From a virus, in IMG/VR virus record IMGVR_UViG_3300023179_000057, positions 1-64,000 of that record: a stretch of DNA of 64,000 bases; one strand, 5' to 3'. Below are positions 1 to 64,000 of the stretch, one piece after another. Made by a program: the position numbers and the translations under genes. The stretch's first letter is position 1; every line of letters begins with the position of its first letter. A model generated the notes under the pieces. It was not told the DNA's origin. It did no database searches and saw only the letters and a program-made list of their open reading frames with translations.

Positions 1-5
1 ACTAA

Positions 6-194
6 ATGAATACAATTAACTTTGATAAGTTAAGAGCACAAGTTGCTCAACATGGCGGAGGTCATCTAGTAGATGAATTACGCAAAGTTCAACAAGAACA
101 ATACAAGCGTGAGGATTTGCCTCTGCTTGAGGCTTTAGGATTTGCTAACACTTTCCTAACTGCTCAATACAATTTAGATGAGGAGGTTAAATAA
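6..194 (+). CDS. Small hypothetical protein (62 aa)
   Basis: I do not recognise a family. The product is hydrophilic and probably helical, with no membrane segment or cysteine motif; residues 16-18 are a Gly-Gly-Gly turn. The reading frame is clean, and the next gene follows three bases after its stop. The window begins only five bases upstream, so its promoter and ribosome binding site cannot be judged, and an upstream in-frame start cannot be excluded. It lies among other tiny unknown phage genes. Confidence 0.6.
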   Translation: MNTINFDKLRAQVAQHGGGHLVDELRKVQQEQYKREDLPLLEALGFANTFLTAQYNLDEEVK

Positions 195-196
195 TT

Positions 197-343
197 ATGG
201 AATTCTACGCAGGATTAGAATACGTTTCTCTATACATTAACAATCTATACCCAAATGGTGTAGCAATAGAAATCCCTACATGGTTGCTAGTTGGTACTAT
301 TGGATTAATTTATTCTATTAAACTAATGAGAAAAGATAAATAG
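197..343 (+). CDS. Small single-pass membrane protein (48 aa)
   Basis: Begins ATG ten bases after a strong AGGAGG at 181-186 that lies inside the end of the upstream gene, so the two are translationally linked. Residues about 24-41 (from IEIPTWLLVG on) form one hydrophobic segment followed by a basic tail (KLMRKDK), typical of a small inner-membrane protein with a cytoplasmic C-terminus. Function unknown. A lysis accessory or superinfection-exclusion role is possible, but nothing in the sequence proves it. Confidence 0.55.
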   Translation: MEFYAGLEYVSLYINNLYPNGVAIEIPTWLLVGTIGLIYSIKLMRKDK

Positions 344-444
344 TGGCTGAGTATTCTGCTGAGCAACTAAGACGCAAAGCCCACCTAGAAAATGGTGGGA
401 CACTTGCTAACTATGATAGGACACACTACACAGAGTCAGAGTAG
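343..444 (+). CDS. Very small hypothetical protein (33 aa), GTG start
   Basis: GTG overlaps the last base of the previous stop (TAGTG), an arrangement typical of coupled phage genes. The product is charged and rich in Glu and Arg, with no recognised domain. Its end overlaps the 5' arm of a hairpin terminator, which closes this small operon. It could be spurious because of its length; the start overlap and the placement before the terminator are the only support. Confidence 0.35.
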   Translation: MAEYSAEQLRRKAHLENGGTLANYDRTHYTESE

Positions 445-470
445 TGTGCTCACTATTTTTTTTATTTTTT
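422..470 (+). terminator. Rho-independent terminator after the first gene cluster
   Basis: Arms CACACTAC (422-429) and GTAGTGTG (441-448) pair perfectly around an 11-base loop. A T-rich tract begins at about 455. It lies at the end of the rightward cluster and before the convergent minus-strand gene that ends at 536. Confidence 0.65.
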
Positions 471-535
471 ATTTTTTTAAATCCATATCGTACATCTCAG
501 AAAAATATTCAGATTTTTGTAAAATGAAAATTTTT

Positions 536-925
536 TCAGATTTTAGGATAATGACCGCTATCTTCTAGAACAAATCCTTTTTCTCTGTCAAATAAATTAT
601 ATTCCATAGAAATGATATTAAAGTTTTCGCCCAATGCCAATAATACTTGTGGAAGATTCAATTCTCCGCAGGTATATAAATCAAACTGCATTAATCCTGG
701 ATCTTCTTCATCCCATATATGAAATGCTATATGGCTAGTCTCAATCATTACAATAGCCGTAAGTCCACGATTGCCTGGTTTGTCAACGTAAGAGGCAAAA
801 GGTCCTTTAATAATCTTCATGTCAATACGATCAACTAATTTTTCTAAGAAAGCCATTGCTTGGCCTTCAGTCTTCATAGGTTTTTCAACTCTGGCGTTGA
901 TTAATAAGTGTTTGTGAAATATCAT
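536..925 (-). CDS. S-adenosylmethionine decarboxylase-like pyruvoyl enzyme (SpeD/SpeH type)
   Basis: Family members self-cleave before a serine to form a pyruvoyl cofactor and decarboxylate AdoMet for spermidine synthesis; some relatives act on arginine or ornithine. With the start at 925 the protein has 129 residues, the size of the short bacterial SpeH class. The core reads ETSHIAFHIW, then FDLYTCGE. S64, H69 and C86 correspond in spacing to the pyruvoyl serine, the processing histidine and the catalytic cysteine. The residue before the serine is Thr63 rather than the usual Glu. A longer frame runs back to 1003, but a good minus-strand promoter (947-975) lies inside that extension, and GGGGG sits four bases before the 925 ATG. 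The real substrate is uncertain. Confidence 0.8.
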   Translation of the reverse strand: MIFHKHLLINARVEKPMKTEGQAMAFLEKLVDRIDMKIIKGPFASYVDKPGNRGLTAIVMIETSHIAFHIWDEEDPGLMQFDLYTCGELNLPQVLLALGENFNIISMEYNLFDREKGFVLEDSGHYPKI

Positions 926-946
926 ACTACCCCCATCTATATTTAT

Positions 947-975
947 AGTATACACTATTTGATAAAATTCTTCAA
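947..975 (-). promoter_or_regulatory. Sigma70-like promoter for the AdoMetDC-like gene
   Basis: On the minus strand, TTGAAG (970-975) and TATACT (947-952) are separated by exactly 17 bases. Predicted initiation near 940 leaves a 5' UTR of about 15 nt that ends in GGGGGUAGU before the AUG. It overlaps the rightward promoter of the divergent gene. Confidence 0.7.
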
Positions 976-987
976 GTATGGTAAAAT
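959..987 (+). promoter_or_regulatory. Extended -10 promoter for the 994 gene (leaderless)
   Basis: TTGATA (959-964), a 17-base spacer, then TAAAAT (982-987) preceded by TGG. The ATG at 994 is only six bases past the -10, so the transcript should start at or next to the start codon. Its -35 and spacer overlap the leftward promoter, so the two may exclude each other. Confidence 0.6.
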
Positions 988-993
988 AAATAT

Positions 994-1134
994 ATGTACG
1001 CATTAGGACTAGAAATTCGCAGGGATCGTAGAGAAAAAAAATACTCTATGAGATCTTGTTATCATTGTGGTAAAGTTATTTGGGTTGAAAAAAATAATCT
1101 AAGAACTGATAACTACTGCTCAGAATGTGAATAG
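994..1134 (+). CDS. Small zinc-ribbon protein (46 aa)
   Basis: Contains CYHC (C-x2-C) at residues 22-25 and CSEC (C-x2-C) near the C-terminus, a four-cysteine knuckle that should bind one zinc. The N-terminus is basic (RRDRREKK). Small zinc ribbons of this type are common in phages as DNA- or protein-binding accessory factors; the partner is unknown. No Shine-Dalgarno sequence is visible, and the promoter geometry predicts a leaderless mRNA. Confidence 0.6.
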   Translation: MYALGLEIRRDRREKKYSMRSCYHCGKVIWVEKNNLRTDNYCSECE

Positions 1135-1136
1135 TT

Positions 1137-1301
1137 ATGTCATTCTTAGAAAATTTTGAAGAGTCCCTATTTCCAGAAGAAGCAGGTAACGGAGAAATTA
1201 TCCAAGACGAACTTCCTCTTGAAGTAGAACAACGTTTAAGCCTTGAGCAAATTGAGCGGTATAACGAAAGACTAAAATATATGGAGGAATATGGAATCTA
1301 G
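1137..1301 (+). CDS. Small acidic hypothetical protein (54 aa)
   Basis: Starts three bases after the previous stop, in the same operon. Strongly acidic (many Glu residues), with a helical second half (residues about 28-52). No recognised domain. Acidic mini-proteins of this size in phages sometimes act as DNA mimics or host-enzyme inhibitors, but nothing specific supports that here. Confidence 0.5.
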   Translation: MSFLENFEESLFPEEAGNGEIIQDELPLEVEQRLSLEQIERYNERLKYMEEYGI

Positions 1302-1452
1302 TTATCCTGAACCATGGCACAGACATACTCCAAAAGGCATGAGTATCGTAACCACAACAACTAAATCTAAAAAATGTTGTGATACCTGTGAATGTGATAC
1401 AACTCCAGATTTTAATAAACTTATGGAGACTCAAATTTCTTTTGAAGAATAA
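1291..1452 (+). CDS. Small cysteine-containing hypothetical protein (53 aa)
   Basis: ATG lies inside the end of the preceding gene (11-base overlap), just after GGAGG at about 1283, a good ribosome binding site. Residues 29-35 read CCDTCEC, four closely spaced cysteines that could bind metal. The gene ends directly against the convergent gene whose stop is at 1453. Function unknown. Confidence 0.5.
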   Translation: MESSYPEPWHRHTPKGMSIVTTTTKSKKCCDTCECDTTPDFNKLMETQISFEE

Positions 1453-2205
1453 CTAAAAACTATAAGGCTCTTCATCAATTAAATTTTTCTTTATTTCTGT
1501 AAGAATTTTTTCTCTTAATCCAGTTTGTTTAAATTTATTATATCTTGAAAAAAGTGATTGTCCTCTTCCAAATAAAGAAGTAGTCCCAATACAAGCATTA
1601 GAATAATTATTTAATATTTTAGAATGATTAAATCTATAAAGATTAATTTTTTTATCAGTTTTAAAATCAACATAGTATAATGGTTCATTTTCTTTTATAT
1701 TAAACTCACCACTATTTGTCCACATTTGAACTTCAAAATTATATGGCCTATACCATTTACCTATATTAAATTCACCTGGAATACAAGAACCGTATTTTAT
1801 ATGTTCTGGTTTATGAAAATATGGTGGTGTAAAAAAAACATCTAAGGGTTCTTCTGAAAATAAAAATATACTATTAAAAAAATGATATATTGGACCAACA
1901 TTAATAGATTTATCTCTTGTTTTAGAAACACCAAGATAATTTTTACTTATAGGAATAATTGTGTTTGAATCATAAGTATAAGAACTTGAAATAGAGTTTT
2001 TAAATATTAAAATTTTTTTAAATTTATTTGATACTGCTGGACAAGTTAAAAAATGATCACTATTTTTTTCTTTTATTTGATTTAATTCTGAAAACAAAGA
2101 TATTGGTTTTTGATATAAAAATGACCAATCGCTTTCCTCGTTATTAAAATTTGCTGACCAGTATACATTAATTGAATTTTTATTTTTTTCTTTCATAAAA
2201 TTCAT
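1453..2205 (-). CDS. Hypothetical protein (250 aa), distant paralogue of the 2402-3115 product
   Basis: Last gene of a four-gene minus-strand operon. Starts nine bases after the stop of the small Cys-rich gene, with GGTGAG just upstream. No catalytic motif recognised. The block around residues 118-180 (FFTPPYF, a Gly turn, Trp-rich stretch, Gln, then NEPLYYVDF) matches in order the block ITPPGW, a Gly turn, Q, GEPFVLYIPF in the neighbouring 237-aa protein, so the two probably share a fold. Very Lys/Asn/Phe rich, more AT-biased than the structural genes. Role unknown. Confidence 0.6.
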   Translation of the reverse strand: MNFMKEKNKNSINVYWSANFNNEESDWSFLYQKPISLFSELNQIKEKNSDHFLTCPAVSNKFKKILIFKNSISSSYTYDSNTIIPISKNYLGVSKTRDKSINVGPIYHFFNSIFLFSEEPLDVFFTPPYFHKPEHIKYGSCIPGEFNIGKWYRPYNFEVQMWTNSGEFNIKENEPLYYVDFKTDKKINLYRFNHSKILNNYSNACIGTTSLFGRGQSLFSRYNKFKQTGLREKILTEIKKNLIDEEPYSF

Positions 2206-2211
2206 TATATC

Positions 2212-2409
2212 TCACCACTTACCAATTGGACAATAAGCCTTTTCTAATTGCGTCTTCATACTCATAAAACATCCACATTTTTTACATCGTTGAGTTAATG
2301 GTTTGAACCAAGGACACTCATGACAAATATCTAATCTCTGCCTAACCAACTCCTCTGAAACCCTAGGGGATCCATTTATCATATCCCAAGGTTTAACTTT
2401 TTTAGACAT
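2212..2409 (-). CDS. Small cysteine-rich zinc-binding protein (65 aa)
   Basis: Seven Cys in CHEC, CKKCGC and YCPIGKW suggest one or two zinc sites. The CKKCGCFM...K...CPIGKW pattern resembles small conserved proteins I associate with marine T4-like and other environmental phages, function unknown. I chose the start at 2409: it overlaps the upstream stop by eight bases and has AGAGA just upstream. The longer in-frame start at 2469 would overlap the upstream gene by 68 bases and add a sequence unlike the rest. Confidence 0.6.
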   Translation of the reverse strand: MSKKVKPWDMINGSPRVSEELVRQRLDICHECPWFKPLTQRCKKCGCFMSMKTQLEKAYCPIGKW

Positions 2410-3115
2410 GGCTATCTCTTTTTCTTTGCATTTTTCTATATGATCTATTTGGTTTAAATTCTCCATCATAAATTAAATTATGTTTTTTAAATATTTTTTC
2501 ATCTTCTTTTGTTTGATATCTAATTTCATTTTTTATTTTATTTGATCTTTTAAATGGAATATATAAAACAAATGGTTCTCCCTTTTTTATAATTACATCT
2601 TTTCCATTTCCATGATATAAAACTTGTTGATTAATTATAGGATGTATATCTGTATCTGTTACACCAGGCAGCACCGACCATTCTTGATTAAAATGATAAA
2701 ACAGTGGTAATTGCAAAACAGACCATCCTGGAGGTGTAATAATTTTCCAAGGAGAGTTTGCTTTAAAAACAAATTGAGATTCTATTCCATTAAAACTTGT
2801 TTTTGTATAATCTAATAATTGAGAAGGTGCATGTATATCCCAAGAAAAATCTTTTAGTGCTGAATTCCAACTCCAAGCACCAATTTCTTTTTCATATTTT
2901 AAAGAAACGTCACACCACATAGGAATAATATATCCTTGAGAAAAGTAGTCTGGAAAAGATGGACAGGCCTTGACACTAAGAGAATTTGTATTTGGTATAT
3001 TTTTAAACCATTCTGGTATAAAATGTTTAGCAGGTCTTGGCAAACACTCTTCAATAGTTTCCAAACCCTCAACAGTACTAATAAACTGTATCTTATCGGA
3101 TTTCTTAAAAATCAT
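2402..3115 (-). CDS. Hypothetical protein (237 aa) with conserved Trp/Pro-rich core
   Basis: Overlaps the upstream gene by four bases (ATGA). Notable blocks are HFIPEWFKNIP, KACPSFPDYF, IPMWCDV, HAPSQLLDY, ITPPGWSVLQLP and GEPFVLYIPFKR. The density of Trp, Pro and His suggests an enzyme or ligand-binding beta-barrel. I recall similar proteins in cyanophage-like genomes that also carry halogenases, but I cannot name a family. No signal peptide or membrane segment. A distant paralogue lies two genes downstream in the same operon. Confidence 0.6.
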   Translation of the reverse strand: MIFKKSDKIQFISTVEGLETIEECLPRPAKHFIPEWFKNIPNTNSLSVKACPSFPDYFSQGYIIPMWCDVSLKYEKEIGAWSWNSALKDFSWDIHAPSQLLDYTKTSFNGIESQFVFKANSPWKIITPPGWSVLQLPLFYHFNQEWSVLPGVTDTDIHPIINQQVLYHGNGKDVIIKKGEPFVLYIPFKRSNKIKNEIRYQTKEDEKIFKKHNLIYDGEFKPNRSYRKMQRKRDSHV

Positions 3116-3708
3116 AATATCTCCAATTTTGTCGGGGAACCAATAAGCGACTCATTAACACTGGTCCATAATTGTGACGACATACTAGTATTAATTCTAG
3201 CAGACATACCTATAGAATCCATAACGTAGTTATATCCACCAGACTTGGTTTCAACCTTATTCCATACATTGCTATCATATATCAAGGTTTGGGCAGGGAA
3301 CACAAATAAATAATAAACCTTCTTCTCATTTTGCGACGGTACAGAAGACCAATCCTGGTCGCTCTTTGCAAGACACACATACCAATCCGCACTATTATCT
3401 ACAACACTGGCTATCATATTATCCAAACCATCATGCTTGCCTAGCCTAGATCCTGAGAAGGTTAGTGTGTTATTTGCATATACGCCTGATTTGATAGAGA
3501 AACTCTCGCCTGACTCTAAAGACATATCCTTGCTGATACTATGGCTTCTATTGGGCTGCCAATCATTTTTATACCCCGCCTCAGTCAGGACAGTAGATAT
3601 AAGTTCTTCTAGAAATTCACTAGTGCAGGGAAGACGATATACGGAGTGATGTATTTTTAATTTTTCTGTCAAACCTTCAACCAGGACTTGTTTAATGATA
3701 TCTAGCAC
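3112..3708 (-). CDS. Hypothetical protein (198 aa), possible nuclease-like fold; GTG start
   Basis: First gene of the minus-strand operon. The frame is blocked by a stop three codons upstream of the GTG at 3708, and no ATG exists before residue 60. Residues about 72-92 contain FSIKSG, then LTFSGSRLGKHDG, followed by alternating beta and alpha pattern. The S-x-K-S-G strand after a helix with Glu residues (LEELISTVL) loosely recalls type II restriction-endonuclease cores, with Ser in place of the usual Asp/Glu. This is a weak guess; function unknown. Codon use is less AT-extreme than the three genes downstream. Confidence 0.5.
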   Translation of the reverse strand: MLDIIKQVLVEGLTEKLKIHHSVYRLPCTSEFLEELISTVLTEAGYKNDWQPNRSHSISKDMSLESGESFSIKSGVYANNTLTFSGSRLGKHDGLDNMIASVVDNSADWYVCLAKSDQDWSSVPSQNEKKVYYLFVFPAQTLIYDSNVWNKVETKSGGYNYVMDSIGMSARINTSMSSQLWTSVNESLIGSPTKLEIL

Positions 3709-3760
3709 AATCCATTATAACCTATGTCGGGATATTAAGCAAGTATAGATATTCAACATA

Positions 3761-3786
3761 TTGACATTATTAGACTGCTTGCAGTC
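3761..3786 (+). promoter_or_regulatory. TTGACA box next to a perfect inverted repeat
   Basis: In the 157-base gap between divergent genes, a consensus TTGACA (3761-3766) is followed by GACTGC-TT-GCAGTC (3773-3786), a perfect 6+6 palindrome. A consensus -10 at the right distance is lacking, so this may be a protein-binding site rather than an active promoter. Confidence 0.3.
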
Positions 3787-3850
3787 GTAGTGTGTCGTAT
3801 AGTGGTTTGGTATTCTATTTTCGGCTTAACTAAGTACCCGCCAAAAAAAA

Positions 3851-3859
3851 TGATATACT
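3851..3859 (+). promoter_or_regulatory. Extended -10 promoter (TGATATACT), leaderless
   Basis: TATACT at 3854-3859 with upstream TG. The ATG at 3866 starts six bases later. No -35 at 16-18 bases. One instance of the recurring motif in this window. Confidence 0.55.
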
Positions 3860-3865
3860 CAATAT

Positions 3866-4144
3866 ATGGCAACAGCGCATTCATTAGTCACACTTAGCAA
3901 TTCTACTGCTACTCGCTTGACGCCACCAGGCGCACACGGAGGAATGGATATCACACTCCAAAATGTTAACGCAACTGGATATATTTATATCGGTGGCGAA
4001 GGAGTCACTTCAGGATCTTACGGATTTAGAATTTTGCCAAACCATTCAATCTCTTTTGAACTAGCCTCAAATGATGCTTTATATGCTATCTCATCTGTTG
4101 ACGCTATGAATGTCGCAATGATTCAAATCAGTTTGGAGCCATAA
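3866..4144 (+). CDS. Small structural/tail-associated protein (92 aa)
   Basis: Beta-rich with Thr/Ser/Asn/Gly bias and a conserved-looking pattern (TRLTPPGAHGGMDITLQN, then YIGGEGV and ALYAIS), as in small virion proteins found beside fibre genes in many environmental phages. It probably forms a small beta-sandwich decorating head or tail, but no experimental family is recognised. No Shine-Dalgarno; promoter spacing implies leaderless translation. The next gene starts two bases after its stop. Confidence 0.55.
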   Translation: MATAHSLVTLSNSTATRLTPPGAHGGMDITLQNVNATGYIYIGGEGVTSGSYGFRILPNHSISFELASNDALYAISSVDAMNVAMIQISLEP

Positions 4145-4145
4145 T

Positions 4146-4589
4146 ATGGCAAGATTTACACATCCCGCTTTTGGTGATGTCGGTGGCTTAACTACTGAAA
4201 TTCAATCTTACTCGCCGACTTGGTCTGGAACTGGACTTACTTTTACTGGAACACCAGCAACAGGATCATATATTAAAATTGGAAATTGGGTTATGTTGCA
4301 ACTTGATGTAATTTTTACTACTGTAACTAATTTTGGAACTGGACAATATTCGTTAACGCTTCCATTTGCATCAAAATATCATACAGATGTTTACGGCGGA
4401 TCTGCACATGATACTGCACCAACATTAAGACACTATTCATTAAAAGGACATTTGTCTCCATCAAGTTCTGCTATGACGTTGTGGCAACATGCAGGATCTG
4501 GATATGATGAACCAATGGATTTTAATACTCCATTTAATCTTGGTACAGATGATAAATTTCATATGTCGTTTTCTTATATTTGTGAATAA
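4146..4589 (+). CDS. Tail fibre / receptor-binding type protein (147 aa)
   Basis: Beta-rich, with the C-terminal pattern of phage fibre heads: SPTWSGTGLTFTG, an IGNWVMLQLDVIF strand, a QYSLTLPF strand and a terminal FHMSFSYICE strand. This 'W-G-T-x-T, G-x-Y, W-V/T-L-q' order is typical of C1q/TNF-like trimeric domains on tail fibres. Probably a virion surface or receptor-contacting protein. Co-transcribed with the 3866 gene. Confidence 0.55.
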   Translation: MARFTHPAFGDVGGLTTEIQSYSPTWSGTGLTFTGTPATGSYIKIGNWVMLQLDVIFTTVTNFGTGQYSLTLPFASKYHTDVYGGSAHDTAPTLRHYSLKGHLSPSSSAMTLWQHAGSGYDEPMDFNTPFNLGTDDKFHMSFSYICE

Positions 4590-4608
4590 TCTCAAATAGT
4601 GATATAAT
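4580..4608 (+). promoter_or_regulatory. Promoter for the holin-like gene
   Basis: TTGTGA (4580-4585), 17 bases, TATAAT (4603-4608) with TGA immediately before. The ATG at 4618 is nine bases downstream, so the mRNA is probably leaderless. One of the few motif copies with a recognisable -35. Confidence 0.65.
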
Positions 4609-4617
4609 TTGTTTATT

Positions 4618-4875
4618 ATGACTCCACAAGACTGGGCAGGATTAATTCTTACATCTCTTACAATTATAACAATTGTTGCAGGTGGAATTCGTTGGCTTGT
4701 AAAACATTATTTAAACGAACTTAAGCCGAATTCTGGCTCAAGTCTCAAAGACTCCGTTAATCGCTTGGAAGAAGATCATAAAAGAGTCGCCGACAAAGTG
4801 GATCATTTATACGAGATATTGATTGATTTTATCGCTAATCAAAATTCTAAGAAATCTAAATCTTCTAAATCTTAA
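4618..4875 (+). CDS. Holin-like membrane protein (85 aa)
   Basis: One strong membrane helix (residues 7-28), a basic stretch, then LKPNSGSSLKDSVNRLEE and a coiled coil ending in a Ser/Lys tail. This single-helix plus PNSGSSLKDSVNR layout matches the DUF2746-like holin candidates of actinophages, which lie near lysis genes. The lysozyme gene lies about 4.5 kb away on the other strand. I start at 4618 rather than the TTG at 4609, because the promoter -10 ends at 4608. Likely permeabilises the membrane at lysis. Confidence 0.65.
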   Translation: MTPQDWAGLILTSLTIITIVAGGIRWLVKHYLNELKPNSGSSLKDSVNRLEEDHKRVADKVDHLYEILIDFIANQNSKKSKSSKS

Positions 4876-5016
4876 TTACTATATATAATATATATTAAAT
4901 ACTTTACTTGCTAGTTATTCTTTTTCTTTATATCTTTTAAGTATACACTTTTATACCCTGGTTTTTTACAATTTATACAAAATTGAATATAACGATTTTA
5001 TAACAATTAATTTTTA

Positions 5017-5077
5017 TTGTCTGGTTTATAACGTTTTGTTATAATATGTCCGATTTATAATAATACAATGTTATAAT
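5017..5077 (+). promoter_or_regulatory. Two tandem promoters ahead of the putative small RNA
   Basis: P1: TTGTCT (5017-5022), 17 bases, TATAAT (5040-5045) with TGT. P2: TATAAT (5072-5077) with TGT but no clear -35. P2 predicts a start at G5084, exactly at the base of the hairpin that follows. The rest of the gap 4876-5016 is AT-rich, and I see no gene in it. Confidence 0.55.
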
Positions 5078-5083
5078 TTTTGT

Positions 5084-5135
5084 GCTGGCACCTAGATACT
5101 ACCCCCACCCCACTGCGTCTAGGTGTCCAGTTTTA
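5084..5135 (+). ncRNA. Putative small regulatory RNA: hairpin with C-rich loop and T-run
   Basis: CTGGCACCTAGA (5085-5096) pairs with TCTAGGTGTCCAG (5118-5130), with a single bulged base. The 21-base loop is rich in C, and TTTT follows at 5131. With its own promoters and a U-tail this is a complete transcription unit of about 50 nt with no reading frame. The segment ATACTACCCCCA (5096-5107) is identical to plus-strand bases 924-935, so the RNA loop is perfectly complementary to the ribosome binding site and AU of the start codon of the minus-strand AdoMetDC-like mRNA. A second loop motif, ACCCCAC, matches the GTGGGGT before the ATG at 47857. It could instead be only a terminator for the holin unit. 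Confidence 0.5.
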
Positions 5136-5140
5136 TTTAA

Positions 5141-5149
5141 TGGTATAAT
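5141..5149 (+). promoter_or_regulatory. Extended -10 promoter (TGGTATAAT), leaderless
   Basis: TATAAT at 5144-5149 and ATG at 5158, eight bases between. No -35 and no Shine-Dalgarno. Lies directly after the terminator-like hairpin, so it restarts transcription for the baseplate genes. Confidence 0.6.
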
Positions 5150-5157
5150 CAATTATC

Positions 5158-5559
5158 ATGTGTGCTCCTACAATAGAAAAATATGGCGCATCGCCAGCAA
5201 ACATTCAATGGACCGTAGTCCGTGGAGACAGCGCAACACTAAAAATAGAGTTTTTTGAAGATGACGAAACCACCTACTGGGATACAGACGGTTGGACATT
5301 TTTATCTACAGCCTATGATCCAGCAGGAGATTTTTTTGACGAACTAACCGTAACTGATGAAGCAGGGTATGTAACAATTTCAGTTGCAGCAGATATTACG
5401 GAAAACTGGGGAAGTCAATATAAAACCGTAGTATCAGAATTGCCTTTTGACTTAAAGGTTACAATTCCTGGAGGTAGTGGAGAAGAAGACACAATTTGGA
5501 CACCAGTAGTTGGAACTATATGTGTTCTTGGAAATGTTACTCCTGGAGGAAGTCTATAA
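5158..5559 (+). CDS. Baseplate/minor tail Ig-like protein (133 aa), BppU-N-like
   Basis: NIQWTVVRGDSATLKIEFFEDD near the N-terminus and a closing WTPVVGTICVLGNVTP are the hallmark of the beta-sandwich domain seen at the N-terminus of BppU-like baseplate proteins (an 'RGDt' strand and a terminal 'GxixV' strand). Two paralogues occur at 6418 and 10046. Likely a virion protein that links fibres to the tail tip. Its stop overlaps the next ATG (TAATG). Confidence 0.55.
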   Translation: MCAPTIEKYGASPANIQWTVVRGDSATLKIEFFEDDETTYWDTDGWTFLSTAYDPAGDFFDELTVTDEAGYVTISVAADITENWGSQYKTVVSELPFDLKVTIPGGSGEEDTIWTPVVGTICVLGNVTPGGSL

Positions 5560-5648
5560 TGCCAGTTGTAAAAGTTTCTACTTCTACACCCGCACTACCT
5601 CCAATTATAAAAATTGGCAAAAAGGTTTTTAAGACAAAAATAAAGTAG
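5559..5648 (+). CDS. Tiny basic peptide (29 aa)
   Basis: ATG shares one base with the upstream stop (TAATG), the same coupling used at 10456 after the paralogous baseplate gene. The peptide is Lys-rich, with a PALPPIIKIGKKVFK core reminiscent of the GYPISKIIYKARAV segment in the 73-aa protein at 10456. This parallel, rather than length, is the reason for listing it. Function unknown; it may be spurious. Confidence 0.35.
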   Translation: MPVVKVSTSTPALPPIIKIGKKVFKTKIK

Positions 5649-5661
5649 TTAGGATTTTTGC

Positions 5662-6393
5662 ATGGCTAAGAGCATGGAATTTCCTAGCAAGAAAAAAAAA
5701 TATTCAGAAATAATTGAACCCAATACAGTTACAGAATTTATTGCTGTTCCAGGTATGCAAGGTGAAAAAGGCGAACAAGGAATACCAGGACCAAAGGGTG
5801 ATGTTGGACCTCAAGGACCAAAGGGTGATAAAGGAGATCCAGGCCCACAAGGTCCGCAAGGTCAAAAAGGTGAACGTGGAGAGCCTGGCGGTACAGCAGA
5901 AGCCTATGACAGTCCTTCAAAACAATACCCTGGATGGGCATATTATCAAAGCCTAAATATGGAAAAAATAAGGGTAGGTCCAGATAGAGGCAATGATGAT
6001 GGTTGGGTAGATCTTTTTTTAAAGGTAGATAAATCAAACTCAATTGAAACTTATCTACCTAAAAACTCTGTATCTTTTGTAACTGATTCAGCAAGAAAAA
6101 TAAACTATAAAGCCTTTAATGTTGGGGCAAAGGTTGATATAAGATATGAAATAGAGATAGAGACCTACTCAACCAATACAGAGGTTTGGATAAGAACATT
6201 TTGTATAGATGATAATAGTTCTACCGTCGGATATTTAGGAAATTTAAAGTATCGCTATACCTATGATTTATCTTTTTGCCAAACCATATATATCTTAAAC
6301 AACACTATGAAAACTTTTGGTGGTAAACCAGAGATTAGATCAGATAGTGAATGTTCCGTAATTTTAAAAGGTATATATATAGCAGTATCATAA
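5662..6393 (+). CDS. Collagen-like repeat tail protein (243 aa)
   Basis: Residues 1-30 form a short head (EFIAVPG at the boundary). Residues 31-75 are about 15 uninterrupted Gly-X-Y triplets rich in GPQ, GDK and GER. A beta-rich C-terminal domain of about 165 residues follows. Phage collagen-like proteins are trimeric fibres in which the triple helix is a rigid stalk and the C-terminal domain touches the receptor. The C-terminal domain shows no match I recognise. Sits between two BppU-like genes. Confidence 0.7.
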   Translation: MAKSMEFPSKKKKYSEIIEPNTVTEFIAVPGMQGEKGEQGIPGPKGDVGPQGPKGDKGDPGPQGPQGQKGERGEPGGTAEAYDSPSKQYPGWAYYQSLNMEKIRVGPDRGNDDGWVDLFLKVDKSNSIETYLPKNSVSFVTDSARKINYKAFNVGAKVDIRYEIEIETYSTNTEVWIRTFCIDDNSSTVGYLGNLKYRYTYDLSFCQTIYILNNTMKTFGGKPEIRSDSECSVILKGIYIAVS

Positions 6394-6402
6394 TGGTATA
6401 AT
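6394..6402 (+). promoter_or_regulatory. Extended -10 promoter (TGGTATAAT), short leader
   Basis: TATAAT at 6397-6402, AGGAGG at 6408-6413, ATG at 6418. Initiation near 6409 would place the start point inside or beside the Shine-Dalgarno sequence, leaving an unusually short leader. Confidence 0.6.
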
Positions 6403-6417
6403 GTTATAGGAGGAATA

Positions 6418-6768
6418 ATGGCATTTCCAGGAACATATAATTTTAATTACTACCGTGGTGATAGGTATGAATTTGTAATCCGTCCTAAAACTGCAAATGG
6501 TGATGCTTTTGACTTAACAGGATACAATGCAGATTTTTTTGTTGCTAATGCAAGAGGTGAAGGCAAAACTCAGTATGAAATGCAAGCAGTTGTTGATGGA
6601 TCTGCAGATACTGTAACTTGTACAATTTTGCCAGGCGCAGGAGAAGAACTTGTTGCTGGGACATATGTCTATGACGTTCAAATAGATTCTGGAGCAACAC
6701 TAGTTTATACATTGCTTACTGGAACAATAACAGTAACAGATGATATTACTGGAGCAGATGATTCATAA
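6418..6768 (+). CDS. Baseplate/minor tail Ig-like protein (116 aa), BppU-N-like
   Basis: Shares the plan of the 5158 and 10046 products: an early YYRGDRYEFVI strand, DLTGYNADFFV in the middle, a GTYVYDVQI strand, and a closing GTITVTDDIT strand. This is the best match of the three to the BppU N-terminal sandwich. Strong Shine-Dalgarno sequence. Stop and next start overlap by one base. Likely structural, at the tail tip. Confidence 0.6.
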   Translation: MAFPGTYNFNYYRGDRYEFVIRPKTANGDAFDLTGYNADFFVANARGEGKTQYEMQAVVDGSADTVTCTILPGAGEELVAGTYVYDVQIDSGATLVYTLLTGTITVTDDITGADDS

Positions 6769-7343
6769 TGGTTGATGTATTACTTAATACAGATGATGTT
6801 GTTGTTTTAGGACCACCAGACTCAATTGATGTTTTAGTTGATATTGGTCCACAGGGAACTCGTGGAAATAAATTTATTGTTGGTTCTGGAGAGCCAAATG
6901 CTCAAACATCAAGTGGAGTGTTATTAGGAACTACATTAATATTAAATGATATATATATTCAAACTGATCCTGGAGCAGATTACGGGTATATGTATCAATA
7001 TGTTTCAGCCCCTGGCGGGAATACTTGGGAAGAAATTTTAGCAGTAAAGCCAGCAATTTACTCTGCGATAGAAACTGTATCATTCACATCTGGTGCAGGA
7101 TCAATAACTATTCCAATATCAAACATAGTGACAGTTAGTGGTTCACCACTTACCGCTTCAAATTTCAATGTTCAATTTCAAATTGAAGGAGCAAATCCAA
7201 TTGCAGCATCAATGGAGATTCCTGCTTTGGCAGGGGCTGGTACAAATTTAGTAATAAATTTTGATGCAGTCCAATATAGCGGTGGTAGTTGGTCAGCACT
7301 TACTGGAAACAAAACGGTACATTTGTTTATATCTATAGTTTGA
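6768..7343 (+). CDS. Minor tail protein (191 aa)
   Basis: N-terminus DVVVLGPPDSIDVLVDIGPQGTRGNKFIVGSG is the short strand plus Gly-Pro turn that opens many actinophage minor tail proteins, followed by GEPN and a domain that mentions no enzyme motif. The C-terminal part (residues about 100-191) is a beta-rich IPISNIVTVSG...LFISIV domain. Translationally coupled to the preceding baseplate gene. Confidence 0.55.
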   Translation: MVDVLLNTDDVVVLGPPDSIDVLVDIGPQGTRGNKFIVGSGEPNAQTSSGVLLGTTLILNDIYIQTDPGADYGYMYQYVSAPGGNTWEEILAVKPAIYSAIETVSFTSGAGSITIPISNIVTVSGSPLTASNFNVQFQIEGANPIAASMEIPALAGAGTNLVINFDAVQYSGGSWSALTGNKTVHLFISIV

Positions 7344-7351
7344 TATAAAAA

Positions 7352-7360
7352 TGGTATAAT
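7352..7360 (+). promoter_or_regulatory. Extended -10 promoter (TGGTATAAT)
   Basis: TATAAT at 7355-7360; AAAGAGGTG follows before the ATG at 7379. No convincing -35 (a TTGATA at 7339 is too close). Confidence 0.55.
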
Positions 7361-7378
7361 CTTTAAAGAGGTGACCAA

Positions 7379-7861
7379 ATGGCTGTAGAAAATATAGGAA
7401 ACTTAGTACCAACTAAAATTCCAGCATTAATTGATGATGCTAATATTCAAGATGCTTTAAAGGCATATCATTATGGATCATATGATTTTGATACCGCTGA
7501 AACTGATCCAGCAGAACTTCTAGTTCCTTCAATGGCACACACAATCAATGATTTACAAGAACAGATAGATGACAATGCTACACTTGAAGAAGCAGCAAGA
7601 GATATTTCAAGAGCATCAACCACAGCGCCAACTGCTGCAGCCTTTACAGCATTTTCAGCAACAATTCCAGACGGATATATTTGGTTAGACAAAGACTCAT
7701 CTGCTGGTGTTGGATATTATGCTGCAACTTCTGTTTATACAGCAAGTGCTCCATCAACAAATTTAGCAAATGGACTTATATGGATTGAAAAAGGGTCAAG
7801 TCCATTAACTATGTATGTTTGGAATGCCGATACTTCTAACTGGGATGAAATAGGTGCATAA
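7379..7861 (+). CDS. Tail fibre-related protein (160 aa)
   Basis: Helical first half (IPALIDDANIQDALKAYHYGSYDF, then MAHTINDLQEQIDDNATLEEAARD), which looks like a trimerising coiled coil, and a beta C-terminus with two similar units: PDGYIWLDKDSSAG and NGLIWIEKGSSPL, ending YVWNADTSNWDEIGA. Such repeats are typical of phage fibre shafts. Coupled by a one-base overlap to the next fibre gene. Confidence 0.55.
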   Translation: MAVENIGNLVPTKIPALIDDANIQDALKAYHYGSYDFDTAETDPAELLVPSMAHTINDLQEQIDDNATLEEAARDISRASTTAPTAAAFTAFSATIPDGYIWLDKDSSAGVGYYAATSVYTASAPSTNLANGLIWIEKGSSPLTMYVWNADTSNWDEIGA

Positions 7862-8292
7862 TGCCAACATCATTTGATTCCGACGGTAAAGCAGCGTATG
7901 TATATAATTTAGCAGATGATACTTGGTATCAAGTTTCTGGTAAAACAGATATTTCTGGAACATTTGAATGGACTGGTTTACATACACATCTATCAACCTT
8001 AACTACAGCAGATCACTTTAATGCTGAAAAAGGTATGAATAATTTTCTTAATCCCGCAGCCAGAGATGCAGCAATTCCATCACCTACTGCTGGCACAATA
8101 TGTTTAATTAGACAAAATTCTGGGGGAACAACAATAAATGAAATACAGATTTATATTGGAGGTAGTTGGACAACAGTCTTACCATCTCCAGTTGGACAAA
8201 CAGGAAAATTTCTAAAAAGTGATGGTACAATATCTACATGGGAGCAGGCACCAGATGTCTTAACCCAGGTAATGTTAATGATGGGAGCGTAA
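7861..8292 (+). CDS. Tail fibre protein (143 aa)
   Basis: Begins with a strand also typical of the end of the preceding gene (AYVYNLADDTWYQVSG), then THLSTLTTADHFNAEKG and a C-terminal GQTGKFLKSDGTISTWEQAPDVLTQVMLMMGA. The tail ends in a short hydrophobic 'VMLMMGA' like the 'ELMLIGA' end of the 810-aa fibre at 14081, which suggests a shared attachment tip. No chaperone domain. Confidence 0.55.
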   Translation: MPTSFDSDGKAAYVYNLADDTWYQVSGKTDISGTFEWTGLHTHLSTLTTADHFNAEKGMNNFLNPAARDAAIPSPTAGTICLIRQNSGGTTINEIQIYIGGSWTTVLPSPVGQTGKFLKSDGTISTWEQAPDVLTQVMLMMGA

Positions 8293-8622
8293 GTGCCAAC
8301 AACATACAAAGTTTTAGGACAATCTAAACCAACTGCTGCAACTGCAACATCTTTATATACAGTTCCAAGTGCAACTCAAGCAGTAGTTTCAACCTTAGTT
8401 ATAACAAATACAACTAATGACTATTCAAACATTCGTGTGTCTATTAGACCTGCTGGCGAAGCACAGGCCGATAAACATTATATTTTATATGATACTACAG
8501 TAGGTGGCTATGATTCAAATTTCTTTACAATTGGAATTACATTAGGAGCAACTGATGTTGTTACAATTTATGACTCTAATGGAAAATGTTCATTTAATCT
8601 ATTTGGATCGGAGATATCATAA
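8293..8622 (+). CDS. Virion-associated small protein (109 aa), GTG start
   Basis: GTG directly follows the preceding stop. The pattern LGQSKPTAATATSLYTVP...STLVITNTTND...RVSIRPAG is very common in environmental phages and marks a small beta-sandwich virion protein of unknown role, often encoded beside fibre genes. Overlaps the following gene by one base (TAATG). Confidence 0.6.
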   Translation: MPTTYKVLGQSKPTAATATSLYTVPSATQAVVSTLVITNTTNDYSNIRVSIRPAGEAQADKHYILYDTTVGGYDSNFFTIGITLGATDVVTIYDSNGKCSFNLFGSEIS

Positions 8623-9098
8623 TGGCAATTAATAATATGCAAAGACCACCACTAAGACATTTAGCAACATATGTTTCTAGTGGAAACTTTCAGGTTCCTG
8701 CAGGAGTAAACAGACTATATGCAACTGTTGATGGATCAACTGCTGTTAATACAAGCAGTCCAGCAGGCCCACCAGGTCCAGCAGGAAGAGGCAGTGGATA
8801 TGTAGAGGTGGTTCCAGGAGGCCAAGTTCAAGTTATTGTTGGTGCAGGAGGAACATCAACTACAGGTTCAGGAGGAACAACGTCTTTTGATGGTGGAATT
8901 ATTGTTACTTCTAGTAGCGGTGGTGGATATCAGGGTCACGAAGGAAATTACCACACTGGCGCTGCAGGATCTGTTACTTTTGCATCATCTTTACCAAGTG
9001 GAGCACCTGCTGGTGCAACAGTAAAAGTAACTGGTACTAGTTCAACCACAACTTCTCCTGGTGGTGGATCACCAGGCAGAGTATATATTTACGGATAA
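8622..9098 (+). CDS. Glycine-rich tail fibre tip/adhesin (158 aa)
   Basis: N-terminal strand ATYVSSGNFQVPAGVNRLYATVDG is the conserved 'F.vPaGv..v.v...G' opening of Gly-rich phage adhesins. Residues 45 onward carry Gly-rich runs (PAGPPGPAGRGSG, VGAGGTST, SSGGGYQGHEG, PGGGSPGRVYIYG) that elsewhere form polyglycine-II helices and bind host receptors. Probably the receptor-binding tip. Confidence 0.65.
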   Translation: MAINNMQRPPLRHLATYVSSGNFQVPAGVNRLYATVDGSTAVNTSSPAGPPGPAGRGSGYVEVVPGGQVQVIVGAGGTSTTGSGGTTSFDGGIIVTSSSGGGYQGHEGNYHTGAAGSVTFASSLPSGAPAGATVKVTGTSSTTTSPGGGSPGRVYIYG

Positions 9099-9109
9099 AG
9101 GGAAAAAAA

Positions 9110-9286
9110 ATGGCAAAATTTGTAGTTTTAAACTCGGAAAATATAGTTGAAAATATAATTATTGCAAGTTCTTTATCAGTAGCAGAAGATGTTACAAAAG
9201 CAACATGCGTATTAATTAATTCAGAAGACAATGTTCAAATTGGATATACTTATAATGCAGGTTCATTTATTGCACCAGTAGAATAA
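9110..9286 (+). CDS. Small fibre-associated protein (58 aa)
   Basis: Matches the layout of tiny proteins found after fibre genes in many phages: KFVVLNSENIVENIIIASSLSVAEDV, a Cys strand, and a closing IGYTYNAGSFIAPVE. The final 'Y.y..g.Fi.P' strand is characteristic of tail-fibre-associated and chaperone-like small proteins. Weak GGGA upstream. Last gene before a bidirectional terminator. Confidence 0.6.
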   Translation: MAKFVVLNSENIVENIIIASSLSVAEDVTKATCVLINSEDNVQIGYTYNAGSFIAPVE

Positions 9287-9313
9287 CCAATTTAACAGTT
9301 TTTATAAATAAAA

Positions 9314-9342
9314 ATACCCCTTAGAATATTTTTAAGGGGTAT
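9314..9342. terminator. Bidirectional terminator between convergent genes
   Basis: ATACCCCTTA (9314-9323) and TAAGGGGTAT (9333-9342) form a perfect 10-base stem. A-rich sequence on the left and T-rich on the right give it a U-tract on both strands. It serves the rightward fibre operon and the leftward lysozyme gene. Confidence 0.8.
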
Positions 9343-9356
9343 ATTTATTTATAATT

Positions 9357-9899
9357 TTATTTACATGGATATTTGTTGTACCATTCTTGATACCTTTTTC
9401 CATTTATGGAACTCCATGCAGACCAATCTTTCCCACCATTAGTCATATGAAGAGCAATCTGAGCATTTAATACTGGATTTAATAATTCAGCATTTGAATC
9501 TAGTTCAAATTTTTCTCTACGATCTAATCCAAGTTCACCAAGCATATTTATTTGAAATACACCATAGGAACTATCTCCAGTTTTTATATTGCCATTAAAG
9601 GCAAGAGGACGACCATTAGACTCTGCTTTAGCAATAGCACAGGCAGACCTTAAAGCCTTTCCTTCAAACCCTACATGACGTAACATATCAACTAATTGCT
9701 CATCAGTTAAACTATGAGCATTTTCATATTTTTCTAATTTTTTGTCTTTAGAAACCAAAAAAGCCACCTGCTGGGTGGCGGTTTTAATAGACTCTTTAAT
9801 TAGTAAGTTATTTTCGTTTGTAGCCTTTGCTGTACCAACAAAAACGGTACTGCAAATAACTAATGTAAATACCCCTAGCCAAGCATTAGATTCTCTCAT
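9357..9899 (-). CDS. Exported lysozyme / lytic transglycosylase-like endolysin (180 aa)
   Basis: Cleaves peptidoglycan glycan strands at lysis. Residues 5-24 are a hydrophobic export segment ending VGTAKA, so it may leave by the Sec route or be held as a signal-anchored endolysin. Residues 30-62 are helical. The catalytic domain shows AIAKAESNGRPL with E93 as the likely acid, SYGVFQINM (111-119), and a closing MTNGGKDWSAWSS, the layout of goose-type/SLT-like lysozymes. I start at 9899, because AGGAGGT lies eight bases upstream; the longer frame from 9923 lacks this. It is the only minus-strand gene among rightward structural genes. Confidence 0.75.
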   Translation of the reverse strand: MRESNAWLGVFTLVICSTVFVGTAKATNENNLLIKESIKTATQQVAFLVSKDKKLEKYENAHSLTDEQLVDMLRHVGFEGKALRSACAIAKAESNGRPLAFNGNIKTGDSSYGVFQINMLGELGLDRREKFELDSNAELLNPVLNAQIALHMTNGGKDWSAWSSINGKRYQEWYNKYPCK

Positions 9900-9923
9900 T
9901 GTAAAATACCTCCTAGAGAACAA

Positions 9924-9944
9924 ATGCTACCAAGTAGGTAGCAT
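9924..9944 (-). other. Hairpin in the lysozyme 5' UTR
   Basis: ATGCTACC (9924-9931) and GGTAGCAT (9937-9944) form a perfect 8-base stem with a 5-base loop between the promoter and the ribosome binding site. It could stabilise the mRNA or gate translation. Confidence 0.55.
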
Positions 9945-9950
9945 ACATTA

Positions 9951-9981
9951 ATTATACCATTGTTTGACCTCTTGAGTCAAA
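9951..9981 (-). promoter_or_regulatory. Lysozyme promoter with a palindrome over the -35
   Basis: On the minus strand, TTGACT (9975-9980), an 18-base spacer, then TGG-TATAAT (-10 at 9951-9956). TTTGAC (9963-9968) and GTCAAA (9976-9981) form an inverted repeat with a 7-base centre, covering the -35, so a repressor or activator site is plausible. Confidence 0.65.
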
Positions 9982-10027
9982 TACCCGCATAAAAATAAAA
10001 AATATTTATAATATTATTATTAGTTAA

Positions 10028-10036
10028 TGGTATAAT
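10028..10036 (+). promoter_or_regulatory. Extended -10 promoter (TGGTATAAT), leaderless
   Basis: TATAAT at 10031-10036 and ATG at 10046, nine bases between. No Shine-Dalgarno and no -35. Confidence 0.6.
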
Positions 10037-10045
10037 GATTTAGTT

Positions 10046-10456
10046 ATGGCTACATTTAGAGGTCAAGGTGCAAGTTCTTATTCCGTCGGTTTAACACCAC
10101 CAAATGTGGTTTGGACGGTTGTTCGTGGAGATACTGCTTCATTTCGTGTTTATGTAACAGATGATAATAAAGATCCATTAAATATTTCTGACTGGACAAT
10201 TGCAATGGAAATTAAACGTCCAAATACAAAGCCTGGTGATTTTACAGATGATGCAGAATTAATTATTGAACTTGAACCAGTTCAAACAGAATTAGATGAG
10301 GCTGGAGAATTTACAGTTTCTCTTACAGCAAATGAATCTGTATTATTAGAAACTGGTGACATTTTTGATATTGAATTAAGCGATGAATCTAGGGTTTGGA
10401 CAGTAGCCAGGGGAACAATGAAAGTTATTGAAGACGTAACCAATAGCGAGTCATAA
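10046..10456 (+). CDS. Baseplate/minor tail Ig-like protein (136 aa), BppU-N-like
   Basis: Third member of the family at 5158 and 6418. NVVWTVVRGDTASFRVYVTDD nearly repeats the 5158 opening, and VWTVARGTMKVIEDVT closes the sandwich. LNISDWTIAMEIKRP in the middle is the usual 'dltgw.i..q.r' strand. Probably attaches fibres to the baseplate. Shares one base with the next start. Confidence 0.6.
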   Translation: MATFRGQGASSYSVGLTPPNVVWTVVRGDTASFRVYVTDDNKDPLNISDWTIAMEIKRPNTKPGDFTDDAELIIELEPVQTELDEAGEFTVSLTANESVLLETGDIFDIELSDESRVWTVARGTMKVIEDVTNSES

Positions 10457-10677
10457 TGGCATCTGCTGTAATTATTGATACAGATAATCATAAAGCAAAA
10501 TTAGTAAAGTCTGTTGGCTATCCAATATCTAAAATAATTTATAAAGCAAGAGCAGTAAAAATTGAAGAGGTTTTACCTTTTAGGGTTAGATTTGCAACAA
10601 TAGGAATTGGTCCAGCATATGCAAACGTGCCTGGTATTGGTTTACAAATAATTGGTGTAAATAACTATATACTTTAA
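10456..10677 (+). CDS. Small minor tail protein (73 aa)
   Basis: Follows the BppU-like gene with a TAATG overlap. Ends in GIGPAYANVPGIGLQIIGVNNYIL, the Gly-Pro turn plus hydrophobic tail that recalls short phage fibre adaptor peptides. The basic stretch KSVGYPISKIIYKARAV resembles the tiny peptide at 5559. Function unknown, probably structural. Confidence 0.5.
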   Translation: MASAVIIDTDNHKAKLVKSVGYPISKIIYKARAVKIEEVLPFRVRFATIGIGPAYANVPGIGLQIIGVNNYIL

Positions 10678-10684
10678 CATATAA

Positions 10685-10693
10685 TGATATAAT
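10685..10693 (+). promoter_or_regulatory. Extended -10 promoter (TGATATAAT), leaderless
   Basis: TATAAT at 10688-10693 and ATG at 10700, six bases between. No -35. Confidence 0.6.
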
Positions 10694-10699
10694 TGCGAT

Positions 10700-11146
10700 A
10701 TGGCAAAGACATCACTCACCACTGTAAAATCATTATTTCAAACTGGCGATAGACCTACGCAAGAAAACTATGAAGATTTAATTGATAGTACTGCTGCTAG
10801 ATCTACAGATCTTGGATCAGATGGCAATAATGAGTTAACAATTAATGGTATTGAAAACTCAACGGTTTTTGATAGTTTTTCTGCCTCTGAGTGGAGATCA
10901 ATGAAGTATATGATTTCCATTAAATATGTAGCGGGTGGAGCAAACAAATACTATGCTACAGAATTAAACATATTAATTGATGGATCAGATGTATCCGTTA
11001 GTGAATATGGAACTATTGACAATGATGGGAATATTGGCACCATCTCTGTTTCAAGGGCTGGAGGAACAGTTTCATTAACTGTTGTCCCAGTAGGGGGAAT
11101 AACACCAATAACTCTACGTTATATGCGTATGGGTTTAAAGGCCTAA
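10700..11146 (+). CDS. Tail fibre protein with C-terminal knob (148 aa)
   Basis: VKSLFQTGDRPTQENYEDLIDS is a common N-terminal attachment motif of environmental phage fibres. The last 90 residues (from VFDSFSASEWRSMKYMISIKY) align by eye with the last 90 of the 802-aa fibre at 11162 (VIDTWSATTYSSAKYIVQMKK), including LxxLIDG/LVAIDG and a final basic strand. So this gene is a minimal fibre: anchor plus the same knob. Confidence 0.65.
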   Translation: MAKTSLTTVKSLFQTGDRPTQENYEDLIDSTAARSTDLGSDGNNELTINGIENSTVFDSFSASEWRSMKYMISIKYVAGGANKYYATELNILIDGSDVSVSEYGTIDNDGNIGTISVSRAGGTVSLTVVPVGGITPITLRYMRMGLKA

Positions 11147-11161
11147 CCTAGGAGATAAAAG

Positions 11162-13570
11162 ATGGCAACAGTAACAAAAGACTTTAGAGTAAAAGCGGGG
11201 CTGGTAGTTGAGGGATCAACTGCAACAGTAAATGGCCACGATATACTTACAGAAGCATTAGTAGACGCCAAAGGTGATTTATTAGTTGCTTCAGCAGCAG
11301 ATACCGTAACTCGTCTCGCAGCGGGCACAAACGGATATATTCTCACTGCAAATTCCTCAGCCACAAATGGAATTGAATGGGCAGCAGCACCAGCAGTTGG
11401 AACATTTGAATCAAGCATTACATTTGAAGGTTCTTCAGCAGATGATAATGAAACAACACTTCAAGTAACAAACCCAACTGCAGATAGAACAATTACACTT
11501 CCAGATGCAACTGGACAAGTTGTTCTTCGTGATACAACAGATACACTATCAAACAAATCAATTGCCCTTGGCTCAAATACAGTAACAGGAACAATTGCAG
11601 AATTTAATACCGCATTAACTGATGCAGATTTTGCAACATTATCAGGTACAGAAACTCTTGCTAATAAGACTCTTACCTCACCAACTGTTTCTGGACTTTA
11701 TTTGTCAGACTCTTCAATAGTATTTGAAGGTGCTACAAATAATGGAAATGAAACAACAATTCAGGTAACTGACCCAACATCAGATCGTACAATTACATTT
11801 CCAGATGCAACTGGAACTGTAGCATTAACTTCAGATCTAGGTTCATTTATTACTGCATCAAGTAGCGATACATTAACAAATAAAACAATAAGTGTTGATA
11901 ATAATACAGTTTCTGGTATTGCAGCATCTAGTTTTGTTTTATCAGATGCCTCTGGAAATATTGATGGATCTGCTGCTCAAAAAACAATTCCAACTGGAAC
12001 AGTAGTAGGATCATCAGATAGTCAAACATTAACAAATAAAACAATTTCTGGTTCTGATAATACACTTTCAAATATTGGAAATGGATCACTTACAAATAGT
12101 TCTGTAACAATCAATGGAAACTCTGTTTCACTTGGTTCATCAACAACACTTTATACAGACAGTATTTCTGAAGACGGATCACCAGTAAATCTTTGGTTTA
12201 CAGATGAAAGAGCACAAGATGCTGTTGGAAATGCTGTAGGAAATGGTCTTGATTATGATGATGGTACAGGAGCAATTTCTGTAGATCCAACAGAGTTTTC
12301 ATTAAACTCTATTGGTGCCCCAACTGCTAATGTTGATTTAGCAAGTTACAAAATTACAAATCTTGGAGCACCATCAGCAGACACAGATGCAGCAAATAAA
12401 GCATATGTTGATTCTGCAACTGCAGGACTTAACGTTCATGAATCTGTAGAGGCTGCCACAACAGCAAATATTACACTAGCAAGTGATCTTGAAAATGGAG
12501 ATACTCTTGATGGTGTAACACTTGCAACAGGAAATAGAGTTCTTGTTAAAAACCAAACAGATAAAAGTGAAAATGGTATTTATGTAGTTAAAGCATCAGG
12601 TGCCCCAGATCGTGCACCAGATTATAACTCTGTACCAGAAGTAGATGCAGGAGACTTTGTTTTCGTAGAAGGTGGAACTGTAAACGGAAAGACTGGCTGG
12701 GTCCAAACAAATGTTATTGCAACATTAGGATCAGATGAAATTGCGTTTACTCAGTTCTCAGGTGCTGGAACATATTTAGCAGGTAATGGTTTAACACTAA
12801 CTGGAAATTCATTTAGTATTAATACAACAATTACTGCAGATTTGTCTACTTCACAAACATTCACAAACAAATCAATTAGTGGTTCAACAAACACACTTAC
12901 AAACATTCCAAATAATGCTTTAACAAATTCAGCAATTACTATCAATGGTACATCAGTATCACTTGGTGGAAGTCGCACTCTTGGAACTGATGATGTTTCT
13001 GAAGGATCTACAAACAAGTACTTTACTGATGAACGTGCACAGGATGCTATTGGAAATGCCCTAGGAACAGGCCTTTCATATAATGATACAACTGGTGCAA
13101 TTTCTAACTCAGGTGTAACAGGTCTTACTGGAACAGCAAATCAAATATCAGTATCTGCTTCAACTGGATCAGTTACATTATCTACACCACAAGATATTAA
13201 TTCAACTGCAACACCAACATTTAGTGGAGTTAATGTAGGATCTGTAACACTTACAGATGCTTTACTTGGTACTGCTACTGGAACTGCTTCTGATTCAGCA
13301 ACAGTAATTGATACATGGTCTGCAACAACATACTCAAGTGCTAAATACATTGTTCAAATGAAAAAAGATAATGATATTGAAGTAATTGAAGTTCTTGTTG
13401 CTATAGATGGAAATAACAATGTTTACTTAACAGAATATGCAGATGTATTTAGCAACGCTGTTCTTGGAACTACCGACGCAGATTACAATGGTGGCAATGT
13501 TCGTCTAAAAATCACTGGTACTGCAGCAGGTACTTCTGTAAAGGTAAGCAAAACATATATTGAAGCATAA
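11162..13570 (+). CDS. Long tail fibre (802 aa) with repeated shaft modules
   Basis: N-terminus MATVTKDFRVKAGLVV is shared with the 13590 gene. The shaft is built from LTNKTIS...NTLSNI units, repeated TxxxxITxPDATGxV strands, and two copies of a 75-residue block that contains TINGxSVSLG and FTDERAQDA. Residues about 410-560 are nearly the same as a segment of the 14081 fibre. The C-terminal 90 residues form the knob also found at 10700. Trimeric receptor-binding fibre. Good AGGAGAT upstream. Confidence 0.75.
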   Translation: MATVTKDFRVKAGLVVEGSTATVNGHDILTEALVDAKGDLLVASAADTVTRLAAGTNGYILTANSSATNGIEWAAAPAVGTFESSITFEGSSADDNETTLQVTNPTADRTITLPDATGQVVLRDTTDTLSNKSIALGSNTVTGTIAEFNTALTDADFATLSGTETLANKTLTSPTVSGLYLSDSSIVFEGATNNGNETTIQVTDPTSDRTITFPDATGTVALTSDLGSFITASSSDTLTNKTISVDNNTVSGIAASSFVLSDASGNIDGSAAQKTIPTGTVVGSSDSQTLTNKTISGSDNTLSNIGNGSLTNSSVTINGNSVSLGSSTTLYTDSISEDGSPVNLWFTDERAQDAVGNAVGNGLDYDDGTGAISVDPTEFSLNSIGAPTANVDLASYKITNLGAPSADTDAANKAYVDSATAGLNVHESVEAATTANITLASDLENGDTLDGVTLATGNRVLVKNQTDKSENGIYVVKASGAPDRAPDYNSVPEVDAGDFVFVEGGTVNGKTGWVQTNVIATLGSDEIAFTQFSGAGTYLAGNGLTLTGNSFSINTTITADLSTSQTFTNKSISGSTNTLTNIPNNALTNSAITINGTSVSLGGSRTLGTDDVSEGSTNKYFTDERAQDAIGNALGTGLSYNDTTGAISNSGVTGLTGTANQISVSASTGSVTLSTPQDINSTATPTFSGVNVGSVTLTDALLGTATGTASDSATVIDTWSATTYSSAKYIVQMKKDNDIEVIEVLVAIDGNNNVYLTEYADVFSNAVLGTTDADYNGGNVRLKITGTAAGTSVKVSKTYIEA

Positions 13571-13589
13571 TTAGAATAGAGGTCGGAAC

Positions 13590-14042
13590 GTGGCAACCGT
13601 AAATAAAGACTTTAGAGTAAAGCATGGCATTAACGTAGCCGAAGGCGGTACTTTTGGATCAACAGTCACAGTTGCCACTCCAACTCAAAATCAACATGCA
13701 GCAACAAAACTTTATGTAGATACTGCTGTTGGTACACCAACTGTTCCAACAACACAGCCAATTTCTCCAGAAGTTGGAGACTTATGGTTTGATACATTAA
13801 CAGAGCGTGTACATATTTATTATGGATCACAGTGGATTGCTATTGCAACACTTGAAGATGCAGAAACACTACAAGACCATATTCATGATACAGCAATTGA
13901 TGGAACTGGATTAATTGTTAGTACATTTATTAGTGGTGGAGCATATAATGAACCTGGAGTTCTTGTAAGTGCAGGGTTTTATAATACATCAGAGTTTGAA
14001 TCAACATTTGATGGCGGGATAGCAATAGATAATTTTAACTAA
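13590..14042 (+). CDS. Short tail fibre protein (150 aa), GTG start
   Basis: GTG is chosen because the peptide from it, MATVNKDFRVKHGINV, matches the N-terminus of the 11162 fibre, and AGAGGTC lies just upstream. Then QNQHAATKLYVDTA (trimerising helix), a GDLWFDTLTERVHIYYGSQWIAIA strand pair, and a Gly-rich end. Probably an independent short fibre sharing the same docking site. Confidence 0.65.
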   Translation: MATVNKDFRVKHGINVAEGGTFGSTVTVATPTQNQHAATKLYVDTAVGTPTVPTTQPISPEVGDLWFDTLTERVHIYYGSQWIAIATLEDAETLQDHIHDTAIDGTGLIVSTFISGGAYNEPGVLVSAGFYNTSEFESTFDGGIAIDNFN

Positions 14043-14047
14043 TTATC

Positions 14048-14056
14048 TGTTATAAT
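14048..14056 (+). promoter_or_regulatory. Extended -10 promoter (TGTTATAAT)
   Basis: TATAAT at 14051-14056; TAAGGAG follows before the ATG at 14081. No -35. Confidence 0.55.
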
Positions 14057-14080
14057 ATGACTAGGTATAAGGAGTAATAA

Positions 14081-16513
14081 ATGGCAACCAGAATGCAACA
14101 ACGCAGAGGTACTGCAGCACAATGGACATCAGCAAATCCAATATTAAATGCTGGTGAAATGGGTTGGGAATCAGATACAAATAAATTTAAAATTGGTGAT
14201 GGTACAAATCACTGGGCTGATCTAGACTATTTTGCTGATATTAACTCTACTATTAATCCTGCTTTTGGTACAAGCATTATTTTTGAGGGTGCTACCGCTG
14301 ACTCATATGAAACTACTCTTCAAGTAACAGATCCAACTGCTGATCGCACAATTACTCTTCCAAACGTTAGTGGTACAGTTATTACAACTGGTAATCTTTC
14401 AGATATTACAGATATTGGTGTATTTACTTCAACAATTACAATGGAAGGCTCTACAGCAGATTCTTATGAATTAACACTTTCAGCAGGAGATCCAACTGCT
14501 GACCGTACGATTACTTTTCCAGATGCTACAGGCACAGTTGCTTTAACATCTGATATAGCAGAACTTTCACAAGATGCTATTAACGATGCTTTAACTGCAG
14601 GTACTGGCATAACAAAAACTTATAATGACTCAGCAAATACATTAACTTTAGCAGTAGATACTACAACAATTCAGGCTCGTGTAGCAGATGTATCTGACAC
14701 CGAAATTGGTTATTTAAATGGTGTAACTTCAGCAATTCAAACACAGTTAGATGCTAAGTCAACAGAATCAAAAACAGAAACCCTTACAAATAAGTCAATT
14801 TCTCTTGCTAGCAATACATTAACTGGAACTACATCAGAATTTAATTCTGCTCTTTCAGACTCTAACTTTGTAACTACTGGTGATACTGGAACAGTTACAA
14901 GCACAATGATTGCAGACGGAACCATAGTTAATGGTGATATTAGCGCTTCTGCTGCTATTGATAAGACTAAGATTTCAGGAACTGCTGTTACCGCAGCAGA
15001 TACAGGCACAGTAACATCCACCATGATTGCAGATGGAACAATTGTTGATGGAGATATTAATGCATCAGCAGCAATTGCTCAATCTAAAATTTCTAATTTA
15101 ACAACAGATTTGGGAAGTAAGTTATCTCTATCTGGCGGTACAATGACAGGTGCAATTGCAATGGGTACAAGCAAGATCACTGGTCTTGGAAGCCCAACAG
15201 CAGATGCAGATGCAGCAACAAAGGCATATGTTGATGCAGCAACAGCAGGACTAAATGTTCATGCATCAGTTCAGGCTGCCACTACAGCAAATATTACATT
15301 AGCAAGTGCTGTTGAAAATGGTGACACACTTGATGGAGTAACTCTTGCAACAGGTAATCGCATTCTTGTAAAGAACCAAACAGATAAAACTGAAAACGGT
15401 GTTTACGTAGTTGCAGCATCAGGAGCACCATCTCGTGCAACAGATTATGACTCTACTCCAGAAGTAGATGCTGGCGATTTTATTTTCGTAGAGGCTGGAA
15501 CAGTAAATGGTAAAACAGGTTGGACTCAAACCAACGTTATTACAGCAATTGGATCAGACAATATTGAGTTTACTCAATTCTCTGGTGCTGGCACATATTC
15601 AGCGGGTACAGGATTAACCCTAACTGGTACAACATTTAGCATTAATACTGGAACTACAGTAGATTTAAATACTGCTCAAACACTCACAAATAAAACAGTT
15701 AATCTTACAAGTAATACACTTAGTGGTACTACGGCTCAGTTTAATACTGCATTAAGCGATGGAGATTTTGCTACCCTTGCAGGTTCAGAAACTCTAACTA
15801 ATAAAACTATTAATGGTTCAAATAATACAATTACAAATGTTTCTTTAACAAGTGGAGTTACTGGCACTCTTCCAGTTGCTAATGGTGGTACAGGAATTAC
15901 ATCACTTGGTACTGGAATAGCAACATTTTTAGGAACTCCATCATCTGCAAATCTTGCCTCTGCAATTACAGATGAAACTGGCTCTGGCGCTCTAGTATTT
16001 GCTAATACGCCTACTTTAGTAACACCAAATATTGGTGCTGCAACTGGCACATCTTTAACAACTACTGGTGGTGGAGTGCTTGCTAGAGCAGCATCTACAC
16101 AAGATGGTGTTGAAATTCGTGGTCGTGCTGGAGGTACTGGAAACTGGGAAGTAATATTAACACCAACAACTTTAACTGCAGATAGAACATTAACACTTCC
16201 AGATGCAACTGGCACAGTTTCACTTCTTGATAATACTGAAACATTATCTAATAAAACATTAGCAAGTGCAGTAGCCACAACAGCATTTACTCTTAATGCT
16301 ACAGCAGAACTTAGATTAGCAGATACAGACTCAAGTCACTATGTTGGTTTTAAGGCACCAGGAACTGTTTCAACAAACAGAATTTGGACACTTCCAAGCG
16401 CAGATGGAACAAGTGGTCAGGTGTTGTCAACAAATGGATCTGGAACACTTTCTTGGTCAACTGCTGGTGGCGGTGGAGCATCCTTTAGCGAATTAATGCT
16501 AATTGGTGCATAG
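14081..16513 (+). CDS. Long tail fibre (810 aa), hyaluronidase/tropism-determinant-type N-terminus
   Basis: Residues 1-50 (MQQRRGTAAQWTSANPIL, then GEMGWESDTNKFKIGDGT) are the classical head domain of many phage fibres. The shaft has PDATGTV and LTNKT units, two tandem TGTVTSTMIADGTIV repeats, and a 145-residue block nearly identical to one in the 11162 fibre. The C-terminus is Gly-rich and ends ELMLIGA. Probably the main receptor-binding fibre. Promoter and Shine-Dalgarno of its own. Confidence 0.75.
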   Translation: MATRMQQRRGTAAQWTSANPILNAGEMGWESDTNKFKIGDGTNHWADLDYFADINSTINPAFGTSIIFEGATADSYETTLQVTDPTADRTITLPNVSGTVITTGNLSDITDIGVFTSTITMEGSTADSYELTLSAGDPTADRTITFPDATGTVALTSDIAELSQDAINDALTAGTGITKTYNDSANTLTLAVDTTTIQARVADVSDTEIGYLNGVTSAIQTQLDAKSTESKTETLTNKSISLASNTLTGTTSEFNSALSDSNFVTTGDTGTVTSTMIADGTIVNGDISASAAIDKTKISGTAVTAADTGTVTSTMIADGTIVDGDINASAAIAQSKISNLTTDLGSKLSLSGGTMTGAIAMGTSKITGLGSPTADADAATKAYVDAATAGLNVHASVQAATTANITLASAVENGDTLDGVTLATGNRILVKNQTDKTENGVYVVAASGAPSRATDYDSTPEVDAGDFIFVEAGTVNGKTGWTQTNVITAIGSDNIEFTQFSGAGTYSAGTGLTLTGTTFSINTGTTVDLNTAQTLTNKTVNLTSNTLSGTTAQFNTALSDGDFATLAGSETLTNKTINGSNNTITNVSLTSGVTGTLPVANGGTGITSLGTGIATFLGTPSSANLASAITDETGSGALVFANTPTLVTPNIGAATGTSLTTTGGGVLARAASTQDGVEIRGRAGGTGNWEVILTPTTLTADRTLTLPDATGTVSLLDNTETLSNKTLASAVATTAFTLNATAELRLADTDSSHYVGFKAPGTVSTNRIWTLPSADGTSGQVLSTNGSGTLSWSTAGGGGASFSELMLIGA

Positions 16514-16561
16514 TACTTAATTAAAATAAAAGTAATCATTTAATTTTTAATTAGTACTTTT
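16512..16561 (+). terminator. AT-rich terminator hairpin after the fibre gene
   Basis: AGTACTTAATTAAAAT (16512-16527) pairs, with one bulge, with ATTTTTAATTAGTACT (16543-16558), followed by TTT. A second AT hairpin lies at 16582-16605 (ATTAACTATA / TATAGTTAAT). Together they separate the fibre operon from the cobalamin cassette. Confidence 0.5.
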
Positions 16562-16644
16562 AAAAAAGTAAAGCACTAACTATTAACTATATCTTTATAG
16601 TTAATAATTTACGTTTAAAAATATTTTTTTTGTTTTAAATTTTG

Positions 16645-16653
16645 TGCTACAAT
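16645..16653 (+). promoter_or_regulatory. Extended -10 promoter (TGCTACAAT) of the cobalamin cassette
   Basis: TACAAT at 16648-16653 with TGC before it. Predicted start near 16660, at the first bases of the leader hairpin. The start codon is 63 bases downstream of the -10, a long leader for this phage. Confidence 0.55.
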
Positions 16654-16658
16654 ATGAG

Positions 16659-16694
16659 AGTGCTTGTTAAATCTTAAAGCACTTCATTTTTTTT
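16659..16694 (+). terminator. Terminator-like hairpin inside the nrdJ leader (attenuator candidate)
   Basis: AGTGCTT (16659-16665) and AAGCACT (16677-16683) form a 7-base stem. A run of eight T follows at 16687-16694. It lies between the promoter and the gene, so it would stop most transcripts unless read-through occurs. Its position at the transcript's first base mirrors the small-RNA unit at 5084. No full cobalamin riboswitch fits in this leader. Confidence 0.5.
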
Positions 16695-16716
16695 ATGCAA
16701 GAGAGGCAAAAAATTC

Positions 16717-18747
16717 ATGTCAGATACATTTTCTTTCCGTTTATTAGACGACTTTGTAGCAAAATATAAAGACGTTCCTGCACCATTTGGATTTTCAGAC
16801 GCAGGATCTAACTCTTTAGGAGAGATAACTTTTATAAGAACCTACTCTCGCATGAAAGAGGACGGTACAAAAGAAAGATGGTATGAAGTTTGTAAGCGTG
16901 TAATTGAGGGTATGTATTCAGTTCAAAAAAATCATGCCAAAGAAAATCGTTTGCCCTGGAATGACAATAAGGCTCAAAAGTCTGCCCAAGAGGCATTTCA
17001 AAGAATGTTTGAGTTAAAATGGACTCCACCAGGACGTGGCCTATGGGCTTTTGGAACTTCAATGACTATGGACAAACGTAACTCTGCTGCCCTGCAAAAT
17101 TGTGCAATGGTATCTACTCGTGATATTGATCGTAATGATCCAGGAGCCTTATTTGCTTGGGTAATGGATGCATTAATGTTAGGCATAGGTGTAGGGTTTG
17201 ATACTCTTGGACAAGAAAAAGAAATGTTAATTTATGCTCCAACAGAACCACCTTCAGTATATGAAATTCCTGATACTAGAGAAGGATGGGTTGAGTCTAT
17301 AAGATTATTAATAAACTCATACCTTCGTCCAAACCAACCCATACAACACTTCACATACGACCTTATTAGACCTTTAGGAGCGCCTATCAAAGGTTTTGGC
17401 GGAGTAGCCAGTGGTCCAGGACCATTAATAGATTTACATAACCGTATTACAAAAGTTGTAGGATCTAGAGCAGGAGAAAAGTTTGATTCTCGTGCAATAG
17501 TAGATATTGTTAACCTTATTGGTACCTGCGTTGTTTCTGGAAATGTTCGTCGTTCTGCTACTCTTGCTTTAGGAAATGCAGAAGACAAAGATTTTAGTAA
17601 TTTAAAAAATGCAAGTGTTTTTCCAGAACGTAACTCATATGATCCAGAAAATCCAGGATGGGCATGGATGTCTAATAACTCTATTGCTGCAGAAGTTGGA
17701 ACAAACTATGAAGATTATGTTGATTTAATTGCAGACAATGGAGAGCCAGGATTTATTTGGCTTGATGTTGCTCGTAATTATGGAAGACTTGCAGATGCAC
17801 CAGATGGAAAAGATTATCGTGTAATGGGTTTTAATCCATGTGCAGAACAACCATTAGAATCATACGAACTATGTACATTAGTAGAGGTTCACTTAAATCG
17901 TCATGAAGATAAAGAAGATTTTCTTCGTACACTAAAGTTTGCATATCTATATGGAAAGACTGTAACTTTGATGCCAACACATTGGCAAAATACAAATGGT
18001 ATTATGCAACGTAATCGTCGTATTGGAACATCTTTAACTGGTATTGCATCTTTTGCAGATACAAAAGGTATGCCAGCAGTTCGTGAATGGATGGACGAAG
18101 GATATAAAAAAATTAAAGCATACGATCATTCATACTCTGAATGGCTATGTGTACGTGAATCAATTCGTGTAACTACCGTCAAACCTTCAGGATCCGTTTC
18201 ACTACTTTCTGGTGCAACACCAGGAGTTCACTGGGGTCCAGGAGGAGCATTTTATCTACGTGCTATAAGGTTTGGAAATACAGATCCAATGCTTCATTTA
18301 TTCAAAGCAGCAGGGTATAAAGTTGAAGCAGATTTAGTTTCTGCCAACACTTCAGTAGTATATTTCCCAGTAGCATCTGGACATTCCCGTTCTGAAAAAG
18401 ATGTAAGTCTTTTTGAAAAGATTGGTTTGGCAGCAACTGCTCAAAAGTATTGGTCTGATAATGGAGTTTCTGTAACTCTATCTTTTGATAAAGAAACAGA
18501 GAAAAAACATGTTGCTCCAGCATTGCATCTTTATGAAGGTGAACTAAAGGCTGTTTCGTTTTTACCAATGGGCAATGAAACATTTCCTCAACAACCATAT
18601 AATAATATTACAAGAGAAGAATATAACTCTTATGTAGGTAAAATTGCCAAAATTGATTGGTCTGCAATTTATGATGGTGTAGAAAATCTAGAAGCACAAG
18701 GTGAAGCCTATTGCAGTACAGACGCTTGTGAGATAAAATTATACTAA
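16717..18747 (+). CDS. nrdJ: Adenosylcobalamin-dependent (class II, monomeric) ribonucleotide reductase
   Basis: Reduces ribonucleoside triphosphates to deoxynucleotides for phage DNA synthesis, using B12 to create a thiyl radical. At 676 residues it has the size of the monomeric Lactobacillus-type enzyme. Visible key residues are C129 (NCAMVST), N373-x-C375-x-E377 (FNPCAEQ), C386 (LCTLVEV, 11 residues after C375 as in the Lactobacillus enzyme) and C-terminal C666-x4-C671, which relays electrons. Complete, with no inactivating change seen. GAGAGG lies upstream of the ATG. Heads a cassette with cobalamin-related genes. Confidence 0.93.
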   Translation: MSDTFSFRLLDDFVAKYKDVPAPFGFSDAGSNSLGEITFIRTYSRMKEDGTKERWYEVCKRVIEGMYSVQKNHAKENRLPWNDNKAQKSAQEAFQRMFELKWTPPGRGLWAFGTSMTMDKRNSAALQNCAMVSTRDIDRNDPGALFAWVMDALMLGIGVGFDTLGQEKEMLIYAPTEPPSVYEIPDTREGWVESIRLLINSYLRPNQPIQHFTYDLIRPLGAPIKGFGGVASGPGPLIDLHNRITKVVGSRAGEKFDSRAIVDIVNLIGTCVVSGNVRRSATLALGNAEDKDFSNLKNASVFPERNSYDPENPGWAWMSNNSIAAEVGTNYEDYVDLIADNGEPGFIWLDVARNYGRLADAPDGKDYRVMGFNPCAEQPLESYELCTLVEVHLNRHEDKEDFLRTLKFAYLYGKTVTLMPTHWQNTNGIMQRNRRIGTSLTGIASFADTKGMPAVREWMDEGYKKIKAYDHSYSEWLCVRESIRVTTVKPSGSVSLLSGATPGVHWGPGGAFYLRAIRFGNTDPMLHLFKAAGYKVEADLVSANTSVVYFPVASGHSRSEKDVSLFEKIGLAATAQKYWSDNGVSVTLSFDKETEKKHVAPALHLYEGELKAVSFLPMGNETFPQQPYNNITREEYNSYVGKIAKIDWSAIYDGVENLEAQGEAYCSTDACEIKLY

Positions 18748-18757
18748 GGGGGAATAA

Positions 18758-19210
18758 ATGAAAAGAACATTAATATCATTAGCAATTATTGTGTTAGCCT
18801 TTGTTGGATTGCAAGGCATAAATAAAACAGATAGCAGTTGTATAAATTTATATGTTGATTATGGCTCATTAGAAAATAAAACAAAATTAACTAAATGCAT
18901 AGAATCATCTAATAAAATTATTGCTTTAGATGTTTTAAGAAAAGCAAATTTAGAAATAGAGGGTACCAAGAAGTATGGCTTAGGAGTTGTTTGTAGAGTA
19001 AATGGTTTGCCAAATTCAAAAGTAGAGTCTTGTGAAGAAATGCCACCTGCAAATGCCTATTGGGCAATAATTGTAAAAGAAAAACAAGTTATTCCGTTTC
19101 CTAGAAAAGAATGGGGATGGGGACAACTTGCAATAGATCAACAATATTTAAACCCAGGAGATTCAATCGGTCTAGTCTGGGCTGACAATGGAAAGGTTGT
19201 GTTTCCATGA
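18758..19210 (+). CDS. Membrane-anchored DUF4430 / transcobalamin-like protein (150 aa)
   Basis: Residues 4-21 are a hydrophobic signal anchor; the rest should lie outside the cytoplasm. The fold signature is ALDVLRKANLEI, a central YGLGVVCRVNGLPNS, then AYWAIIVKEKQVIPF, and a closing NPGDSIGLVWADN strand. This matches DUF4430, the family related to the cobalamin-binding C-terminal domain of transcobalamin/intrinsic factor. Two cysteines (near residues 28 and 46) may form a disulfide. Ten bases after nrdJ and four bases overlapping the next gene, so one operon. Inferred role: capturing or delivering a corrinoid; binding is not shown. Confidence 0.65.
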   Translation: MKRTLISLAIIVLAFVGLQGINKTDSSCINLYVDYGSLENKTKLTKCIESSNKIIALDVLRKANLEIEGTKKYGLGVVCRVNGLPNSKVESCEEMPPANAYWAIIVKEKQVIPFPRKEWGWGQLAIDQQYLNPGDSIGLVWADNGKVVFP

Positions 19211-19371
19211 AATTAAAACATAAAGTTTTAGATAATGTTATTTTTCTTCCACAAGAAAAAAAGAAATCAAACACTTTTCAAAACATTATTCAATTAGTAA
19301 CTATGCTTGTATTTTTAAATATAGCAAATAAAATAACTGTTGATATTTGGCGTTCTTTGACAGGGCACTAA
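19207..19371 (+). CDS. Small single-pass membrane protein (54 aa) in the cobalamin cassette
   Basis: ATGA overlaps the upstream stop, and its TAA overlaps the next ATG by one base, so it is tightly coupled on both sides. Basic N-terminus, then one hydrophobic helix (about residues 27-43), then TVDIWRSLTGH. Too short to be a transporter by itself. Its placement suggests an adaptor between the exported DUF4430 protein and a host transporter or the adenosyltransferase. Unknown family. Confidence 0.6.
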   Translation: MKLKHKVLDNVIFLPQEKKKSNTFQNIIQLVTMLVFLNIANKITVDIWRSLTGH

Positions 19372-19865
19372 TGGTTCATTTAACTCGCATATACACAAAA
19401 ACTGGAGATGATGGAAAAACCTCTACTGCTACAAATGAAAGAATAGACAAAAGCAGTTCTTTAATTGAGGCAATTGGCGCAGTAGATGAGGCCAACTCTG
19501 CAATCGGAATGGCCACGGAATATCATAATGACATCATAGATAGAATCCAAAGCGATCTATTTGATCTTGGTGCAGAGTTATCTGGTGCCCCAACAATAAC
19601 AATATCAGAAGATAGAATTGTTTATCTAGAAAACATAATTGATGATTACAATGAATACTTAGAGCCACTTCACTCTTTTGTTTTGCCTACAGGTCCTCTT
19701 CATAATGCAAGGACTATTGTGAGAAGAGCAGAACGAGAGGTCTGGAAGGTAGAAGGCATAAATATAAACATTGCAAAATATTTAAATAGGCTATCAGATT
19801 TACTTTTCGTAATGGCAAGGTATCATAACAAGGGTAATGAAAAGTTGTGGATTCCTAGAAATTAA
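19371..19865 (+). CDS. pduO: PduO-type ATP:cob(I)alamin adenosyltransferase (164 aa)
   Basis: Transfers the adenosyl group of ATP to cob(I)alamin, giving the cofactor that the neighbouring reductase needs. TRIYTKTGDDGKTS (residues 5-18) is the N-terminal ATP-binding signature, AIGAVDEANSAIG is the usual helix, and RRAEREVW plus YLNRLSDLLFVMARYHN are the C-terminal signature of the family. Length and residues look complete. The start at 19371 removes eight extra residues of an upstream in-frame ATG and gives a one-base overlap with the previous gene. Confidence 0.92.
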   Translation: MVHLTRIYTKTGDDGKTSTATNERIDKSSSLIEAIGAVDEANSAIGMATEYHNDIIDRIQSDLFDLGAELSGAPTITISEDRIVYLENIIDDYNEYLEPLHSFVLPTGPLHNARTIVRRAEREVWKVEGININIAKYLNRLSDLLFVMARYHNKGNEKLWIPRN

Positions 19866-19874
19866 TCTCTACCC

Positions 19875-19883
19875 TGCTATAAT
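19875..19883 (+). promoter_or_regulatory. Extended -10 promoter (TGCTATAAT)
   Basis: TATAAT at 19878-19883, TAGGAG before the ATG at 19901. No -35. Confidence 0.55.
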
Positions 19884-19900
19884 AAGGGTATAGGAGAAAA

Positions 19901-22900
19901 ATGTCTAACCCATCAAATTTATATGCAGAAAAAATATATTCTGAGCACCCGCTAGTTTTATGGGCATTAGATGACAAACTAGATTATCTTAGCCTTATTT
20001 CTGAATCAGAACGTCAAATATATGATTCTTGGACTGTAAATGATGCAACAGCAACTTTAGAATCTAGTTCACTTGATGAGCCATTTCCTGACAGTGCAAT
20101 GACGTTAGTTGAGGTAGATGTCCCAATATCAGAAAATCTTGAGTCTTCATTTATAAGTCCAAACCTACTTAATTTTAATGAATTAGCAGAACTTGGAAGT
20201 TTTACTGTTGGATCTTATTTTTATTCTAATAGTGTTTTTTTACAAAGTGTTTCTATAGGATATGAATATACAGATCCAAGTACATCAGCAGTTATTCAAA
20301 ATTTAAAAACTTTTACAACTACACTTTATCAAAGATGGGGTTTTATTTCTGAGACATTTGAAATACCAAATGTTTCTGCACAACTTAGAATTGTTATTAA
20401 GGTTAAAGTTTTTGAAGGATCTGCAGGCCCAGAAGACAATCAATTTTATTTTAATGGCATTACTCTTGGCCAATGGAATGAAGAATTTAATACATATTCT
20501 TTAAATGGAACTACTACAACAACTATTCCTTCTTCAGTTAGTGTTTATGGTGGATCAACTGCAGTAGAAGCACAAGCATACGGAATTGCCGAAGATTCTG
20601 GATATTATCTTGCAGATAGTCGTTTAATTTGTCAAAATATTGGAATTCCATTAGTTTATGGAGCAAGTGGTGTAACAAGAATACAGCCAACAGGAGGTGC
20701 ATCTTTAATAATTCCAGGCAAAGGATTTTTAAATAAAAAGGGACAATATAACGAATATACCGTTGAATTTTGGATGAGAGTTTTGGCAAATACTTCTATA
20801 CCATTTAAAATATTTGGACCTATTGCGTCAGATGATGGATTATATGTTGAAGATGGATTTTTAACTTTAGTTATTGGAGATCAGTTTGCTTCACATTTTA
20901 TTGGTGAATGGTTTAGACCAATGCTTATTCATATTCGTATTATTAGAAATTTAGCATCATTATTGGTTAATGGAGAAGAGGTTTTATCTTTATCTCTAGA
21001 TACAGATAATTTAAATTTACCAGATGAACTTGATAATGTTGGAGATAGTCAAGACTGGTTAGGTTTTTATGCAAGCACAGATGTATATCCTTTTGAAATT
21101 GATTGTGTTGCAATTTATTCTTATCAAGTTCCAATTACCGTGGCAAAACGTAGATGGGTTTATGGACAAGGAGTTATATCACCAGAAGGAATTAACTCTG
21201 CATACGGAGGAACAACCGCTTTTATAGATTATCCATTTGCTAATTACACAGCAAATTATAATTATCCAGATTTTGCTGGATGGGATCAAGGTACTTTTGA
21301 TAACTTAACAACAACTCAAACAACTTTAAGAACTCCAACATACTCATTACCTGAAATATTTATAGGAACAAAAACATTACAAGAACTATATAGTGATAAT
21401 CAAGATATTCAAGATAATGAGTCTGGCCCAGTTATTTCTGATAAATTTTTATCATTTAGACCAAATAACACTTGGAACGCTATAGACTCCTATATAAATT
21501 TTGATAGATTTAATCCACTAGCAAATGAGGCAAACAGTTTCTACGGTGTTTTTAGTTCACATAACTTATCTTCTGAAGAAATATTATTTAAAATATATAA
21601 TCCTTTAAATACTAATAATTATTTTTTAATAACAAAAGACGCAGATGAAATTAAATACTCTTTGTCTTATAATGATGAAATAGAGTTATTATTTACATCA
21701 GATCCTATTAGTGCTAATCAACTTTTTGCGGTAGGAATAAACATTGAAACACTTTCTAACGGCAATAGCAATGTAAATGCATTTTTTGGAAATCAAAGTT
21801 CATTAAAGATGTATGTGGCTGGAGACGATTCTGGAGAGTATGCGTTTACAGGCAGGATTTATTCTATTGGAATATCTACAGTTTTAAATTCTAATAAGAT
21901 TTCTGATAACTTTGATGAAAATGGATTTATTGTTTTAGAAGATGGACAAACACTGATTGATCATACTGCCAGTTATACTCTTTTGCCATCAGAAGCATAT
22001 CAAAAATATTTCTTAGATATTGGAGTTTCTGGGTATTGGCAAGACTATTTACCTCTTTCTTATTTTGGTCAATTTGTAGAAAATAGCAATGGTCAAAAGT
22101 TTTATGATTTAGACTTTATTCAATTTAACTTAGGATATCCAACCACTACTACGTTGGTTGAAGAGTCTGGTGCCACTGGATATTATTATGATACAACTGG
22201 AGCACAAATAAAAAGTTATGCTACTTTTCAATATGTTGAAGATGGGGCAAACATTCCAACTTCTTTTGCTAATGAGCAAAAACTAAATGAATATAAAATT
22301 CTTGATATGGCAAATTATGAAGACTGGGAAACAACAAGATTTGAAATTTTAAATAATACATTAATTTATCCTATAAAGACTGAAGACTTTAATACTCTTG
22401 CAATTGTATATAGTCTTGAGTTTGATAGTCGTGGTATTTTAACAAAACCAATATTATTAAATAGGTTACAGTTTGCCTCTCAAGCATTAAACGATAACTC
22501 TTCTAATCCAGTAGGTACCAGGTTTGGAGTAGACCTTATACCTTATAAAAAGAACGGTATTTATTATAACTATAAGTCTAAAAATCCATTTAGTATATAT
22601 AAAGAAAGTATGCCATATTTATATTTAACAAAAACTTCTGGAATTGAGGTTCGTGGAGAATTAAATATTCTTGAAAATCGTGGGCTATCTCTTCCTATTA
22701 ATAAAGAGTTAGCAACAAATTATAAAGTTAGCGCTATGCAATTATGGATGAATTACAATAAAGAAGAATTTCCAACAACGGCTACTGAGATTTTTGAAAT
22801 TAATCATAAAGACGGAACTCTTAAATTTTACCTACAGGCTAATAGTACAGACTTAAACAGGGGTAGGGTATTTGTTTTAAATGAAAATGGAGTTCCATAT

Positions 22901-23365
22901 AATGGAGTTGCATTTTATTTAAATGGTAGTTTAGTTAGAGAGCCAGTTTTATCATTAAAAGACTGGTCTGCAATAGGAATTTCATTTTTAACTTCCCTTG
23001 TTTTTAGTTCATATCTTGGAAATATAAATCTTACAGGCCCAGCCCTGTTTAATAATATTGCTTATTACCAGGCAAGTAGCATACAAGAAATTCAAAGTAC
23101 TACCTTAAATCCATGGTTTAAGGTATTAACAGACGGAACTACTGTTTTTGATTGGCAATATTGGTTGAATAACTATACTTGGGAAGGAATGTTAGTCCTT
23201 GGATCATCAGAATTTTATAATATTAATCCATCTGACATTTACAAAACATATATAGGAACAAATAAAATTATTGTTGATGATGAAGAGGGTTTAATATACC
23301 AGGCTGAAAAAATGAAGGTATATAAAGACGTAGAATGGTCAACCACTGTATCAACACCAGTATAG
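19901..23365 (+). CDS. Large virion protein with LamG/concanavalin-like domain (1154 aa)
   Basis: Opens with SNLYAEKIYSEHPLVLWALDD, the usual start of phage virion proteins that carry lectin-like sandwiches. Residues about 275-410 (EYTVEFWMRV, a central LLVNGEEV, closing FEIDCVAIYS) form a LamG-like jelly roll. Later blocks look like degenerate repeats of the same fold (YKVSAMQLWMNYN, KFYLQANS). Likely a capsid- or neck-associated glycan-binding fibre, since it sits just before the portal. No enzyme motif. Confidence 0.65.
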   Translation: MSNPSNLYAEKIYSEHPLVLWALDDKLDYLSLISESERQIYDSWTVNDATATLESSSLDEPFPDSAMTLVEVDVPISENLESSFISPNLLNFNELAELGSFTVGSYFYSNSVFLQSVSIGYEYTDPSTSAVIQNLKTFTTTLYQRWGFISETFEIPNVSAQLRIVIKVKVFEGSAGPEDNQFYFNGITLGQWNEEFNTYSLNGTTTTTIPSSVSVYGGSTAVEAQAYGIAEDSGYYLADSRLICQNIGIPLVYGASGVTRIQPTGGASLIIPGKGFLNKKGQYNEYTVEFWMRVLANTSIPFKIFGPIASDDGLYVEDGFLTLVIGDQFASHFIGEWFRPMLIHIRIIRNLASLLVNGEEVLSLSLDTDNLNLPDELDNVGDSQDWLGFYASTDVYPFEIDCVAIYSYQVPITVAKRRWVYGQGVISPEGINSAYGGTTAFIDYPFANYTANYNYPDFAGWDQGTFDNLTTTQTTLRTPTYSLPEIFIGTKTLQELYSDNQDIQDNESGPVISDKFLSFRPNNTWNAIDSYINFDRFNPLANEANSFYGVFSSHNLSSEEILFKIYNPLNTNNYFLITKDADEIKYSLSYNDEIELLFTSDPISANQLFAVGINIETLSNGNSNVNAFFGNQSSLKMYVAGDDSGEYAFTGRIYSIGISTVLNSNKISDNFDENGFIVLEDGQTLIDHTASYTLLPSEAYQKYFLDIGVSGYWQDYLPLSYFGQFVENSNGQKFYDLDFIQFNLGYPTTTTLVEESGATGYYYDTTGAQIKSYATFQYVEDGANIPTSFANEQKLNEYKILDMANYEDWETTRFEILNNTLIYPIKTEDFNTLAIVYSLEFDSRGILTKPILLNRLQFASQALNDNSSNPVGTRFGVDLIPYKKNGIYYNYKSKNPFSIYKESMPYLYLTKTSGIEVRGELNILENRGLSLPINKELATNYKVSAMQLWMNYNKEEFPTTATEIFEINHKDGTLKFYLQANSTDLNRGRVFVLNENGVPYNGVAFYLNGSLVREPVLSLKDWSAIGISFLTSLVFSSYLGNINLTGPALFNNIAYYQASSIQEIQSTTLNPWFKVLTDGTTVFDWQYWLNNYTWEGMLVLGSSEFYNINPSDIYKTYIGTNKIIVDDEEGLIYQAEKMKVYKDVEWSTTVSTPV

Positions 23366-23367
23366 TC

Positions 23368-23376
23368 TGCTATACT
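23368..23376 (+). promoter_or_regulatory. Extended -10 promoter (TGCTATACT), leaderless
   Basis: TATACT at 23371-23376 ends two bases before a first ATG (23378) and eight before a second (23384). The spacing favours the second as the transcript's first codon. Confidence 0.55.
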
Positions 23377-23383
23377 TATGGTT

Positions 23384-23779
23384 ATGGAATCGTTAATTAA
23401 TCCAAAAACTGGTCAACCTTATGTAAAAAATGTTCGTCGTAAGGTCATAGATAAACATTATGACTGGGGCCTTTATGTATACAAAAAGTCTAATGGTAAA
23501 TGGTTTACAGACGATAGTGGTTCAATTTTAAATATTCCTGCAGATCGTGGAGATTTATCTAAGATTGCAGAGTTACGAAAAGTTGCTATGCACTATGGAG
23601 ACGATGGTGAGGGCAAGGCTGTGTTTGTTCCTGGACTTACTAGAATTAGCGAAGAAGAGTATTCAGAACAAAAAGAGAGAATGAGAGAAGGATTAATTCC
23701 TTCAATGAATGACTTGGGTGCTTGGCATGCAGCACAACAAACATTAGATAAATATGGAAAGGACGCTGTAAATGAGTGA
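23384..23779 (+). CDS. Head-module hypothetical protein (131 aa)
   Basis: I choose the ATG at 23384 over 23378, because the promoter predicts an RNA start there. Soluble, mixed alpha/beta: NPKTGQPYVKNVRRKVIDKHYDWGLYVYKK, NIPADRGD, then a helical C-terminus. Precedes the portal gene and overlaps it by eight bases, so a packaging or portal-assembly role is plausible. Family not recognised. Confidence 0.6.
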   Translation: MESLINPKTGQPYVKNVRRKVIDKHYDWGLYVYKKSNGKWFTDDSGSILNIPADRGDLSKIAELRKVAMHYGDDGEGKAVFVPGLTRISEEEYSEQKERMREGLIPSMNDLGAWHAAQQTLDKYGKDAVNE

Positions 23780-25379
23780 CCAAGAAGAATACATTCGTGC
23801 AGGTCTTAATACCCAAACTAAAGAAGAAAGTCCTTTTAAGCATCAAGATCCATTTAATAAAAGTTGGGATGACTTAAAAGATTATTCTGGCTTAGATCAA
23901 AATTTTCGTCGCAGAACAACTCGTAATCTTTCAAAATACATTAGCCCAGAAACAAATCAGGCATATTTAAATGCAGCAAACGTTACACCTTCAGGAGTAG
24001 ATGCAAGTTCAAAACAGATTAATCCTGGCACGGTATATAGAAATGGCTACGGACTATTTGATGTAATTACTCCACCATATAACATGTACGAACTGGCAAA
24101 CTTCTATGACACATCATTTGCTAACCATGCTGCTATTGATGCTAAGGTAGAAAATGTTGTAGGTCTTGGATACCGCTTTGATATTTCAGATAGAACGATG
24201 TTAAGGTTTGAAATGAATGAAGATCAAGCAGCCGTAGATCGTGCTCGTAATCGTATTGAAAGAGCCAAGATTCAATTACGTGATTGGCTAGAAAGTTTAA
24301 ATGATGATGATAGTTTTACAAAGACTATGGAAAAGGTATATACAGATCTTCAAGCAACTGGTAATGGATTTATTGAAGTAGGTAGAACTGTTGCTGGAGA
24401 TATTGGATATGTTGGACATATTCCAGCAACGACTGTTCGTGTACGTCGTTTACGTGATGGTTTTATTCAAATTATTGGTCAAAAGGTAGTTTATTTTAGA
24501 AACTTTGGTGCAAAGAATGCAAATCCTATGGGCACAGACCCAAGGCCAAATGAGATTATTCATCTTAAAGAATATTCTCCTTTAAACACATTTTATGGTA
24601 TTCCAGATATTGTTGCAGCAATGCCATCTTTAATTGGAGATCAACTAGCATCTCAATACAACATTGATTATTTTGAAAACAAGGCAGTCCCAAGATACGT
24701 AGTAACCTTAAAGGGTGCAAAACTATCAGGCGACGCTGAAGACAAAATGTTTAGATTCTTACAGACTGGACTTAAGGCTCAATCACACAGAACTCTGTAT
24801 ATTCCACTTCCTGGAGATAGTGATGGTAATAAGGTTGAATTTAAGATGGAGCCAATTGAAAATGGCATCCAAGAGGGATCATTTAAAGAGTATCGTAAAC
24901 AAAATCGTGATGATATTTTAATTGCCCATCAGGTTCCTATTTCAAAACTTGGTGGTGCAGATTCTGCAGGTATTGCAGCAGCATTATCTCAAGATCGTAC
25001 ATTTAAAGAGCAAGTGTCTCGTCCAGCACAAAGACATTTAGAAAAAATTGTCAATAAGATTATAAAAGAAAAAACAGATATTCTTGAACTTAAGTTTAAT
25101 GAATTAACCCTAACTGATGAAATTGCACAATCTCAAATTCTTGAAAGATATGTAAAGACTCAGGTTATGACTCCAAATGAGGCTCGTGAAAAGTTAGACT
25201 TGCCACAAAGGTCAGATGGGGATAATCCATTTATTATGTCTCCAAGACAAGCAACTGATGCTAGAGCAAATTTGGCAGGGACTCGTCAAAGAGATTCTGA
25301 AAGAACAAATAATAATTCTGACTCATCTACAACTATCTCTGGAAGAAATCCACAAGGTGAAGGTAGATCGTCTCAATAG
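23772..25379 (+). CDS. Portal protein (PBSX/HK97-like), 535 aa
   Basis: Forms the dodecameric DNA channel at one capsid vertex. Typical portal blocks are VENVVGLGYRF, TDLQATGNGFIEVGR, HIPATTVRVRR, EIIHLKEYSPLNTFYGIPD, YFENKAVPRYVV, and the late HQVPISKLGG with AAALSQDRTFKE. The order matches PBSX-family portals. A hydrophilic Ser/Asn-rich tail follows residue about 495. Length normal. Overlaps the upstream gene. Confidence 0.9.
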   Translation: MSDQEEYIRAGLNTQTKEESPFKHQDPFNKSWDDLKDYSGLDQNFRRRTTRNLSKYISPETNQAYLNAANVTPSGVDASSKQINPGTVYRNGYGLFDVITPPYNMYELANFYDTSFANHAAIDAKVENVVGLGYRFDISDRTMLRFEMNEDQAAVDRARNRIERAKIQLRDWLESLNDDDSFTKTMEKVYTDLQATGNGFIEVGRTVAGDIGYVGHIPATTVRVRRLRDGFIQIIGQKVVYFRNFGAKNANPMGTDPRPNEIIHLKEYSPLNTFYGIPDIVAAMPSLIGDQLASQYNIDYFENKAVPRYVVTLKGAKLSGDAEDKMFRFLQTGLKAQSHRTLYIPLPGDSDGNKVEFKMEPIENGIQEGSFKEYRKQNRDDILIAHQVPISKLGGADSAGIAAALSQDRTFKEQVSRPAQRHLEKIVNKIIKEKTDILELKFNELTLTDEIAQSQILERYVKTQVMTPNEAREKLDLPQRSDGDNPFIMSPRQATDARANLAGTRQRDSERTNNNSDSSTTISGRNPQGEGRSSQ

Positions 25380-25401
25380 TTGAGAAAACGCTATAAAGCG
25401 G

Positions 25402-25410
25402 TGCTATAAT
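25402..25410 (+). promoter_or_regulatory. Extended -10 promoter (TGCTATAAT), leaderless
   Basis: TATAAT at 25405-25410 and ATG at 25420, nine bases between. A small inverted repeat, CGCTATAAAGCG, lies just upstream (25389-25400), and a TTGAGA sits 19 bases before the -10. Confidence 0.6.
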
Positions 25411-25419
25411 TATAACGTT

Positions 25420-26769
25420 ATGTTAACAAACAAGGCTCATTGGGAAACTAAAGGCAACAATGTTCGCCTTTCAATGCCCATCGGAAAAGTAGACGTTGAA
25501 CGCCGTATGGTGTCTGGCTTTGCTACGCTTGATAATGTTGATCGTCAAGGTGACATTGTTACGACAGAGTCTAGTATAGAGGCTTTTAAAAATTTCCGTG
25601 GTAATCTTCGTGAAATGCATCAGCCAAGTGCTGTAGGAAAAATTGTTTCATTTAAAGAAGATAAGTACTTTGATCCTAACGATAAGAAGTTTTATAGCGG
25701 AGTTTATGTGTCTGCCTATGTTTCTAAAGGTGCACAAGATGCTTGGGAAAAAGTATTAGACGGAACATATACTGGTTTTTCAATTGGCGGTAACATTAAA
25801 ACTTGGGATGATGCTTATGATGAGAAGATTGATAAAACAATTCGTGTAATTAAAACTTATGAACTACATGAACTATCTCTTGTAGATAATCCAGCAAATC
25901 AATTTGCAAATATTCTGTCTATTGAAAAAGTAAATGGTCAAAATGTTGTTGAAGGTTACCTATCAAAGACAGAAATTGAAAACGTATTTTGGGATTCAGA
26001 AAACGGTATTGTTATGGTATCGGAGTCTGACTCAGTAACAAGTCCAGTAACTGGAAACAAAATGCAAAATATTGGTTTTATAGAAAAGAATGATAAAGAT
26101 AACGCAGAAATGATAAAATTCTTAGTTGATAGTGCTAAAGGCATTAATACAATTAAGATTACTAAGGAGGTAAATCCAATGACAGAATCAACAGAAGCAG
26201 TTGTAGAAACTGCAGTTGAAAATGCAGAGGTTGCTCCAGAGGCACAGCCAGCAGAGGTAAATGCAGAAGCAGCAGTTGTTGCAGAAGCAGAAGCAATCGT
26301 TGCAGAAGCAACAGAAACCCCTGCAGTCGCTGAGGAAGCACCAGCAGTTGAAGAACTTGCTGTTGCTAAATCAGATGGCGCTAGTGCAGACTCTACTGTT
26401 GTAAAAGCAGCAGTTGAGGTAGAGAATGCAGTGGAAAAGTCTATTGCAGATGTTAAAGAAGAAGTTGCTAAGGCAGTTTCAGAAATTAATACTTCTCTTA
26501 CTAATGCCTTTGGCGATCTTGCTGCAACTATCAAATCTCTTAATGAGAAGGTAACAGCAGTAACAAAATCTCTTGATGCAGTAACAGCAGATGTTAACGG
26601 TATTAAGAGCAACTTTAACGAGTTTGGCAAGCGAGTAGATCTTGTAGAACAAGACACTGCTTTCCGCAAGTCTGGCGATCTAGGCGAGATCGTGCAGGAA
26701 TCACCACAAGTGGTTCAAAAATCCCTATGGGGCGGTCGTTTCCTCACAAATGCCGACCTATTTAACTAA
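25420..26769 (+). CDS. Prohead protease (XkdF-like) fused to scaffold domain (449 aa)
   Basis: The N-terminal domain (1-165) matches XkdF-type prohead proteases: FATLDNVDRQGDIV, the probable catalytic H67 in REMHQPS, S121 in TGFSIGG, and ELHELSLVDNPAN. Residues about 254-330 are an Ala/Glu/Val-rich low-complexity stretch, and 330-425 a coiled coil, as expected of a scaffold. It ends in SLWGGRFLTNADLF. An internal start at 26179 could express the scaffold alone. Processes head proteins during capsid maturation. Confidence 0.85.
   Translation: MLTNKAHWETKGNNVRLSMPIGKVDVERRMVSGFATLDNVDRQGDIVTTESSIEAFKNFRGNLREMHQPSAVGKIVSFKEDKYFDPNDKKFYSGVYVSAYVSKGAQDAWEKVLDGTYTGFSIGGNIKTWDDAYDEKIDKTIRVIKTYELHELSLVDNPANQFANILSIEKVNGQNVVEGYLSKTEIENVFWDSENGIVMVSESDSVTSPVTGNKMQNIGFIEKNDKDNAEMIKFLVDSAKGINTIKITKEVNPMTESTEAVVETAVENAEVAPEAQPAEVNAEAAVVAEAEAIVAEATETPAVAEEAPAVEELAVAKSDGASADSTVVKAAVEVENAVEKSIADVKEEVAKAVSEINTSLTNAFGDLAATIKSLNEKVTAVTKSLDAVTADVNGIKSNFNEFGKRVDLVEQDTAFRKSGDLGEIVQESPQVVQKSLWGGRFLTNADLFN
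26179..26769 (+). CDS. Nested in-frame scaffold protein (196 aa)
   Basis: Codon 254 of the protease gene is ATG, preceded by a perfect AAGGAGGT (26164-26171) seven bases upstream, the strongest ribosome binding site in the neighbourhood and functionless unless used. The product would be exactly the low-complexity plus coiled-coil part, without the protease. Lambda uses the same plan (Nu3 inside C). Inference from sequence only; the 5' leaderless start gives the full protease, the internal site the scaffold in excess. Confidence 0.65.
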   Translation: MTESTEAVVETAVENAEVAPEAQPAEVNAEAAVVAEAEAIVAEATETPAVAEEAPAVEELAVAKSDGASADSTVVKAAVEVENAVEKSIADVKEEVAKAVSEINTSLTNAFGDLAATIKSLNEKVTAVTKSLDAVTADVNGIKSNFNEFGKRVDLVEQDTAFRKSGDLGEIVQESPQVVQKSLWGGRFLTNADLFN

Positions 26770-26797
26770 GGTAAAAATCACTAGGAGGTGAAAAATA

Positions 26798-27946
26798 ATG
26801 TCGGAACAAAACACAAATCTAGAAAAAAATTATCCAGGTGCTAGTGCAGGCGCTGAAATCAACTCAGCAGGCTCATTAGTATCAGGTGGTGTTGGTAGTG
26901 CAACAGGTTTAAACTCTGCAGGTTCTTCTGTAGGATCACAACTTGGTAATACTGCTACTGCAGGCTTTGGTGTAACAACTGGAGCAAACGCAGTAAACCC
27001 AACTGGTTCTGCAGGCGGTATATTAGCCCCAGAGCAAGCACGTCGTTTTATTGACTACGTATGGGATGCAACAGTTCTCGCTAAGGATGGCCGTCGTGTC
27101 ACCATGAGAGCAAACACCATGGAAATTGAGAAAGTAAACGTTGGAGAGCGTGTAATTCGTGCTGCTGCACAAGGAGCACCTGATTATACAAACACTGGCG
27201 CAACCTTTACAAAAGTTGAATTAACCACCAAAAAGATTCGTCTTGATTGGGAAGTATCAACTGAAGCACTTGAAGACAATATTGAAGGTGGTGCACTTGA
27301 AGATCATCTAGTACGCTTGATGACAAATGCATTCGCAAACGATATTGAAGATCTTGCTATCAACGGTCTTGGAACAGGTGCAGACGCATTCCTTTCAATT
27401 ATGGCAGGATTCGTAAAGCAAACTCGTGGAACAGTAGGAAATGCTGCTCACGAATATGCTGCAACAGTTTCAGACAATAACTACACTACATCAGTAATGC
27501 AAGGTTTGCTATTAGCAATGCCTCGCAAGTATCGTGCACTTAAGAGCAATCTAAAGTTCTACGCAGGTACTGATGCATTTGCTGGTATCGTTCGTAACAA
27601 CGGTACACTTGCAGACGCCATTTCATCAGCATTTGCTGATCGTATTGGTAGCACACAAGCAAATCGTCAAGAATTCCTTGATGGTGGAGCACAGACACTA
27701 GGTAACTCACGTACAACTCGTGTACTTGGTGTAGATGTTCTTGAGGTTCCTTACTATCCTGCAGGTTATGTTGATTTAACATTCCCTCAGAACCGTGTAT
27801 GGGGCTTCCAGAGAGACATCACTGTAAACCGTGAATACAAGCCAAAGAAAGACACAATTGAATACACAGTATTCGTACGCTTTGGTATTCAATGGGAAGA
27901 ACTAGATGCAGTCGCATATGTTGACTCAGATAGCGCTGATTCCTAA
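26798..27946 (+). CDS. Major capsid protein, HK97 fold (382 aa)
   Basis: Residues 1-70 are a Gly/Ser/Ala-rich arm. The main body begins at GILAPEQARRFIDYVWDATVLAKDG. EVSTEALEDNIEGG, a long helix (LEDHLVRLMTNAFANDIEDLAING), and the late AVPYYPAG-like LEVPYYPAGYVDLTFPQN and TVFVRFGIQWEELDAVAYV are classic. Strong AGGAGGTG before the ATG. Codon use is richer in C-ending codons than in nearby genes, as expected for high expression. A strong terminator follows. Confidence 0.9.
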   Translation: MSEQNTNLEKNYPGASAGAEINSAGSLVSGGVGSATGLNSAGSSVGSQLGNTATAGFGVTTGANAVNPTGSAGGILAPEQARRFIDYVWDATVLAKDGRRVTMRANTMEIEKVNVGERVIRAAAQGAPDYTNTGATFTKVELTTKKIRLDWEVSTEALEDNIEGGALEDHLVRLMTNAFANDIEDLAINGLGTGADAFLSIMAGFVKQTRGTVGNAAHEYAATVSDNNYTTSVMQGLLLAMPRKYRALKSNLKFYAGTDAFAGIVRNNGTLADAISSAFADRIGSTQANRQEFLDGGAQTLGNSRTTRVLGVDVLEVPYYPAGYVDLTFPQNRVWGFQRDITVNREYKPKKDTIEYTVFVRFGIQWEELDAVAYVDSDSADS

Positions 27947-27965
27947 AATATAACAATCACGTACT

Positions 27966-27997
27966 AGGGAGGGCGGTATAAAAACCGTCCTCCTTAT
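27966..27997 (+). terminator. Strong terminator after the capsid gene
   Basis: GGAGGGCGGT (27968-27977) pairs with ACCGTCCTCC (27984-27993) with one G-T pair, loop ATAAAA, then TTATTGTTATT. This keeps the capsid transcript separate from the connector genes. Confidence 0.75.
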
Positions 27998-28008
27998 TGT
28001 TATTCTGA

Positions 28009-28017
28009 TGGTATAAT
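28009..28017 (+). promoter_or_regulatory. Extended -10 promoter (TGGTATAAT)
   Basis: TATAAT at 28012-28017. The ATG at 28022 is too close, and the one at 28040 has AGGAGA upstream, which decides the start. Confidence 0.55.
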
Positions 28018-28039
28018 TACAATGGAGTACAGGAGAATT

Positions 28040-28396
28040 ATGAATACAACAATGGAAGAATTATCAACTAAAAGTGTATTAGCATTAAAATCATATGCTA
28101 AAAAAAATAATATAGAGTTATTTGACGCAAGTACTAAACTTGAAATTTTGGAAATTATTGCTAGTTGGTTTCCACCAGAAAATAAAGAAGAGCGTGTAGA
28201 AGAAGCAGACAAGGCTGAAAACCTAATAAATAAGGTAGCCTTATACTCAGACAAAAACCTTCACATGGATAACCTAGGCGCATTAAAAGTGGGGTATAAC
28301 ATAGTGTCAAAGGAGGCATCGGAAAAGTGGCTAACTCACAGGCTGGTACGAATAGCATCACCTGAAGAATTAGCATCTTATTACCGTAAAGATTAA
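28040..28396 (+). CDS. Head-tail connector region protein with HeH/SAP-like N-terminus (118 aa)
   Basis: ELSTKSVLALKSYAKKNNIELF, then STKLEILEIIASW, is a helix-extended-loop-helix of the SAP/HeH kind, often found in small phage head-completion proteins. The rest (DKNLHMDNLGALKVGYNIVSKEASEKWLTHRLVRIASPEE) looks like a 'KW.s...vr.atpeEva..y' tail of head-to-tail genes. Start at 28040 rather than 28022, because only this has a Shine-Dalgarno. One-base overlap with the next gene. Confidence 0.6.
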   Translation: MNTTMEELSTKSVLALKSYAKKNNIELFDASTKLEILEIIASWFPPENKEERVEEADKAENLINKVALYSDKNLHMDNLGALKVGYNIVSKEASEKWLTHRLVRIASPEELASYYRKD

Positions 28397-29397
28397 TGTC
28401 AACAATACTCCGTTTACCACCATACCCGCTTTCTGTAACTTACAAAGTGCCAGATGAGACAGCAGACTATATTCTTGTTGTTGAAGATGTACCAGAACAA
28501 ACAGAAATTGAAGAATTTATTAGCGGAGAATCTGGCTTAACATCATCATCAGAAGGAACAATAACATTTGAACTAAGCGGAGACTTTATTAAATATGATA
28601 AGTCCTATGCAGTAACTATATACGAAGATATTAATGGAGAGCGTGGCGACATTGTAGTTGAAGATAACCTACAAATTGAACGACCATATGTAGATCCAAC
28701 AGCGCTAGCAATTGCAAATGGTGAAACATCTGCAACAGATATTGCTAAATATAAAGAGTATGAGTCTTTGGCAAGAGCAATTATTGATACAATAGTTGAT
28801 GGTTTTTATTACAAGCGCAAATATCTTGAAGTAGTTGGACAAGAAACGGATTATATTCCGCTTTGGGATAGAACACATAAAATATTAAAAGCATATGAAA
28901 ATGCAGAACTAGTCTATGACATTGATGATGCAGATGGTCCAGCATTGGGAGACTATAATTATTTAATTACTAAAGATAAGACTGCAATTACAAAAGACCC
29001 AGTACAGACAACAGACTCTCTTAATAGAGCAGAGAGACGTCCTTCAAGAATTCCTGTAGCGTCATCAGATTCATTTGCAATATTTGATACAGAAGATAGC
29101 GGAAATGTTCAAACTATCACTGCTGGTGTTGGATTTCCACAAGGCACAGATTATATTTTCTTAGTAGAAACAGGGTATAAAGTAGTTCCTATTGACATTC
29201 AAGATGCAACAAAGTTATTAATTAATGATATTAAATGTGGCAAACTAGACTATTATAAGAGATATGTCAAAAACTACAGCACTGATCAATTTAAAATTGA
29301 GTACGACAAGAGAATGATTGAGGGTACTGGAAATATTATTGTAGACAAGATTTTGTCTAAATATGTTGATAATATTGTTCGTCCTGGAGTTTTATAA
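28396..29397 (+). CDS. Putative head-tail adaptor (333 aa)
   Basis: N-terminal beta domain (residues 1-95, ending LQIERPYVDP) followed by a helical region, YESLARAIIDTIVDGFYYKRKYLEVVGQ, typical of head completion/adaptor proteins of actinophages. The C-terminal half returns to beta (PQGTDYIFLVETGYKVVPIDIQDA) and helices. Location right after the capsid gene and its partner fits gp15/gp6-type connectors. Overlaps both neighbours by one base. Confidence 0.6.
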   Translation: MSTILRLPPYPLSVTYKVPDETADYILVVEDVPEQTEIEEFISGESGLTSSSEGTITFELSGDFIKYDKSYAVTIYEDINGERGDIVVEDNLQIERPYVDPTALAIANGETSATDIAKYKEYESLARAIIDTIVDGFYYKRKYLEVVGQETDYIPLWDRTHKILKAYENAELVYDIDDADGPALGDYNYLITKDKTAITKDPVQTTDSLNRAERRPSRIPVASSDSFAIFDTEDSGNVQTITAGVGFPQGTDYIFLVETGYKVVPIDIQDATKLLINDIKCGKLDYYKRYVKNYSTDQFKIEYDKRMIEGTGNIIVDKILSKYVDNIVRPGVL

Positions 29398-29846
29398 TGA
29401 ACTCATGTGAAGTTACAGACTTTATGTATCCAATGAAGGCTGATGTATACTTTCCAATTCTTACACAAGGTGATTATGGTCAACCTAAAAAAGACTGGGT
29501 TTACGATAGAACAATAATCTGCAATGCAACACCAGTAGGTGGATTAGGAACAGAAGATATTAAGCCTGAAGCATTTTTACAATACGAAAATAAACTTATT
29601 GCAAGAACTCAAAATGATCCTAGACTATCTTCAAATAATGCAAATAATGCAACAACAAATATACTTGTTACAAACGTAAGAGATGCAAGCGATAATATAA
29701 TTTATAAAGAAACTGCTGGGCCAAGATCTGGCAGGGGAACAATTTATGAAATAGCAACAGTTGAGCCATTTACTGGCCCATTTGGATCTACGGAATATTA
29801 TAAAATGTTGTGGCGTAGAACTGAAAATCAGACTGTAGGTGACTAA
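29397..29846 (+). CDS. Putative head closure / stopper protein (149 aa)
   Basis: Beta-rich, with FPILTQGDYGQPKKDWVYDRTIICNATP, followed by IKPEAFLQYENKLIARTQNDPR and a closing WRRTENQTVG. The 'dyGq..k.w..d.ti.c...p' opening resembles head-closure proteins of siphoviruses. Order (adaptor, closure, tail completion, tail terminator, tail tube) supports this. Family assignment is by synteny. Confidence 0.55.
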   Translation: MNSCEVTDFMYPMKADVYFPILTQGDYGQPKKDWVYDRTIICNATPVGGLGTEDIKPEAFLQYENKLIARTQNDPRLSSNNANNATTNILVTNVRDASDNIIYKETAGPRSGRGTIYEIATVEPFTGPFGSTEYYKMLWRRTENQTVGD

Positions 29847-30523
29847 TGATTGTCAATACAAATACCCTTTCTTTTACTAAACAAATGAATAATATTGTAA
29901 ATTATTCTCTTGGATTTTTAGAAGGTGTAAATCGTGGTAAAAAAATATTTCTTGATAAATTAGGTCTAGGCGTTATTCAATCTTTATCACAATATATAGA
30001 TGTACAAGCAAGAGCAAATCCAAGCGCCTTACACCATGTTTATGAATGGAACCAAACTGGAAGTCCAAGTGCAAGATTGTTTGATTTAAGATACACAGTT
30101 AGTAATCTTGGATTATCTGTTGGATCTACCTTTAGACAATCAAGAAGTGTATCTGAAAATATGACAGCACCATTTTATGACAAAGCAAGAATTATGGAAA
30201 ATGGTATTCCAGTTACAATTGCACCAACTAAATCAAAAGTATTAAAATTTAACGGTCCTAATGGAGAAGTATTTACAAGTAAACCAATTAAAGTAGAAAA
30301 TCCAGGAGGAGATGCTGTATATAAAGGCTTTGAGTCTACCTTTGATGAATTTATGACAAGATATTTTAAACAATCATTTTTAAGAGCATCTGGCTTGTAT
30401 GACTATATTAAAAAACCAACACTATACAAAAAGAATCTTAAGGCTGGATCAAAAATGGGAAGAAACAAAGGTATTGATACAGGATTTAAGTGGATTACTA
30501 ATGCAACAATTGGGGTAGAATAG
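29846..30523 (+). CDS. Putative tail completion / neck protein (225 aa)
   Basis: Helical start, then GLGVIQSLSQYIDVQARANPSALHHVYEWNQTGSPSARLFDL, a block seen in tail-completion or minor head proteins next to the tail terminator. Very basic C-terminus (KKPTLYKKNLKAGSKMGRNKG). Starts with a one-base overlap and is followed by the putative terminator after four bases. Confidence 0.55.
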   Translation: MIVNTNTLSFTKQMNNIVNYSLGFLEGVNRGKKIFLDKLGLGVIQSLSQYIDVQARANPSALHHVYEWNQTGSPSARLFDLRYTVSNLGLSVGSTFRQSRSVSENMTAPFYDKARIMENGIPVTIAPTKSKVLKFNGPNGEVFTSKPIKVENPGGDAVYKGFESTFDEFMTRYFKQSFLRASGLYDYIKKPTLYKKNLKAGSKMGRNKGIDTGFKWITNATIGVE

Positions 30524-30527
30524 AGTC

Positions 30528-31121
30528 ATGAGTTTATTAACAGATACTGGTTTTCCACCAACATTTTTAAATAGGTACGTTTTATCTGAATTAGCATTTT
30601 ATGGGCTTGTTGCAGAATCAGACCTCGTTAATCCAACTCCTATGGTTCCAGCACAATTTCCAACCAATATTGAAGACTTATATAATGACAGTATTCAAAT
30701 AAGACAAACCGAAAGTCCAGTTCTTATTGTTTACGATAGACTTATGAGATTTAGGCCTACTCCATTTTATGCTCATAAAAGAGAGCAACTTATATACTTT
30801 ATATATTCTACAGATGTAGGTAAATTGATAGACTCTGTACGTGTTATTTCAAATGCCCTTGATCGTGAAGATGCTTCAGCCCAAGAAGTAAATTCTTATA
30901 ATATTTCAAATCCAATATTAAATTCTGCTGGAGAGGTATCTATTCCATATAATATTTATTTTCATAATACCAGGGTATACCAAGCAGATGAAAGCAGAGA
31001 CGTAGCAGAACTAGCCTCAGCCAGAACCCTTTTTGTAAATAAATTAATTGTTGAGTATGATTATCACATAAGCAGCCCAATGACAATTAATGGGGTTTCC
31101 GTAAAGTCTAGATATACATAA
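30528..31121 (+). CDS. Putative tail terminator protein (197 aa)
   Basis: Contains ESPVLIVYDRLMRFRPTPFYAHKREQLIYFIYSTDVGKL and an N-terminal helix, followed by a mixed fold that suits tail terminators, which cap the tube. Located just before the tail-tube gene, as usual. No catalytic motif. Assignment by position and size. Confidence 0.55.
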   Translation: MSLLTDTGFPPTFLNRYVLSELAFYGLVAESDLVNPTPMVPAQFPTNIEDLYNDSIQIRQTESPVLIVYDRLMRFRPTPFYAHKREQLIYFIYSTDVGKLIDSVRVISNALDREDASAQEVNSYNISNPILNSAGEVSIPYNIYFHNTRVYQADESRDVAELASARTLFVNKLIVEYDYHISSPMTINGVSVKSRYT

Positions 31122-31125
31122 AAGG

Positions 31126-31134
31126 CGGTATAAT
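31126..31134 (+). promoter_or_regulatory. Promoter (CGGTATAAT) of the tail-tube gene
   Basis: TATAAT at 31129-31134 but CG instead of TG upstream. The leader is about 50 bases and ends in AAAGAGGTG before the ATG at 31193. ATTAAGTT (31133-31140) and AACTTAAT (31157-31164) form an inverted repeat around the expected start point. Confidence 0.45.
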
Positions 31135-31192
31135 TAAGTTTGAGGAAACACGCCAAACAACTTAATATACTTTATGAAAGAGGTGAAAGAAT

Positions 31193-31825
31193 ATGCCATA
31201 TAGCCGTGGTACGTCAAACAACATTATCGTTGGTGCAGCAGCATTATTTATTGCTGATACAACTTTAACTCCAGGAACACTGGAGGCTTTTGATGCAAGC
31301 GAGTCTTTTAAAGACACACTTACAGACGAAGCAGATTACACTAACATAGGTTATACCATGAATGGTTTGGAATTACAATTCCAACCAGACTTCGGTGAAG
31401 TTCAGGTAGACCAAATCCTTGACGTTGCAAAACTATATAAGCAAGGTATGCAGGTTAATCTTGCAACCGCTTTTGCTGAAGCAACCCTAGAAAACTTGCT
31501 TCTTGCATTAGCATTTTCTGACGCACAACTTACAGGAAATAAAAACGCATCTACAGGTCAAGCATTAAACTTGTCTGCAGGTGAACTTGGAGAATGTCCA
31601 GTAGAACGAGGAATCGTTGCAATTGGACCAGGAACTGGCGATTGCGATGCCTCTGATTCCGTTGAGCGTGTTTACACAGCATACCGTGCTCTATCAATTG
31701 AGAACGTAACTGTATCCGCAAAGCGTGACGAAGCGTCAATGTTTGAAGTTTCATTCCGTTTACTTCCAGAAGATGCTTCAGGATCCTATGGTAAGATCGT
31801 AGATCGTACTTGGGGACAATCATAA
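31193..31825 (+). CDS. Major tail tube protein (210 aa)
   Basis: Polymerises into the tail tube. RGTSNNIIVGAAALFIAD, YTNIGYTMNGLELQFQPDFGEVQVDQ, and ALSIENVTVSAKRDEASMFEVSFRLLPE are the strands expected of siphovirus tube proteins ('n.g.t..gv.i.y.p...ei.vdq'). Codon use is optimised like the capsid gene. Own promoter and a classical terminator behind it fit high expression. Confidence 0.85.
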   Translation: MPYSRGTSNNIIVGAAALFIADTTLTPGTLEAFDASESFKDTLTDEADYTNIGYTMNGLELQFQPDFGEVQVDQILDVAKLYKQGMQVNLATAFAEATLENLLLALAFSDAQLTGNKNASTGQALNLSAGELGECPVERGIVAIGPGTGDCDASDSVERVYTAYRALSIENVTVSAKRDEASMFEVSFRLLPEDASGSYGKIVDRTWGQS

Positions 31826-31847
31826 TCTAGTTTTAGATTAAACAAAG

Positions 31848-31878
31848 ACCCACCTTTAATTAGGTGGGTTTTTTGTTT
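31848..31878 (+). terminator. Terminator after the tail-tube gene
   Basis: ACCCACCT (31848-31855) and AGGTGGGT (31862-31869) form a perfect stem with loop TTAATT, followed by a T-run to 31875. Textbook intrinsic terminator. Confidence 0.9.
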
Positions 31879-31884
31879 TGCCTA

Positions 31885-31893
31885 TGATAGAAT
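31885..31893 (+). promoter_or_regulatory. Extended -10 promoter (TGATAGAAT), leaderless
   Basis: TAGAAT at 31888-31893 and ATG at 31903, nine bases between. Weaker -10 than its siblings, possibly to keep chaperone levels low. Confidence 0.5.
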
Positions 31894-31902
31894 AGATAAA
31901 TT

Positions 31903-32598
31903 ATGGCAACAACCGTTTATCAAAATAAAATAATAAAACTTATTGATGGTACAGAGTTAGAAATTATGCCATTAAAAATAAAATATTTGCGTGAATTTAT
32001 GGAAGAATTTGAAAATGTTAAAAAGGCCAAAAATGATGATGAAGCAATAGAGTATTTAGTAACTTGTGTAAAAGTTGCTATGAAACAATATTATCCAGAA
32101 ATATCAGTAGAAAAGTCTGATGTAGAAGATGCTTTTGATATGCCAACCATATATAAAATATTAGACGTTGCAGCAGGTATAAAAATAAATGATAAGTCAG
32201 AAGAAACTGTAAAAAATCAAGCCGAAGATAGTGGTTCCACATGGTCTGATTTAGACTTAGCAAAAATAGAAGCAGAAGTATTTTTGCTGGGAATATGGAA
32301 AGATTACAAAGAATTAGAAGAGTCTTTATCTATGCCAGAATTAATGGCTACTCTTTCTAGCCGTAGAGAACTTGATTACGAAGAAAAAAAGTTTCTTGCT
32401 GCAATTCAGGGGGTAGATTTAGATAAACAATCTGGATCTTCACGAGGGCAGAAAGAATGGGAAGACATGAAGGCTAGAGTATTTAGTAAAGGAAAAACTA
32501 GTGATAGTAAAGACATCTTAGCACTTCAAGGACAAAATGCCAAGAAAGCAGGGTTTGGCATTGGCATGGGCCTAGAGTACGAAGATTTAACAAAATAA
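31903..32598 (+). CDS. Tail assembly chaperone, long form (231 aa)
   Basis: Residues 1-105 share the plan of the 109-aa product of the next gene: KLIDGTELEIMPLKIKYLREFMEEFE, VKVAMKQYYPE, and DMPTIYKILDVAAGIKI. Residues 118-231 add WSDLDLAKIEAEVFLLGIWKDYKELEESLSMPELMATL and SRRELDYEEKKFLAAIQGVDL, the extension that other siphoviruses make only by ribosomal frameshift (gpGT type). Here it is a separate gene, with a promoter of its own. Confidence 0.7.
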   Translation: MATTVYQNKIIKLIDGTELEIMPLKIKYLREFMEEFENVKKAKNDDEAIEYLVTCVKVAMKQYYPEISVEKSDVEDAFDMPTIYKILDVAAGIKINDKSEETVKNQAEDSGSTWSDLDLAKIEAEVFLLGIWKDYKELEESLSMPELMATLSSRRELDYEEKKFLAAIQGVDLDKQSGSSRGQKEWEDMKARVFSKGKTSDSKDILALQGQNAKKAGFGIGMGLEYEDLTK

Positions 32599-32623
32599 AA
32601 TAATAAAAAATTAAGCATCACCG

Positions 32624-32632
32624 TGCTATAAT
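32624..32632 (+). promoter_or_regulatory. Extended -10 promoter (TGCTATAAT)
   Basis: TATAAT at 32627-32632, TAGGAGG before the ATG at 32657. No -35. Confidence 0.55.
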
Positions 32633-32656
32633 TGACATAACCTATAGGAGGAAATA

Positions 32657-32986
32657 ATGACAACAACTACGTATGAGGAAAGTACCCTCACACTAATTGA
32701 TGGCACAAAAATTACAGTACGTCCTCTAAAAATCTCTCTACTTCGTCCATTTATGAAGAAGTTTGAGGGAGTGGGAGCAGTGGCGGAAGACAATGCAAAG
32801 TCTATGGATATTCTTATGGAATGTGTGCAGATTGCAATGAAACAATATAAGCCAGAACTCTCTGAAGACGTAAAAAAACTAGAGGAGAATATTGATCTCC
32901 CAACTGTTTACAAGATCGTAGAAGCAGCATCAGGTATCAAACTTGCCGAAGTTTCAGACGTTCTTGGCGTAACTATGGCCGAATAA
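32657..32986 (+). CDS. Tail assembly chaperone, short form (109 aa)
   Basis: Paralogue of the first 105 residues of the preceding product: LTLIDGTKITVRPLKISLLRPFMKKFE, VQIAMKQYKPE, DLPTVYKIVEAASGIKL. It lacks the long-form extension and corresponds to gpG. Its TATAAT promoter and strong TAGGAGG should yield more protein than the long form, as the frameshift ratio does in other phages. I see no slippery heptamer at its end. Confidence 0.7.
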   Translation: MTTTTYEESTLTLIDGTKITVRPLKISLLRPFMKKFEGVGAVAEDNAKSMDILMECVQIAMKQYKPELSEDVKKLEENIDLPTVYKIVEAASGIKLAEVSDVLGVTMAE

Positions 32987-33008
32987 TTTAAAAGAGGTGT
33001 GAAACTAA

Positions 33009-36000
33009 ATGGCTGATGTTAATGCTAATATTGACATTAATATTGATTCGTCTAATGCATTAGCACAACTAAAAGCGTTACAACGTCAGATATCTCAGTT
33101 TCACACCTCAATAGCCAGATCAAGTGAAGCAGCAGCCCTTGCTCAAAAGGGATTACAAAAAAATCTTTTAAATAGCATTAACGCCATCGGTGCATTTACT
33201 GCCGAGATGCGTACAGTTAGAACATCTGCAGAATCATTTACTGACTCATTAGAAAAAAATAAATTTTCAATGCGTGAGTACTTCCGCTATGCGGGAGCAT
33301 CTACAAAAACTTTTGGAAGACTATTTAAATCTGAATTTGACACAATTGGCAAGGTAGCCGAAGAACGTGTAAAGAGATTACAAACTCAATATATTAAGAT
33401 GGGCCGTGATACAAACGGTGCAATGAGAGCAATTGCTGTTATGCCAACACAATTGAACATGAATGATTATACAACTCAAGTTCAGATGGCAGCACAGAAA
33501 CAAGCATTGTTCAATCAATTAATGAAACAAGGCTCTACCAATCTTTTAAATTTTGGTAAGAATACACAATGGGCTGGTCGTCAGTTAATGGTTGGTTTTA
33601 CCTTGCCATTAATGGCAGTAGGTACAGCAGCCACTAAAACCTTTATGGACATGGAAGCACAGGCTCTTAGGTTTAGAAAAGTTTATGGAGATTTATTTAC
33701 ACCACAAGAAGAAACAAAACAAGTATTAGATAATATTACAGAATTAGGAAAGCAGTTTACTAAATATGGTGTAGCAGTTTCTACTACTGTCGGTTTGGCA
33801 GCAGAGGCTGCAGCAGCAGGCTTCCAAGGATTAGATTTACAACGTCAAACCACAGAAGCAACACGTCTTTCTATCCTTGGTCAAATTGATAGTCAAAAGG
33901 CACTTGAAACAACAATTTCTTTACAAAATGCTTTTGGCATGTCATCTGAAAAATTAGCAGATGCGATTAACTTCTTAAACGCAGTAGAAAACCAAACCGT
34001 TGTATCTCTTGACGACATCACTACGGCTATTCCAAAAGTAGCCCCAGTTATTCAACAATTAGGTGGCGATGTAAGAGATTTAACATTCTTTATGGCAGCC
34101 ATGAAGGAAGGTGGTATTAATGCATCAGAAGGTGCTAACGCTTTAAAGTCTGGTCTTGCAGCATTGATCAATCCAACTAAAAAAGCATCTGAAATGCTTG
34201 CAGGATTTGGAATTAATGCAACCGCAATTGTTGAAAAAAATAAAGGAAATCTTAAGGCAACAGTAGTTGAATTTGCAAATGCACTTAATGCTTTAGATCC
34301 TCTATCAAGAGCAAGAGCAATTGAGCAGATGTTTGGAAAGTTCCAGTTTGCTCGTCTATCAACATTATTTGCTAACGTTGCAAAGGATGGCAATCAGGCT
34401 GCTCGTGTTCTTGATCTAGCAAATTCTTCAGTAGAAGAACTTTCTGCATTATCTGAACAAGAATTAGGAATGACTGCAGACTCTGCAATGAACAAGTTTA
34501 AGAAAACAGTTGAAGATCTTAAGGTTGCACTTGTTCCAGTTGGTCAAGCATTTTTAGAGGCTGTTACTCCAATTATTGATTTTGTTGGAAATGTTCTTGA
34601 AAGGTTTGCTAACCTATCTTCTGGAACAAAAAGATTAATTACCTTACTAACGGTTGGCATTGGTGCCGTTGGTCCAGTATTACTTATGACATTTGGTTTG
34701 CTTGCAAACGGTATAGCCAATATTATTAAACTATTTTTAACCCTTCGTGGAGGATATCAAAGACTAACTGGACAAACACAAATATTGGGAGAGCAAACTC
34801 AATATATGACAAGCGAACAACTAGATGCAGCATCAGCAGCACATTCGCTTGATCAAACACACGCCAAACTAACACAAACATTTACAGCAGAAGCAACTGC
34901 TATTAATCAACTAATTCAAGCATACACATCAGCAGCAGGAGCAGCAAGAAATTTCGCAATGAATAATCCTGGAATGATGTTGCCAGGAAGAGGTGCTAAA
35001 AGACTAGCAAGCGGTATTGTTTCAGTTCCTGGACCAAAAGGAGCAGGGGATGTAGTTCCAGCAATGCTATCTCCAGGAGAAGCAGTTATTCCTACAGATA
35101 TGGCAAAGAAGTATGCACCATTAATTAATGGAATGATTGCAGATAAAATTCCTGGATTCCAAGTTGGTAAAGGATTTAAGAATGCCACAATGTTCTTACC
35201 AGAAGGAATCAATACAGCAATGGGAGATCCTAGAGGTAGAGGTGTTTCAGCATCTGCAGTATCACAATATTTAGGTAGTGCTGGTGGTGGAGTTATGGGG
35301 CCATTGCTTGCAGTTATTGGAAGAGAAATTAAAGTTGGAATTAATAATCCTAAGTTTAAATCAGAATTTATTGAAGTAGCAAATCTTTTTACAAAAACAG
35401 CAACAGATGCTTTAAATCAATCTGGAAGAGAATTTATTAAAGATGCAGATCTAGAAGAAATAGTTGTTCCAGCACTTCGTGATGCAGCAAAAGGAATTAA
35501 AATTGCTGGAAAAGATATTGATGTTGCACTTGAAAATGCAATTAATCAAATTAGAACAGTAGGACCAGTTGGCGTTGGATCAGGATCTATGGGCGGAATT
35601 GGAAGAACTGCGCTTCCAGGATCTTACAGGGGAGCAAGAAAAGCAGCACAACAATTTGCATTGTCACAAAATCCAGAAATGTTTCGTCAAACAGAACGTT
35701 TTTCACAAAGCAAAGGAAAAACATTAAAATCTTTTCAAACTTTAGACCCTATGCTAAATCAGTGGCAAGTTGCAACAATGTCACATATTACGACATCTAT
35801 TACTGCAAGTGCAGAAGAATTAACAAGACAAATGACGCCATACCTTGGAGATGTTGGTGCAAAAGTAACAGAAGCAATTACAAAAAATGTTACAAGTGGA
35901 GCAATTAAACAAGCAAAAGTTGCATCTCCTTCAAGAGAAACAGAAATGGTTGGAGCAAGCATAGGTCAAGGATTTATAGTTGGCGGAAAACAATATATTG

Positions 36001-39000
36001 ATGATGCAAAGGTAGTAGGTCAACAACTTGGCGCAGGCATGGTTCAAACAGCATCTGGATTATTTGTTCCAGGTGGAGCAGTAGGACAGCCACCAAGAAC
36101 AACTGGTGCGGGAGTTCCTTTATCAGTAATAACAGAAAATGCAAGACGTAATAGAGAACAACTTCTTGCAACACAACAACAAAGACGAACAGCAGCAATG
36201 AATGCAAGGATGAACTCACTCAATAAGGCATTTATGAGTGGCACTTTTGCTTTATCTGCACTATCTGGTGTTGCTTCAATGGCTGGTGGAAATTTAGGAA
36301 AATTTTCTGAAATATTATTTCAAATAAGTGGACCATTGTTTGCTTTGTCATCAGTAATACAACTATTGACTGGAGAAAAAATAGTTGGTTTAATATCTAG
36401 ATTTAAGGTTGCATTTGGATTAACATCTGTAGCGCTTCTTGCAGGAGTTGGAATAATTAAACTTATTAACAGTGCAAGAGAAAAAGAATTAGAATATATT
36501 TATGGTCTTTCAAATGCAATGAAGACCACAACAGATCAGGTAAAAACTCTTGGAGACTTCTTTGGAGTAGTTCCAACGAAACTTCCTTTTGAGGGAAGAA
36601 ATAGAGAAATTGTTAGAAAAGATGTAAGAACTGCAAGAGATAGACTAAGGGCAGATGAATCATTTCAAAAACAATTTGCTTTACAAATTAATACACTTTC
36701 TAAGGCAACTGCTCAACAAGCACAACTAGCATTTACATCTTTAGCACTTAATTTAAGAGCACAAGGTTTTGCTGAAGAACAGGTACAGACAATTATTGAT
36801 GCTCTTCGTGAAGAGGCTGGAAAAACTGATGTAAAACTAGATGTTAAATCTATTAATTTTTCTCCAGAATCAATAAAAAATATTCAGGCTCAAATAAAAC
36901 CACTTACAGATAATCTTGCAGAGCAAGTTGAAAAAGGTTTAACAAAAACAGTAGTTGTGAGTGCTGGTAAGGCTGGTGCTAGAACATATACAACACAAAC
37001 AAAAGAAGCAACAAAGGCTTTGTCAGAATTTAGTACATTTTCTTCAGAAGTTGCAAAATCTGCTGCTGGAATGTTTAGATTGGGAATTATTGATGGAAAA
37101 CAATTTGAAGAAGGCATTTATGGAATATTAGGTGCAGTAGAAGGGCTTGATGAAATATCAAGAAGGACTGCGCTTTTAGAACTATTTAAAAAACTTGATA
37201 TGGATGCAAAGCCATTTTTATCTACATTATATACTGTAAAACAAGAAATGATGTTAGTTGCTTTATTAAGTGCTGGAGTTCTTGGAAAAGATAGTCCAAT
37301 TATTAAAGCATTGTCTTCATCAGATTTAAAAACAAGAACTAGAGGAATTAATGGATTAACAAAGGCATTTGAAAATCTTTTTGGTGCTATTACAGATGTT
37401 AATAATGCGGATAAAGACACGGATGGTGGTCCAGGTGGTGCAGGTAAGTTAAATGCACTACAAGAAAGAATTAAAGCAATCCAACAACAAACACAGGCTT
37501 TCATAATATTACGTAATGCAAAAATTGATGAAAAAACTGCTACAGAACTTTCTAATGATGCAGAAATAGCATCTTTGGTTATTGCTAATAGCAAGGGTAA
37601 ATCATTAAAACAAATTATTGCTTTAGTAAAAGAATATAAAAAAGCATTAGCAGATCAAACTAAGGCAGAGTTCCAATATATGTCTGGACCAAATCTATTT
37701 AAAGCACAGTTAGAAAGAGCACAGGCTCAGGCAAATCTTCGTGAAAAATTAATTGATATGCAATTTGCACCACAAATTAAAAAAGAAAACGATGCATTGG
37801 CTGTTCAAGAAAAAAGACTAGCAGACGTAAATAAGCAAATTGAAAATGTTACAAGATCACAGATTGAGCCTATACAAGCAGTTATTGATAGCAATAATTT
37901 AGCCCTTGAAAAAATTGCATTACAAGAAGATGCAATTAATGAAAAATACAATAAACAAATAGAGGCACTTGATAAAATTGCAACAATTAATCAAGATATT
38001 GCAAACATTCAAAAACAAAGACTTTCAATTGCAGATGCCCTTACTCGTGGTGATATTTCTACTGCTGCACAGTTAGCACAAGAAGCAAGAGTAGAACAAG
38101 CACAGTCCTCAGTAACTGGACAAAAAGAAGCATTAACTGTTACTCGTGACGCACAAATTGCTGCACTTGGAAGAAATGCTCTTGAAAAACAAAATAAAGA
38201 ACTTCAACTTCAAATCAATATTATTGAGGCAACTCAACTAAAAACTTTAGAGTCACAAAAACAAACAATTGAAAGCACTATTGAGTCAATCAATTTAAAT
38301 ATTACGGCATTAAATGAACAAGTCAGGGTTACAAAAGAAGGCTATGTATATGCCAAGGGAACAAAAGAAGAAATGGATAACCTTGACACACTAATACAAT
38401 TGGCAACTGCTGCAGGTATTCCATTTACAGCGCAATTATTAGAACAGTCAAAAAATGCACAATCTCTGGCAGCAGCATTGGGTGCAGCACTTGCAGCACA
38501 AAAGGCACTTGGCTCAGGAGCAACAACTCTTCCAGAAATTATGGCAGGCGCTAAGGCTGGAACAATTACATCACAAACAATTACGCCAGAACAAAAGGCT
38601 GTAGTTTTACAGGGCATAAAACAAACAATTGCAAAAGTAAATACAACAGTAGCAAAACTAAAAAAGACTATAGGTAAAAACTATGGTGGAATAGTTCCTA
38701 AATATATGACAAACGGTGGAAGGGCTATGGGATCTGATACCGTGCCAGCAATGCTTACACCTGGAGAGTTTGTAGTAAATAAAGCAGCAACAAAAGCATA
38801 CAGGCCACTACTTGAAAGAATTAATGAATCTAAGTATCCTGGAATGCTTGGTCGTGGTGGTATGACTCAAATTCCAGTAAGTAACATTTCAACATCTGTA
38901 AGCGATAACTCAACGGCAGTGTATAATTATAATTTAGGATTCAGCATTAATGGTGCTAGTTCAAATGCCAACGATATTGCTAGAGCCGTAATGAGAGAGA

Positions 39001-39044
39001 TTAAAAATGTTGACTCACAAAGAGTTAGAGGGCAGAGACGATAA
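33009..39044 (+). CDS. Tape measure protein (2011 aa)
   Basis: Sets tail length and is ejected with DNA. Residues about 190-280 (LMVGFTLPLMAVGTAATKTFMDME, then GLAAEAAAAGFQG) match the TP901/Phage_min core. Several hydrophobic segments (about 540-580, 1080-1100, 1130-1155) and long helices follow. Two copies of a 'VPAMLSPGEAVIP' type motif (near residue 682 and near 1911) sit in similar surroundings (KKYAPLINGMI, KAYRPLLERI, ending PGF/PGM). GAGGTG upstream. Overlaps the next gene by one base. Confidence 0.9.
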   Translation: MADVNANIDINIDSSNALAQLKALQRQISQFHTSIARSSEAAALAQKGLQKNLLNSINAIGAFTAEMRTVRTSAESFTDSLEKNKFSMREYFRYAGASTKTFGRLFKSEFDTIGKVAEERVKRLQTQYIKMGRDTNGAMRAIAVMPTQLNMNDYTTQVQMAAQKQALFNQLMKQGSTNLLNFGKNTQWAGRQLMVGFTLPLMAVGTAATKTFMDMEAQALRFRKVYGDLFTPQEETKQVLDNITELGKQFTKYGVAVSTTVGLAAEAAAAGFQGLDLQRQTTEATRLSILGQIDSQKALETTISLQNAFGMSSEKLADAINFLNAVENQTVVSLDDITTAIPKVAPVIQQLGGDVRDLTFFMAAMKEGGINASEGANALKSGLAALINPTKKASEMLAGFGINATAIVEKNKGNLKATVVEFANALNALDPLSRARAIEQMFGKFQFARLSTLFANVAKDGNQAARVLDLANSSVEELSALSEQELGMTADSAMNKFKKTVEDLKVALVPVGQAFLEAVTPIIDFVGNVLERFANLSSGTKRLITLLTVGIGAVGPVLLMTFGLLANGIANIIKLFLTLRGGYQRLTGQTQILGEQTQYMTSEQLDAASAAHSLDQTHAKLTQTFTAEATAINQLIQAYTSAAGAARNFAMNNPGMMLPGRGAKRLASGIVSVPGPKGAGDVVPAMLSPGEAVIPTDMAKKYAPLINGMIADKIPGFQVGKGFKNATMFLPEGINTAMGDPRGRGVSASAVSQYLGSAGGGVMGPLLAVIGREIKVGINNPKFKSEFIEVANLFTKTATDALNQSGREFIKDADLEEIVVPALRDAAKGIKIAGKDIDVALENAINQIRTVGPVGVGSGSMGGIGRTALPGSYRGARKAAQQFALSQNPEMFRQTERFSQSKGKTLKSFQTLDPMLNQWQVATMSHITTSITASAEELTRQMTPYLGDVGAKVTEAITKNVTSGAIKQAKVASPSRETEMVGASIGQGFIVGGKQYIDDAKVVGQQLGAGMVQTASGLFVPGGAVGQPPRTTGAGVPLSVITENARRNREQLLATQQQRRTAAMNARMNSLNKAFMSGTFALSALSGVASMAGGNLGKFSEILFQISGPLFALSSVIQLLTGEKIVGLISRFKVAFGLTSVALLAGVGIIKLINSAREKELEYIYGLSNAMKTTTDQVKTLGDFFGVVPTKLPFEGRNREIVRKDVRTARDRLRADESFQKQFALQINTLSKATAQQAQLAFTSLALNLRAQGFAEEQVQTIIDALREEAGKTDVKLDVKSINFSPESIKNIQAQIKPLTDNLAEQVEKGLTKTVVVSAGKAGARTYTTQTKEATKALSEFSTFSSEVAKSAAGMFRLGIIDGKQFEEGIYGILGAVEGLDEISRRTALLELFKKLDMDAKPFLSTLYTVKQEMMLVALLSAGVLGKDSPIIKALSSSDLKTRTRGINGLTKAFENLFGAITDVNNADKDTDGGPGGAGKLNALQERIKAIQQQTQAFIILRNAKIDEKTATELSNDAEIASLVIANSKGKSLKQIIALVKEYKKALADQTKAEFQYMSGPNLFKAQLERAQAQANLREKLIDMQFAPQIKKENDALAVQEKRLADVNKQIENVTRSQIEPIQAVIDSNNLALEKIALQEDAINEKYNKQIEALDKIATINQDIANIQKQRLSIADALTRGDISTAAQLAQEARVEQAQSSVTGQKEALTVTRDAQIAALGRNALEKQNKELQLQINIIEATQLKTLESQKQTIESTIESINLNITALNEQVRVTKEGYVYAKGTKEEMDNLDTLIQLATAAGIPFTAQLLEQSKNAQSLAAALGAALAAQKALGSGATTLPEIMAGAKAGTITSQTITPEQKAVVLQGIKQTIAKVNTTVAKLKKTIGKNYGGIVPKYMTNGGRAMGSDTVPAMLTPGEFVVNKAATKAYRPLLERINESKYPGMLGRGGMTQIPVSNISTSVSDNSTAVYNYNLGFSINGASSNANDIARAVMREIKNVDSQRVRGQRR

Positions 39045-39679
39045 TGGCTACTAGTGCTTATTTAACAGGTAGACGCAGGTATACAAGACCGCAGGGTATC
39101 CTATGGGCAAATAACGCTGGAACCCTCTCTAATGGCTTATACGTGCCCAATGGCATAGAGGTGGGGGCAGACACAGAAGAGACAGATCCAAACCTACTAG
39201 ATCAATTCATTATTTTATCTGATCATAATAGAGGGGACATGCAATTTAATACCCAAAGAATTGAGCAACGTCAAAGAACCATTAATGGCCGTATGCGTTC
39301 ATACCACATTGCAGATAAACTGACTATGTCTGTATCTTGGAATATGTTGCCTTCACGAGGGTATTCAGGATTGGCTAACTTTAATACAACAACAGGAGTA
39401 TCACCAAGCGAAGGATCTACAACAGAGTACACAGCAGATGGCGGTGCAGGTGGAGTAGAACTTCTTGACTGGTATGAGACACATCAGGGTCCTTTTTGGA
39501 TGTACCTTGCCTATGATAAATATACAAACTTAGAAGGTCAGGGTTATCAATATACTGGTTTGAACAGATATAATCAAATTATTCAAGTTTATTTTGCAGA
39601 CTTTAATTATTCCGTCGTAAAACGTGGAGCAACAAATCATGATCTTTGGAACATATCGGTAACACTGGAAGAAGTTTAA
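39044..39679 (+). CDS. Putative distal tail protein (211 aa)
   Basis: Directly behind the tape measure. RRYTRPQGILWANNAGTLSNGLYVPNGIEV, QRIEQRQRTINGRMRSYHIADKLTMSVSWNMLPSRGYSG, and a closing YNQIIQVYFADFNYSVVKRGATNHDLWNISVTLEE show the alternating strands of Dit-like proteins ('kri...v..v.W'). Family not certain; position supports a tail-tip adaptor. Confidence 0.6.
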   Translation: MATSAYLTGRRRYTRPQGILWANNAGTLSNGLYVPNGIEVGADTEETDPNLLDQFIILSDHNRGDMQFNTQRIEQRQRTINGRMRSYHIADKLTMSVSWNMLPSRGYSGLANFNTTTGVSPSEGSTTEYTADGGAGGVELLDWYETHQGPFWMYLAYDKYTNLEGQGYQYTGLNRYNQIIQVYFADFNYSVVKRGATNHDLWNISVTLEEV

Positions 39680-42600
39680 ATGTTTGAAAGTACTGAATTA
39701 AAAAATCACTTTGAAACATCTGCAACAATACAGACAGAGTCATTAGTTCTGGCTGAGTGGAATATGAATATGCCAGATAATATATTTAAACTTGGCAACT
39801 ACAGATACAGATCTCAAGAACAAAATTCTCAGTTTTTAACATTACCAAATACATTTGATAGCGCAGATACTGGAGAATATTACACTGGTGCAACAGATGC
39901 TGATGTTGTTATTGATGGGGGGCTTGAAAATAATAATACTCCACAAATTTTTACATCTACAAAAGAAAAACTAAAACTACTATACTCTTTAGAAGATTGC
40001 GTAAAACCATTTAGACCAAGATCTGGTATTAATAAAGCAACAGCATTTAAAGGAAAGTATTTAGCAAACTCTGGTAGCGACTTGGCAAGAAGACCAAGAT
40101 ATTATATGGCGTCACGCTATGATCAATTTAAATACTGGACTTCTTTTAGAACCGAAGAAGGAATTGAGCGAGGTATTGCTAAAACATTAAATAATGGAAC
40201 TTACTATATAGACGATACAGTTCCTTTTGTTGTTTATAAAAATAATGTACCAACAAATAGAATTATTGTTAAAATGCAAACACATGTTGGAGATATAGAC
40301 CTTGGAGATTTTACAGACATATCAAAAACATTTGCAGATCCATTTTATGGAAATTCTAATAAATCAACTCCAACAAGATGGAAAATTCAATATCTTAATG
40401 GAAACAATTGGATAGATGCTTATGTATTTAATGATGGTGATACTCGTGATGATGGCTCTGCGATAATTAAACATGATGGATATGTTGAATTACAATACGC
40501 ATTAAAAAATATTCCAGATGCTTTTAAAGAAACATTTATTCATTCAAATATATACTCTTCAGATACACTGTTACCAACAGAATCAACAAATGGTTATGCC
40601 TACTTAGTTATTGAAAATGAAGGAGATGTTGGAACATACCATATTTGGAACGGTACAACAGAAGAATATGACACATTTGAACCAGTATATGGATGGGTAT
40701 TAGGCAATGAACAAATAGACAATAAAACAACATTTGTTACTGATTTAACAAACCCATCATCATTTGAAGAGCCTACAAATGGAGAAACCACATATAGAGA
40801 GTTTCAAAATATACGTGGTTTGAGAGTTGTTATAGAAAGAATGAATAAGGCTGACTCTACATTTGATCTAATTGAAATGTCTCCAAGATTGGTTGTGAAT
40901 ATATCTGATAAAACAATAGAATATAGCATTAAAAAAATTCTTTCAGACCTTGGCAATTCTGCACTACCAGTAGGACAATTATTAGCATCAACTGGAACAA
41001 TATCTTTGTTTGATGATGATCAAGCATTTAATGATAATAATACAACTAGTATTGTAAAAGATTATATTCGTAAGAATATTAAATTTAATTTTTATGAAAA
41101 AATATTAAATGTAAGTGGATATGACTATTGGGTTCCAATTAAAACTTTATACTCTGATGGCTTTCCACAAGCAGACGTTACTGGCGGAACATTAGAAATA
41201 TCACTAAGAGATTTTTATTTCTTTTTAGAATCAATGCCCGCACCAAGAATGCTTGTAACAGAAGTATCTCTTAGTTATGCAATTAGTTTAATTCTTGATT
41301 ATATTGGTTTTAGTAATTATGCTTTTTATAGAACAACAAATGAACCAGATCCAATAATTCCATATTTTTTTATTGCACCAGATCAAACAGTAGCGGAAGT
41401 ATTAAATCAGTTAGCAGTATCAACACAAACTGCAATGTTCTTTGATGAATACAATAACTTTATAGTAATGAGCAAAAACTATATATTGCCAGATGAAGAT
41501 GATAGAGAGTTTAATATAATCTTGTCTGGCTCAACAAATCAATCAGTAAGTGGTATTATTGAAAATCAAACATCTGGAACATTGCCTAATATTATTTCAA
41601 TTGCTTCAGAAGATAAAAAAGTTTATAATAATGGAAAAATAAATTATACAACCAGATATATTCAAAGATCTTATGGCTCAGTTCGTCAAGCAAGCATGAT
41701 AGATAGAGATAAGACATGGATATATAAGCCAGCATTGTTATGGGAAGTATCTGGAAGCGATTCTACTAAAACAATAAATGAAGTTGCATCTAAGCAGGGT
41801 AAGTATGTTCTTGGTGCAATGCCATTAAATTCTGATTTATCAAGCGCAGTTCCAACAGTAGTTAATCGTAAAATGCAAAACAACGTTTTAGATCTTGGCG
41901 AAAATGTTTATTGGCTTACAAGATATCAAGGATATTTTTATTCTAATGGAGAAATTATTAGATATGATGCTGCTCAATTTAACGTTACCCTTGCAATTTG
42001 GTACCCAATTCTATCTGACGGAATTAACTTAGATGAAACTAAGCCACAAATAGTTTTGCCTGGTAGATTAGCACCAAATAGTATTATTGATAATTTAGAT
42101 AAACAAGTTGCTAATGGAGAGATTACAGAAGCACAAAAGGGTGAAGCAATACAGGCTTGGAGGGTTTCACATAGACAAGGAACTAGCAATGTTTGGATTA
42201 CAAGCAACCAAGAGTATCAGAATTATTTTAAATCACTACCATTTAATGGAAAAATTTATCCAACTGGCTTGGTTAGAATTTATTCTATTCCTTACTATGA
42301 AACAATTGAAGGAGTAACTCGTTTACAAAATGGAGCAGTCGTTGAGCATGGTCGTGGTCAATTTGGAACTCCTATAACAAGTCATTCTGCAGGAATAAGT
42401 TCTTATTGGTCAAATAATGATTATGTTAAAGGTTGTGAAATGAAAACTAATTATTTATTTACAACAACTTTGCTTGAAGATATATCTTTACCAGCAACAA
42501 CAACTGGAGCAGCAGGAGTTAATAATACAAAAGCAAGACAAACATCAAGAGGCGGAACAATTAAAAACTTTATGTCTTCTAGTTATGGAACAGAAACTTC

Positions 42601-44188
42601 TGTTAATAGTTCTTTATCAACTCAAACTGGAACAATTCAATCTTCTGCTTTGGTAATGAATGGTCCATCATTTGAAACAACAGAAACTCCTATTAATTTG
42701 GTTTCTTATGTATATAAAGAATTAGATAATGCTTATAGACATTTTGGAGCAAGAGTTAGAATTATTGGAAAAATAGAAAATAATGAAAATCGTTCACAAA
42801 CTCCAACAGGAAGCGCAACGTATTATCAAGTTGCTGGAGTTCAACCAGATCAAAATGTGAGCATTGGTGGTGGCTCTGGTGGAATTGCGGTATTATTAAA
42901 TCCAACAACAAATAATGGATATTACTTTGAAATAGTTGCGTTAACTGAAAATAACGTAGAGTCATATTTAAAATTAGATAAAAATAATCAATCTGATATA
43001 TCTATAAACAATGTTGTTTTTTATAAAATTAAAAAAGATTTATCAAACAATGATGCAATACCAATTAAATTATGGGGTGGGCTATCAAAGATTACAGTTG
43101 ATGATGGTAGATTTACTGGACAATACAGAATGGTTGGTGAGGAAAATCCAACGGTGTATGATTTAGCAGTAGAATATCAAGACATAGGAAAAATCAGAAG
43201 ATTCTTTTTATATATTAACAATCAATTAATTAAAGTAATAGATGATCCAGATCCACTTCCTATTTATAATAATATGGCTCCCTTTGTTCGTGGATCTTCT
43301 AGACTTATGTTTGAAAATATTTATGCACTATCGGAAAATTATTCTCAAAATACCGTCTTTACAGTTGGAGAAACTTTGTCATCTGCCTTTGGTGATAAAG
43401 AAATAACTGCTAATGAATCAATTAGAAAATATGCAATGAATGGAATTATTCAATCAACTTATTTGTCTGGAATTAGTGCTCAACAACCACCAAAATATAA
43501 TATGTATTTTGAAGAATTTGGTTCAATCATGAGAGAATGTTCTTATTTTGACATTAAATATGATCGTGCCTATCCAGCACTTTATGCTCAACTATCACCA
43601 ACATTTAATGAAATAAAAAATTATGTAACATCTGGATTTTATGCTGACTCATATGGCGCAGAATTTTTAATATTTAATGCTACAGATACAGCCTTAAACC
43701 TTGATGAAACTACTGGAAATTATTTAAGAATTCAAGGTATTACATTTACCCAAGATACAACACATGAATTAACTGTTGACGAATATTTTAAAAAACGAAG
43801 TAACTTTGCTGATCCAGAATTAACTGCATCTTCTCAGATTATTTCTCCACTTATTGAAAAAGAAAAATATGACAATATTAAAAGAAGCAGAATGATATAT
43901 GGAAATAATGAATTTACATTAGATACTCCATATATACAAACTCAAGATGATGCAGAAAGCCTAATGGGTTGGCTAATTAACAAATTAATGGTTCCTAAAA
44001 AATCAATAGGAATTAAAGTTTTTGCAACACCAACAATTCAACTTGGAGATATTGTAAAAGTTAATTATAAAAACTCTAACAATTTAGATTTAGTTACATC
44101 AGATACTAAAAGATTTGTAGTATATAATATTGAATATGCTAGAAGACTTACTGGACCAGACATGATACTTTATTTGGCAGAGGTGTAA
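39680..44188 (+). CDS. Large tail tip / baseplate hub protein (1502 aa)
   Basis: Starts right after the Dit-like gene, where Tal/hub proteins lie. The N-terminal third (GLRVVIERMNK, SPRLVVNISDKTIEYSIKKIL, LASTGTISLFDDDQAF) resembles the hub domain of actinophage minor tail proteins. Residues about 480-640 (YFIAPDQTVAEVLNQLAVSTQTAMFFDEYNNF) look like a gp27-type ring domain. Late part (VPKKSIGIKVFATPTIQLGDIVKVNY) is a typical 'p.lelGD.V.v' strand. No peptidase or lysozyme motif seen. Confidence 0.65.
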   Translation: MFESTELKNHFETSATIQTESLVLAEWNMNMPDNIFKLGNYRYRSQEQNSQFLTLPNTFDSADTGEYYTGATDADVVIDGGLENNNTPQIFTSTKEKLKLLYSLEDCVKPFRPRSGINKATAFKGKYLANSGSDLARRPRYYMASRYDQFKYWTSFRTEEGIERGIAKTLNNGTYYIDDTVPFVVYKNNVPTNRIIVKMQTHVGDIDLGDFTDISKTFADPFYGNSNKSTPTRWKIQYLNGNNWIDAYVFNDGDTRDDGSAIIKHDGYVELQYALKNIPDAFKETFIHSNIYSSDTLLPTESTNGYAYLVIENEGDVGTYHIWNGTTEEYDTFEPVYGWVLGNEQIDNKTTFVTDLTNPSSFEEPTNGETTYREFQNIRGLRVVIERMNKADSTFDLIEMSPRLVVNISDKTIEYSIKKILSDLGNSALPVGQLLASTGTISLFDDDQAFNDNNTTSIVKDYIRKNIKFNFYEKILNVSGYDYWVPIKTLYSDGFPQADVTGGTLEISLRDFYFFLESMPAPRMLVTEVSLSYAISLILDYIGFSNYAFYRTTNEPDPIIPYFFIAPDQTVAEVLNQLAVSTQTAMFFDEYNNFIVMSKNYILPDEDDREFNIILSGSTNQSVSGIIENQTSGTLPNIISIASEDKKVYNNGKINYTTRYIQRSYGSVRQASMIDRDKTWIYKPALLWEVSGSDSTKTINEVASKQGKYVLGAMPLNSDLSSAVPTVVNRKMQNNVLDLGENVYWLTRYQGYFYSNGEIIRYDAAQFNVTLAIWYPILSDGINLDETKPQIVLPGRLAPNSIIDNLDKQVANGEITEAQKGEAIQAWRVSHRQGTSNVWITSNQEYQNYFKSLPFNGKIYPTGLVRIYSIPYYETIEGVTRLQNGAVVEHGRGQFGTPITSHSAGISSYWSNNDYVKGCEMKTNYLFTTTLLEDISLPATTTGAAGVNNTKARQTSRGGTIKNFMSSSYGTETSVNSSLSTQTGTIQSSALVMNGPSFETTETPINLVSYVYKELDNAYRHFGARVRIIGKIENNENRSQTPTGSATYYQVAGVQPDQNVSIGGGSGGIAVLLNPTTNNGYYFEIVALTENNVESYLKLDKNNQSDISINNVVFYKIKKDLSNNDAIPIKLWGGLSKITVDDGRFTGQYRMVGEENPTVYDLAVEYQDIGKIRRFFLYINNQLIKVIDDPDPLPIYNNMAPFVRGSSRLMFENIYALSENYSQNTVFTVGETLSSAFGDKEITANESIRKYAMNGIIQSTYLSGISAQQPPKYNMYFEEFGSIMRECSYFDIKYDRAYPALYAQLSPTFNEIKNYVTSGFYADSYGAEFLIFNATDTALNLDETTGNYLRIQGITFTQDTTHELTVDEYFKKRSNFADPELTASSQIISPLIEKEKYDNIKRSRMIYGNNEFTLDTPYIQTQDDAESLMGWLINKLMVPKKSIGIKVFATPTIQLGDIVKVNYKNSNNLDLVTSDTKRFVVYNIEYARRLTGPDMILYLAEV

Positions 44189-44189
44189 C

Positions 44190-45023
44190 ATGGGTGCTTT
44201 TGATAGTTTATATATGCCTAAAGCAAGTTCTGGAGATGTTGTTAGTAATGAAATAGATGCTGCTAAAACGGCAGAAGCAATTTCAATAGTTGGAGCAGCA
44301 GAGGTAGAACGTAGAGGCGGAGTAAATGCTCAAGGATATTTTAACGATGTTCCTGCATATCAACAATTAACAGCAAACGAAAGAGCAAAAGTAACGCTAG
44401 AAAATGGCCACATAAATACTATGGCAATGCTTGCAATGTTAGAAGACAAAGAAAGAAAACATTTTGGAAGATCTTTAGACTCTGGAGTTATAAAGGCAGA
44501 AGCCCCACCATCTGTAAACATTACAGCAACGCCTATGGCGCCAGAACCAGAATCATTTGCTTTAAGAAGTTTTGCTGCACCAGAACCAGTAAAAACAGCA
44601 ACCCTTGATATTATTTTATTTGATGATGAGTCCGTTCCTGTAGATGGAATGTTTGATTTAATATTTGAAAATATAGGTGGACAAGAATTAATTAATATTA
44701 CAAGATCTGATATTGTTAATGGTCAAAAAATATCTTATCAACCAATTAAAAATTTATCTATAATTCAGCAACGGTATAATCCAAATAATATTCTAAGCCT
44801 TCAGCAAACCGCAGATAAATACTTTGCTGGATTTTCTATTAAACTAGAAGACAAGATCCCATACGAAGGAAATGGAACAAATGGAGAAAACCTTTATTTT
44901 GATGAAGATACTGGTGATTTAATTATTGAGTTTGTTAATATAAACAATGATGAACAAATTGAGACACAAATTACCCTAGGTGGTACAATATATAATATAG
45001 ATCTTGGAGAAAATATTTCATGA
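44190..45023 (+). CDS. Minor tail / baseplate protein (277 aa)
   Basis: Helical N-terminal part (EIDAAKTAEAISIVGAAEVERRGG, then ANERAKVTLENGHINTMAMLAMLEDKERK), a Pro/Ala-rich linker (residues about 105-135), and a beta C-terminal domain (LDIILFDDESVPVDGMFDLIFENIGG to LGGTIYNIDLGE). One base after the hub gene, and an ATGA overlap with the next. Family not recognised; structural by context. Confidence 0.5.
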   Translation: MGAFDSLYMPKASSGDVVSNEIDAAKTAEAISIVGAAEVERRGGVNAQGYFNDVPAYQQLTANERAKVTLENGHINTMAMLAMLEDKERKHFGRSLDSGVIKAEAPPSVNITATPMAPEPESFALRSFAAPEPVKTATLDIILFDDESVPVDGMFDLIFENIGGQELINITRSDIVNGQKISYQPIKNLSIIQQRYNPNNILSLQQTADKYFAGFSIKLEDKIPYEGNGTNGENLYFDEDTGDLIIEFVNINNDEQIETQITLGGTIYNIDLGENIS

Positions 45024-46180
45024 TTACTAATACTGGTAAATCTATTATTGCTAAATACCTGCTTGGACAAGCGCCAGCCTATGCCTCATATATTGCTGTT
45101 GGTTGTGGTGCTACCCCGCTTACAACTGGAGATCCAATAGGAGATTACTCTGCAAAAATAAACTTAGATTTTGAAATGTTTCGTGTTCCAATTTCATCAA
45201 GAGGCTTTGTAAATGAAAATGGTTTAGATAAAATAGTTTTAACAGCAGAATTACCAACGGAAGAAAGATATGAAATATCAGAAGTTGGAATATATTCTGC
45301 AGGATCAAATCCATCTGCTGGCGCATATGATAGTAAAACTGTTTTTGCATTTACGCAAACAGAAAATTGGCAACATCATACAGCAGAAGCAGCAGTAGCC
45401 ATTGATACATTTTCTGCTGCATTAGATGAACCGTTATATGATAATGTTATTGCAATTACAGATCCAGTATTTCAAACAAATGCGGATAATCCAATATTTT
45501 TTAAATCTCCAAGACCTGAAAGATATGAAAGACCAAGATTTTTAAATAACATAATATTAATTCAAGGTGATGACGCTGACATAACAATTAATGAAGAAAG
45601 TGGTGCAGCACAAGATCATTTTGTAATAGAGGCTGGATCAAATCATATTCACTTAACTGGTGCCAGCGTTGATTTTACAAGAAACTCTCCAACAGATGAA
45701 TTACGTTTAGCATTTTCGTTAATAAACAAAGATGGAAACGCTGGAGCAACACCAGAAAATGTTAGAATAATGGTAGAGTTTGCATCAACAGAAACAGAAA
45801 CCGCAGAATACGCAAGATTTGAAGCAGAAGTTATTGATGATAGTAGTGGAGGAGCCTACGATTTTTCTACTGAAAGATATTTTGTTGTAACAAAACAACT
45901 TCAAGAATTATATACTAGTGCAAACTTTACATGGAATGCTGTTACAGTAGTTAAAATATACGCTTGCGTTATTGATGCTGGAGTTCCATCTAGCAATTAT
46001 TATGTAGCACTAGATGCAATGAGATTAGAAAATGTTTCTACACTAAATCCACTCTATGGATTAACAGGATATTCAGTTATTCAAACTCAAGATGCATCAA
46101 CAATTGTAAAGAGTTCTAATACTAGTAATTATATTGAGTTTAGATTTTCAGTAGATGTTTCTGGCGGAGTAATATCATAA
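45020..46180 (+). CDS. Baseplate/minor tail protein (386 aa)
   Basis: ITNTGKSIIAKYLLGQAPAYASYIAVGCGATPL at the N-terminus is a common opening of tail proteins in environmental siphoviruses, followed by LTAELPTEERYEISEVGIYSAG (a 'y.i.EvGiys' strand as in baseplate J-like and tail-collar proteins). The C-terminal half (residues about 180-370) is a carbohydrate-binding-like sandwich. ATGA overlap with the upstream gene. Confidence 0.55.
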   Translation: MITNTGKSIIAKYLLGQAPAYASYIAVGCGATPLTTGDPIGDYSAKINLDFEMFRVPISSRGFVNENGLDKIVLTAELPTEERYEISEVGIYSAGSNPSAGAYDSKTVFAFTQTENWQHHTAEAAVAIDTFSAALDEPLYDNVIAITDPVFQTNADNPIFFKSPRPERYERPRFLNNIILIQGDDADITINEESGAAQDHFVIEAGSNHIHLTGASVDFTRNSPTDELRLAFSLINKDGNAGATPENVRIMVEFASTETETAEYARFEAEVIDDSSGGAYDFSTERYFVVTKQLQELYTSANFTWNAVTVVKIYACVIDAGVPSSNYYVALDAMRLENVSTLNPLYGLTGYSVIQTQDASTIVKSSNTSNYIEFRFSVDVSGGVIS

Positions 46181-46680
46181 TGCCAGACCAAGGAATAAAA
46201 AAAATAAGAATAAAACAACAAGACCTTCCTTCTATAGATATAAATGAAGAAGGTTATATATTAAGATATAGAGTTGTTTCAGAAGATAAAAACCGTACAT
46301 CACAGTGGTCTCCAATATCTATTATTCAACCAAATTATACTTATGTTCCTGGTTCAATAGCGTTTAACAAGGCTGGAGATGTTGCTTCGCTTGCTTGGGA
46401 CTCAGTTTCAATACAAATAGATGGTAATGAAATAAGAAAAGCCCATGAGTTTGATATATGGCTTAAGTGGCATAGAAGTGATAATGGAGATTGGATATAT
46501 AAGCAAAGAATTGATGGTGGAAATATTTCTTTCCCAATTCCCAACACATATACAATAAATGGAACTGTACAAGGTTCACCACCAAATAGACTTAATGCAG
46601 AAATATACTTAAAGGGTATTCCAATCACAAGAGACTCTGAATTTTTATTAGTTTATGAAGATGGTCCACATACCGTTTAA
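46180..46680 (+). CDS. Minor tail protein, fibronectin-like (166 aa)
   Basis: EEGYILRYRVVSEDKNRTSQWSPISIIQPNYTYVPG is a fibronectin-III type strand set ('y.vRYRvvS.d.nr.S.WSpi'), typical of virion surface proteins. The second half (FDIWLKWHRSDNGDWIYKQRI, closing FLLVYEDGPHTV) completes a second sandwich. One-base overlap with the gene before it. Confidence 0.6.
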   Translation: MPDQGIKKIRIKQQDLPSIDINEEGYILRYRVVSEDKNRTSQWSPISIIQPNYTYVPGSIAFNKAGDVASLAWDSVSIQIDGNEIRKAHEFDIWLKWHRSDNGDWIYKQRIDGGNISFPIPNTYTINGTVQGSPPNRLNAEIYLKGIPITRDSEFLLVYEDGPHTV

Positions 46681-46689
46681 TGATATACT
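46681..46689 (+). promoter_or_regulatory. Extended -10 promoter (TGATATACT)
   Basis: TATACT at 46684-46689 begins right after the preceding stop. TAGGAGG precedes the ATG at 46706. Confidence 0.55.
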
Positions 46690-46705
46690 TTAATAGGAGG
46701 AAATA

Positions 46706-47146
46706 ATGGCAAAAGTACCACTACCAGAACGAGGTCAACCACTTGATGTCACATATTTATATCAATTAGTTGAAGCAGTTAATGATCTTTCTACTAATGT
46801 TGCTTCAAAGCAAACTAGTAAAACTATAATTGATACCGCCTCTGCAGGTAAAGTTCCAGTTCAAACCTCTAACACCAGAGTTATAGGTGGCTTGGTTGAA
46901 GTAGCAAATAACTCAACAGTTTCGGCGGGTAACGAAAAAACATTTACTTATGATTTTCAAGACTTTAAATACCCACCAATAGTATCAGCAACTCCAGTTA
47001 ATACTGGACAAACTCCAGCAGGACAAAACGTAAATGTTATTTTAAAGAGCGTTACAGAAACAAGGGTTGAAGGTATTGTAAGGTTTGGTACTTCTGGTGA
47101 CTTATCTTTAGCAGTACATTTAATAATTATTGGTATTCCAAACTAG
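46706..47146 (+). CDS. Tail/fibre protein with H-type-lectin-like sandwich (146 aa)
   Basis: Coiled-coil start (VTYLYQLVEAVNDLSTNVASKQ), then a beta domain FTYDFQDFKYPPIVSATPVNTGQ...VNVILKSVTETRVEGIVRF that recalls H-type lectin or gp-like receptor-binding domains of tail tips. Strong Shine-Dalgarno and own promoter suggest many copies. Last structural gene of the tail block. Confidence 0.55.
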   Translation: MAKVPLPERGQPLDVTYLYQLVEAVNDLSTNVASKQTSKTIIDTASAGKVPVQTSNTRVIGGLVEVANNSTVSAGNEKTFTYDFQDFKYPPIVSATPVNTGQTPAGQNVNVILKSVTETRVEGIVRFGTSGDLSLAVHLIIIGIPN

Positions 47147-47158
47147 AGGTAAAAATTA

Positions 47159-47350
47159 ATGATTTCTTGCAAAAAATGCAAGGGTAGAGTATTTGTTGAC
47201 AGACAATACAGTAGTACCCAACATTTAGAGACGTACTGCTTAGTATGTGGAGAAAGGCAGTTTTATCATCCGCCAACAGAAAGCGAAGAAGGAAAATGGT
47301 TACTAGCAAAGGAATTATTCAGGGCGAAATTTACAATAACGAAACTGTAA
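47159..47350 (+). CDS. Small zinc-ribbon protein (63 aa)
   Basis: Two CxxC pairs, CKKC (residues 4-7) and CLVC (27-30), with a YHPP tail, make a four-cysteine zinc ribbon. AGAGG upstream. Overlaps the following regulator by 55 bases in another frame, so both are probably translated. Likely a small nucleic-acid-binding factor. Confidence 0.55.
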   Translation: MISCKKCKGRVFVDRQYSSTQHLETYCLVCGERQFYHPPTESEEGKWLLAKELFRAKFTITKL

Positions 47351-47838
47351 TAAAGGGTAATAAAAAGATATGGTTTCTTAATGGAGATTTGGTAAGGCTA
47401 CACCATAGTTCAAGATCTACTGGAATGGTTTCTGTTTATAATATTACTAAAGATAGAATTGAAACTTGTTTACGTTCTGATTTTAGAAAAAATAGAGAAC
47501 GTGCATACACTGTTGCAGAGACTGCTAAATTAATTAATCGTCATAGAAAATATATGCCAAAGTTAATTAAAAATGGAATGATTCCGCCACCAATTGGAGC
47601 AAGATTAAATGGACAAAGAGGTTGGCAAATAAGATCTTATTATTCAGAAAGCATGGTTAGGGAGATTCGTGCTATACTGGCTACTATACACATAGGACAA
47701 CCAAGAAAAGACGGATTAATAACAAATAATATGACACCTACAAGCCAAGAATTGACAAGACGAATGGGTGACGGTATACTTACATATACAAAGACCGAAG
47801 ATGGTAGATTTATTCCTGTGTGGGCAGAGAATATTTAA
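47296..47838 (+). CDS. MerR-like helix-turn-helix regulator (180 aa)
   Basis: YTVAETAKLINRHRKYMPKLIKNGMIPPPIGARLNG (residues 71-106) is a MerR/excisionase-like winged HTH, with SESMVREIRAIL behind it. The N-terminal 60 residues look like an SH3-like strand domain (IWFLNGDLVRLHHSS). I start at ATG 47296 with AAGGA upstream; a longer frame from 47245 adds a basic tail unlike family members. It probably regulates the replication genes that follow. Also contains a promoter-like TGCTATACT at 47670-47678. Confidence 0.65.
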   Translation: MVTSKGIIQGEIYNNETVIKGNKKIWFLNGDLVRLHHSSRSTGMVSVYNITKDRIETCLRSDFRKNRERAYTVAETAKLINRHRKYMPKLIKNGMIPPPIGARLNGQRGWQIRSYYSESMVREIRAILATIHIGQPRKDGLITNNMTPTSQELTRRMGDGILTYTKTEDGRFIPVWAENI

Positions 47839-47856
47839 AGTTAGAAAAGGTGGGGT

Positions 47857-48069
47857 ATGGAAGAAAATAACACAACAAAGGTATCAGCAACACTTGGATA
47901 TACATTAAATCTAGGTAATTTTGAATCATTAAGAGTTGATCTTGGCATTACAGATTATGTTCGTCAAGGTGAAAATATTAAACAGGCACAAGATCGTGTT
48001 TATAAAACTGTTGAAACTCAATTGATTGAAAAGGTAAACGAAGCAAAGGTTCAGTTGGCTTCAAAATAA
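47857..48069 (+). CDS. Small conserved-type hypothetical protein (70 aa)
   Basis: KVSATLGYTLNLGNFESLRVDLGITDYV, then DRVYKTVETQLIEKVNEAK, a beta-hairpin followed by a helix. I recall this pattern in small actinophage proteins near replication genes, function unknown. The ribosome binding site GGTGGGGT is directly before the ATG and is complementary over seven bases to the C-rich loop of the small RNA at 5084. Confidence 0.55.
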   Translation: MEENNTTKVSATLGYTLNLGNFESLRVDLGITDYVRQGENIKQAQDRVYKTVETQLIEKVNEAKVQLASK

Positions 48070-48070
48070 T

Positions 48071-48379
48071 ATGGCTGATCGCAAAGAACGTATGGCTTTG
48101 CTTAGTCGTTATAATAAACTTCATTTGCAAAGATATGAAAAAAGGTCTTTAATGAATCTTAATGTTGAGCAATGGGCAGCAGATGGGGTTATTGATTCTT
48201 ATGGTTTGTCACAGTGCTATGATTTATTAGATTATTATTTTAATGTTGCTACTGTTCCTAGTTGGAGTTACTTTGCGTACAACGCAGAAAAAATATTGGA
48301 AGCAAAGATAGAAAAAGAGCAGGATAAAAAAGAAAGAGAAGAGCGTAGGCAATTAGGAAAAAAGTGGTTAAATGAATAA
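48071..48379 (+). CDS. Hypothetical protein before the helicase (102 aa)
   Basis: Strongly helical and charged, ending in a Lys/Glu-rich coiled coil (residues 72-99). Starts one base after the previous stop and overlaps the helicase start by eight bases. Position suggests a helicase loader or accessory, but no AAA+ or other motif is present, so this remains a guess. Confidence 0.5.
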   Translation: MADRKERMALLSRYNKLHLQRYEKRSLMNLNVEQWAADGVIDSYGLSQCYDLLDYYFNVATVPSWSYFAYNAEKILEAKIEKEQDKKEREERRQLGKKWLNE

Positions 48380-49595
48380 TACAGAAGCAAAACTAATTAG
48401 TGCAGTATTAAGTGATAAACAAATACATGTTTTGCTACAAGCCAACGTAGATAATCTTTTAAGAACTCATAATGATGTCTGGAATTTTATCAGGTTATAT
48501 TCAGAAAATAATCAATCAGTTCCGCCAGCATCTTTGGTCGTAGAAAAATTTAGAGATTTTGCTCCAGTAGAAAATGTTGGATCAACCAAACACCACTTAG
48601 AAGAATTACAAACAGAGTATTTAAATGATAGCCTTAAAGATATATTACGTAATGCAGCATCTGAAGTTCAGGTAGGAAATGGTTCAAATGCCCTTGAGCA
48701 ATTAATTACAAAAACATCTGAGTTAAAAAAGAATACCGCTGCTATTAGGGATATTGAAGTTACAGATTTAGATTCAGCGGTTGCATATTTTGAAAATGTA
48801 AAAAAAATGCAGGATCTTGGACACATTGGAATTAAAACAGGACTACCAGGATTTGATAATTATTTACCTTCAGGAATTATGCCAGGGCAATTAGGAGTAT
48901 TTTTAGCCTATCCAGGAATAGGTAAATCTTGGCTGGCATTGTATTTTGCTGTACAGGCTTGGAAGCAAGGTCGTAGTCCACTTATTATCAGTCTTGAAAT
49001 GTCTGAAACAGAAGTTCGTAATCGTGTATTTGCAATTATGGGTGAAGGACTTTGGTCTCATCGTAAACTTAGTAATGGTGAAGTAGAAATTGATATGCTT
49101 AAAAAATGGCATGCTGAAAAATTAGCAGGTAAGCCAGAGTTTCATATTATTTCTAATGATAATGGTGGAGATTTAACTCCATCAGTTATACGTGGAAAGA
49201 TTGATCAATATAAACCAGACTTTGTTATTGTAGATTATTTACAACTTATGTCACCAAATCAAAAAGCAGACAACGAGACGGTACGTATGAAAAATCTATC
49301 TCGTGAACTTAAACTTATGTCTATTAGTGAAGAAGTTCCTATTATTGCTATATCTTCTGCTACTCCAGATGACGTTAAAGATCTTTCTACACCGCCAACT
49401 TTAGGGCAGACTGCATGGTCTAGACAAATTGCTTATGATGCTGACTGGGTAATGGCATTAGGTCGTGCTACGAATAGTGATATTATTGAATGCGTATTTA
49501 GAAAAAATAGAAATGGTTTTATGGGAGACTTTTTAGTTCAAGTAGACTTTGATAGAGGCTACTATCGTTATAAGGATTTTGAAGATGATAAATAG
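48372..49595 (+). CDS. DnaB-like replicative helicase (407 aa)
   Basis: Unwinds DNA at the phage fork. N-terminal helical domain (1-120), linker, then a RecA-type core starting GLPGFDNYLPSGIMPGQL. Walker A is AYPGIGKS (179-186), ISLEMSETEVRNR follows, and Walker B is VIVDYLQL near residue 285. Close in size to family members from phages. Overlaps the primase by 11 bases. Confidence 0.88.
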   Translation: MNNTEAKLISAVLSDKQIHVLLQANVDNLLRTHNDVWNFIRLYSENNQSVPPASLVVEKFRDFAPVENVGSTKHHLEELQTEYLNDSLKDILRNAASEVQVGNGSNALEQLITKTSELKKNTAAIRDIEVTDLDSAVAYFENVKKMQDLGHIGIKTGLPGFDNYLPSGIMPGQLGVFLAYPGIGKSWLALYFAVQAWKQGRSPLIISLEMSETEVRNRVFAIMGEGLWSHRKLSNGEVEIDMLKKWHAEKLAGKPEFHIISNDNGGDLTPSVIRGKIDQYKPDFVIVDYLQLMSPNQKADNETVRMKNLSRELKLMSISEEVPIIAISSATPDDVKDLSTPPTLGQTAWSRQIAYDADWVMALGRATNSDIIECVFRKNRNGFMGDFLVQVDFDRGYYRYKDFEDDK

Positions 49596-50511
49596 AGATT
49601 CATATACAGCAGAACAAGTTAAGCGTGTACTAACTGGCGCTGGTATTGATATTGAAGCAGAGTATGGAACTGATTATATTGTTTTTTGTCCATATCATAA
49701 CAATAATAGAACTCCCGCTGGAGAAGTGTCAAAAGAGCATGGAATGTTTTTTTGTTTTGGATGTCAAACCACAAAAACTCTTATTGAGTTTGTAATGTAT
49801 ACATCTAATAGAACTTATTTTGAGGCTGTAAGATATATTAAAAGTAAAGAGCAAGAAACAAATATTGAGGATTCTGTTAATAAAGCATTGATCAGCAAAC
49901 CTGAGTTTGTCCAATATGACGAGTTATTAATTAAAAGATTAAATAATCAAGCATTAGAATCTCCAAGAGCAATTAGATATTTTGAAGGTAGAAAAATTAC
50001 AAAAGAGTCAATAGATAAGTTTAGTCTTGGATACTCTGAAAAACAAGATTCAGTTACTATACCAATACATTCTCCAGATGGAATGTGTATAGGTTTTGTT
50101 GCAAGAACTATTGAAGGCAAAGAATTTAAAAATACACCAGGATTACCAAAAGGAAAAGTTTTATTTAATTTGCACAGGATAAAAACATCTAGCACAGTTT
50201 ATGTTGTAGAGTCATCCTTTGATGCAATTAGATTAGATCAAGTAGGATTCCCTGCCGTTGCTACGTTAGGGGCTAATGTTTCTGCAGCACAGATAAGGTT
50301 GTTAGAAAAATATTTTAACAGCATTGTTTTGATTGCAGACAACGATGATGCAGGAATAATAATGAGAGATAAGTTAATTGAAAAACTTGGACCTGTTGTT
50401 ACTTCTGTATATATAGATAAAAAGTATAAAGATATAGGTGACATGGATGATCAAGCAATTAAAAAGTTAGAATTCCAGTTTGACAACTCTATAATTAATA
50501 TGCTACAATAA
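49585..50511 (+). CDS. DnaG-like DNA primase (308 aa)
   Basis: Makes RNA primers. Zinc domain with C35-x2-H38 and C57-x2-C60 (FCPYH, FCFGC). TOPRIM core with VVESSFDAIRL near residue 206 and IADNDDAG near 251. Shorter than bacterial DnaG because the C-terminal helicase-binding domain is missing. The start at 49585 overlaps the helicase gene; the longer frame from 49549 adds residues encoded by the helicase's conserved end and is unlikely. Confidence 0.88.
   Translation: MINRDSYTAEQVKRVLTGAGIDIEAEYGTDYIVFCPYHNNNRTPAGEVSKEHGMFFCFGCQTTKTLIEFVMYTSNRTYFEAVRYIKSKEQETNIEDSVNKALISKPEFVQYDELLIKRLNNQALESPRAIRYFEGRKITKESIDKFSLGYSEKQDSVTIPIHSPDGMCIGFVARTIEGKEFKNTPGLPKGKVLFNLHRIKTSSTVYVVESSFDAIRLDQVGFPAVATLGANVSAAQIRLLEKYFNSIVLIADNDDAGIIMRDKLIEKLGPVVTSVYIDKKYKDIGDMDDQAIKKLEFQFDNSIINMLQ
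50480..50509 (+). promoter_or_regulatory. Strong promoter (TTGACA, TACAAT) before the AhpD-like gene
   Basis: Consensus TTGACA (50480-50485), an 18-base spacer, and TGC-TACAAT (50504-50509), inside the end of the primase gene. AAAGGA then leads to the ATG at 50529. Confidence 0.6.
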
Positions 50512-50528
50512 AAAAAAGGAAAAATAAA

Positions 50529-51062
50529 ATGAGTGAAAAAATATTTGACTCTTTAAAAGAAACTTCAACAATTGTTGATGTTTTTATGCAAAGACCATCA
50601 AAATATATGATGTTATTATCTTTTGCACAAGAAATATTAAGAGAAGATTCTTTTTTGTCAAAACAAGATAGAGAATTAATTGCAACTTTTACTTCAAATT
50701 TAAATAATTGTAAATTTTGTACTGGATCACACAAAGTTTTTGCATTGTCTGTAGGTGCATCTGAAGAAGAAGTTAATATTGCACTATCTGATAATTATTC
50801 TGGACATAGGCTTGAAAGTATTTTAGACTATGTTAAAAAATTAACTGTTGCTCCATCATCAATTACAAAAAAGGATGCACAAAAGGTATTTGATGTTGGA
50901 TTTTCAGAAGATGAACTAAAGGATGCTATTGCTGTTTGTGCTGCCTTTAATCTATTTAATAGAATTGTTGAAGGGCACGGAATACAAGAAAATGCTGATA
51001 CTTGGTTGCCCTCAGCAGAACAAATAAATAAATCAGGATATGATAAAAGATATGAAAAATAA
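50529..51062 (+). CDS. AhpD-like / carboxymuconolactone decarboxylase family protein (177 aa)
   Basis: NNCKFCTGSH gives the C61-x2-C64-x3-H68 motif of AhpD-type peroxidases and 'peroxidase-related' enzymes, with KQDRELIATFTS before it as the proton-relay helix. Two halves of the helical fold are visible (AQEILRED, and a second SEDELKDAIAVCAAFNLFNRIVEG). These enzymes reduce hydroperoxides using thiols. In a phage it could protect the infected cell or an oxidation-prone enzyme. Has a strong promoter of its own. Confidence 0.78.
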   Translation: MSEKIFDSLKETSTIVDVFMQRPSKYMMLLSFAQEILREDSFLSKQDRELIATFTSNLNNCKFCTGSHKVFALSVGASEEEVNIALSDNYSGHRLESILDYVKKLTVAPSSITKKDAQKVFDVGFSEDELKDAIAVCAAFNLFNRIVEGHGIQENADTWLPSAEQINKSGYDKRYEK

Positions 51063-51360
51063 AAAAGTAAAAAGACATATGGAGTGGGTCATTGCTTTAA
51101 AAACAATGAGTCATAAAAAATATTGGAATAGACCAAACACAGTAGAATTTTTTGCGTTTGTTGCTAAAGCCTGTATAATTTTTCCAGGATTACTTTTTGG
51201 AAAAGAAATTTGGTGGCTATATATCTTTGCACTTGTTTCAAGTCTTGGATTAATCTGGTCATCAACAATAAAAACTATACCAACCCTTATATGGTTTAAT
51301 ATATTGTGGAGCATTCTTGCTATTGCATATATGTTAAAATATTTTGGGTTAATATTATAA
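51052..51360 (+). CDS. Small polytopic membrane protein (102 aa)
   Basis: Three hydrophobic segments (from FFAFVAKACIIFPGLLF, WWLYIFALVSSLGLIW, and LIWFNILWSILAIAYM) after a basic N-terminus. Start may be 51052 or an in-frame ATG at 51040; neither has a well-spaced Shine-Dalgarno, and both overlap the AhpD-like gene. Function unknown; perhaps a partner of that gene. Confidence 0.5.
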   Translation: MKNKKVKRHMEWVIALKTMSHKKYWNRPNTVEFFAFVAKACIIFPGLLFGKEIWWLYIFALVSSLGLIWSSTIKTIPTLIWFNILWSILAIAYMLKYFGLIL

Positions 51361-51381
51361 AAATAGGAGAAAAATAAAAAT

Positions 51382-52038
51382 ATGACTATAGTAAAGGGAC
51401 TAAAAAACATTAACGCCCTAGTTGACAAACCAAAATATGATGAAAACTCTCCAAAGGTAAGATGGCTAAAACTTGCCGATGGACAATCTGCAAAAATTAG
51501 ATTCGTTGAAGAACTTGACGAAGATTCTGCAAACTATAATCCTGAAAGAGGATTAGCACTTGTTGTAAAAGAACACGTAAATCCAAAAGACTACAAGCGC
51601 AAGGCTGTAGACACAATGGAAACAGAAGGTCGTGACTGGGCAGAAGAAATGCACAGAAAAGATCCAAAGGCTGGCTGGAGAGCACGTCTTCGTTTTTACT
51701 GCAACGTTTTAGTAGACGACGGCATTGAAGCACCATATACCGCAATTTGGTCAATGGGTGTTAGCAAGCAATCAGCATTTAATACAATTCGTGAGTATGC
51801 TCTTGAAACAGGAAGCATCTCAAACGTAAACTGGAAATTAAAGCGTAATGGCCAAGGTACAGAAACAAGTTATACACTAATTCCATCTGCACCAGATAAA
51901 GAGCCATACGACTGGTCAGCAGTTAAGCCATATCCACTTGAGTTAGCATTAAAGAAAATTCCTTATGCTGAACAAGAGGCTTTCTATTTGGGGTTTGATA
52001 CCCCATCTGTAACTTCATCAACCAATACAGATTGGTAA
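51382..52038 (+). CDS. Putative single-stranded DNA-binding protein (218 aa)
   Basis: VRWLKLADGQSAKIRFVEEL, then WRARLRFYCNVLVDDGIEAPYTAIWSMG, and NWKLKRNGQGTETSYTLIPSAPD fit an OB-fold like those of phage ssDNA-binding proteins. The C-terminus ends in SSTNTDW, an aromatic acidic tip that resembles the interaction tail of such proteins. Lies directly before the DNA polymerase. AGGAGA upstream. Codon use is better than its neighbours, consistent with high abundance. Confidence 0.65.
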   Translation: MTIVKGLKNINALVDKPKYDENSPKVRWLKLADGQSAKIRFVEELDEDSANYNPERGLALVVKEHVNPKDYKRKAVDTMETEGRDWAEEMHRKDPKAGWRARLRFYCNVLVDDGIEAPYTAIWSMGVSKQSAFNTIREYALETGSISNVNWKLKRNGQGTETSYTLIPSAPDKEPYDWSAVKPYPLELALKKIPYAEQEAFYLGFDTPSVTSSTNTDW

Positions 52039-52039
52039 A

Positions 52040-55000
52040 ATGAGTTACGTAGGCTTACACGTACACACTCATTACTCACTGTTTGACGGTGTTGCTACTC
52101 CAGAAGAATATATAAACCGAGCAGTTGAACTTGGTATGCCAGCACTGGCTATCACAGATCACGGAACCTTATCTGGGCATCGGGAACTGTACCGAATTGC
52201 AAAAGCAAAAGGTGTAAAGCCAATTCTAGGTCTAGAAGGATATATGTGTGCAGACATATCTGATAGAAGAGATAAGTCTGAAAGATCAGGTCAACAAGAT
52301 CTTGTATATAATCATATTATCCTTCTAGCCAAGAATCAAAAAGGTTTAGAAAATCTTAATAAAATTAGTGAAATTTCATGGACAGATGGATTTTTTAAAA
52401 AGCCAAGATTTGATTTTGCCATATTAGAAAAATATAAAGAAGGTATTATTGTTACTTCTGCATGTCCAAGTAGCGTTCTTGTTAAAGCATTAGAAGAACA
52501 AGAGTTTGCACTTGCTAAAAAACATATTGCTTGGTTTAAAAATAATTTTGGCAATGATTACTACATTGAAGTTATGCCACACAATGCACCAGAAATAAAT
52601 AAATATTTATTAGAACTTGCGGATGAATTTAACATAAAGGCTATTGTTACACCAGACTGTCACCATTCAGATACATCTCAAAGAGAAGTACAAGAATTTA
52701 AATTATTATTAAATACTCACGCAAAAGTAAATAAAGAAGCATCCTATGAAAAATCTAAAAAGAAAACAGATATGATGGAAAGATTAGATTATCTTTATGG
52801 TGCTGATCGTGATATTACATTTAACAAATTCAATATTCATTTGCTTTCTTATGAAGAAATAAAAGCAGATATGCAAAAGCAGGGTATTTATAGAGAAGAC
52901 ATATATTCCAATACATTGTTATTAGCAGATACAGTAGAAGATTATAACATTCAAGATGGGCTAAACCTTCTTCCAGTTCAATATAAAAATCCAGATCAAG
53001 AGTTAGCAAACTTAGCATTTGCAGGCCTTGAAGAAAAAAGACTTAATTCTAATTGGCTTGGTAATGATATATATGAGGAAAGACTTGATGAAGAGTTATT
53101 AATTATTAGAGATAAAAAGTTTGCACCATACTTTCTTGTAGTAAGCAATATGATTAACTGGGCAAAAAAAGAAAACATTTTAGTTGGTCCAGGACGTGGA
53201 TCTTCTGCTGGATCTTTAGTTTGTTACTTACTTGGCATAACCGATATTGATCCAATTGAACATAATCTTTTGTTTTTCCGCTTTATTAATCCAGAAAGAA
53301 ATGATTTTCCAGATATTGACACAGATATTCAAGATTCAAGACGTGATGAAGTAAAAGATTATTTAGTTAAACAATATAGACATGTTGCATCTATTGCTAC
53401 CTTTTTACAATTTAAAGATAAAGGTGTTGTTAGAGATGTTGCACGAGTTTTAGATATTCCATTAACTGATGTAAATAAAGTTTTAAAGTTAGTTGATACA
53501 TGGGATGAATTTTGTACTTCAAAAAATACCCAATGGTTTAGAGACAAATATCCAGAAATAGAAAAATATGGAGAACAACTTCGTGGTCGTATTCGTGGAA
53601 CTGGCATTCATGCTGCTGGAGTTGTTACTAGTAAAAACCCTATATTTAGATATGCACCACTAGAGACTCGCTCTTCTCCTGGATCACAAGAAAGAATTCC
53701 TGTAGTTGGTATTGATATGCAAGAGGCTGAAAGAATAGGTCTTATTAAAATTGATGCATTAGGATTAAAAACTTTAAGTGTAATTAAAGATACAATTGAT
53801 ATTATAAAACAAAATCATTATAAAGATATTGACCTACTTTCTCTTGATATGCAAGATCCAAAAATATATGAAATGTTATCTGATGGGTATACAAAAGGTG
53901 TATTCCAATGTGAAGCAACTCCTTATACAAATTTACTTGTAAAAATGGGTGTAAAAAACTTTGATGAACTTGCAGCATCAAATGCCCTTGTTCGTCCAGG
54001 AGCAATGAATACTATTGGAAAAGATTATATTGCTCGTAAACATGGTCGTCAAAATATTGATTATCTGCATCAGGTTTTAAAGCCTATAACTCAAGAAACA
54101 TATGGGTGTATTCTATATCAGGAACAAGTTATGCAGGCTTGCGTTGAACTTGGTGGTATGACAATGGCAGAGGCAGACAAAGTAAGAAAGATTATTGGTA
54201 AAAAGAAAGATGCAAAAGAGTTCGGTGTTTTTCAAGATAGGTTTGTTTCTGGGGCGAGTAAGTTCATATCTCCTAATCAAGCCCTTGATTTATGGCATGA
54301 CTTTGAGGCACATGCGGGGTATTCGTTCAACAAAAGTCATGCGGTTGCTTACTCTACGCTCTCGTATTGGACGGCGTGGTTAAAATATTATTATCCATTA
54401 GAGTTTATGTTTGCTCTTCTTAAAAATGAAAAAGATAAAGATGGTCGTACAGAATATCTAATTGAAGCAAAGCGTATGGGAATTCCAGTAAAACTTCCAC
54501 ACATAAATGACTCTGATTTAGATTTTAAGATTGAAGGTAAAGGCATTAGATTTGGTCTTACTGGAATTAAATTTATTTCAGATAACATTGCTCAAAAATA
54601 TATTAATGCTAGACCATTTAATACATATAAAGAATTAGAGGAGTTTACTTTTACAAAAGGTAATGGCGTTAATAGTAGAGCGCTAAATGCTTTAAAGTTA
54701 ACAGGTGCAGCAACATTTTCTGATAATCCCAGAAATGATGAAGAGATAAAAGAAAATCTTTATGAGTATTTAAATCTTCCAGAGTTTAATATTACTATTC
54801 CTTCTCATTATCATGCCTTTATTAATGAGGTTTGTGATTTTGAAGAAAAAGGATCTTTTATTTTAATGGGAATGATAAAATCAATTAAACGAAGAAAAGG
54901 GTGGTCAAGAGTTGAAATTTTGGACAAAACTGGGTCTGTCGGTATATTTGATGATGAAAATACCACGATTGAGACTGGTCGTACTTATATTATTGTTGCT

Positions 55001-55327
55001 AATGATAATAGGATTGTTACTACAGTTCCTATTGATGAAATAAAAGGATCGTCAAATGCATTAATTAAGTTTTTAAGTTATAAACAATTGCCATACAAAG
55101 AAGATGAAATGTTTGTAGTTTCTTTTAAACCAAGAGTAACTAAAGCAGGTAAAAAAATGGCTTCATTAACTTTAGCAGATACAGCAAGAGAATTACATTC
55201 AGTTACTGTATTTCCAACTGCATTTCCAAAAGCATATATGCATGTTCAAGAAGGAAGCGCTTATAAATTTAGTTTTGGCAAAACAAAAGACGGTACAGTA
55301 ATAATGGAGGATGTAAATGTCAGTTAG
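52040..55327 (+). CDS. dnaE: DNA polymerase III alpha subunit, DnaE-type (1095 aa)
   Basis: Replicates the phage genome. PHP domain first (HVHTHYSLFDG, AITDHGTLSGH). The palm shows GPGRGSSAGSL and the catalytic aspartates in FPDIDTDI (about 424-429), and later the fingers block GIHAAGVV. FQCEATPYTNLL and YQEQVMQACVELGGMTMAEADKVRKIIGKKK are family blocks. A late OB domain (FILMGMIKSIKRRKGW) follows. Length matches bacterial DnaE. Overlaps the recombinase gene by 11 bases. Confidence 0.92.
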   Translation: MSYVGLHVHTHYSLFDGVATPEEYINRAVELGMPALAITDHGTLSGHRELYRIAKAKGVKPILGLEGYMCADISDRRDKSERSGQQDLVYNHIILLAKNQKGLENLNKISEISWTDGFFKKPRFDFAILEKYKEGIIVTSACPSSVLVKALEEQEFALAKKHIAWFKNNFGNDYYIEVMPHNAPEINKYLLELADEFNIKAIVTPDCHHSDTSQREVQEFKLLLNTHAKVNKEASYEKSKKKTDMMERLDYLYGADRDITFNKFNIHLLSYEEIKADMQKQGIYREDIYSNTLLLADTVEDYNIQDGLNLLPVQYKNPDQELANLAFAGLEEKRLNSNWLGNDIYEERLDEELLIIRDKKFAPYFLVVSNMINWAKKENILVGPGRGSSAGSLVCYLLGITDIDPIEHNLLFFRFINPERNDFPDIDTDIQDSRRDEVKDYLVKQYRHVASIATFLQFKDKGVVRDVARVLDIPLTDVNKVLKLVDTWDEFCTSKNTQWFRDKYPEIEKYGEQLRGRIRGTGIHAAGVVTSKNPIFRYAPLETRSSPGSQERIPVVGIDMQEAERIGLIKIDALGLKTLSVIKDTIDIIKQNHYKDIDLLSLDMQDPKIYEMLSDGYTKGVFQCEATPYTNLLVKMGVKNFDELAASNALVRPGAMNTIGKDYIARKHGRQNIDYLHQVLKPITQETYGCILYQEQVMQACVELGGMTMAEADKVRKIIGKKKDAKEFGVFQDRFVSGASKFISPNQALDLWHDFEAHAGYSFNKSHAVAYSTLSYWTAWLKYYYPLEFMFALLKNEKDKDGRTEYLIEAKRMGIPVKLPHINDSDLDFKIEGKGIRFGLTGIKFISDNIAQKYINARPFNTYKELEEFTFTKGNGVNSRALNALKLTGAATFSDNPRNDEEIKENLYEYLNLPEFNITIPSHYHAFINEVCDFEEKGSFILMGMIKSIKRRKGWSRVEILDKTGSVGIFDDENTTIETGRTYIIVANDNRIVTTVPIDEIKGSSNALIKFLSYKQLPYKEDEMFVVSFKPRVTKAGKKMASLTLADTARELHSVTVFPTAFPKAYMHVQEGSAYKFSFGKTKDGTVIMEDVNVS

Positions 55328-56330
55328 TGTAGAAGATGTATTATCGCAGTTAGACCCAAGAATACGTAAACGTTTGGGAACAGGAGAGGGCGTTACATTT
55401 GAATATCAGCCAACTCCAAGTTTTGGACTTAATCGTGCATTAAATGGTGGTTTACCATATGGCCGTCAAGTTTTAATTTGGGGTAGTAAGTCTTCTGCTA
55501 AATCATCTATGTGTTTGCAAATGATTGCTTTAGCACAAAAAGAAGGCAAGGTTTGTGCATGGATTGACTCTGAGATGTCATACTCTGAAGATTGGGCGAA
55601 AAAACTTGGGGTAGATCCAACAAAACTTATTTATTCACAAGCAAGAACTATCAGTGATATGGTAGAGATTGGTGTCAGCCTTATGAATGCTGGCGTTGAT
55701 TTAATTGTGGTTGATTCAATTACTTCTTTGTTGCCTGCAATCTATTTTGAAAAAGATTCAGACGAAATGAAGGCTCTTGAAAACACTAAACAAATTGGAG
55801 CAGAGTCTAGAGACTTTAGCAATGCATGGAAAATGCTTAACTATGCTAATAACAAAGTAAAACCTACTTTGCTTGTTCTTATTTCACAATCAAGAAATAA
55901 TATTAATGCAATGTATACAAGTCAACAGCCATCTGGTGGACAAGCAACAAAGTTTTATTCATCCTGTGTTATAAAATTATTTTCTTCTGAATCAGATAAT
56001 CAAGCAATTAAAGGAAAAATTAAAGTAGGAGATAAATTAATTGAAGAAAAAATTGGCAGAAAAGTTAGATGGGAATTACAGTTTTCAAAAACTTCTCCAG
56101 GTTTCCAATCTGGTGAGTATGATTTTTATTTTAGAGGTGATGATCTTGGTGTTGATGCAATAGGTGATTTAGTTGATACTGCAGAATCAGTTGGTCTACT
56201 TAATAGAACTGGTGCTTGGTATCAGTTAGATGATGGAACCAAAGTGCAGGGTCGTGATGGCTTAATAAATCGTGTTAAAGAAGATTTAAATTTACAAGAA
56301 CAACTTAGGACAAAAATAGTTAATGGCTGA
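55317..56330 (+). CDS. RecA-like recombinase (337 aa)
   Basis: Strand-exchange ATPase. PTPSFGLNRALNGGLPYGRQVLIWG leads into the Walker A loop GSKSSAKSS (residues 56-64, K62), which has Lys and Ala where RecA has GPESSGKT. Walker B is LIVVDSIT, with LVLISQSRNNI and QQPSGGQATKFYSS as the DNA-binding loop region. Shorter than bacterial RecA; the C-terminal domain is reduced. Overlaps both neighbours. Confidence 0.85.
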   Translation: MSVSVEDVLSQLDPRIRKRLGTGEGVTFEYQPTPSFGLNRALNGGLPYGRQVLIWGSKSSAKSSMCLQMIALAQKEGKVCAWIDSEMSYSEDWAKKLGVDPTKLIYSQARTISDMVEIGVSLMNAGVDLIVVDSITSLLPAIYFEKDSDEMKALENTKQIGAESRDFSNAWKMLNYANNKVKPTLLVLISQSRNNINAMYTSQQPSGGQATKFYSSCVIKLFSSESDNQAIKGKIKVGDKLIEEKIGRKVRWELQFSKTSPGFQSGEYDFYFRGDDLGVDAIGDLVDTAESVGLLNRTGAWYQLDDGTKVQGRDGLINRVKEDLNLQEQLRTKIVNG

Positions 56331-56508
56331 ACAAAATTTTTCTACCTATGAAGGTAAATGGCCGTGCAAAGTTTGTCAAGAAATTGTAAAAATATTAAGA
56401 TATTGGAGAGAGACTGGAGATGCTACTTGGATGTGTTCACAAAAACATATTTCAAAAGTTAATTTAATTCCTCCTAAAAAAAGAAAAAAGGATTTTGCTG
56501 ATGAGTGA
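56323..56508 (+). CDS. Small zinc-binding protein (61 aa)
   Basis: CKVC (C-x2-C) in the middle of the first half and C-x4-H (CSQKH) in the second half suggest a zinc knuckle. Basic tail PPKKRKKD. ATG overlaps the RecA stop. Probably a nucleic-acid-binding accessory. Family not recognised. Confidence 0.5.
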   Translation: MAEQNFSTYEGKWPCKVCQEIVKILRYWRETGDATWMCSQKHISKVNLIPPKKRKKDFADE

Positions 56509-56791
56509 AAAAAATGAATCAAAGAGGATAGGTGCAAAACAACATAAAAATTCTGGTCGCAACACTAAAAAAGGTGATGCAACTTGGAAAAATTTTATTG
56601 TTGATTTCAAAGAATCTTCTAAATCATTTACCCTTAATCAAGATATTTGGGCTAAGGCAGTTACTGACTCTTTAAAGGCGGGTAAAGATAAATCACCAGC
56701 AATAATTGTTATCTTTGGAGAAGGCAATAAAAAAACTCGTCTTGCTATAATAGAATTTGATTTATTAGATCAACTTACGGGGGAAAAATAA
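56501..56791 (+). CDS. Putative Holliday junction resolvase / PD-(D/E)XK nuclease (96 aa)
   Basis: KRIGAKQHKNSGRNTKKGDATWKNFIVDFKES includes D26 and D35-x-K37, a PD-(D/E)XK core at the spacing of small archaeal-like or phage resolvases. Then SFTLNQDIW, and the PAIIVIFGE strand. Small size and SGR-KGD opening fit phage resolvases. Start moved to the ATG at 56501 (overlaps the previous gene by eight bases) from an upstream TTG. Confidence 0.6.
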   Translation: MSEKNESKRIGAKQHKNSGRNTKKGDATWKNFIVDFKESSKSFTLNQDIWAKAVTDSLKAGKDKSPAIIVIFGEGNKKTRLAIIEFDLLDQLTGEK

Positions 56792-57102
56792 TGGAGCAAG
56801 CATCAAATAAAACAACCCTTGAAATGGTTAATGGTTTGACAGAAATTGCAGAGTATATGCAAGATGAAGAACTTACAACTGCTTTAACAATGATTGCAAA
56901 GATCATTATTAAGCCAGACATTCCACTTCAGGTAGCAAGTTTAGAGATTGTAAGGCTTCAGGCTATTGCTGCAAAAATGTCATTTAAAGCAACTTGGATG
57001 GCAAATGTTGATAAAACTGACAGGGCAAAGAAAAACATATACTTTACAGCAGCAGAAGCAATTAATGACTTAGTATCAGCACTCAAGTACATAATGCGTT
57101 AA
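56791..57102 (+). CDS. Hypothetical helical protein (103 aa)
   Basis: All-helical and soluble: LEMVNGLTEIAEYMQDEELTTALTMIAKII, then VASLEIVRLQAIAAKMSFKATWMAN. Similar-looking proteins sit next to nuclease genes in actinophages, but I do not know a function. One-base overlap with the upstream gene; last of its operon. Confidence 0.5.
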   Translation: MEQASNKTTLEMVNGLTEIAEYMQDEELTTALTMIAKIIIKPDIPLQVASLEIVRLQAIAAKMSFKATWMANVDKTDRAKKNIYFTAAEAINDLVSALKYIMR

Positions 57103-57104
57103 TT

Positions 57105-57113
57105 TGGTATACT
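57105..57113 (+). promoter_or_regulatory. Extended -10 promoter (TGGTATACT)
   Basis: TATACT at 57108-57113, AAGGGAT before the ATG at 57135. No -35. Confidence 0.5.
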
Positions 57114-57134
57114 TAATATAAACAAGGGATAAAA

Positions 57135-57995
57135 ATGACTAAAAACTTGCTAGAACAGATTATGGTTAAAAAAATTAACCAAAGTAAGAGTATTAATCAA
57201 GGAGATGAATCATTCGTTGATGGTTTGGCAGATGCAATTAATTCTGGATACCTTGCAAAAACAAAGCCAAAGTTTACAAAGAAAAATAATTTTTCTGCAT
57301 CTGGATTAACTTATGGTGCTGGAGAATGTCCAAGGTATTGGCATTTAGCATTTGATGGACAAATACATTATGATAATGCAGATGCTTGGGGTGTGGCAAA
57401 TAGAACACAGGGAACACAGGGTCATGAAAGAATTCAAGAAGCAATACAGGCTTCTGGATTACTTGATGAAGAAATGGAAATGGATCCACTTCCAAGAAAA
57501 TATAATAAACAAACTCATCCAGCAATGGAGTTTAGAGTTAAAGTTGATGATCCACCATTTGATGGTTATGGCGATGTAATGCTTAAATACAAAGGTGAAA
57601 GACTTATCGGTGAAATTAAAACAATGCCAAATGATGGATTTCAATATAAAAAAATTAGCAGACGTCCTAAGATGGCACACCTAATGCAATTATTAATGTA
57701 TATGAAGGTTTGGAAAATTCGTAAAGGCGTAATTATTTATGAAAATAAAAATAGTCATGAATTACTTACTTTGCCTGTAGTGGTAAATGATCATTATCGT
57801 AATTGGGTTGATCAAGCCTTTGATTGGATGAGAGAAGTTTATAAAACTTGGCAAAATAAAGAATTAGCACAAAAACCATACCGCTCTAATTCAAAAATTT
57901 GCAAGGTTTGTCCTATTCAAAAAGCATGTGCTGAAGCAGAGGTTGGAACAATAAAAATCAAACCTTTGGAATTATTAAAGGATGATATGGATTAA
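57135..57995 (+). CDS. Cas4-like Fe-S exonuclease (286 aa)
   Basis: PD-(D/E)XK nuclease with the four cysteines that hold an Fe-S cluster: C65 (GECPRYW) and C256-x2-C259-x5-C265 (CKVCPIQKAC). GYGDVML supplies the Asp near residue 146 and GEIKTM the E160-x-K162. QLLMYMKVW is the usual 'Q..aY' helix. Likely resects DNA ends for the RecA-like recombinase. No CRISPR array is near. Starts from a separate promoter. Confidence 0.8.
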   Translation: MTKNLLEQIMVKKINQSKSINQGDESFVDGLADAINSGYLAKTKPKFTKKNNFSASGLTYGAGECPRYWHLAFDGQIHYDNADAWGVANRTQGTQGHERIQEAIQASGLLDEEMEMDPLPRKYNKQTHPAMEFRVKVDDPPFDGYGDVMLKYKGERLIGEIKTMPNDGFQYKKISRRPKMAHLMQLLMYMKVWKIRKGVIIYENKNSHELLTLPVVVNDHYRNWVDQAFDWMREVYKTWQNKELAQKPYRSNSKICKVCPIQKACAEAEVGTIKIKPLELLKDDMD

Positions 57996-58000
57996 TTGAT

Positions 58001-58294
58001 GTGAGACTTTGTGAAAGGTGCGATAAAAGTTTTAAACCAAAAGTAAGTTATCAAATTTACTGTGGAGATGAATGCAGAGAAATCGCAACAAAAAATAAAA
58101 TAGCAGAAAGATATCAAATAACCCGAAGACAAAGAAGAAAGGGAAAGAAAAGGCTCTGTCTTGGTGGTTGTGGTAAGCAGTTGTCAATATATAATGATTC
58201 TGGTTTTTGTTCTGATTGTAATGTAAATAAAAAAGAAGTAGATAAAATGTTAAAACAAATAAAGGGGTTTATTGATTATGAACAACAATGGTAA
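58001..58294 (+). CDS. Zinc-finger protein (97 aa), GTG start
   Basis: CERC...CGDEC, then CLGGCGK and CSDC give eight cysteines, enough for two zinc sites, separated by a basic Arg/Lys linker (RRQRRKGKKR). Resembles small HNH-less zinc proteins of phages. GTG is the only start in frame after the upstream stop, and AGGATG lies upstream. Overlaps the next gene by 17 bases. Confidence 0.5.
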   Translation: MRLCERCDKSFKPKVSYQIYCGDECREIATKNKIAERYQITRRQRRKGKKRLCLGGCGKQLSIYNDSGFCSDCNVNKKEVDKMLKQIKGFIDYEQQW

Positions 58295-58856
58295 CCCTAA
58301 AACTATTTGTGCAATTGATGCTAGTACTAATAGTCTTGCTTTTGCAATTTTTAATAATAATAATTTAGGAAATATTGGAAAGATTAAATTTGAAGGAAAT
58401 ACTAACTATGAAAAAGTTATGGATGCGTGTAAAAAAACAAAAGCGTTTTTTGAATATTATAATGGTTTTGAAGCAATTGTAATTGAGCATACTGTTTTTA
58501 TGAATAGCCCTAAAACTGCTGCAGATTTAGCATTAGTTCAGGGTGCACTGTTAGGAGCAGCAGGATTGACTGGAACAAAGACGATAGGAACTGTAGCACC
58601 AATTACTTGGCAAAACTATTTAGGAAATAAAAAACTAACTAAAGAAGAACAGGTTATAATTAGATCAAAGAATCCTGGTAAGTCAGATTCTTGGTACAAG
58701 ACATATGAAAGACAGATTAGAAAAGAAAGGACCATAAAGTTAATTGAAATCAACTATTGTAAAACTATTAGCGACAATGATGTTGCTGACGCTTGTGGTA
58801 TCGGTCATTGGGCTATTAATAATTGGAATAAAGCAATAAGGGAAAATATAAAATGA
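58278..58856 (+). CDS. RuvC-like Holliday junction resolvase (192 aa)
   Basis: Resolves recombination or replication junctions. CAIDASTNSLAFAIF carries D14, IVIEH carries E70, and DNDVADACGIGHWA carries the closing Asp pair (about D168 and D171), the RuvC/RNase H acid triad. LVQGALLGAAG and VAPITWQNYLG are family-like blocks. Start placed at ATG 58278 because an earlier TTG is unsupported. The 4-base ATGA overlap joins it to the halogenase gene. Confidence 0.78.
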   Translation: MNNNGNPKTICAIDASTNSLAFAIFNNNNLGNIGKIKFEGNTNYEKVMDACKKTKAFFEYYNGFEAIVIEHTVFMNSPKTAADLALVQGALLGAAGLTGTKTIGTVAPITWQNYLGNKKLTKEEQVIIRSKNPGKSDSWYKTYERQIRKERTIKLIEINYCKTISDNDVADACGIGHWAINNWNKAIRENIK

Positions 58857-60316
58857 AACAAGTAAAAAGTTTAACTGTTGTTGGTGGTGGAACATCTGGA
58901 TTAATTGCTGCATTAATTTTAAAATCAAGAAGTGATATAGATGTAAAATTAATTTATTCATCAAAAATTGAAATTTTAGGAGTTGGAGAAGGAACAACAG
59001 AACATTTTGGACAATTTATGTCTTTTGTTGGAATTAAACATAGTGAAATAATTAAAGAATGTGGTGCTACCTTTAAATTGGCGGTAGTTTTTGAAGATTG
59101 GGTTCCAAATAAAAAAACATATATTCATAGTGTAAATCATGGATTTTCTCATGAACTTGGACAATATTGTTCTGTTTATGCAAAACAAATATCTGAAAAT
59201 TCAGACTACATATATAGAAAAAATATAGAAAAAAATTTAGTACAAATAAATTCAACTAATATAGATAACTATTCACCAGTAAATCAATATCATTTTGATA
59301 ATTTTAAATTAAATAAATTTTTAAGAAAAAAAGCAATTGATAAAAATATAACAATTATTGATGATGACATTATTGATGTTGAATTAAATAATGAAGGATA
59401 TATAGATAATTTAATTGGATTAAAATCAAGATATAGTTCTGATTTCTATTTAGATGCAACTGGATTTAAAAGAATATTAATGAATAAATTAAATGCTAAA
59501 TGGATTTCATATAATAAATTTTTAAAAGTAAATTCTGCTATTGTATTTCCAACTGGGGATGAAGAAAATTATAATTATTTTTCATTATCAAAAGCAATGA
59601 ATTCAGGCTGGAGATTTAAAATACCAACTTGGGGTAGACATGGAAATGGGTATATTTTTGATAATAATTTTATTACGGCTGATGAAGCAAAAATAGAAAT
59701 AGAAAAAGATTTGGGTTACGAGGTTGAAATTGCAAAAACATTCAAATTTGATGCTGGAGCATTAGAAAATGTATGGATAAAAAATTGTGTTGGAATAGGG
59801 GTTTGTGGAAATTTCTTTGAACCACTTGAAGCAACATCTATTGGACTAACCATTCAACAAAGTTTTTTATTAATGCATAGAATGCAAAATTATGATGAAA
59901 TAGTTATAAAAGAATATAATAAATCATTTACCAACATGGTTGAAAATATTAGAGATTTTATTTGTTTACATTATATAACTAAAAAAAATAATACTGAATT
60001 TTGGAAAAATAATTTAAAAACGGATATTCCAGATTCTTTAAAATATAATTTAGAAAAATGGAAAAATAAACTTCCAATAAGAGAAGATTTTGTTGGAAAT
60101 TCAAACTACACAATGTTTGGACCAAATAATTTTATAACAGTTATGGCAGGACTTGATTTATTTAACAAATCTGCAATTTTAGATGAATATAATTTTTTAT
60201 CTAAGAATTTAAAAAACATAACTGAGTATATTTTATTTAAAATTACAGAAAGTGAAAACAGTGAAAATTATTTAACTCATAAACAAATTTTAAAAATAAT
60301 AAGAAATGAAGAATAA
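58853..60316 (+). CDS. Flavin-dependent tryptophan-halogenase-like enzyme (487 aa)
   Basis: FAD-binding GGGTSG (11-16) follows a short beta strand. GVGEGTTEHF and CGATFK place K75 where PrnA has its catalytic lysine K79. GWRFKIP (252-258) is the W-x-W-x-I-P motif with Phe for the second Trp, and FFEPLEATSI (321-330) holds the second active-site acid. Family enzymes make hypohalous acid and halogenate aromatic compounds. Cyanophages encode a relative (VirX1) reported to iodinate diverse substrates. The substrate here is unknown. Coding sequence is more AT-rich than its neighbours, suggesting a different history. Confidence 0.85.
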   Translation: MKQVKSLTVVGGGTSGLIAALILKSRSDIDVKLIYSSKIEILGVGEGTTEHFGQFMSFVGIKHSEIIKECGATFKLAVVFEDWVPNKKTYIHSVNHGFSHELGQYCSVYAKQISENSDYIYRKNIEKNLVQINSTNIDNYSPVNQYHFDNFKLNKFLRKKAIDKNITIIDDDIIDVELNNEGYIDNLIGLKSRYSSDFYLDATGFKRILMNKLNAKWISYNKFLKVNSAIVFPTGDEENYNYFSLSKAMNSGWRFKIPTWGRHGNGYIFDNNFITADEAKIEIEKDLGYEVEIAKTFKFDAGALENVWIKNCVGIGVCGNFFEPLEATSIGLTIQQSFLLMHRMQNYDEIVIKEYNKSFTNMVENIRDFICLHYITKKNNTEFWKNNLKTDIPDSLKYNLEKWKNKLPIREDFVGNSNYTMFGPNNFITVMAGLDLFNKSAILDEYNFLSKNLKNITEYILFKITESENSENYLTHKQILKIIRNEE

Positions 60317-60951
60317 TGCCAGAATTAAACGCCAACATACCACCAATTGAGTGTTACGTTCGTGGTAACTATTTAAGAAATCAAAAAGATAGCCACGACA
60401 AATATTTTCCATGCGTTATTTTTGGAGTTGCAAGTATAAAAAGCAGAAGTCCTTTATTCCATTTAATGATGGAAGATGGCGGTTTATGGTGGAGAATGCC
60501 AATTAATGCATTTTGTGCAAAACCTGAAGTTCCAGAAGAAGATTTGCATAATTTAGTTTTATGGAATTCCTTTAGTCATCACGTATCTGTAACAAAATTT
60601 GAAAATTTAACAAATCTTAAAATGTCATACATTGATAGAACAAAAACTATGCATAAAGGAACATATTTATTTACCCTTGATTGGCATAATCCAGACTCTA
60701 ATGTTTTAGATGATGGTTATTCAGAAAATCCAGCGGAACATAAATGTGGACATGTTATACAAAGAGATGATGGAAATTTTGCCATACAGCCAAATAATAG
60801 AGTTCGTATATATGAGCCATCATTTACTTTAAAGAAAGATTTTGTTATTGATAGAATAATTAATGAAAGAAAATGGGATGTAGAAAATCAAGATAAATGG
60901 ACTTTAGAAGATTCTGATAGATTTAATTATGATATTAATGAGAAAAGTTGA
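60316..60951 (+). CDS. Hypothetical protein paired with the halogenase (211 aa)
   Basis: One-base overlap with the halogenase stop. Core blocks are FPCVIFGVASIKSRSPLFH, GGLWWRMPINAFC, LVLWNSFSHHVSV, TYLFTLDWHNPDSN, and PNNRVRIYEPSF. I associate this kind of protein with T4-like cyanophage genomes, but have no function for it. It could be a substrate-handling partner or an unrelated structural protein. Confidence 0.6.
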   Translation: MPELNANIPPIECYVRGNYLRNQKDSHDKYFPCVIFGVASIKSRSPLFHLMMEDGGLWWRMPINAFCAKPEVPEEDLHNLVLWNSFSHHVSVTKFENLTNLKMSYIDRTKTMHKGTYLFTLDWHNPDSNVLDDGYSENPAEHKCGHVIQRDDGNFAIQPNNRVRIYEPSFTLKKDFVIDRIINERKWDVENQDKWTLEDSDRFNYDINEKS

Positions 60952-60976
60952 CAAATAATTTTATGACTGCTAAACT
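60948..60976 (+). promoter_or_regulatory. Consensus-like promoter before the packaging genes
   Basis: TTGACA (60948-60953), exactly 17 bases, then TGC-TAAACT (60971-60976). It overlaps the start of the small HTH gene (ATG at 60963), so it may serve the next genes or a shorter HTH form starting at 61014. Confidence 0.5.
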
Positions 60977-61118
60977 ATATACAAGCGAGGCTTGGCTCCG
61001 TAAAAGGTTTGTTATGGACAAAAAGTCTCCACAGGATATTGCCAAGGAGTGTGGAACTAGTGTTGAAACTGTTTATGTATACCTTGCAAAATTTGGACTA
61101 AGGAAATCAAAACGATGA
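60963..61118 (+). CDS. Small helix-turn-helix protein (51 aa)
   Basis: SPQDIAKECGTSVETVYVYLAKFGLRKSKR (residues 22-51) is a sigma-like HTH, with IAKECGTS as the turn. It overlaps the next gene by four bases (ATGA). An internal ATG at 61014 would keep the whole HTH. Possibly a terminase or late-gene DNA-recognition factor; nothing more can be said. Confidence 0.55.
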   Translation: MTAKLYTSEAWLRKRFVMDKKSPQDIAKECGTSVETVYVYLAKFGLRKSKR

Positions 61119-61450
61119 AGTTACAGCCAGTTTTTGAAGATGCAAAAGATTTTTCTTGTGGAGATCTGTATTTTCATTCTATTTCTGCACCTTCTGGAAA
61201 AAAAATTTGGTCAACATGTCATGAAATTGCACAAATGCTTATTAATAAAAATATTGCATATGGAGATTCTGCTTTAGAACCTGTTAGAATTTTTAGTAAA
61301 TCAGATGCAGTTGAACAACTTAGAGTTAGAATTGATGATAAATTAAGTAGACTTATGAAAGGTACAGACTATATTGGAGATAATGATATAGATGATCTTA
61401 TTGGATATTTAGTATTGCTTAAAATAGCAAAGGAAAAAAATGTCAACTGA
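61115..61450 (+). CDS. DUF1599 / nucleotide-modification-associated protein (111 aa)
   Basis: HEIAQMLINKNIAYGDSALEPVRIFSKSDAVEQLRVRIDDKLSRLMKG, then DDLIGYLVLLKIAKEK, matches the DUF1599 family ('KN.aYGdsal.P...fs......i..RiDDKlsRl...'). Related proteins are found near base-modification genes in phages. Reaction unknown. Overlaps genes on both sides (4 and 11 bases). Confidence 0.72.
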   Translation: MKLQPVFEDAKDFSCGDLYFHSISAPSGKKIWSTCHEIAQMLINKNIAYGDSALEPVRIFSKSDAVEQLRVRIDDKLSRLMKGTDYIGDNDIDDLIGYLVLLKIAKEKNVN

Positions 61451-61976
61451 AACAGAATTAATTGAACATCTTGATGAAGTTAATAAAGTTGTTGCAGAAT
61501 ATTTAAAAGGTCAAGATCCAACAAAAATATCTAAAGAATTAAACATACCACGAACTCGTGTTGTTGCATTAATTAATGAGTGGAAGGTTATGGCATCTGC
61601 TAATGATGCTATTCGTGCTCGTGCTAAAGAGGCTCTTGCTGCTGCAGATACACACTACAGTAAACTTATTTCAAAATCTTATGAAGTTATTGATGAAGCA
61701 TCAATGACTAATAATCTTAGCGCAAAAACTCAAGCAATCAAACTAGTTATGGATATTGAAAAATCTAGAATTGAAATGCTACAAAAGGCAGGCTTATTAG
61801 AAAATAAAGAACTTGCAGAAGAAATGGTAGAAATAGAAAAACGTCAAGATGTTTTAGTTGAAATTCTTAGAGAAATTGCTTCAAGTCATCCAGAAGTTCG
61901 TGACTTAATCATGCAAAGACTTTCTCAGATTGCTAAAGAAGGGGAGGTAATTACAATTGTCCACGATGTTCAATGA
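61440..61976 (+). CDS. Terminase small subunit-like DNA-binding protein (178 aa)
   Basis: EYLKGQDPTKISKELNIPRTRVVALINEW is an HTH in the first 60 residues. A long helical middle and HPEVRDLIMQRLSQIAKEG follow, as in small terminases that recognise the packaging site and form rings. It lies directly before and overlaps the large subunit by 20 bases, which is the main support. Confidence 0.72.
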   Translation: MSTETELIEHLDEVNKVVAEYLKGQDPTKISKELNIPRTRVVALINEWKVMASANDAIRARAKEALAAADTHYSKLISKSYEVIDEASMTNNLSAKTQAIKLVMDIEKSRIEMLQKAGLLENKELAEEMVEIEKRQDVLVEILREIASSHPEVRDLIMQRLSQIAKEGEVITIVHDVQ

Positions 61977-63741
61977 TTTTCTTGAAGTATTAAAAGAAAA
62001 CCATTTTGAAACATTACCAGTAGACGTAAAGACGTTTGTTGAGTCTGCTGATTATTTAGGTCAACCGCCCCTGTCTCCAATTCAATATGACATTGTTGAG
62101 GCTATGAGTCAAATATACAAAAAAGAAGATTTACAAGAACTTTACGGTAGTGCTGAAGGTTCAAGGTATTATGATAAATATACTAAAAATGAAATTATTT
62201 TGCAATTAGGCAAGGGATCTGGAAAAGACTTTACATCTACCGTAGCATGTGCATATATTGTATACAAACTTTTATGTCTTAAAGATCCAGCAAGATATTT
62301 TGGAAAACCATCTGGAGATGCAATAGATTTAATTAACGTTGCTATTAACGCACAACAGGCTAAAAATGTTTTTTTTAAAGGTTTTAAAACAAAGATAGAA
62401 AAATCACCATGGTTTGCGGGTAAGTATAATGCAAAAGTAGACTCAATTGAATTTGATAAATCTATTACAGTTTACTCTGGACATTCAGAAAGAGAGTCAC
62501 ATGAAGGTTTAAATATTATGCTTGCAGTCCTTGATGAAATTTCTGGTTTTGCAACTGAAGTAGGAACTGGTAATGAACAAGGTAAAACAGCAGACAATAT
62601 TTATAAAGCATTTCGTGGCACAGTAGATTCTCGTTTTCCAGATTTAGGTAAAGTTGTTTTACTTTCTTTTCCTCGTTTTCAAGGAGATTTTATTTCAAAA
62701 CGTTACGAAGAAGTAATTGCAGAAAAAGAAATAGTTGAAAAAAAACATACATTTATAATTAATGAAGAATTGCCACACGATAACCCTGGCAATCAATTTG
62801 AAATAACATGGGAAGAAGATAATATTATTTCTTATAAAATTCCTAGAGTGCTTGCATTAAAAAGACCTACATGGGAAGTTAATCCTACTCGTAAAATAGA
62901 TGATTTTAAAATAGCATTTTTAACTGACCTTGGAGATGCAATGATGCGTTTTGTTTGTGTGCCGACATTTGCCTCAGATGCATTTTTTAAACAAAAAGAT
63001 AAATTAGAAAAATGTATGAATACAAGAAATCCATTAGATTCATTTAGAAGATTTGATGAAACATTTAAACCAAATCCAGATAAAGTTTATTATATTCACG
63101 CTGACCTTGCACAAAAACACGATAAATGTGCCGTAGCAATTGCACATGTTGATAAATGGGTTAACATTCAAGTTATTAAAGATTATGAACAAGTAGCACC
63201 AATTGTAGTTGTTGACGCTGTTGCTTGGTGGGAACCAAAAGCAGAAGGACCAGTAAATTTATCTGAAGTAAAACAATGGATTATTAATTTACGTAGAGAA
63301 GGTTTTAATATTGGCATGGTTTCTTTTGACCGATGGCAATCATTTGATATTCAAAACGAATTACAGGCTGTTGGAATTAAAACAGAAACAGTTTCTGTTG
63401 CTAAAAAACATTATGAAGACTTGGCAATGATGATTTATGAAGAACGTGTTGCCATTCCTATGATCCCATTATTATTAGAAGAAATGTCAGAATTAAAAAT
63501 TATGAAAGGAAATAGAGTTGATCATCCACGTAAAAAATCTAAAGACCTTGCAGATGCAGTTTGCGGAGCGGTATTTGGAGCAATATCTCATACTCAAAGA
63601 AATATGAATCTTGAGATTGATATTCATACGTGGTCTACTTCTACACGACTTGCAGAAAAACAAAGGTCTATGGTAGAATTGGATAACAGGAAAATGCCTG
63701 AAGACGTTAGGGATTTTCTTGATCAATTAAATATAATATAG
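61957..63741 (+). CDS. Terminase large subunit (594 aa), TTG start
   Basis: Motor and nuclease that packages DNA. Walker A is GKGSGKD (85-91), Walker B with the catalytic Glu is VLDE near residue 191-194, and nuclease acids lie in HADLAQKHDKCAV (near 381) and KSKDLADAVCG (near 526). I choose TTG at 61957 because GGAGGT ends exactly eight bases before it, whereas the ATG at 61966 would be 17 bases away. Full length. Confidence 0.9.
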   Translation: MSTMFNDFLEVLKENHFETLPVDVKTFVESADYLGQPPLSPIQYDIVEAMSQIYKKEDLQELYGSAEGSRYYDKYTKNEIILQLGKGSGKDFTSTVACAYIVYKLLCLKDPARYFGKPSGDAIDLINVAINAQQAKNVFFKGFKTKIEKSPWFAGKYNAKVDSIEFDKSITVYSGHSERESHEGLNIMLAVLDEISGFATEVGTGNEQGKTADNIYKAFRGTVDSRFPDLGKVVLLSFPRFQGDFISKRYEEVIAEKEIVEKKHTFIINEELPHDNPGNQFEITWEEDNIISYKIPRVLALKRPTWEVNPTRKIDDFKIAFLTDLGDAMMRFVCVPTFASDAFFKQKDKLEKCMNTRNPLDSFRRFDETFKPNPDKVYYIHADLAQKHDKCAVAIAHVDKWVNIQVIKDYEQVAPIVVVDAVAWWEPKAEGPVNLSEVKQWIINLRREGFNIGMVSFDRWQSFDIQNELQAVGIKTETVSVAKKHYEDLAMMIYEERVAIPMIPLLLEEMSELKIMKGNRVDHPRKKSKDLADAVCGAVFGAISHTQRNMNLEIDIHTWSTSTRLAEKQRSMVELDNRKMPEDVRDFLDQLNII

Positions 63742-63760
63742 AACAACAACAAGGAGAAAA

Positions 63761-64000
63761 ATGAATTCATTTAAGAGAATCGCACTTGTTACGGCTGCAG
63801 CAGTAGCAAGCACATTCTTTGTTGCAGTTCCACAGGCTCAAGCAGCAGTAACTAACGGATATGTACTATCCGATTCGTTGGCTGCAGGTGCTCGTGGAGT
63901 AACAGTATTAGCAGACACAACCAAGGCAGAGGCTGGAGTTAATGCAGTAGTTGTATTAACTACAAGCGATACCTTGGCTTCTACAGCAGATGACAACGTT
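63761..64000 (+). CDS. Secreted protein, cut by the window edge (80 aa seen)
   Basis: AAGGAG lies five bases before the ATG. Residues 1-28 form a clear Sec signal peptide (KR, hydrophobic core, ending QAQA) followed by AVTNGYVLSDSL. The mature part seen is Ala/Val/Thr/Asp-rich. Codon use and base composition are richer in G and C than the terminase before it, like the capsid and tail-tube genes, so high expression is likely. No family recognised. The gene continues past 64000. Confidence 0.75.
   Translation, partial: MNSFKRIALVTAAAVASTFFVAVPQAQAAVTNGYVLSDSLAAGARGVTVLADTTKAEAGVNAVVVLTTSDTLASTADDNV

Follow-up and report, generated by a model that had tools for sequence, protein, structure and literature searches.

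Antisense RNAs that control plasmid copy number are encoded opposite their targets and are fully complementary to them, and their pairing is begun by a hairpin loop. RepG of Helicobacter pylori is a chromosomal RNA, longer than the one described here and unrelated to it in sequence, that pairs via a C/U-rich terminator loop with a site that does not lie at the Shine-Dalgarno. The passage on RepG in PMC8295292 gives its target as a variable G-repeat in the tlpB mRNA leader. The 6C/B11 small RNA (RF01066) comprises three helices, with two C-rich loops (PMC6582537); B11 represses eccB4, which carries a six-G tract in its 5' UTR, and the B11 loops are needed (PMC10470900), while the title of a reference cited there reports that 6C, unaided by chaperones, binds several mRNAs through its C-rich loops. 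According to a review (PMC12197685), known phage-encoded small RNAs regulate both phage and host genes.

We analysed a 64-kb window at the start of a 91,654-base IMG/VR virus record and found a hairpin with a C-rich loop between a holin-like gene and a phrog_1084 gene (Table 1). Like 6C, the hairpin occurs in an actinobacterial setting and has a C-rich loop; unlike 6C, it is a single hairpin and phage-encoded. Membership in the 6C family was rejected, since RF01066 gave no match even at E 10, whether at the locus or across five complete records, and requires two C-rich-loop hairpins, whereas a single hairpin lies between P1 and P2 in all members. The hairpin family is absent from Rfam as judged by model searches, with no match at the gathering threshold in the window and four relatives and none to the hairpin locus even at E 10, and it differs in this from the known phage-encoded small RNAs of that review. 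As with RepG, a small RNA appears to be aimed at a G-rich leader, here by predicted pairing: the loop is complementary to 12 nt at the start of a speD-like gene, the kind of complementarity that a 6C-like mechanism, C-rich loop on G-rich leader, would use. The original prediction had likened the RNA to plasmid copy-number systems, and this likeness fails, because the RNA is not encoded opposite its target, the two loci are 4.1 kb apart and the match is 12 nt long; pairing begun by a hairpin loop is the feature that would apply to both.

Table 1. Features of the hairpin locus and of the candidate target gene in the window
Feature	Position	Strand	Remarks
Upstream small membrane/holin-like gene	4621..4875	+	syntenic neighbour
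Upstream extended -10 box TGTTATAAT	5037..5045	+	from sequence and relatives; only in close relatives
P1, extended -10 box TGTTATAAT of small RNA	5069..5077	+	6 nt before stem foot; predicted first base 5084
Hairpin RNA	5084..5131	+	arms 5084-5097 and 5117-5131, bulged U 5126, 14 bp
C-rich loop ACTACCCCCACCCCACTGC	5098..5116	+	19 nt
T-rich tract TTTTATTT	5131..5138	+	weak intrinsic-terminator-like tail, predicted RNA 3' end; from sequence
P2, extended -10 box TGGTATAAT of next gene	5141..5149	+	8 nt before its ATG
Downstream conserved gene, phrog_1084	5158..5559	+	syntenic neighbour
speD-like pyruvoyl decarboxylase gene (AdoMet_dc)	536..925	-	PF02675 E 1.9e-12, phrog_3125 E 1.1e-15
Candidate target TGGGGGTAGTAT	924..935	-	Shine-Dalgarno, spacer, first two bases of speD start codon
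Predicted speD promoter (TTGAAG, 17 nt, TATACT)	947..975	-	consensus match only; leader ~15 nt

In the window, the hairpin folds with -20.1 kcal/mol (z -5.25), and none of 200 shuffles was equally stable. The predicted hairpin was thus confirmed with other dimensions, a 14-bp stem and a 19-nt loop from 5098 in place of 12 bp and 21 bases from 5097. The segment antisense to the speD start does lie at 5096-5107, but it is not wholly in the loop, because 5096-5097 are stem bases; the rest of the loop, 5108-5116, is not antisense to speD. A small ORF through the hairpin (5082-5258) was rejected because single-base variation of the C-run among members breaks its frame.

Several signs indicate that this virus group infects low-GC freshwater actinobacteria. 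A WhiB-like gene lies beyond the window end, at record position 77054-77227, and WhiB-like genes are a mark of actinophages. The major capsid protein of the record is similar to those of Streptomyces phages, and Planktophila phage LanE43-AprF5 encodes a relative of the holin-like protein; together these three signs point to an actinobacterial host, probably in freshwater. Two scans of genome contigs for relatives of the phage proteins returned none.

To place the hairpin among its relatives, we gathered related contigs by using speD, the holin-like protein and the loop motif as queries; all relatives compared are metagenomic, and their gene starts were called with a simple script. With a covariance model we obtained 54 clean members in 54 loci, and the family is present in at least 54 related phage contigs. 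Each record has one copy, which is flanked as a rule by the holin-like gene on one side and the phrog_1084 gene of the tail region on the other. Among 52 distinct sequences, 12 of the 14 stem pairs show changes on both sides and 97.1% of cells pair; the covariation score is 0.505, whereas it is 0.249 for shuffles and does not exceed 0.098 on sliding. A structure-first scan, which looked for hairpins before extended -10 boxes whatever the sequence of the loop, yielded hardly anything but this family; it also brought in divergent members in L013, L017 and L069, whose loops end in ATACCCACC. L025, L027 and L031 keep a hairpin at the holin-like/phrog_1084 junction, but its loop is TTCTATAAATGC, it lacks the C-run and it is not preceded by a clear P1; it looks like a small RNA reduced by decay to a mere terminator-like stem. 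A further conserved element that is rich in C, AGGGAAAG(T/C)CCCCCCCTCCCCCCATAGATT, lies 3' of the holin-like gene (L023 3410, minus strand; L069 10214 and L079 11956, plus strand); it has no Rfam match and is possibly a second structured RNA.

The promoter architecture is equally regular. In 53/53 members checked, as compared to about 4 expected, an extended -10 box precedes the stem foot by 6 or 7 nt, while the -35 side of P1 is poorly conserved among them. This agrees with the claim that the second of two tandem promoters sets a (predicted) start at the stem foot; both boxes exist in the window, but conservation in relatives holds only for the second. P2 follows the hairpin in 51/53 members, the other two having a TATAAT/TATACT box that overlaps the model end, and its distance to the next ATG is 8 nt as a rule, so that the mRNA from P2 is probably leaderless. 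Further TGGTATAAT boxes lie at 6394, 7352, 10028 and 28009 (plus strand) and 9951 (minus strand), which with the one at 5141 makes 6 in the window against 1.18 expected (0 of 100 shuffles had as many); these boxes may define a class of phage promoters that lack a -35 box. With P1, the tail and the stem covariation, the claim of a small-RNA gene is well backed, and we consider it very probable that the hairpin represents a small-RNA family; its anatomy is the one expected of an independently transcribed RNA of about 55 nt.

The loops fall into two classes, class I with U(A/U)CUA-C(4-7)-ACCCCACUGC and class II mostly with GCUCUCUACCC(A)C(n)ACUGC. The length of the C-run varies freely among members; the 3' part of the loop, which includes CCCCACUGC, is nearly invariant. 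Since the invariant CCCCACUGC does not pair with speD, speD alone cannot account for the conservation of the loop, which implies at least one further partner for CCCCACUGC. As a target of this segment, rRNA was rejected: there is a 9-nt match at 16S position 354, but 35% of shuffled loops match too. A search of phage coding regions for a conserved target found only scattered 8-9-mers.

The 12-mer ATACTACCCCCA occurs exactly twice in the window (924-935 and 5096-5107; 0.01 expected from shuffles), as originally reported. On the minus strand, 924-935 covers a GGGGG Shine-Dalgarno (930-934), a TAGT spacer and two bases of the ATG (923-925), in agreement with the placement proposed before, and the product is an AdoMet_dc protein; its GenBank phage relatives are almost only Pelagibacter phages (38-49% identity). 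The partial matches listed earlier at 32409 and 55480 both exist. When we searched the 130 start regions of the 91.7-kb genome, speD was the best for the loop at -22.2 kcal/mol and the next was at -17.7 (RNAduplex values, which ignore loop strain). Matches this long do occur by chance: a match of at least 12 nt at any of the 130 starts was seen for 190 of 20000 dinucleotide-shuffled loops and 18 of 20000 mononucleotide-shuffled loops. A chance match of 12 nt at a start site is unlikely, not astronomically so.

Across the 22 records with both a hairpin and speD, loops fit their own speD leader better on average (mean -13.9 kcal/mol) than swapped loops do (-11.3 kcal/mol), in a test that is inflated by the relatedness of the phages. 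Because kinship could yield such a gain, we used 23 other gene families of the same 22 records as a control. We found that speD is first of the 24 shared families in own-loop fit, with none of the other 23 below -8.8, and that its loss on loop swapping is the largest (z -4.9; next family -2.5 at most). When the families are ranked over whole records by the percentile of their own-loop fit, speD again comes first. Its starts are in the top 10% in 6/8 hairpin-bearing records, as compared to a median percentile of 0.37 in hairpin-free records (MWU P 0.04; 15 hairpin-free speD starts, two of them, in L079 and L082, mis-called). There is thus a statistical excess of speD.

Loop and leader are related by class: all hairpin-bearing records with a CTA-C(4-7) class I loop have a G-run of 4-5 in the speD leader, and none with a CUCUCU-type class II loop does. 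On the speD tree, where support is moderate for both placements, L015, with a class I loop and G5, falls together with L029, which has a class II loop and no G-run, and nested among class I phages is L008, whose hairpin is class II-like and whose start is leaderless. Loop as well as leader differs between the sisters L038 and L040 (support 98/93), and their own fits of -15.7 and -14.4 fall to -9.2 and -8.1 when crossed. Other relatives meet speD through other loop segments, UGCUCUCU with AGAGAGCA and GUCUCU plus CCUCUG with CAGAGGAGAGAU.

In contrast to this reciprocal change, leaders also change alone. Among close class I relatives the leader after the G-run varies (TAGT, AAGT, TAAAT, AAAT, AGCT, AAAC) and the loop keeps CTA; class I loops without the window/L003 lineage fit their own leaders no better than swapped ones (P 0.27). 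The relatives thus point both ways on covariation of loop and leader, and the independent change that had been named as evidence against pairing is seen in part. L013 and L017 share a common loop, yet their speD leaders are GGAG and GGGG, and a search of L008 and L029, where the hairpin is present, found no usable speD site. The 12-bp pairing is limited to the lineage of the window, L003 and L007 (11 in L003 and L007), and is the extreme of a looser relation, not a conserved duplex, as far as the sequences compared indicate. In 22 of 30 hairpin-bearing records searched, all fragments, speD was not seen, and one of the eight matches (G021) is weak and partial; since most hairpin-bearing contigs show no speD, it cannot be the sole target. 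The proposed antisense relation to the speD start is thus supported in part, in that speD is the best-fitting family, but the 12-bp duplex belongs to one lineage and speD is not the only target. Over all starts, own loops had no genome-wide advantage over swapped or reversed ones, and a genome-wide regulon of G-run Shine-Dalgarnos was rejected, as their share is 8.3% with and 8.4% without the hairpin.

These observations can be read in other ways. The RNA may be genuine and have its conserved job elsewhere, on host mRNAs, host RNA or an RNA-binding protein, the speD match being in the main a side effect of C-rich loops encountering G-rich Shine-Dalgarnos. The unpaired CCCCACUGC, the freely variable C-run, the many carriers that show no speD and the lack of a genome-wide advantage of own loops all agree with this; however, speD is set apart from all other shared gene families and tracks changes in the loop, and the search for a conserved partner in rRNA and phage coding regions yielded none beyond the rRNA match expected by chance. 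We regard this reading as possible but doubtful.

It is unlikely, in our view, that the hairpin is a cis element, either a terminator or insulator before P2 or a 5'-end hairpin protecting a longer P1 message. The strong stem and the T-rich tail, which most family members have, would suit a terminator, as would the place just before P2 in nearly all members and the three records that retain a hairpin with neither C-rich loop nor clear P1, yet a terminator needs neither a conserved loop of about 20 nt (19 nt here) nor a private promoter at a fixed distance. A terminator pattern scanner, with a loop limit of 8, did not list the hairpin. The gene upstream of the hairpin is divergent in G016, G018 and G019, which leaves no upstream operon to end, and the downstream phrog_1084 gene is without a Shine-Dalgarno for a long P1 message to use. 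Since the inverted repeat is conserved at a single genomic location, it could also be a DNA-level site (a cruciform, or a recombination or protein-binding site); we consider this very improbable, given that a promoter stands 6-7 nt upstream without exception, that the loop is strand-specific and C-rich, and that the stems drift freely by compensation.

Taken together, these data suggest that positions 5069-5139 would be a non-coding RNA gene of a freshwater actinobacteriophage group, its transcript starting at the stem foot and stopping at the T-rich tail, with a rigid stem presenting an open C-rich loop of about 20 nt. Phage accessory genes with purine-rich ribosome-binding sites would be its targets: the loop would pair with these sites in trans and so block 30S binding. 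We give an even chance to the general proposal that the C-rich-loop RNA acts on accessory genes, speD included, at their ribosome-binding sites, and see the specific one, trans action on speD in the window phage and some relatives, as equally balanced. The clearest target in the window phage would be speD, by 12 bp across the Shine-Dalgarno and start, and the loop probably helps to keep it quiet; other accessory genes may be targets in relatives.

The multi-copy accessory family phrog_7084 (window 2402-3115, minus strand, and relatives) has an IPEWY motif and six copies in the record, one family member is weakly like DUF6065, and in related phages the hairpin loop fits the G-run Shine-Dalgarnos of several members. 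In own-loop fit, 11 of the 38 starts of the phrog_7084-like family in hairpin-bearing records reach the top 10% (P 0.0009), and 0 of 5 do so in hairpin-free ones. A more speculative suggestion, which we make tentatively, is that these widespread actinophage small RNAs are a common silencer of accessory genes (speD, phrog_7084-like), in which several pyrimidine-rich loop segments would hold down genes with a matching ribosome-binding site and the loop and the genes would co-evolve.

The hairpin is thus a well-supported phage RNA family, new to Rfam, with a metabolic gene of the virus as its concrete candidate target. Sister phages supply, in their loop-leader pairs, ready-made natural mutants for this pairing. 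If confirmed, it would mean that auxiliary metabolic genes are timed by a phage RNA.
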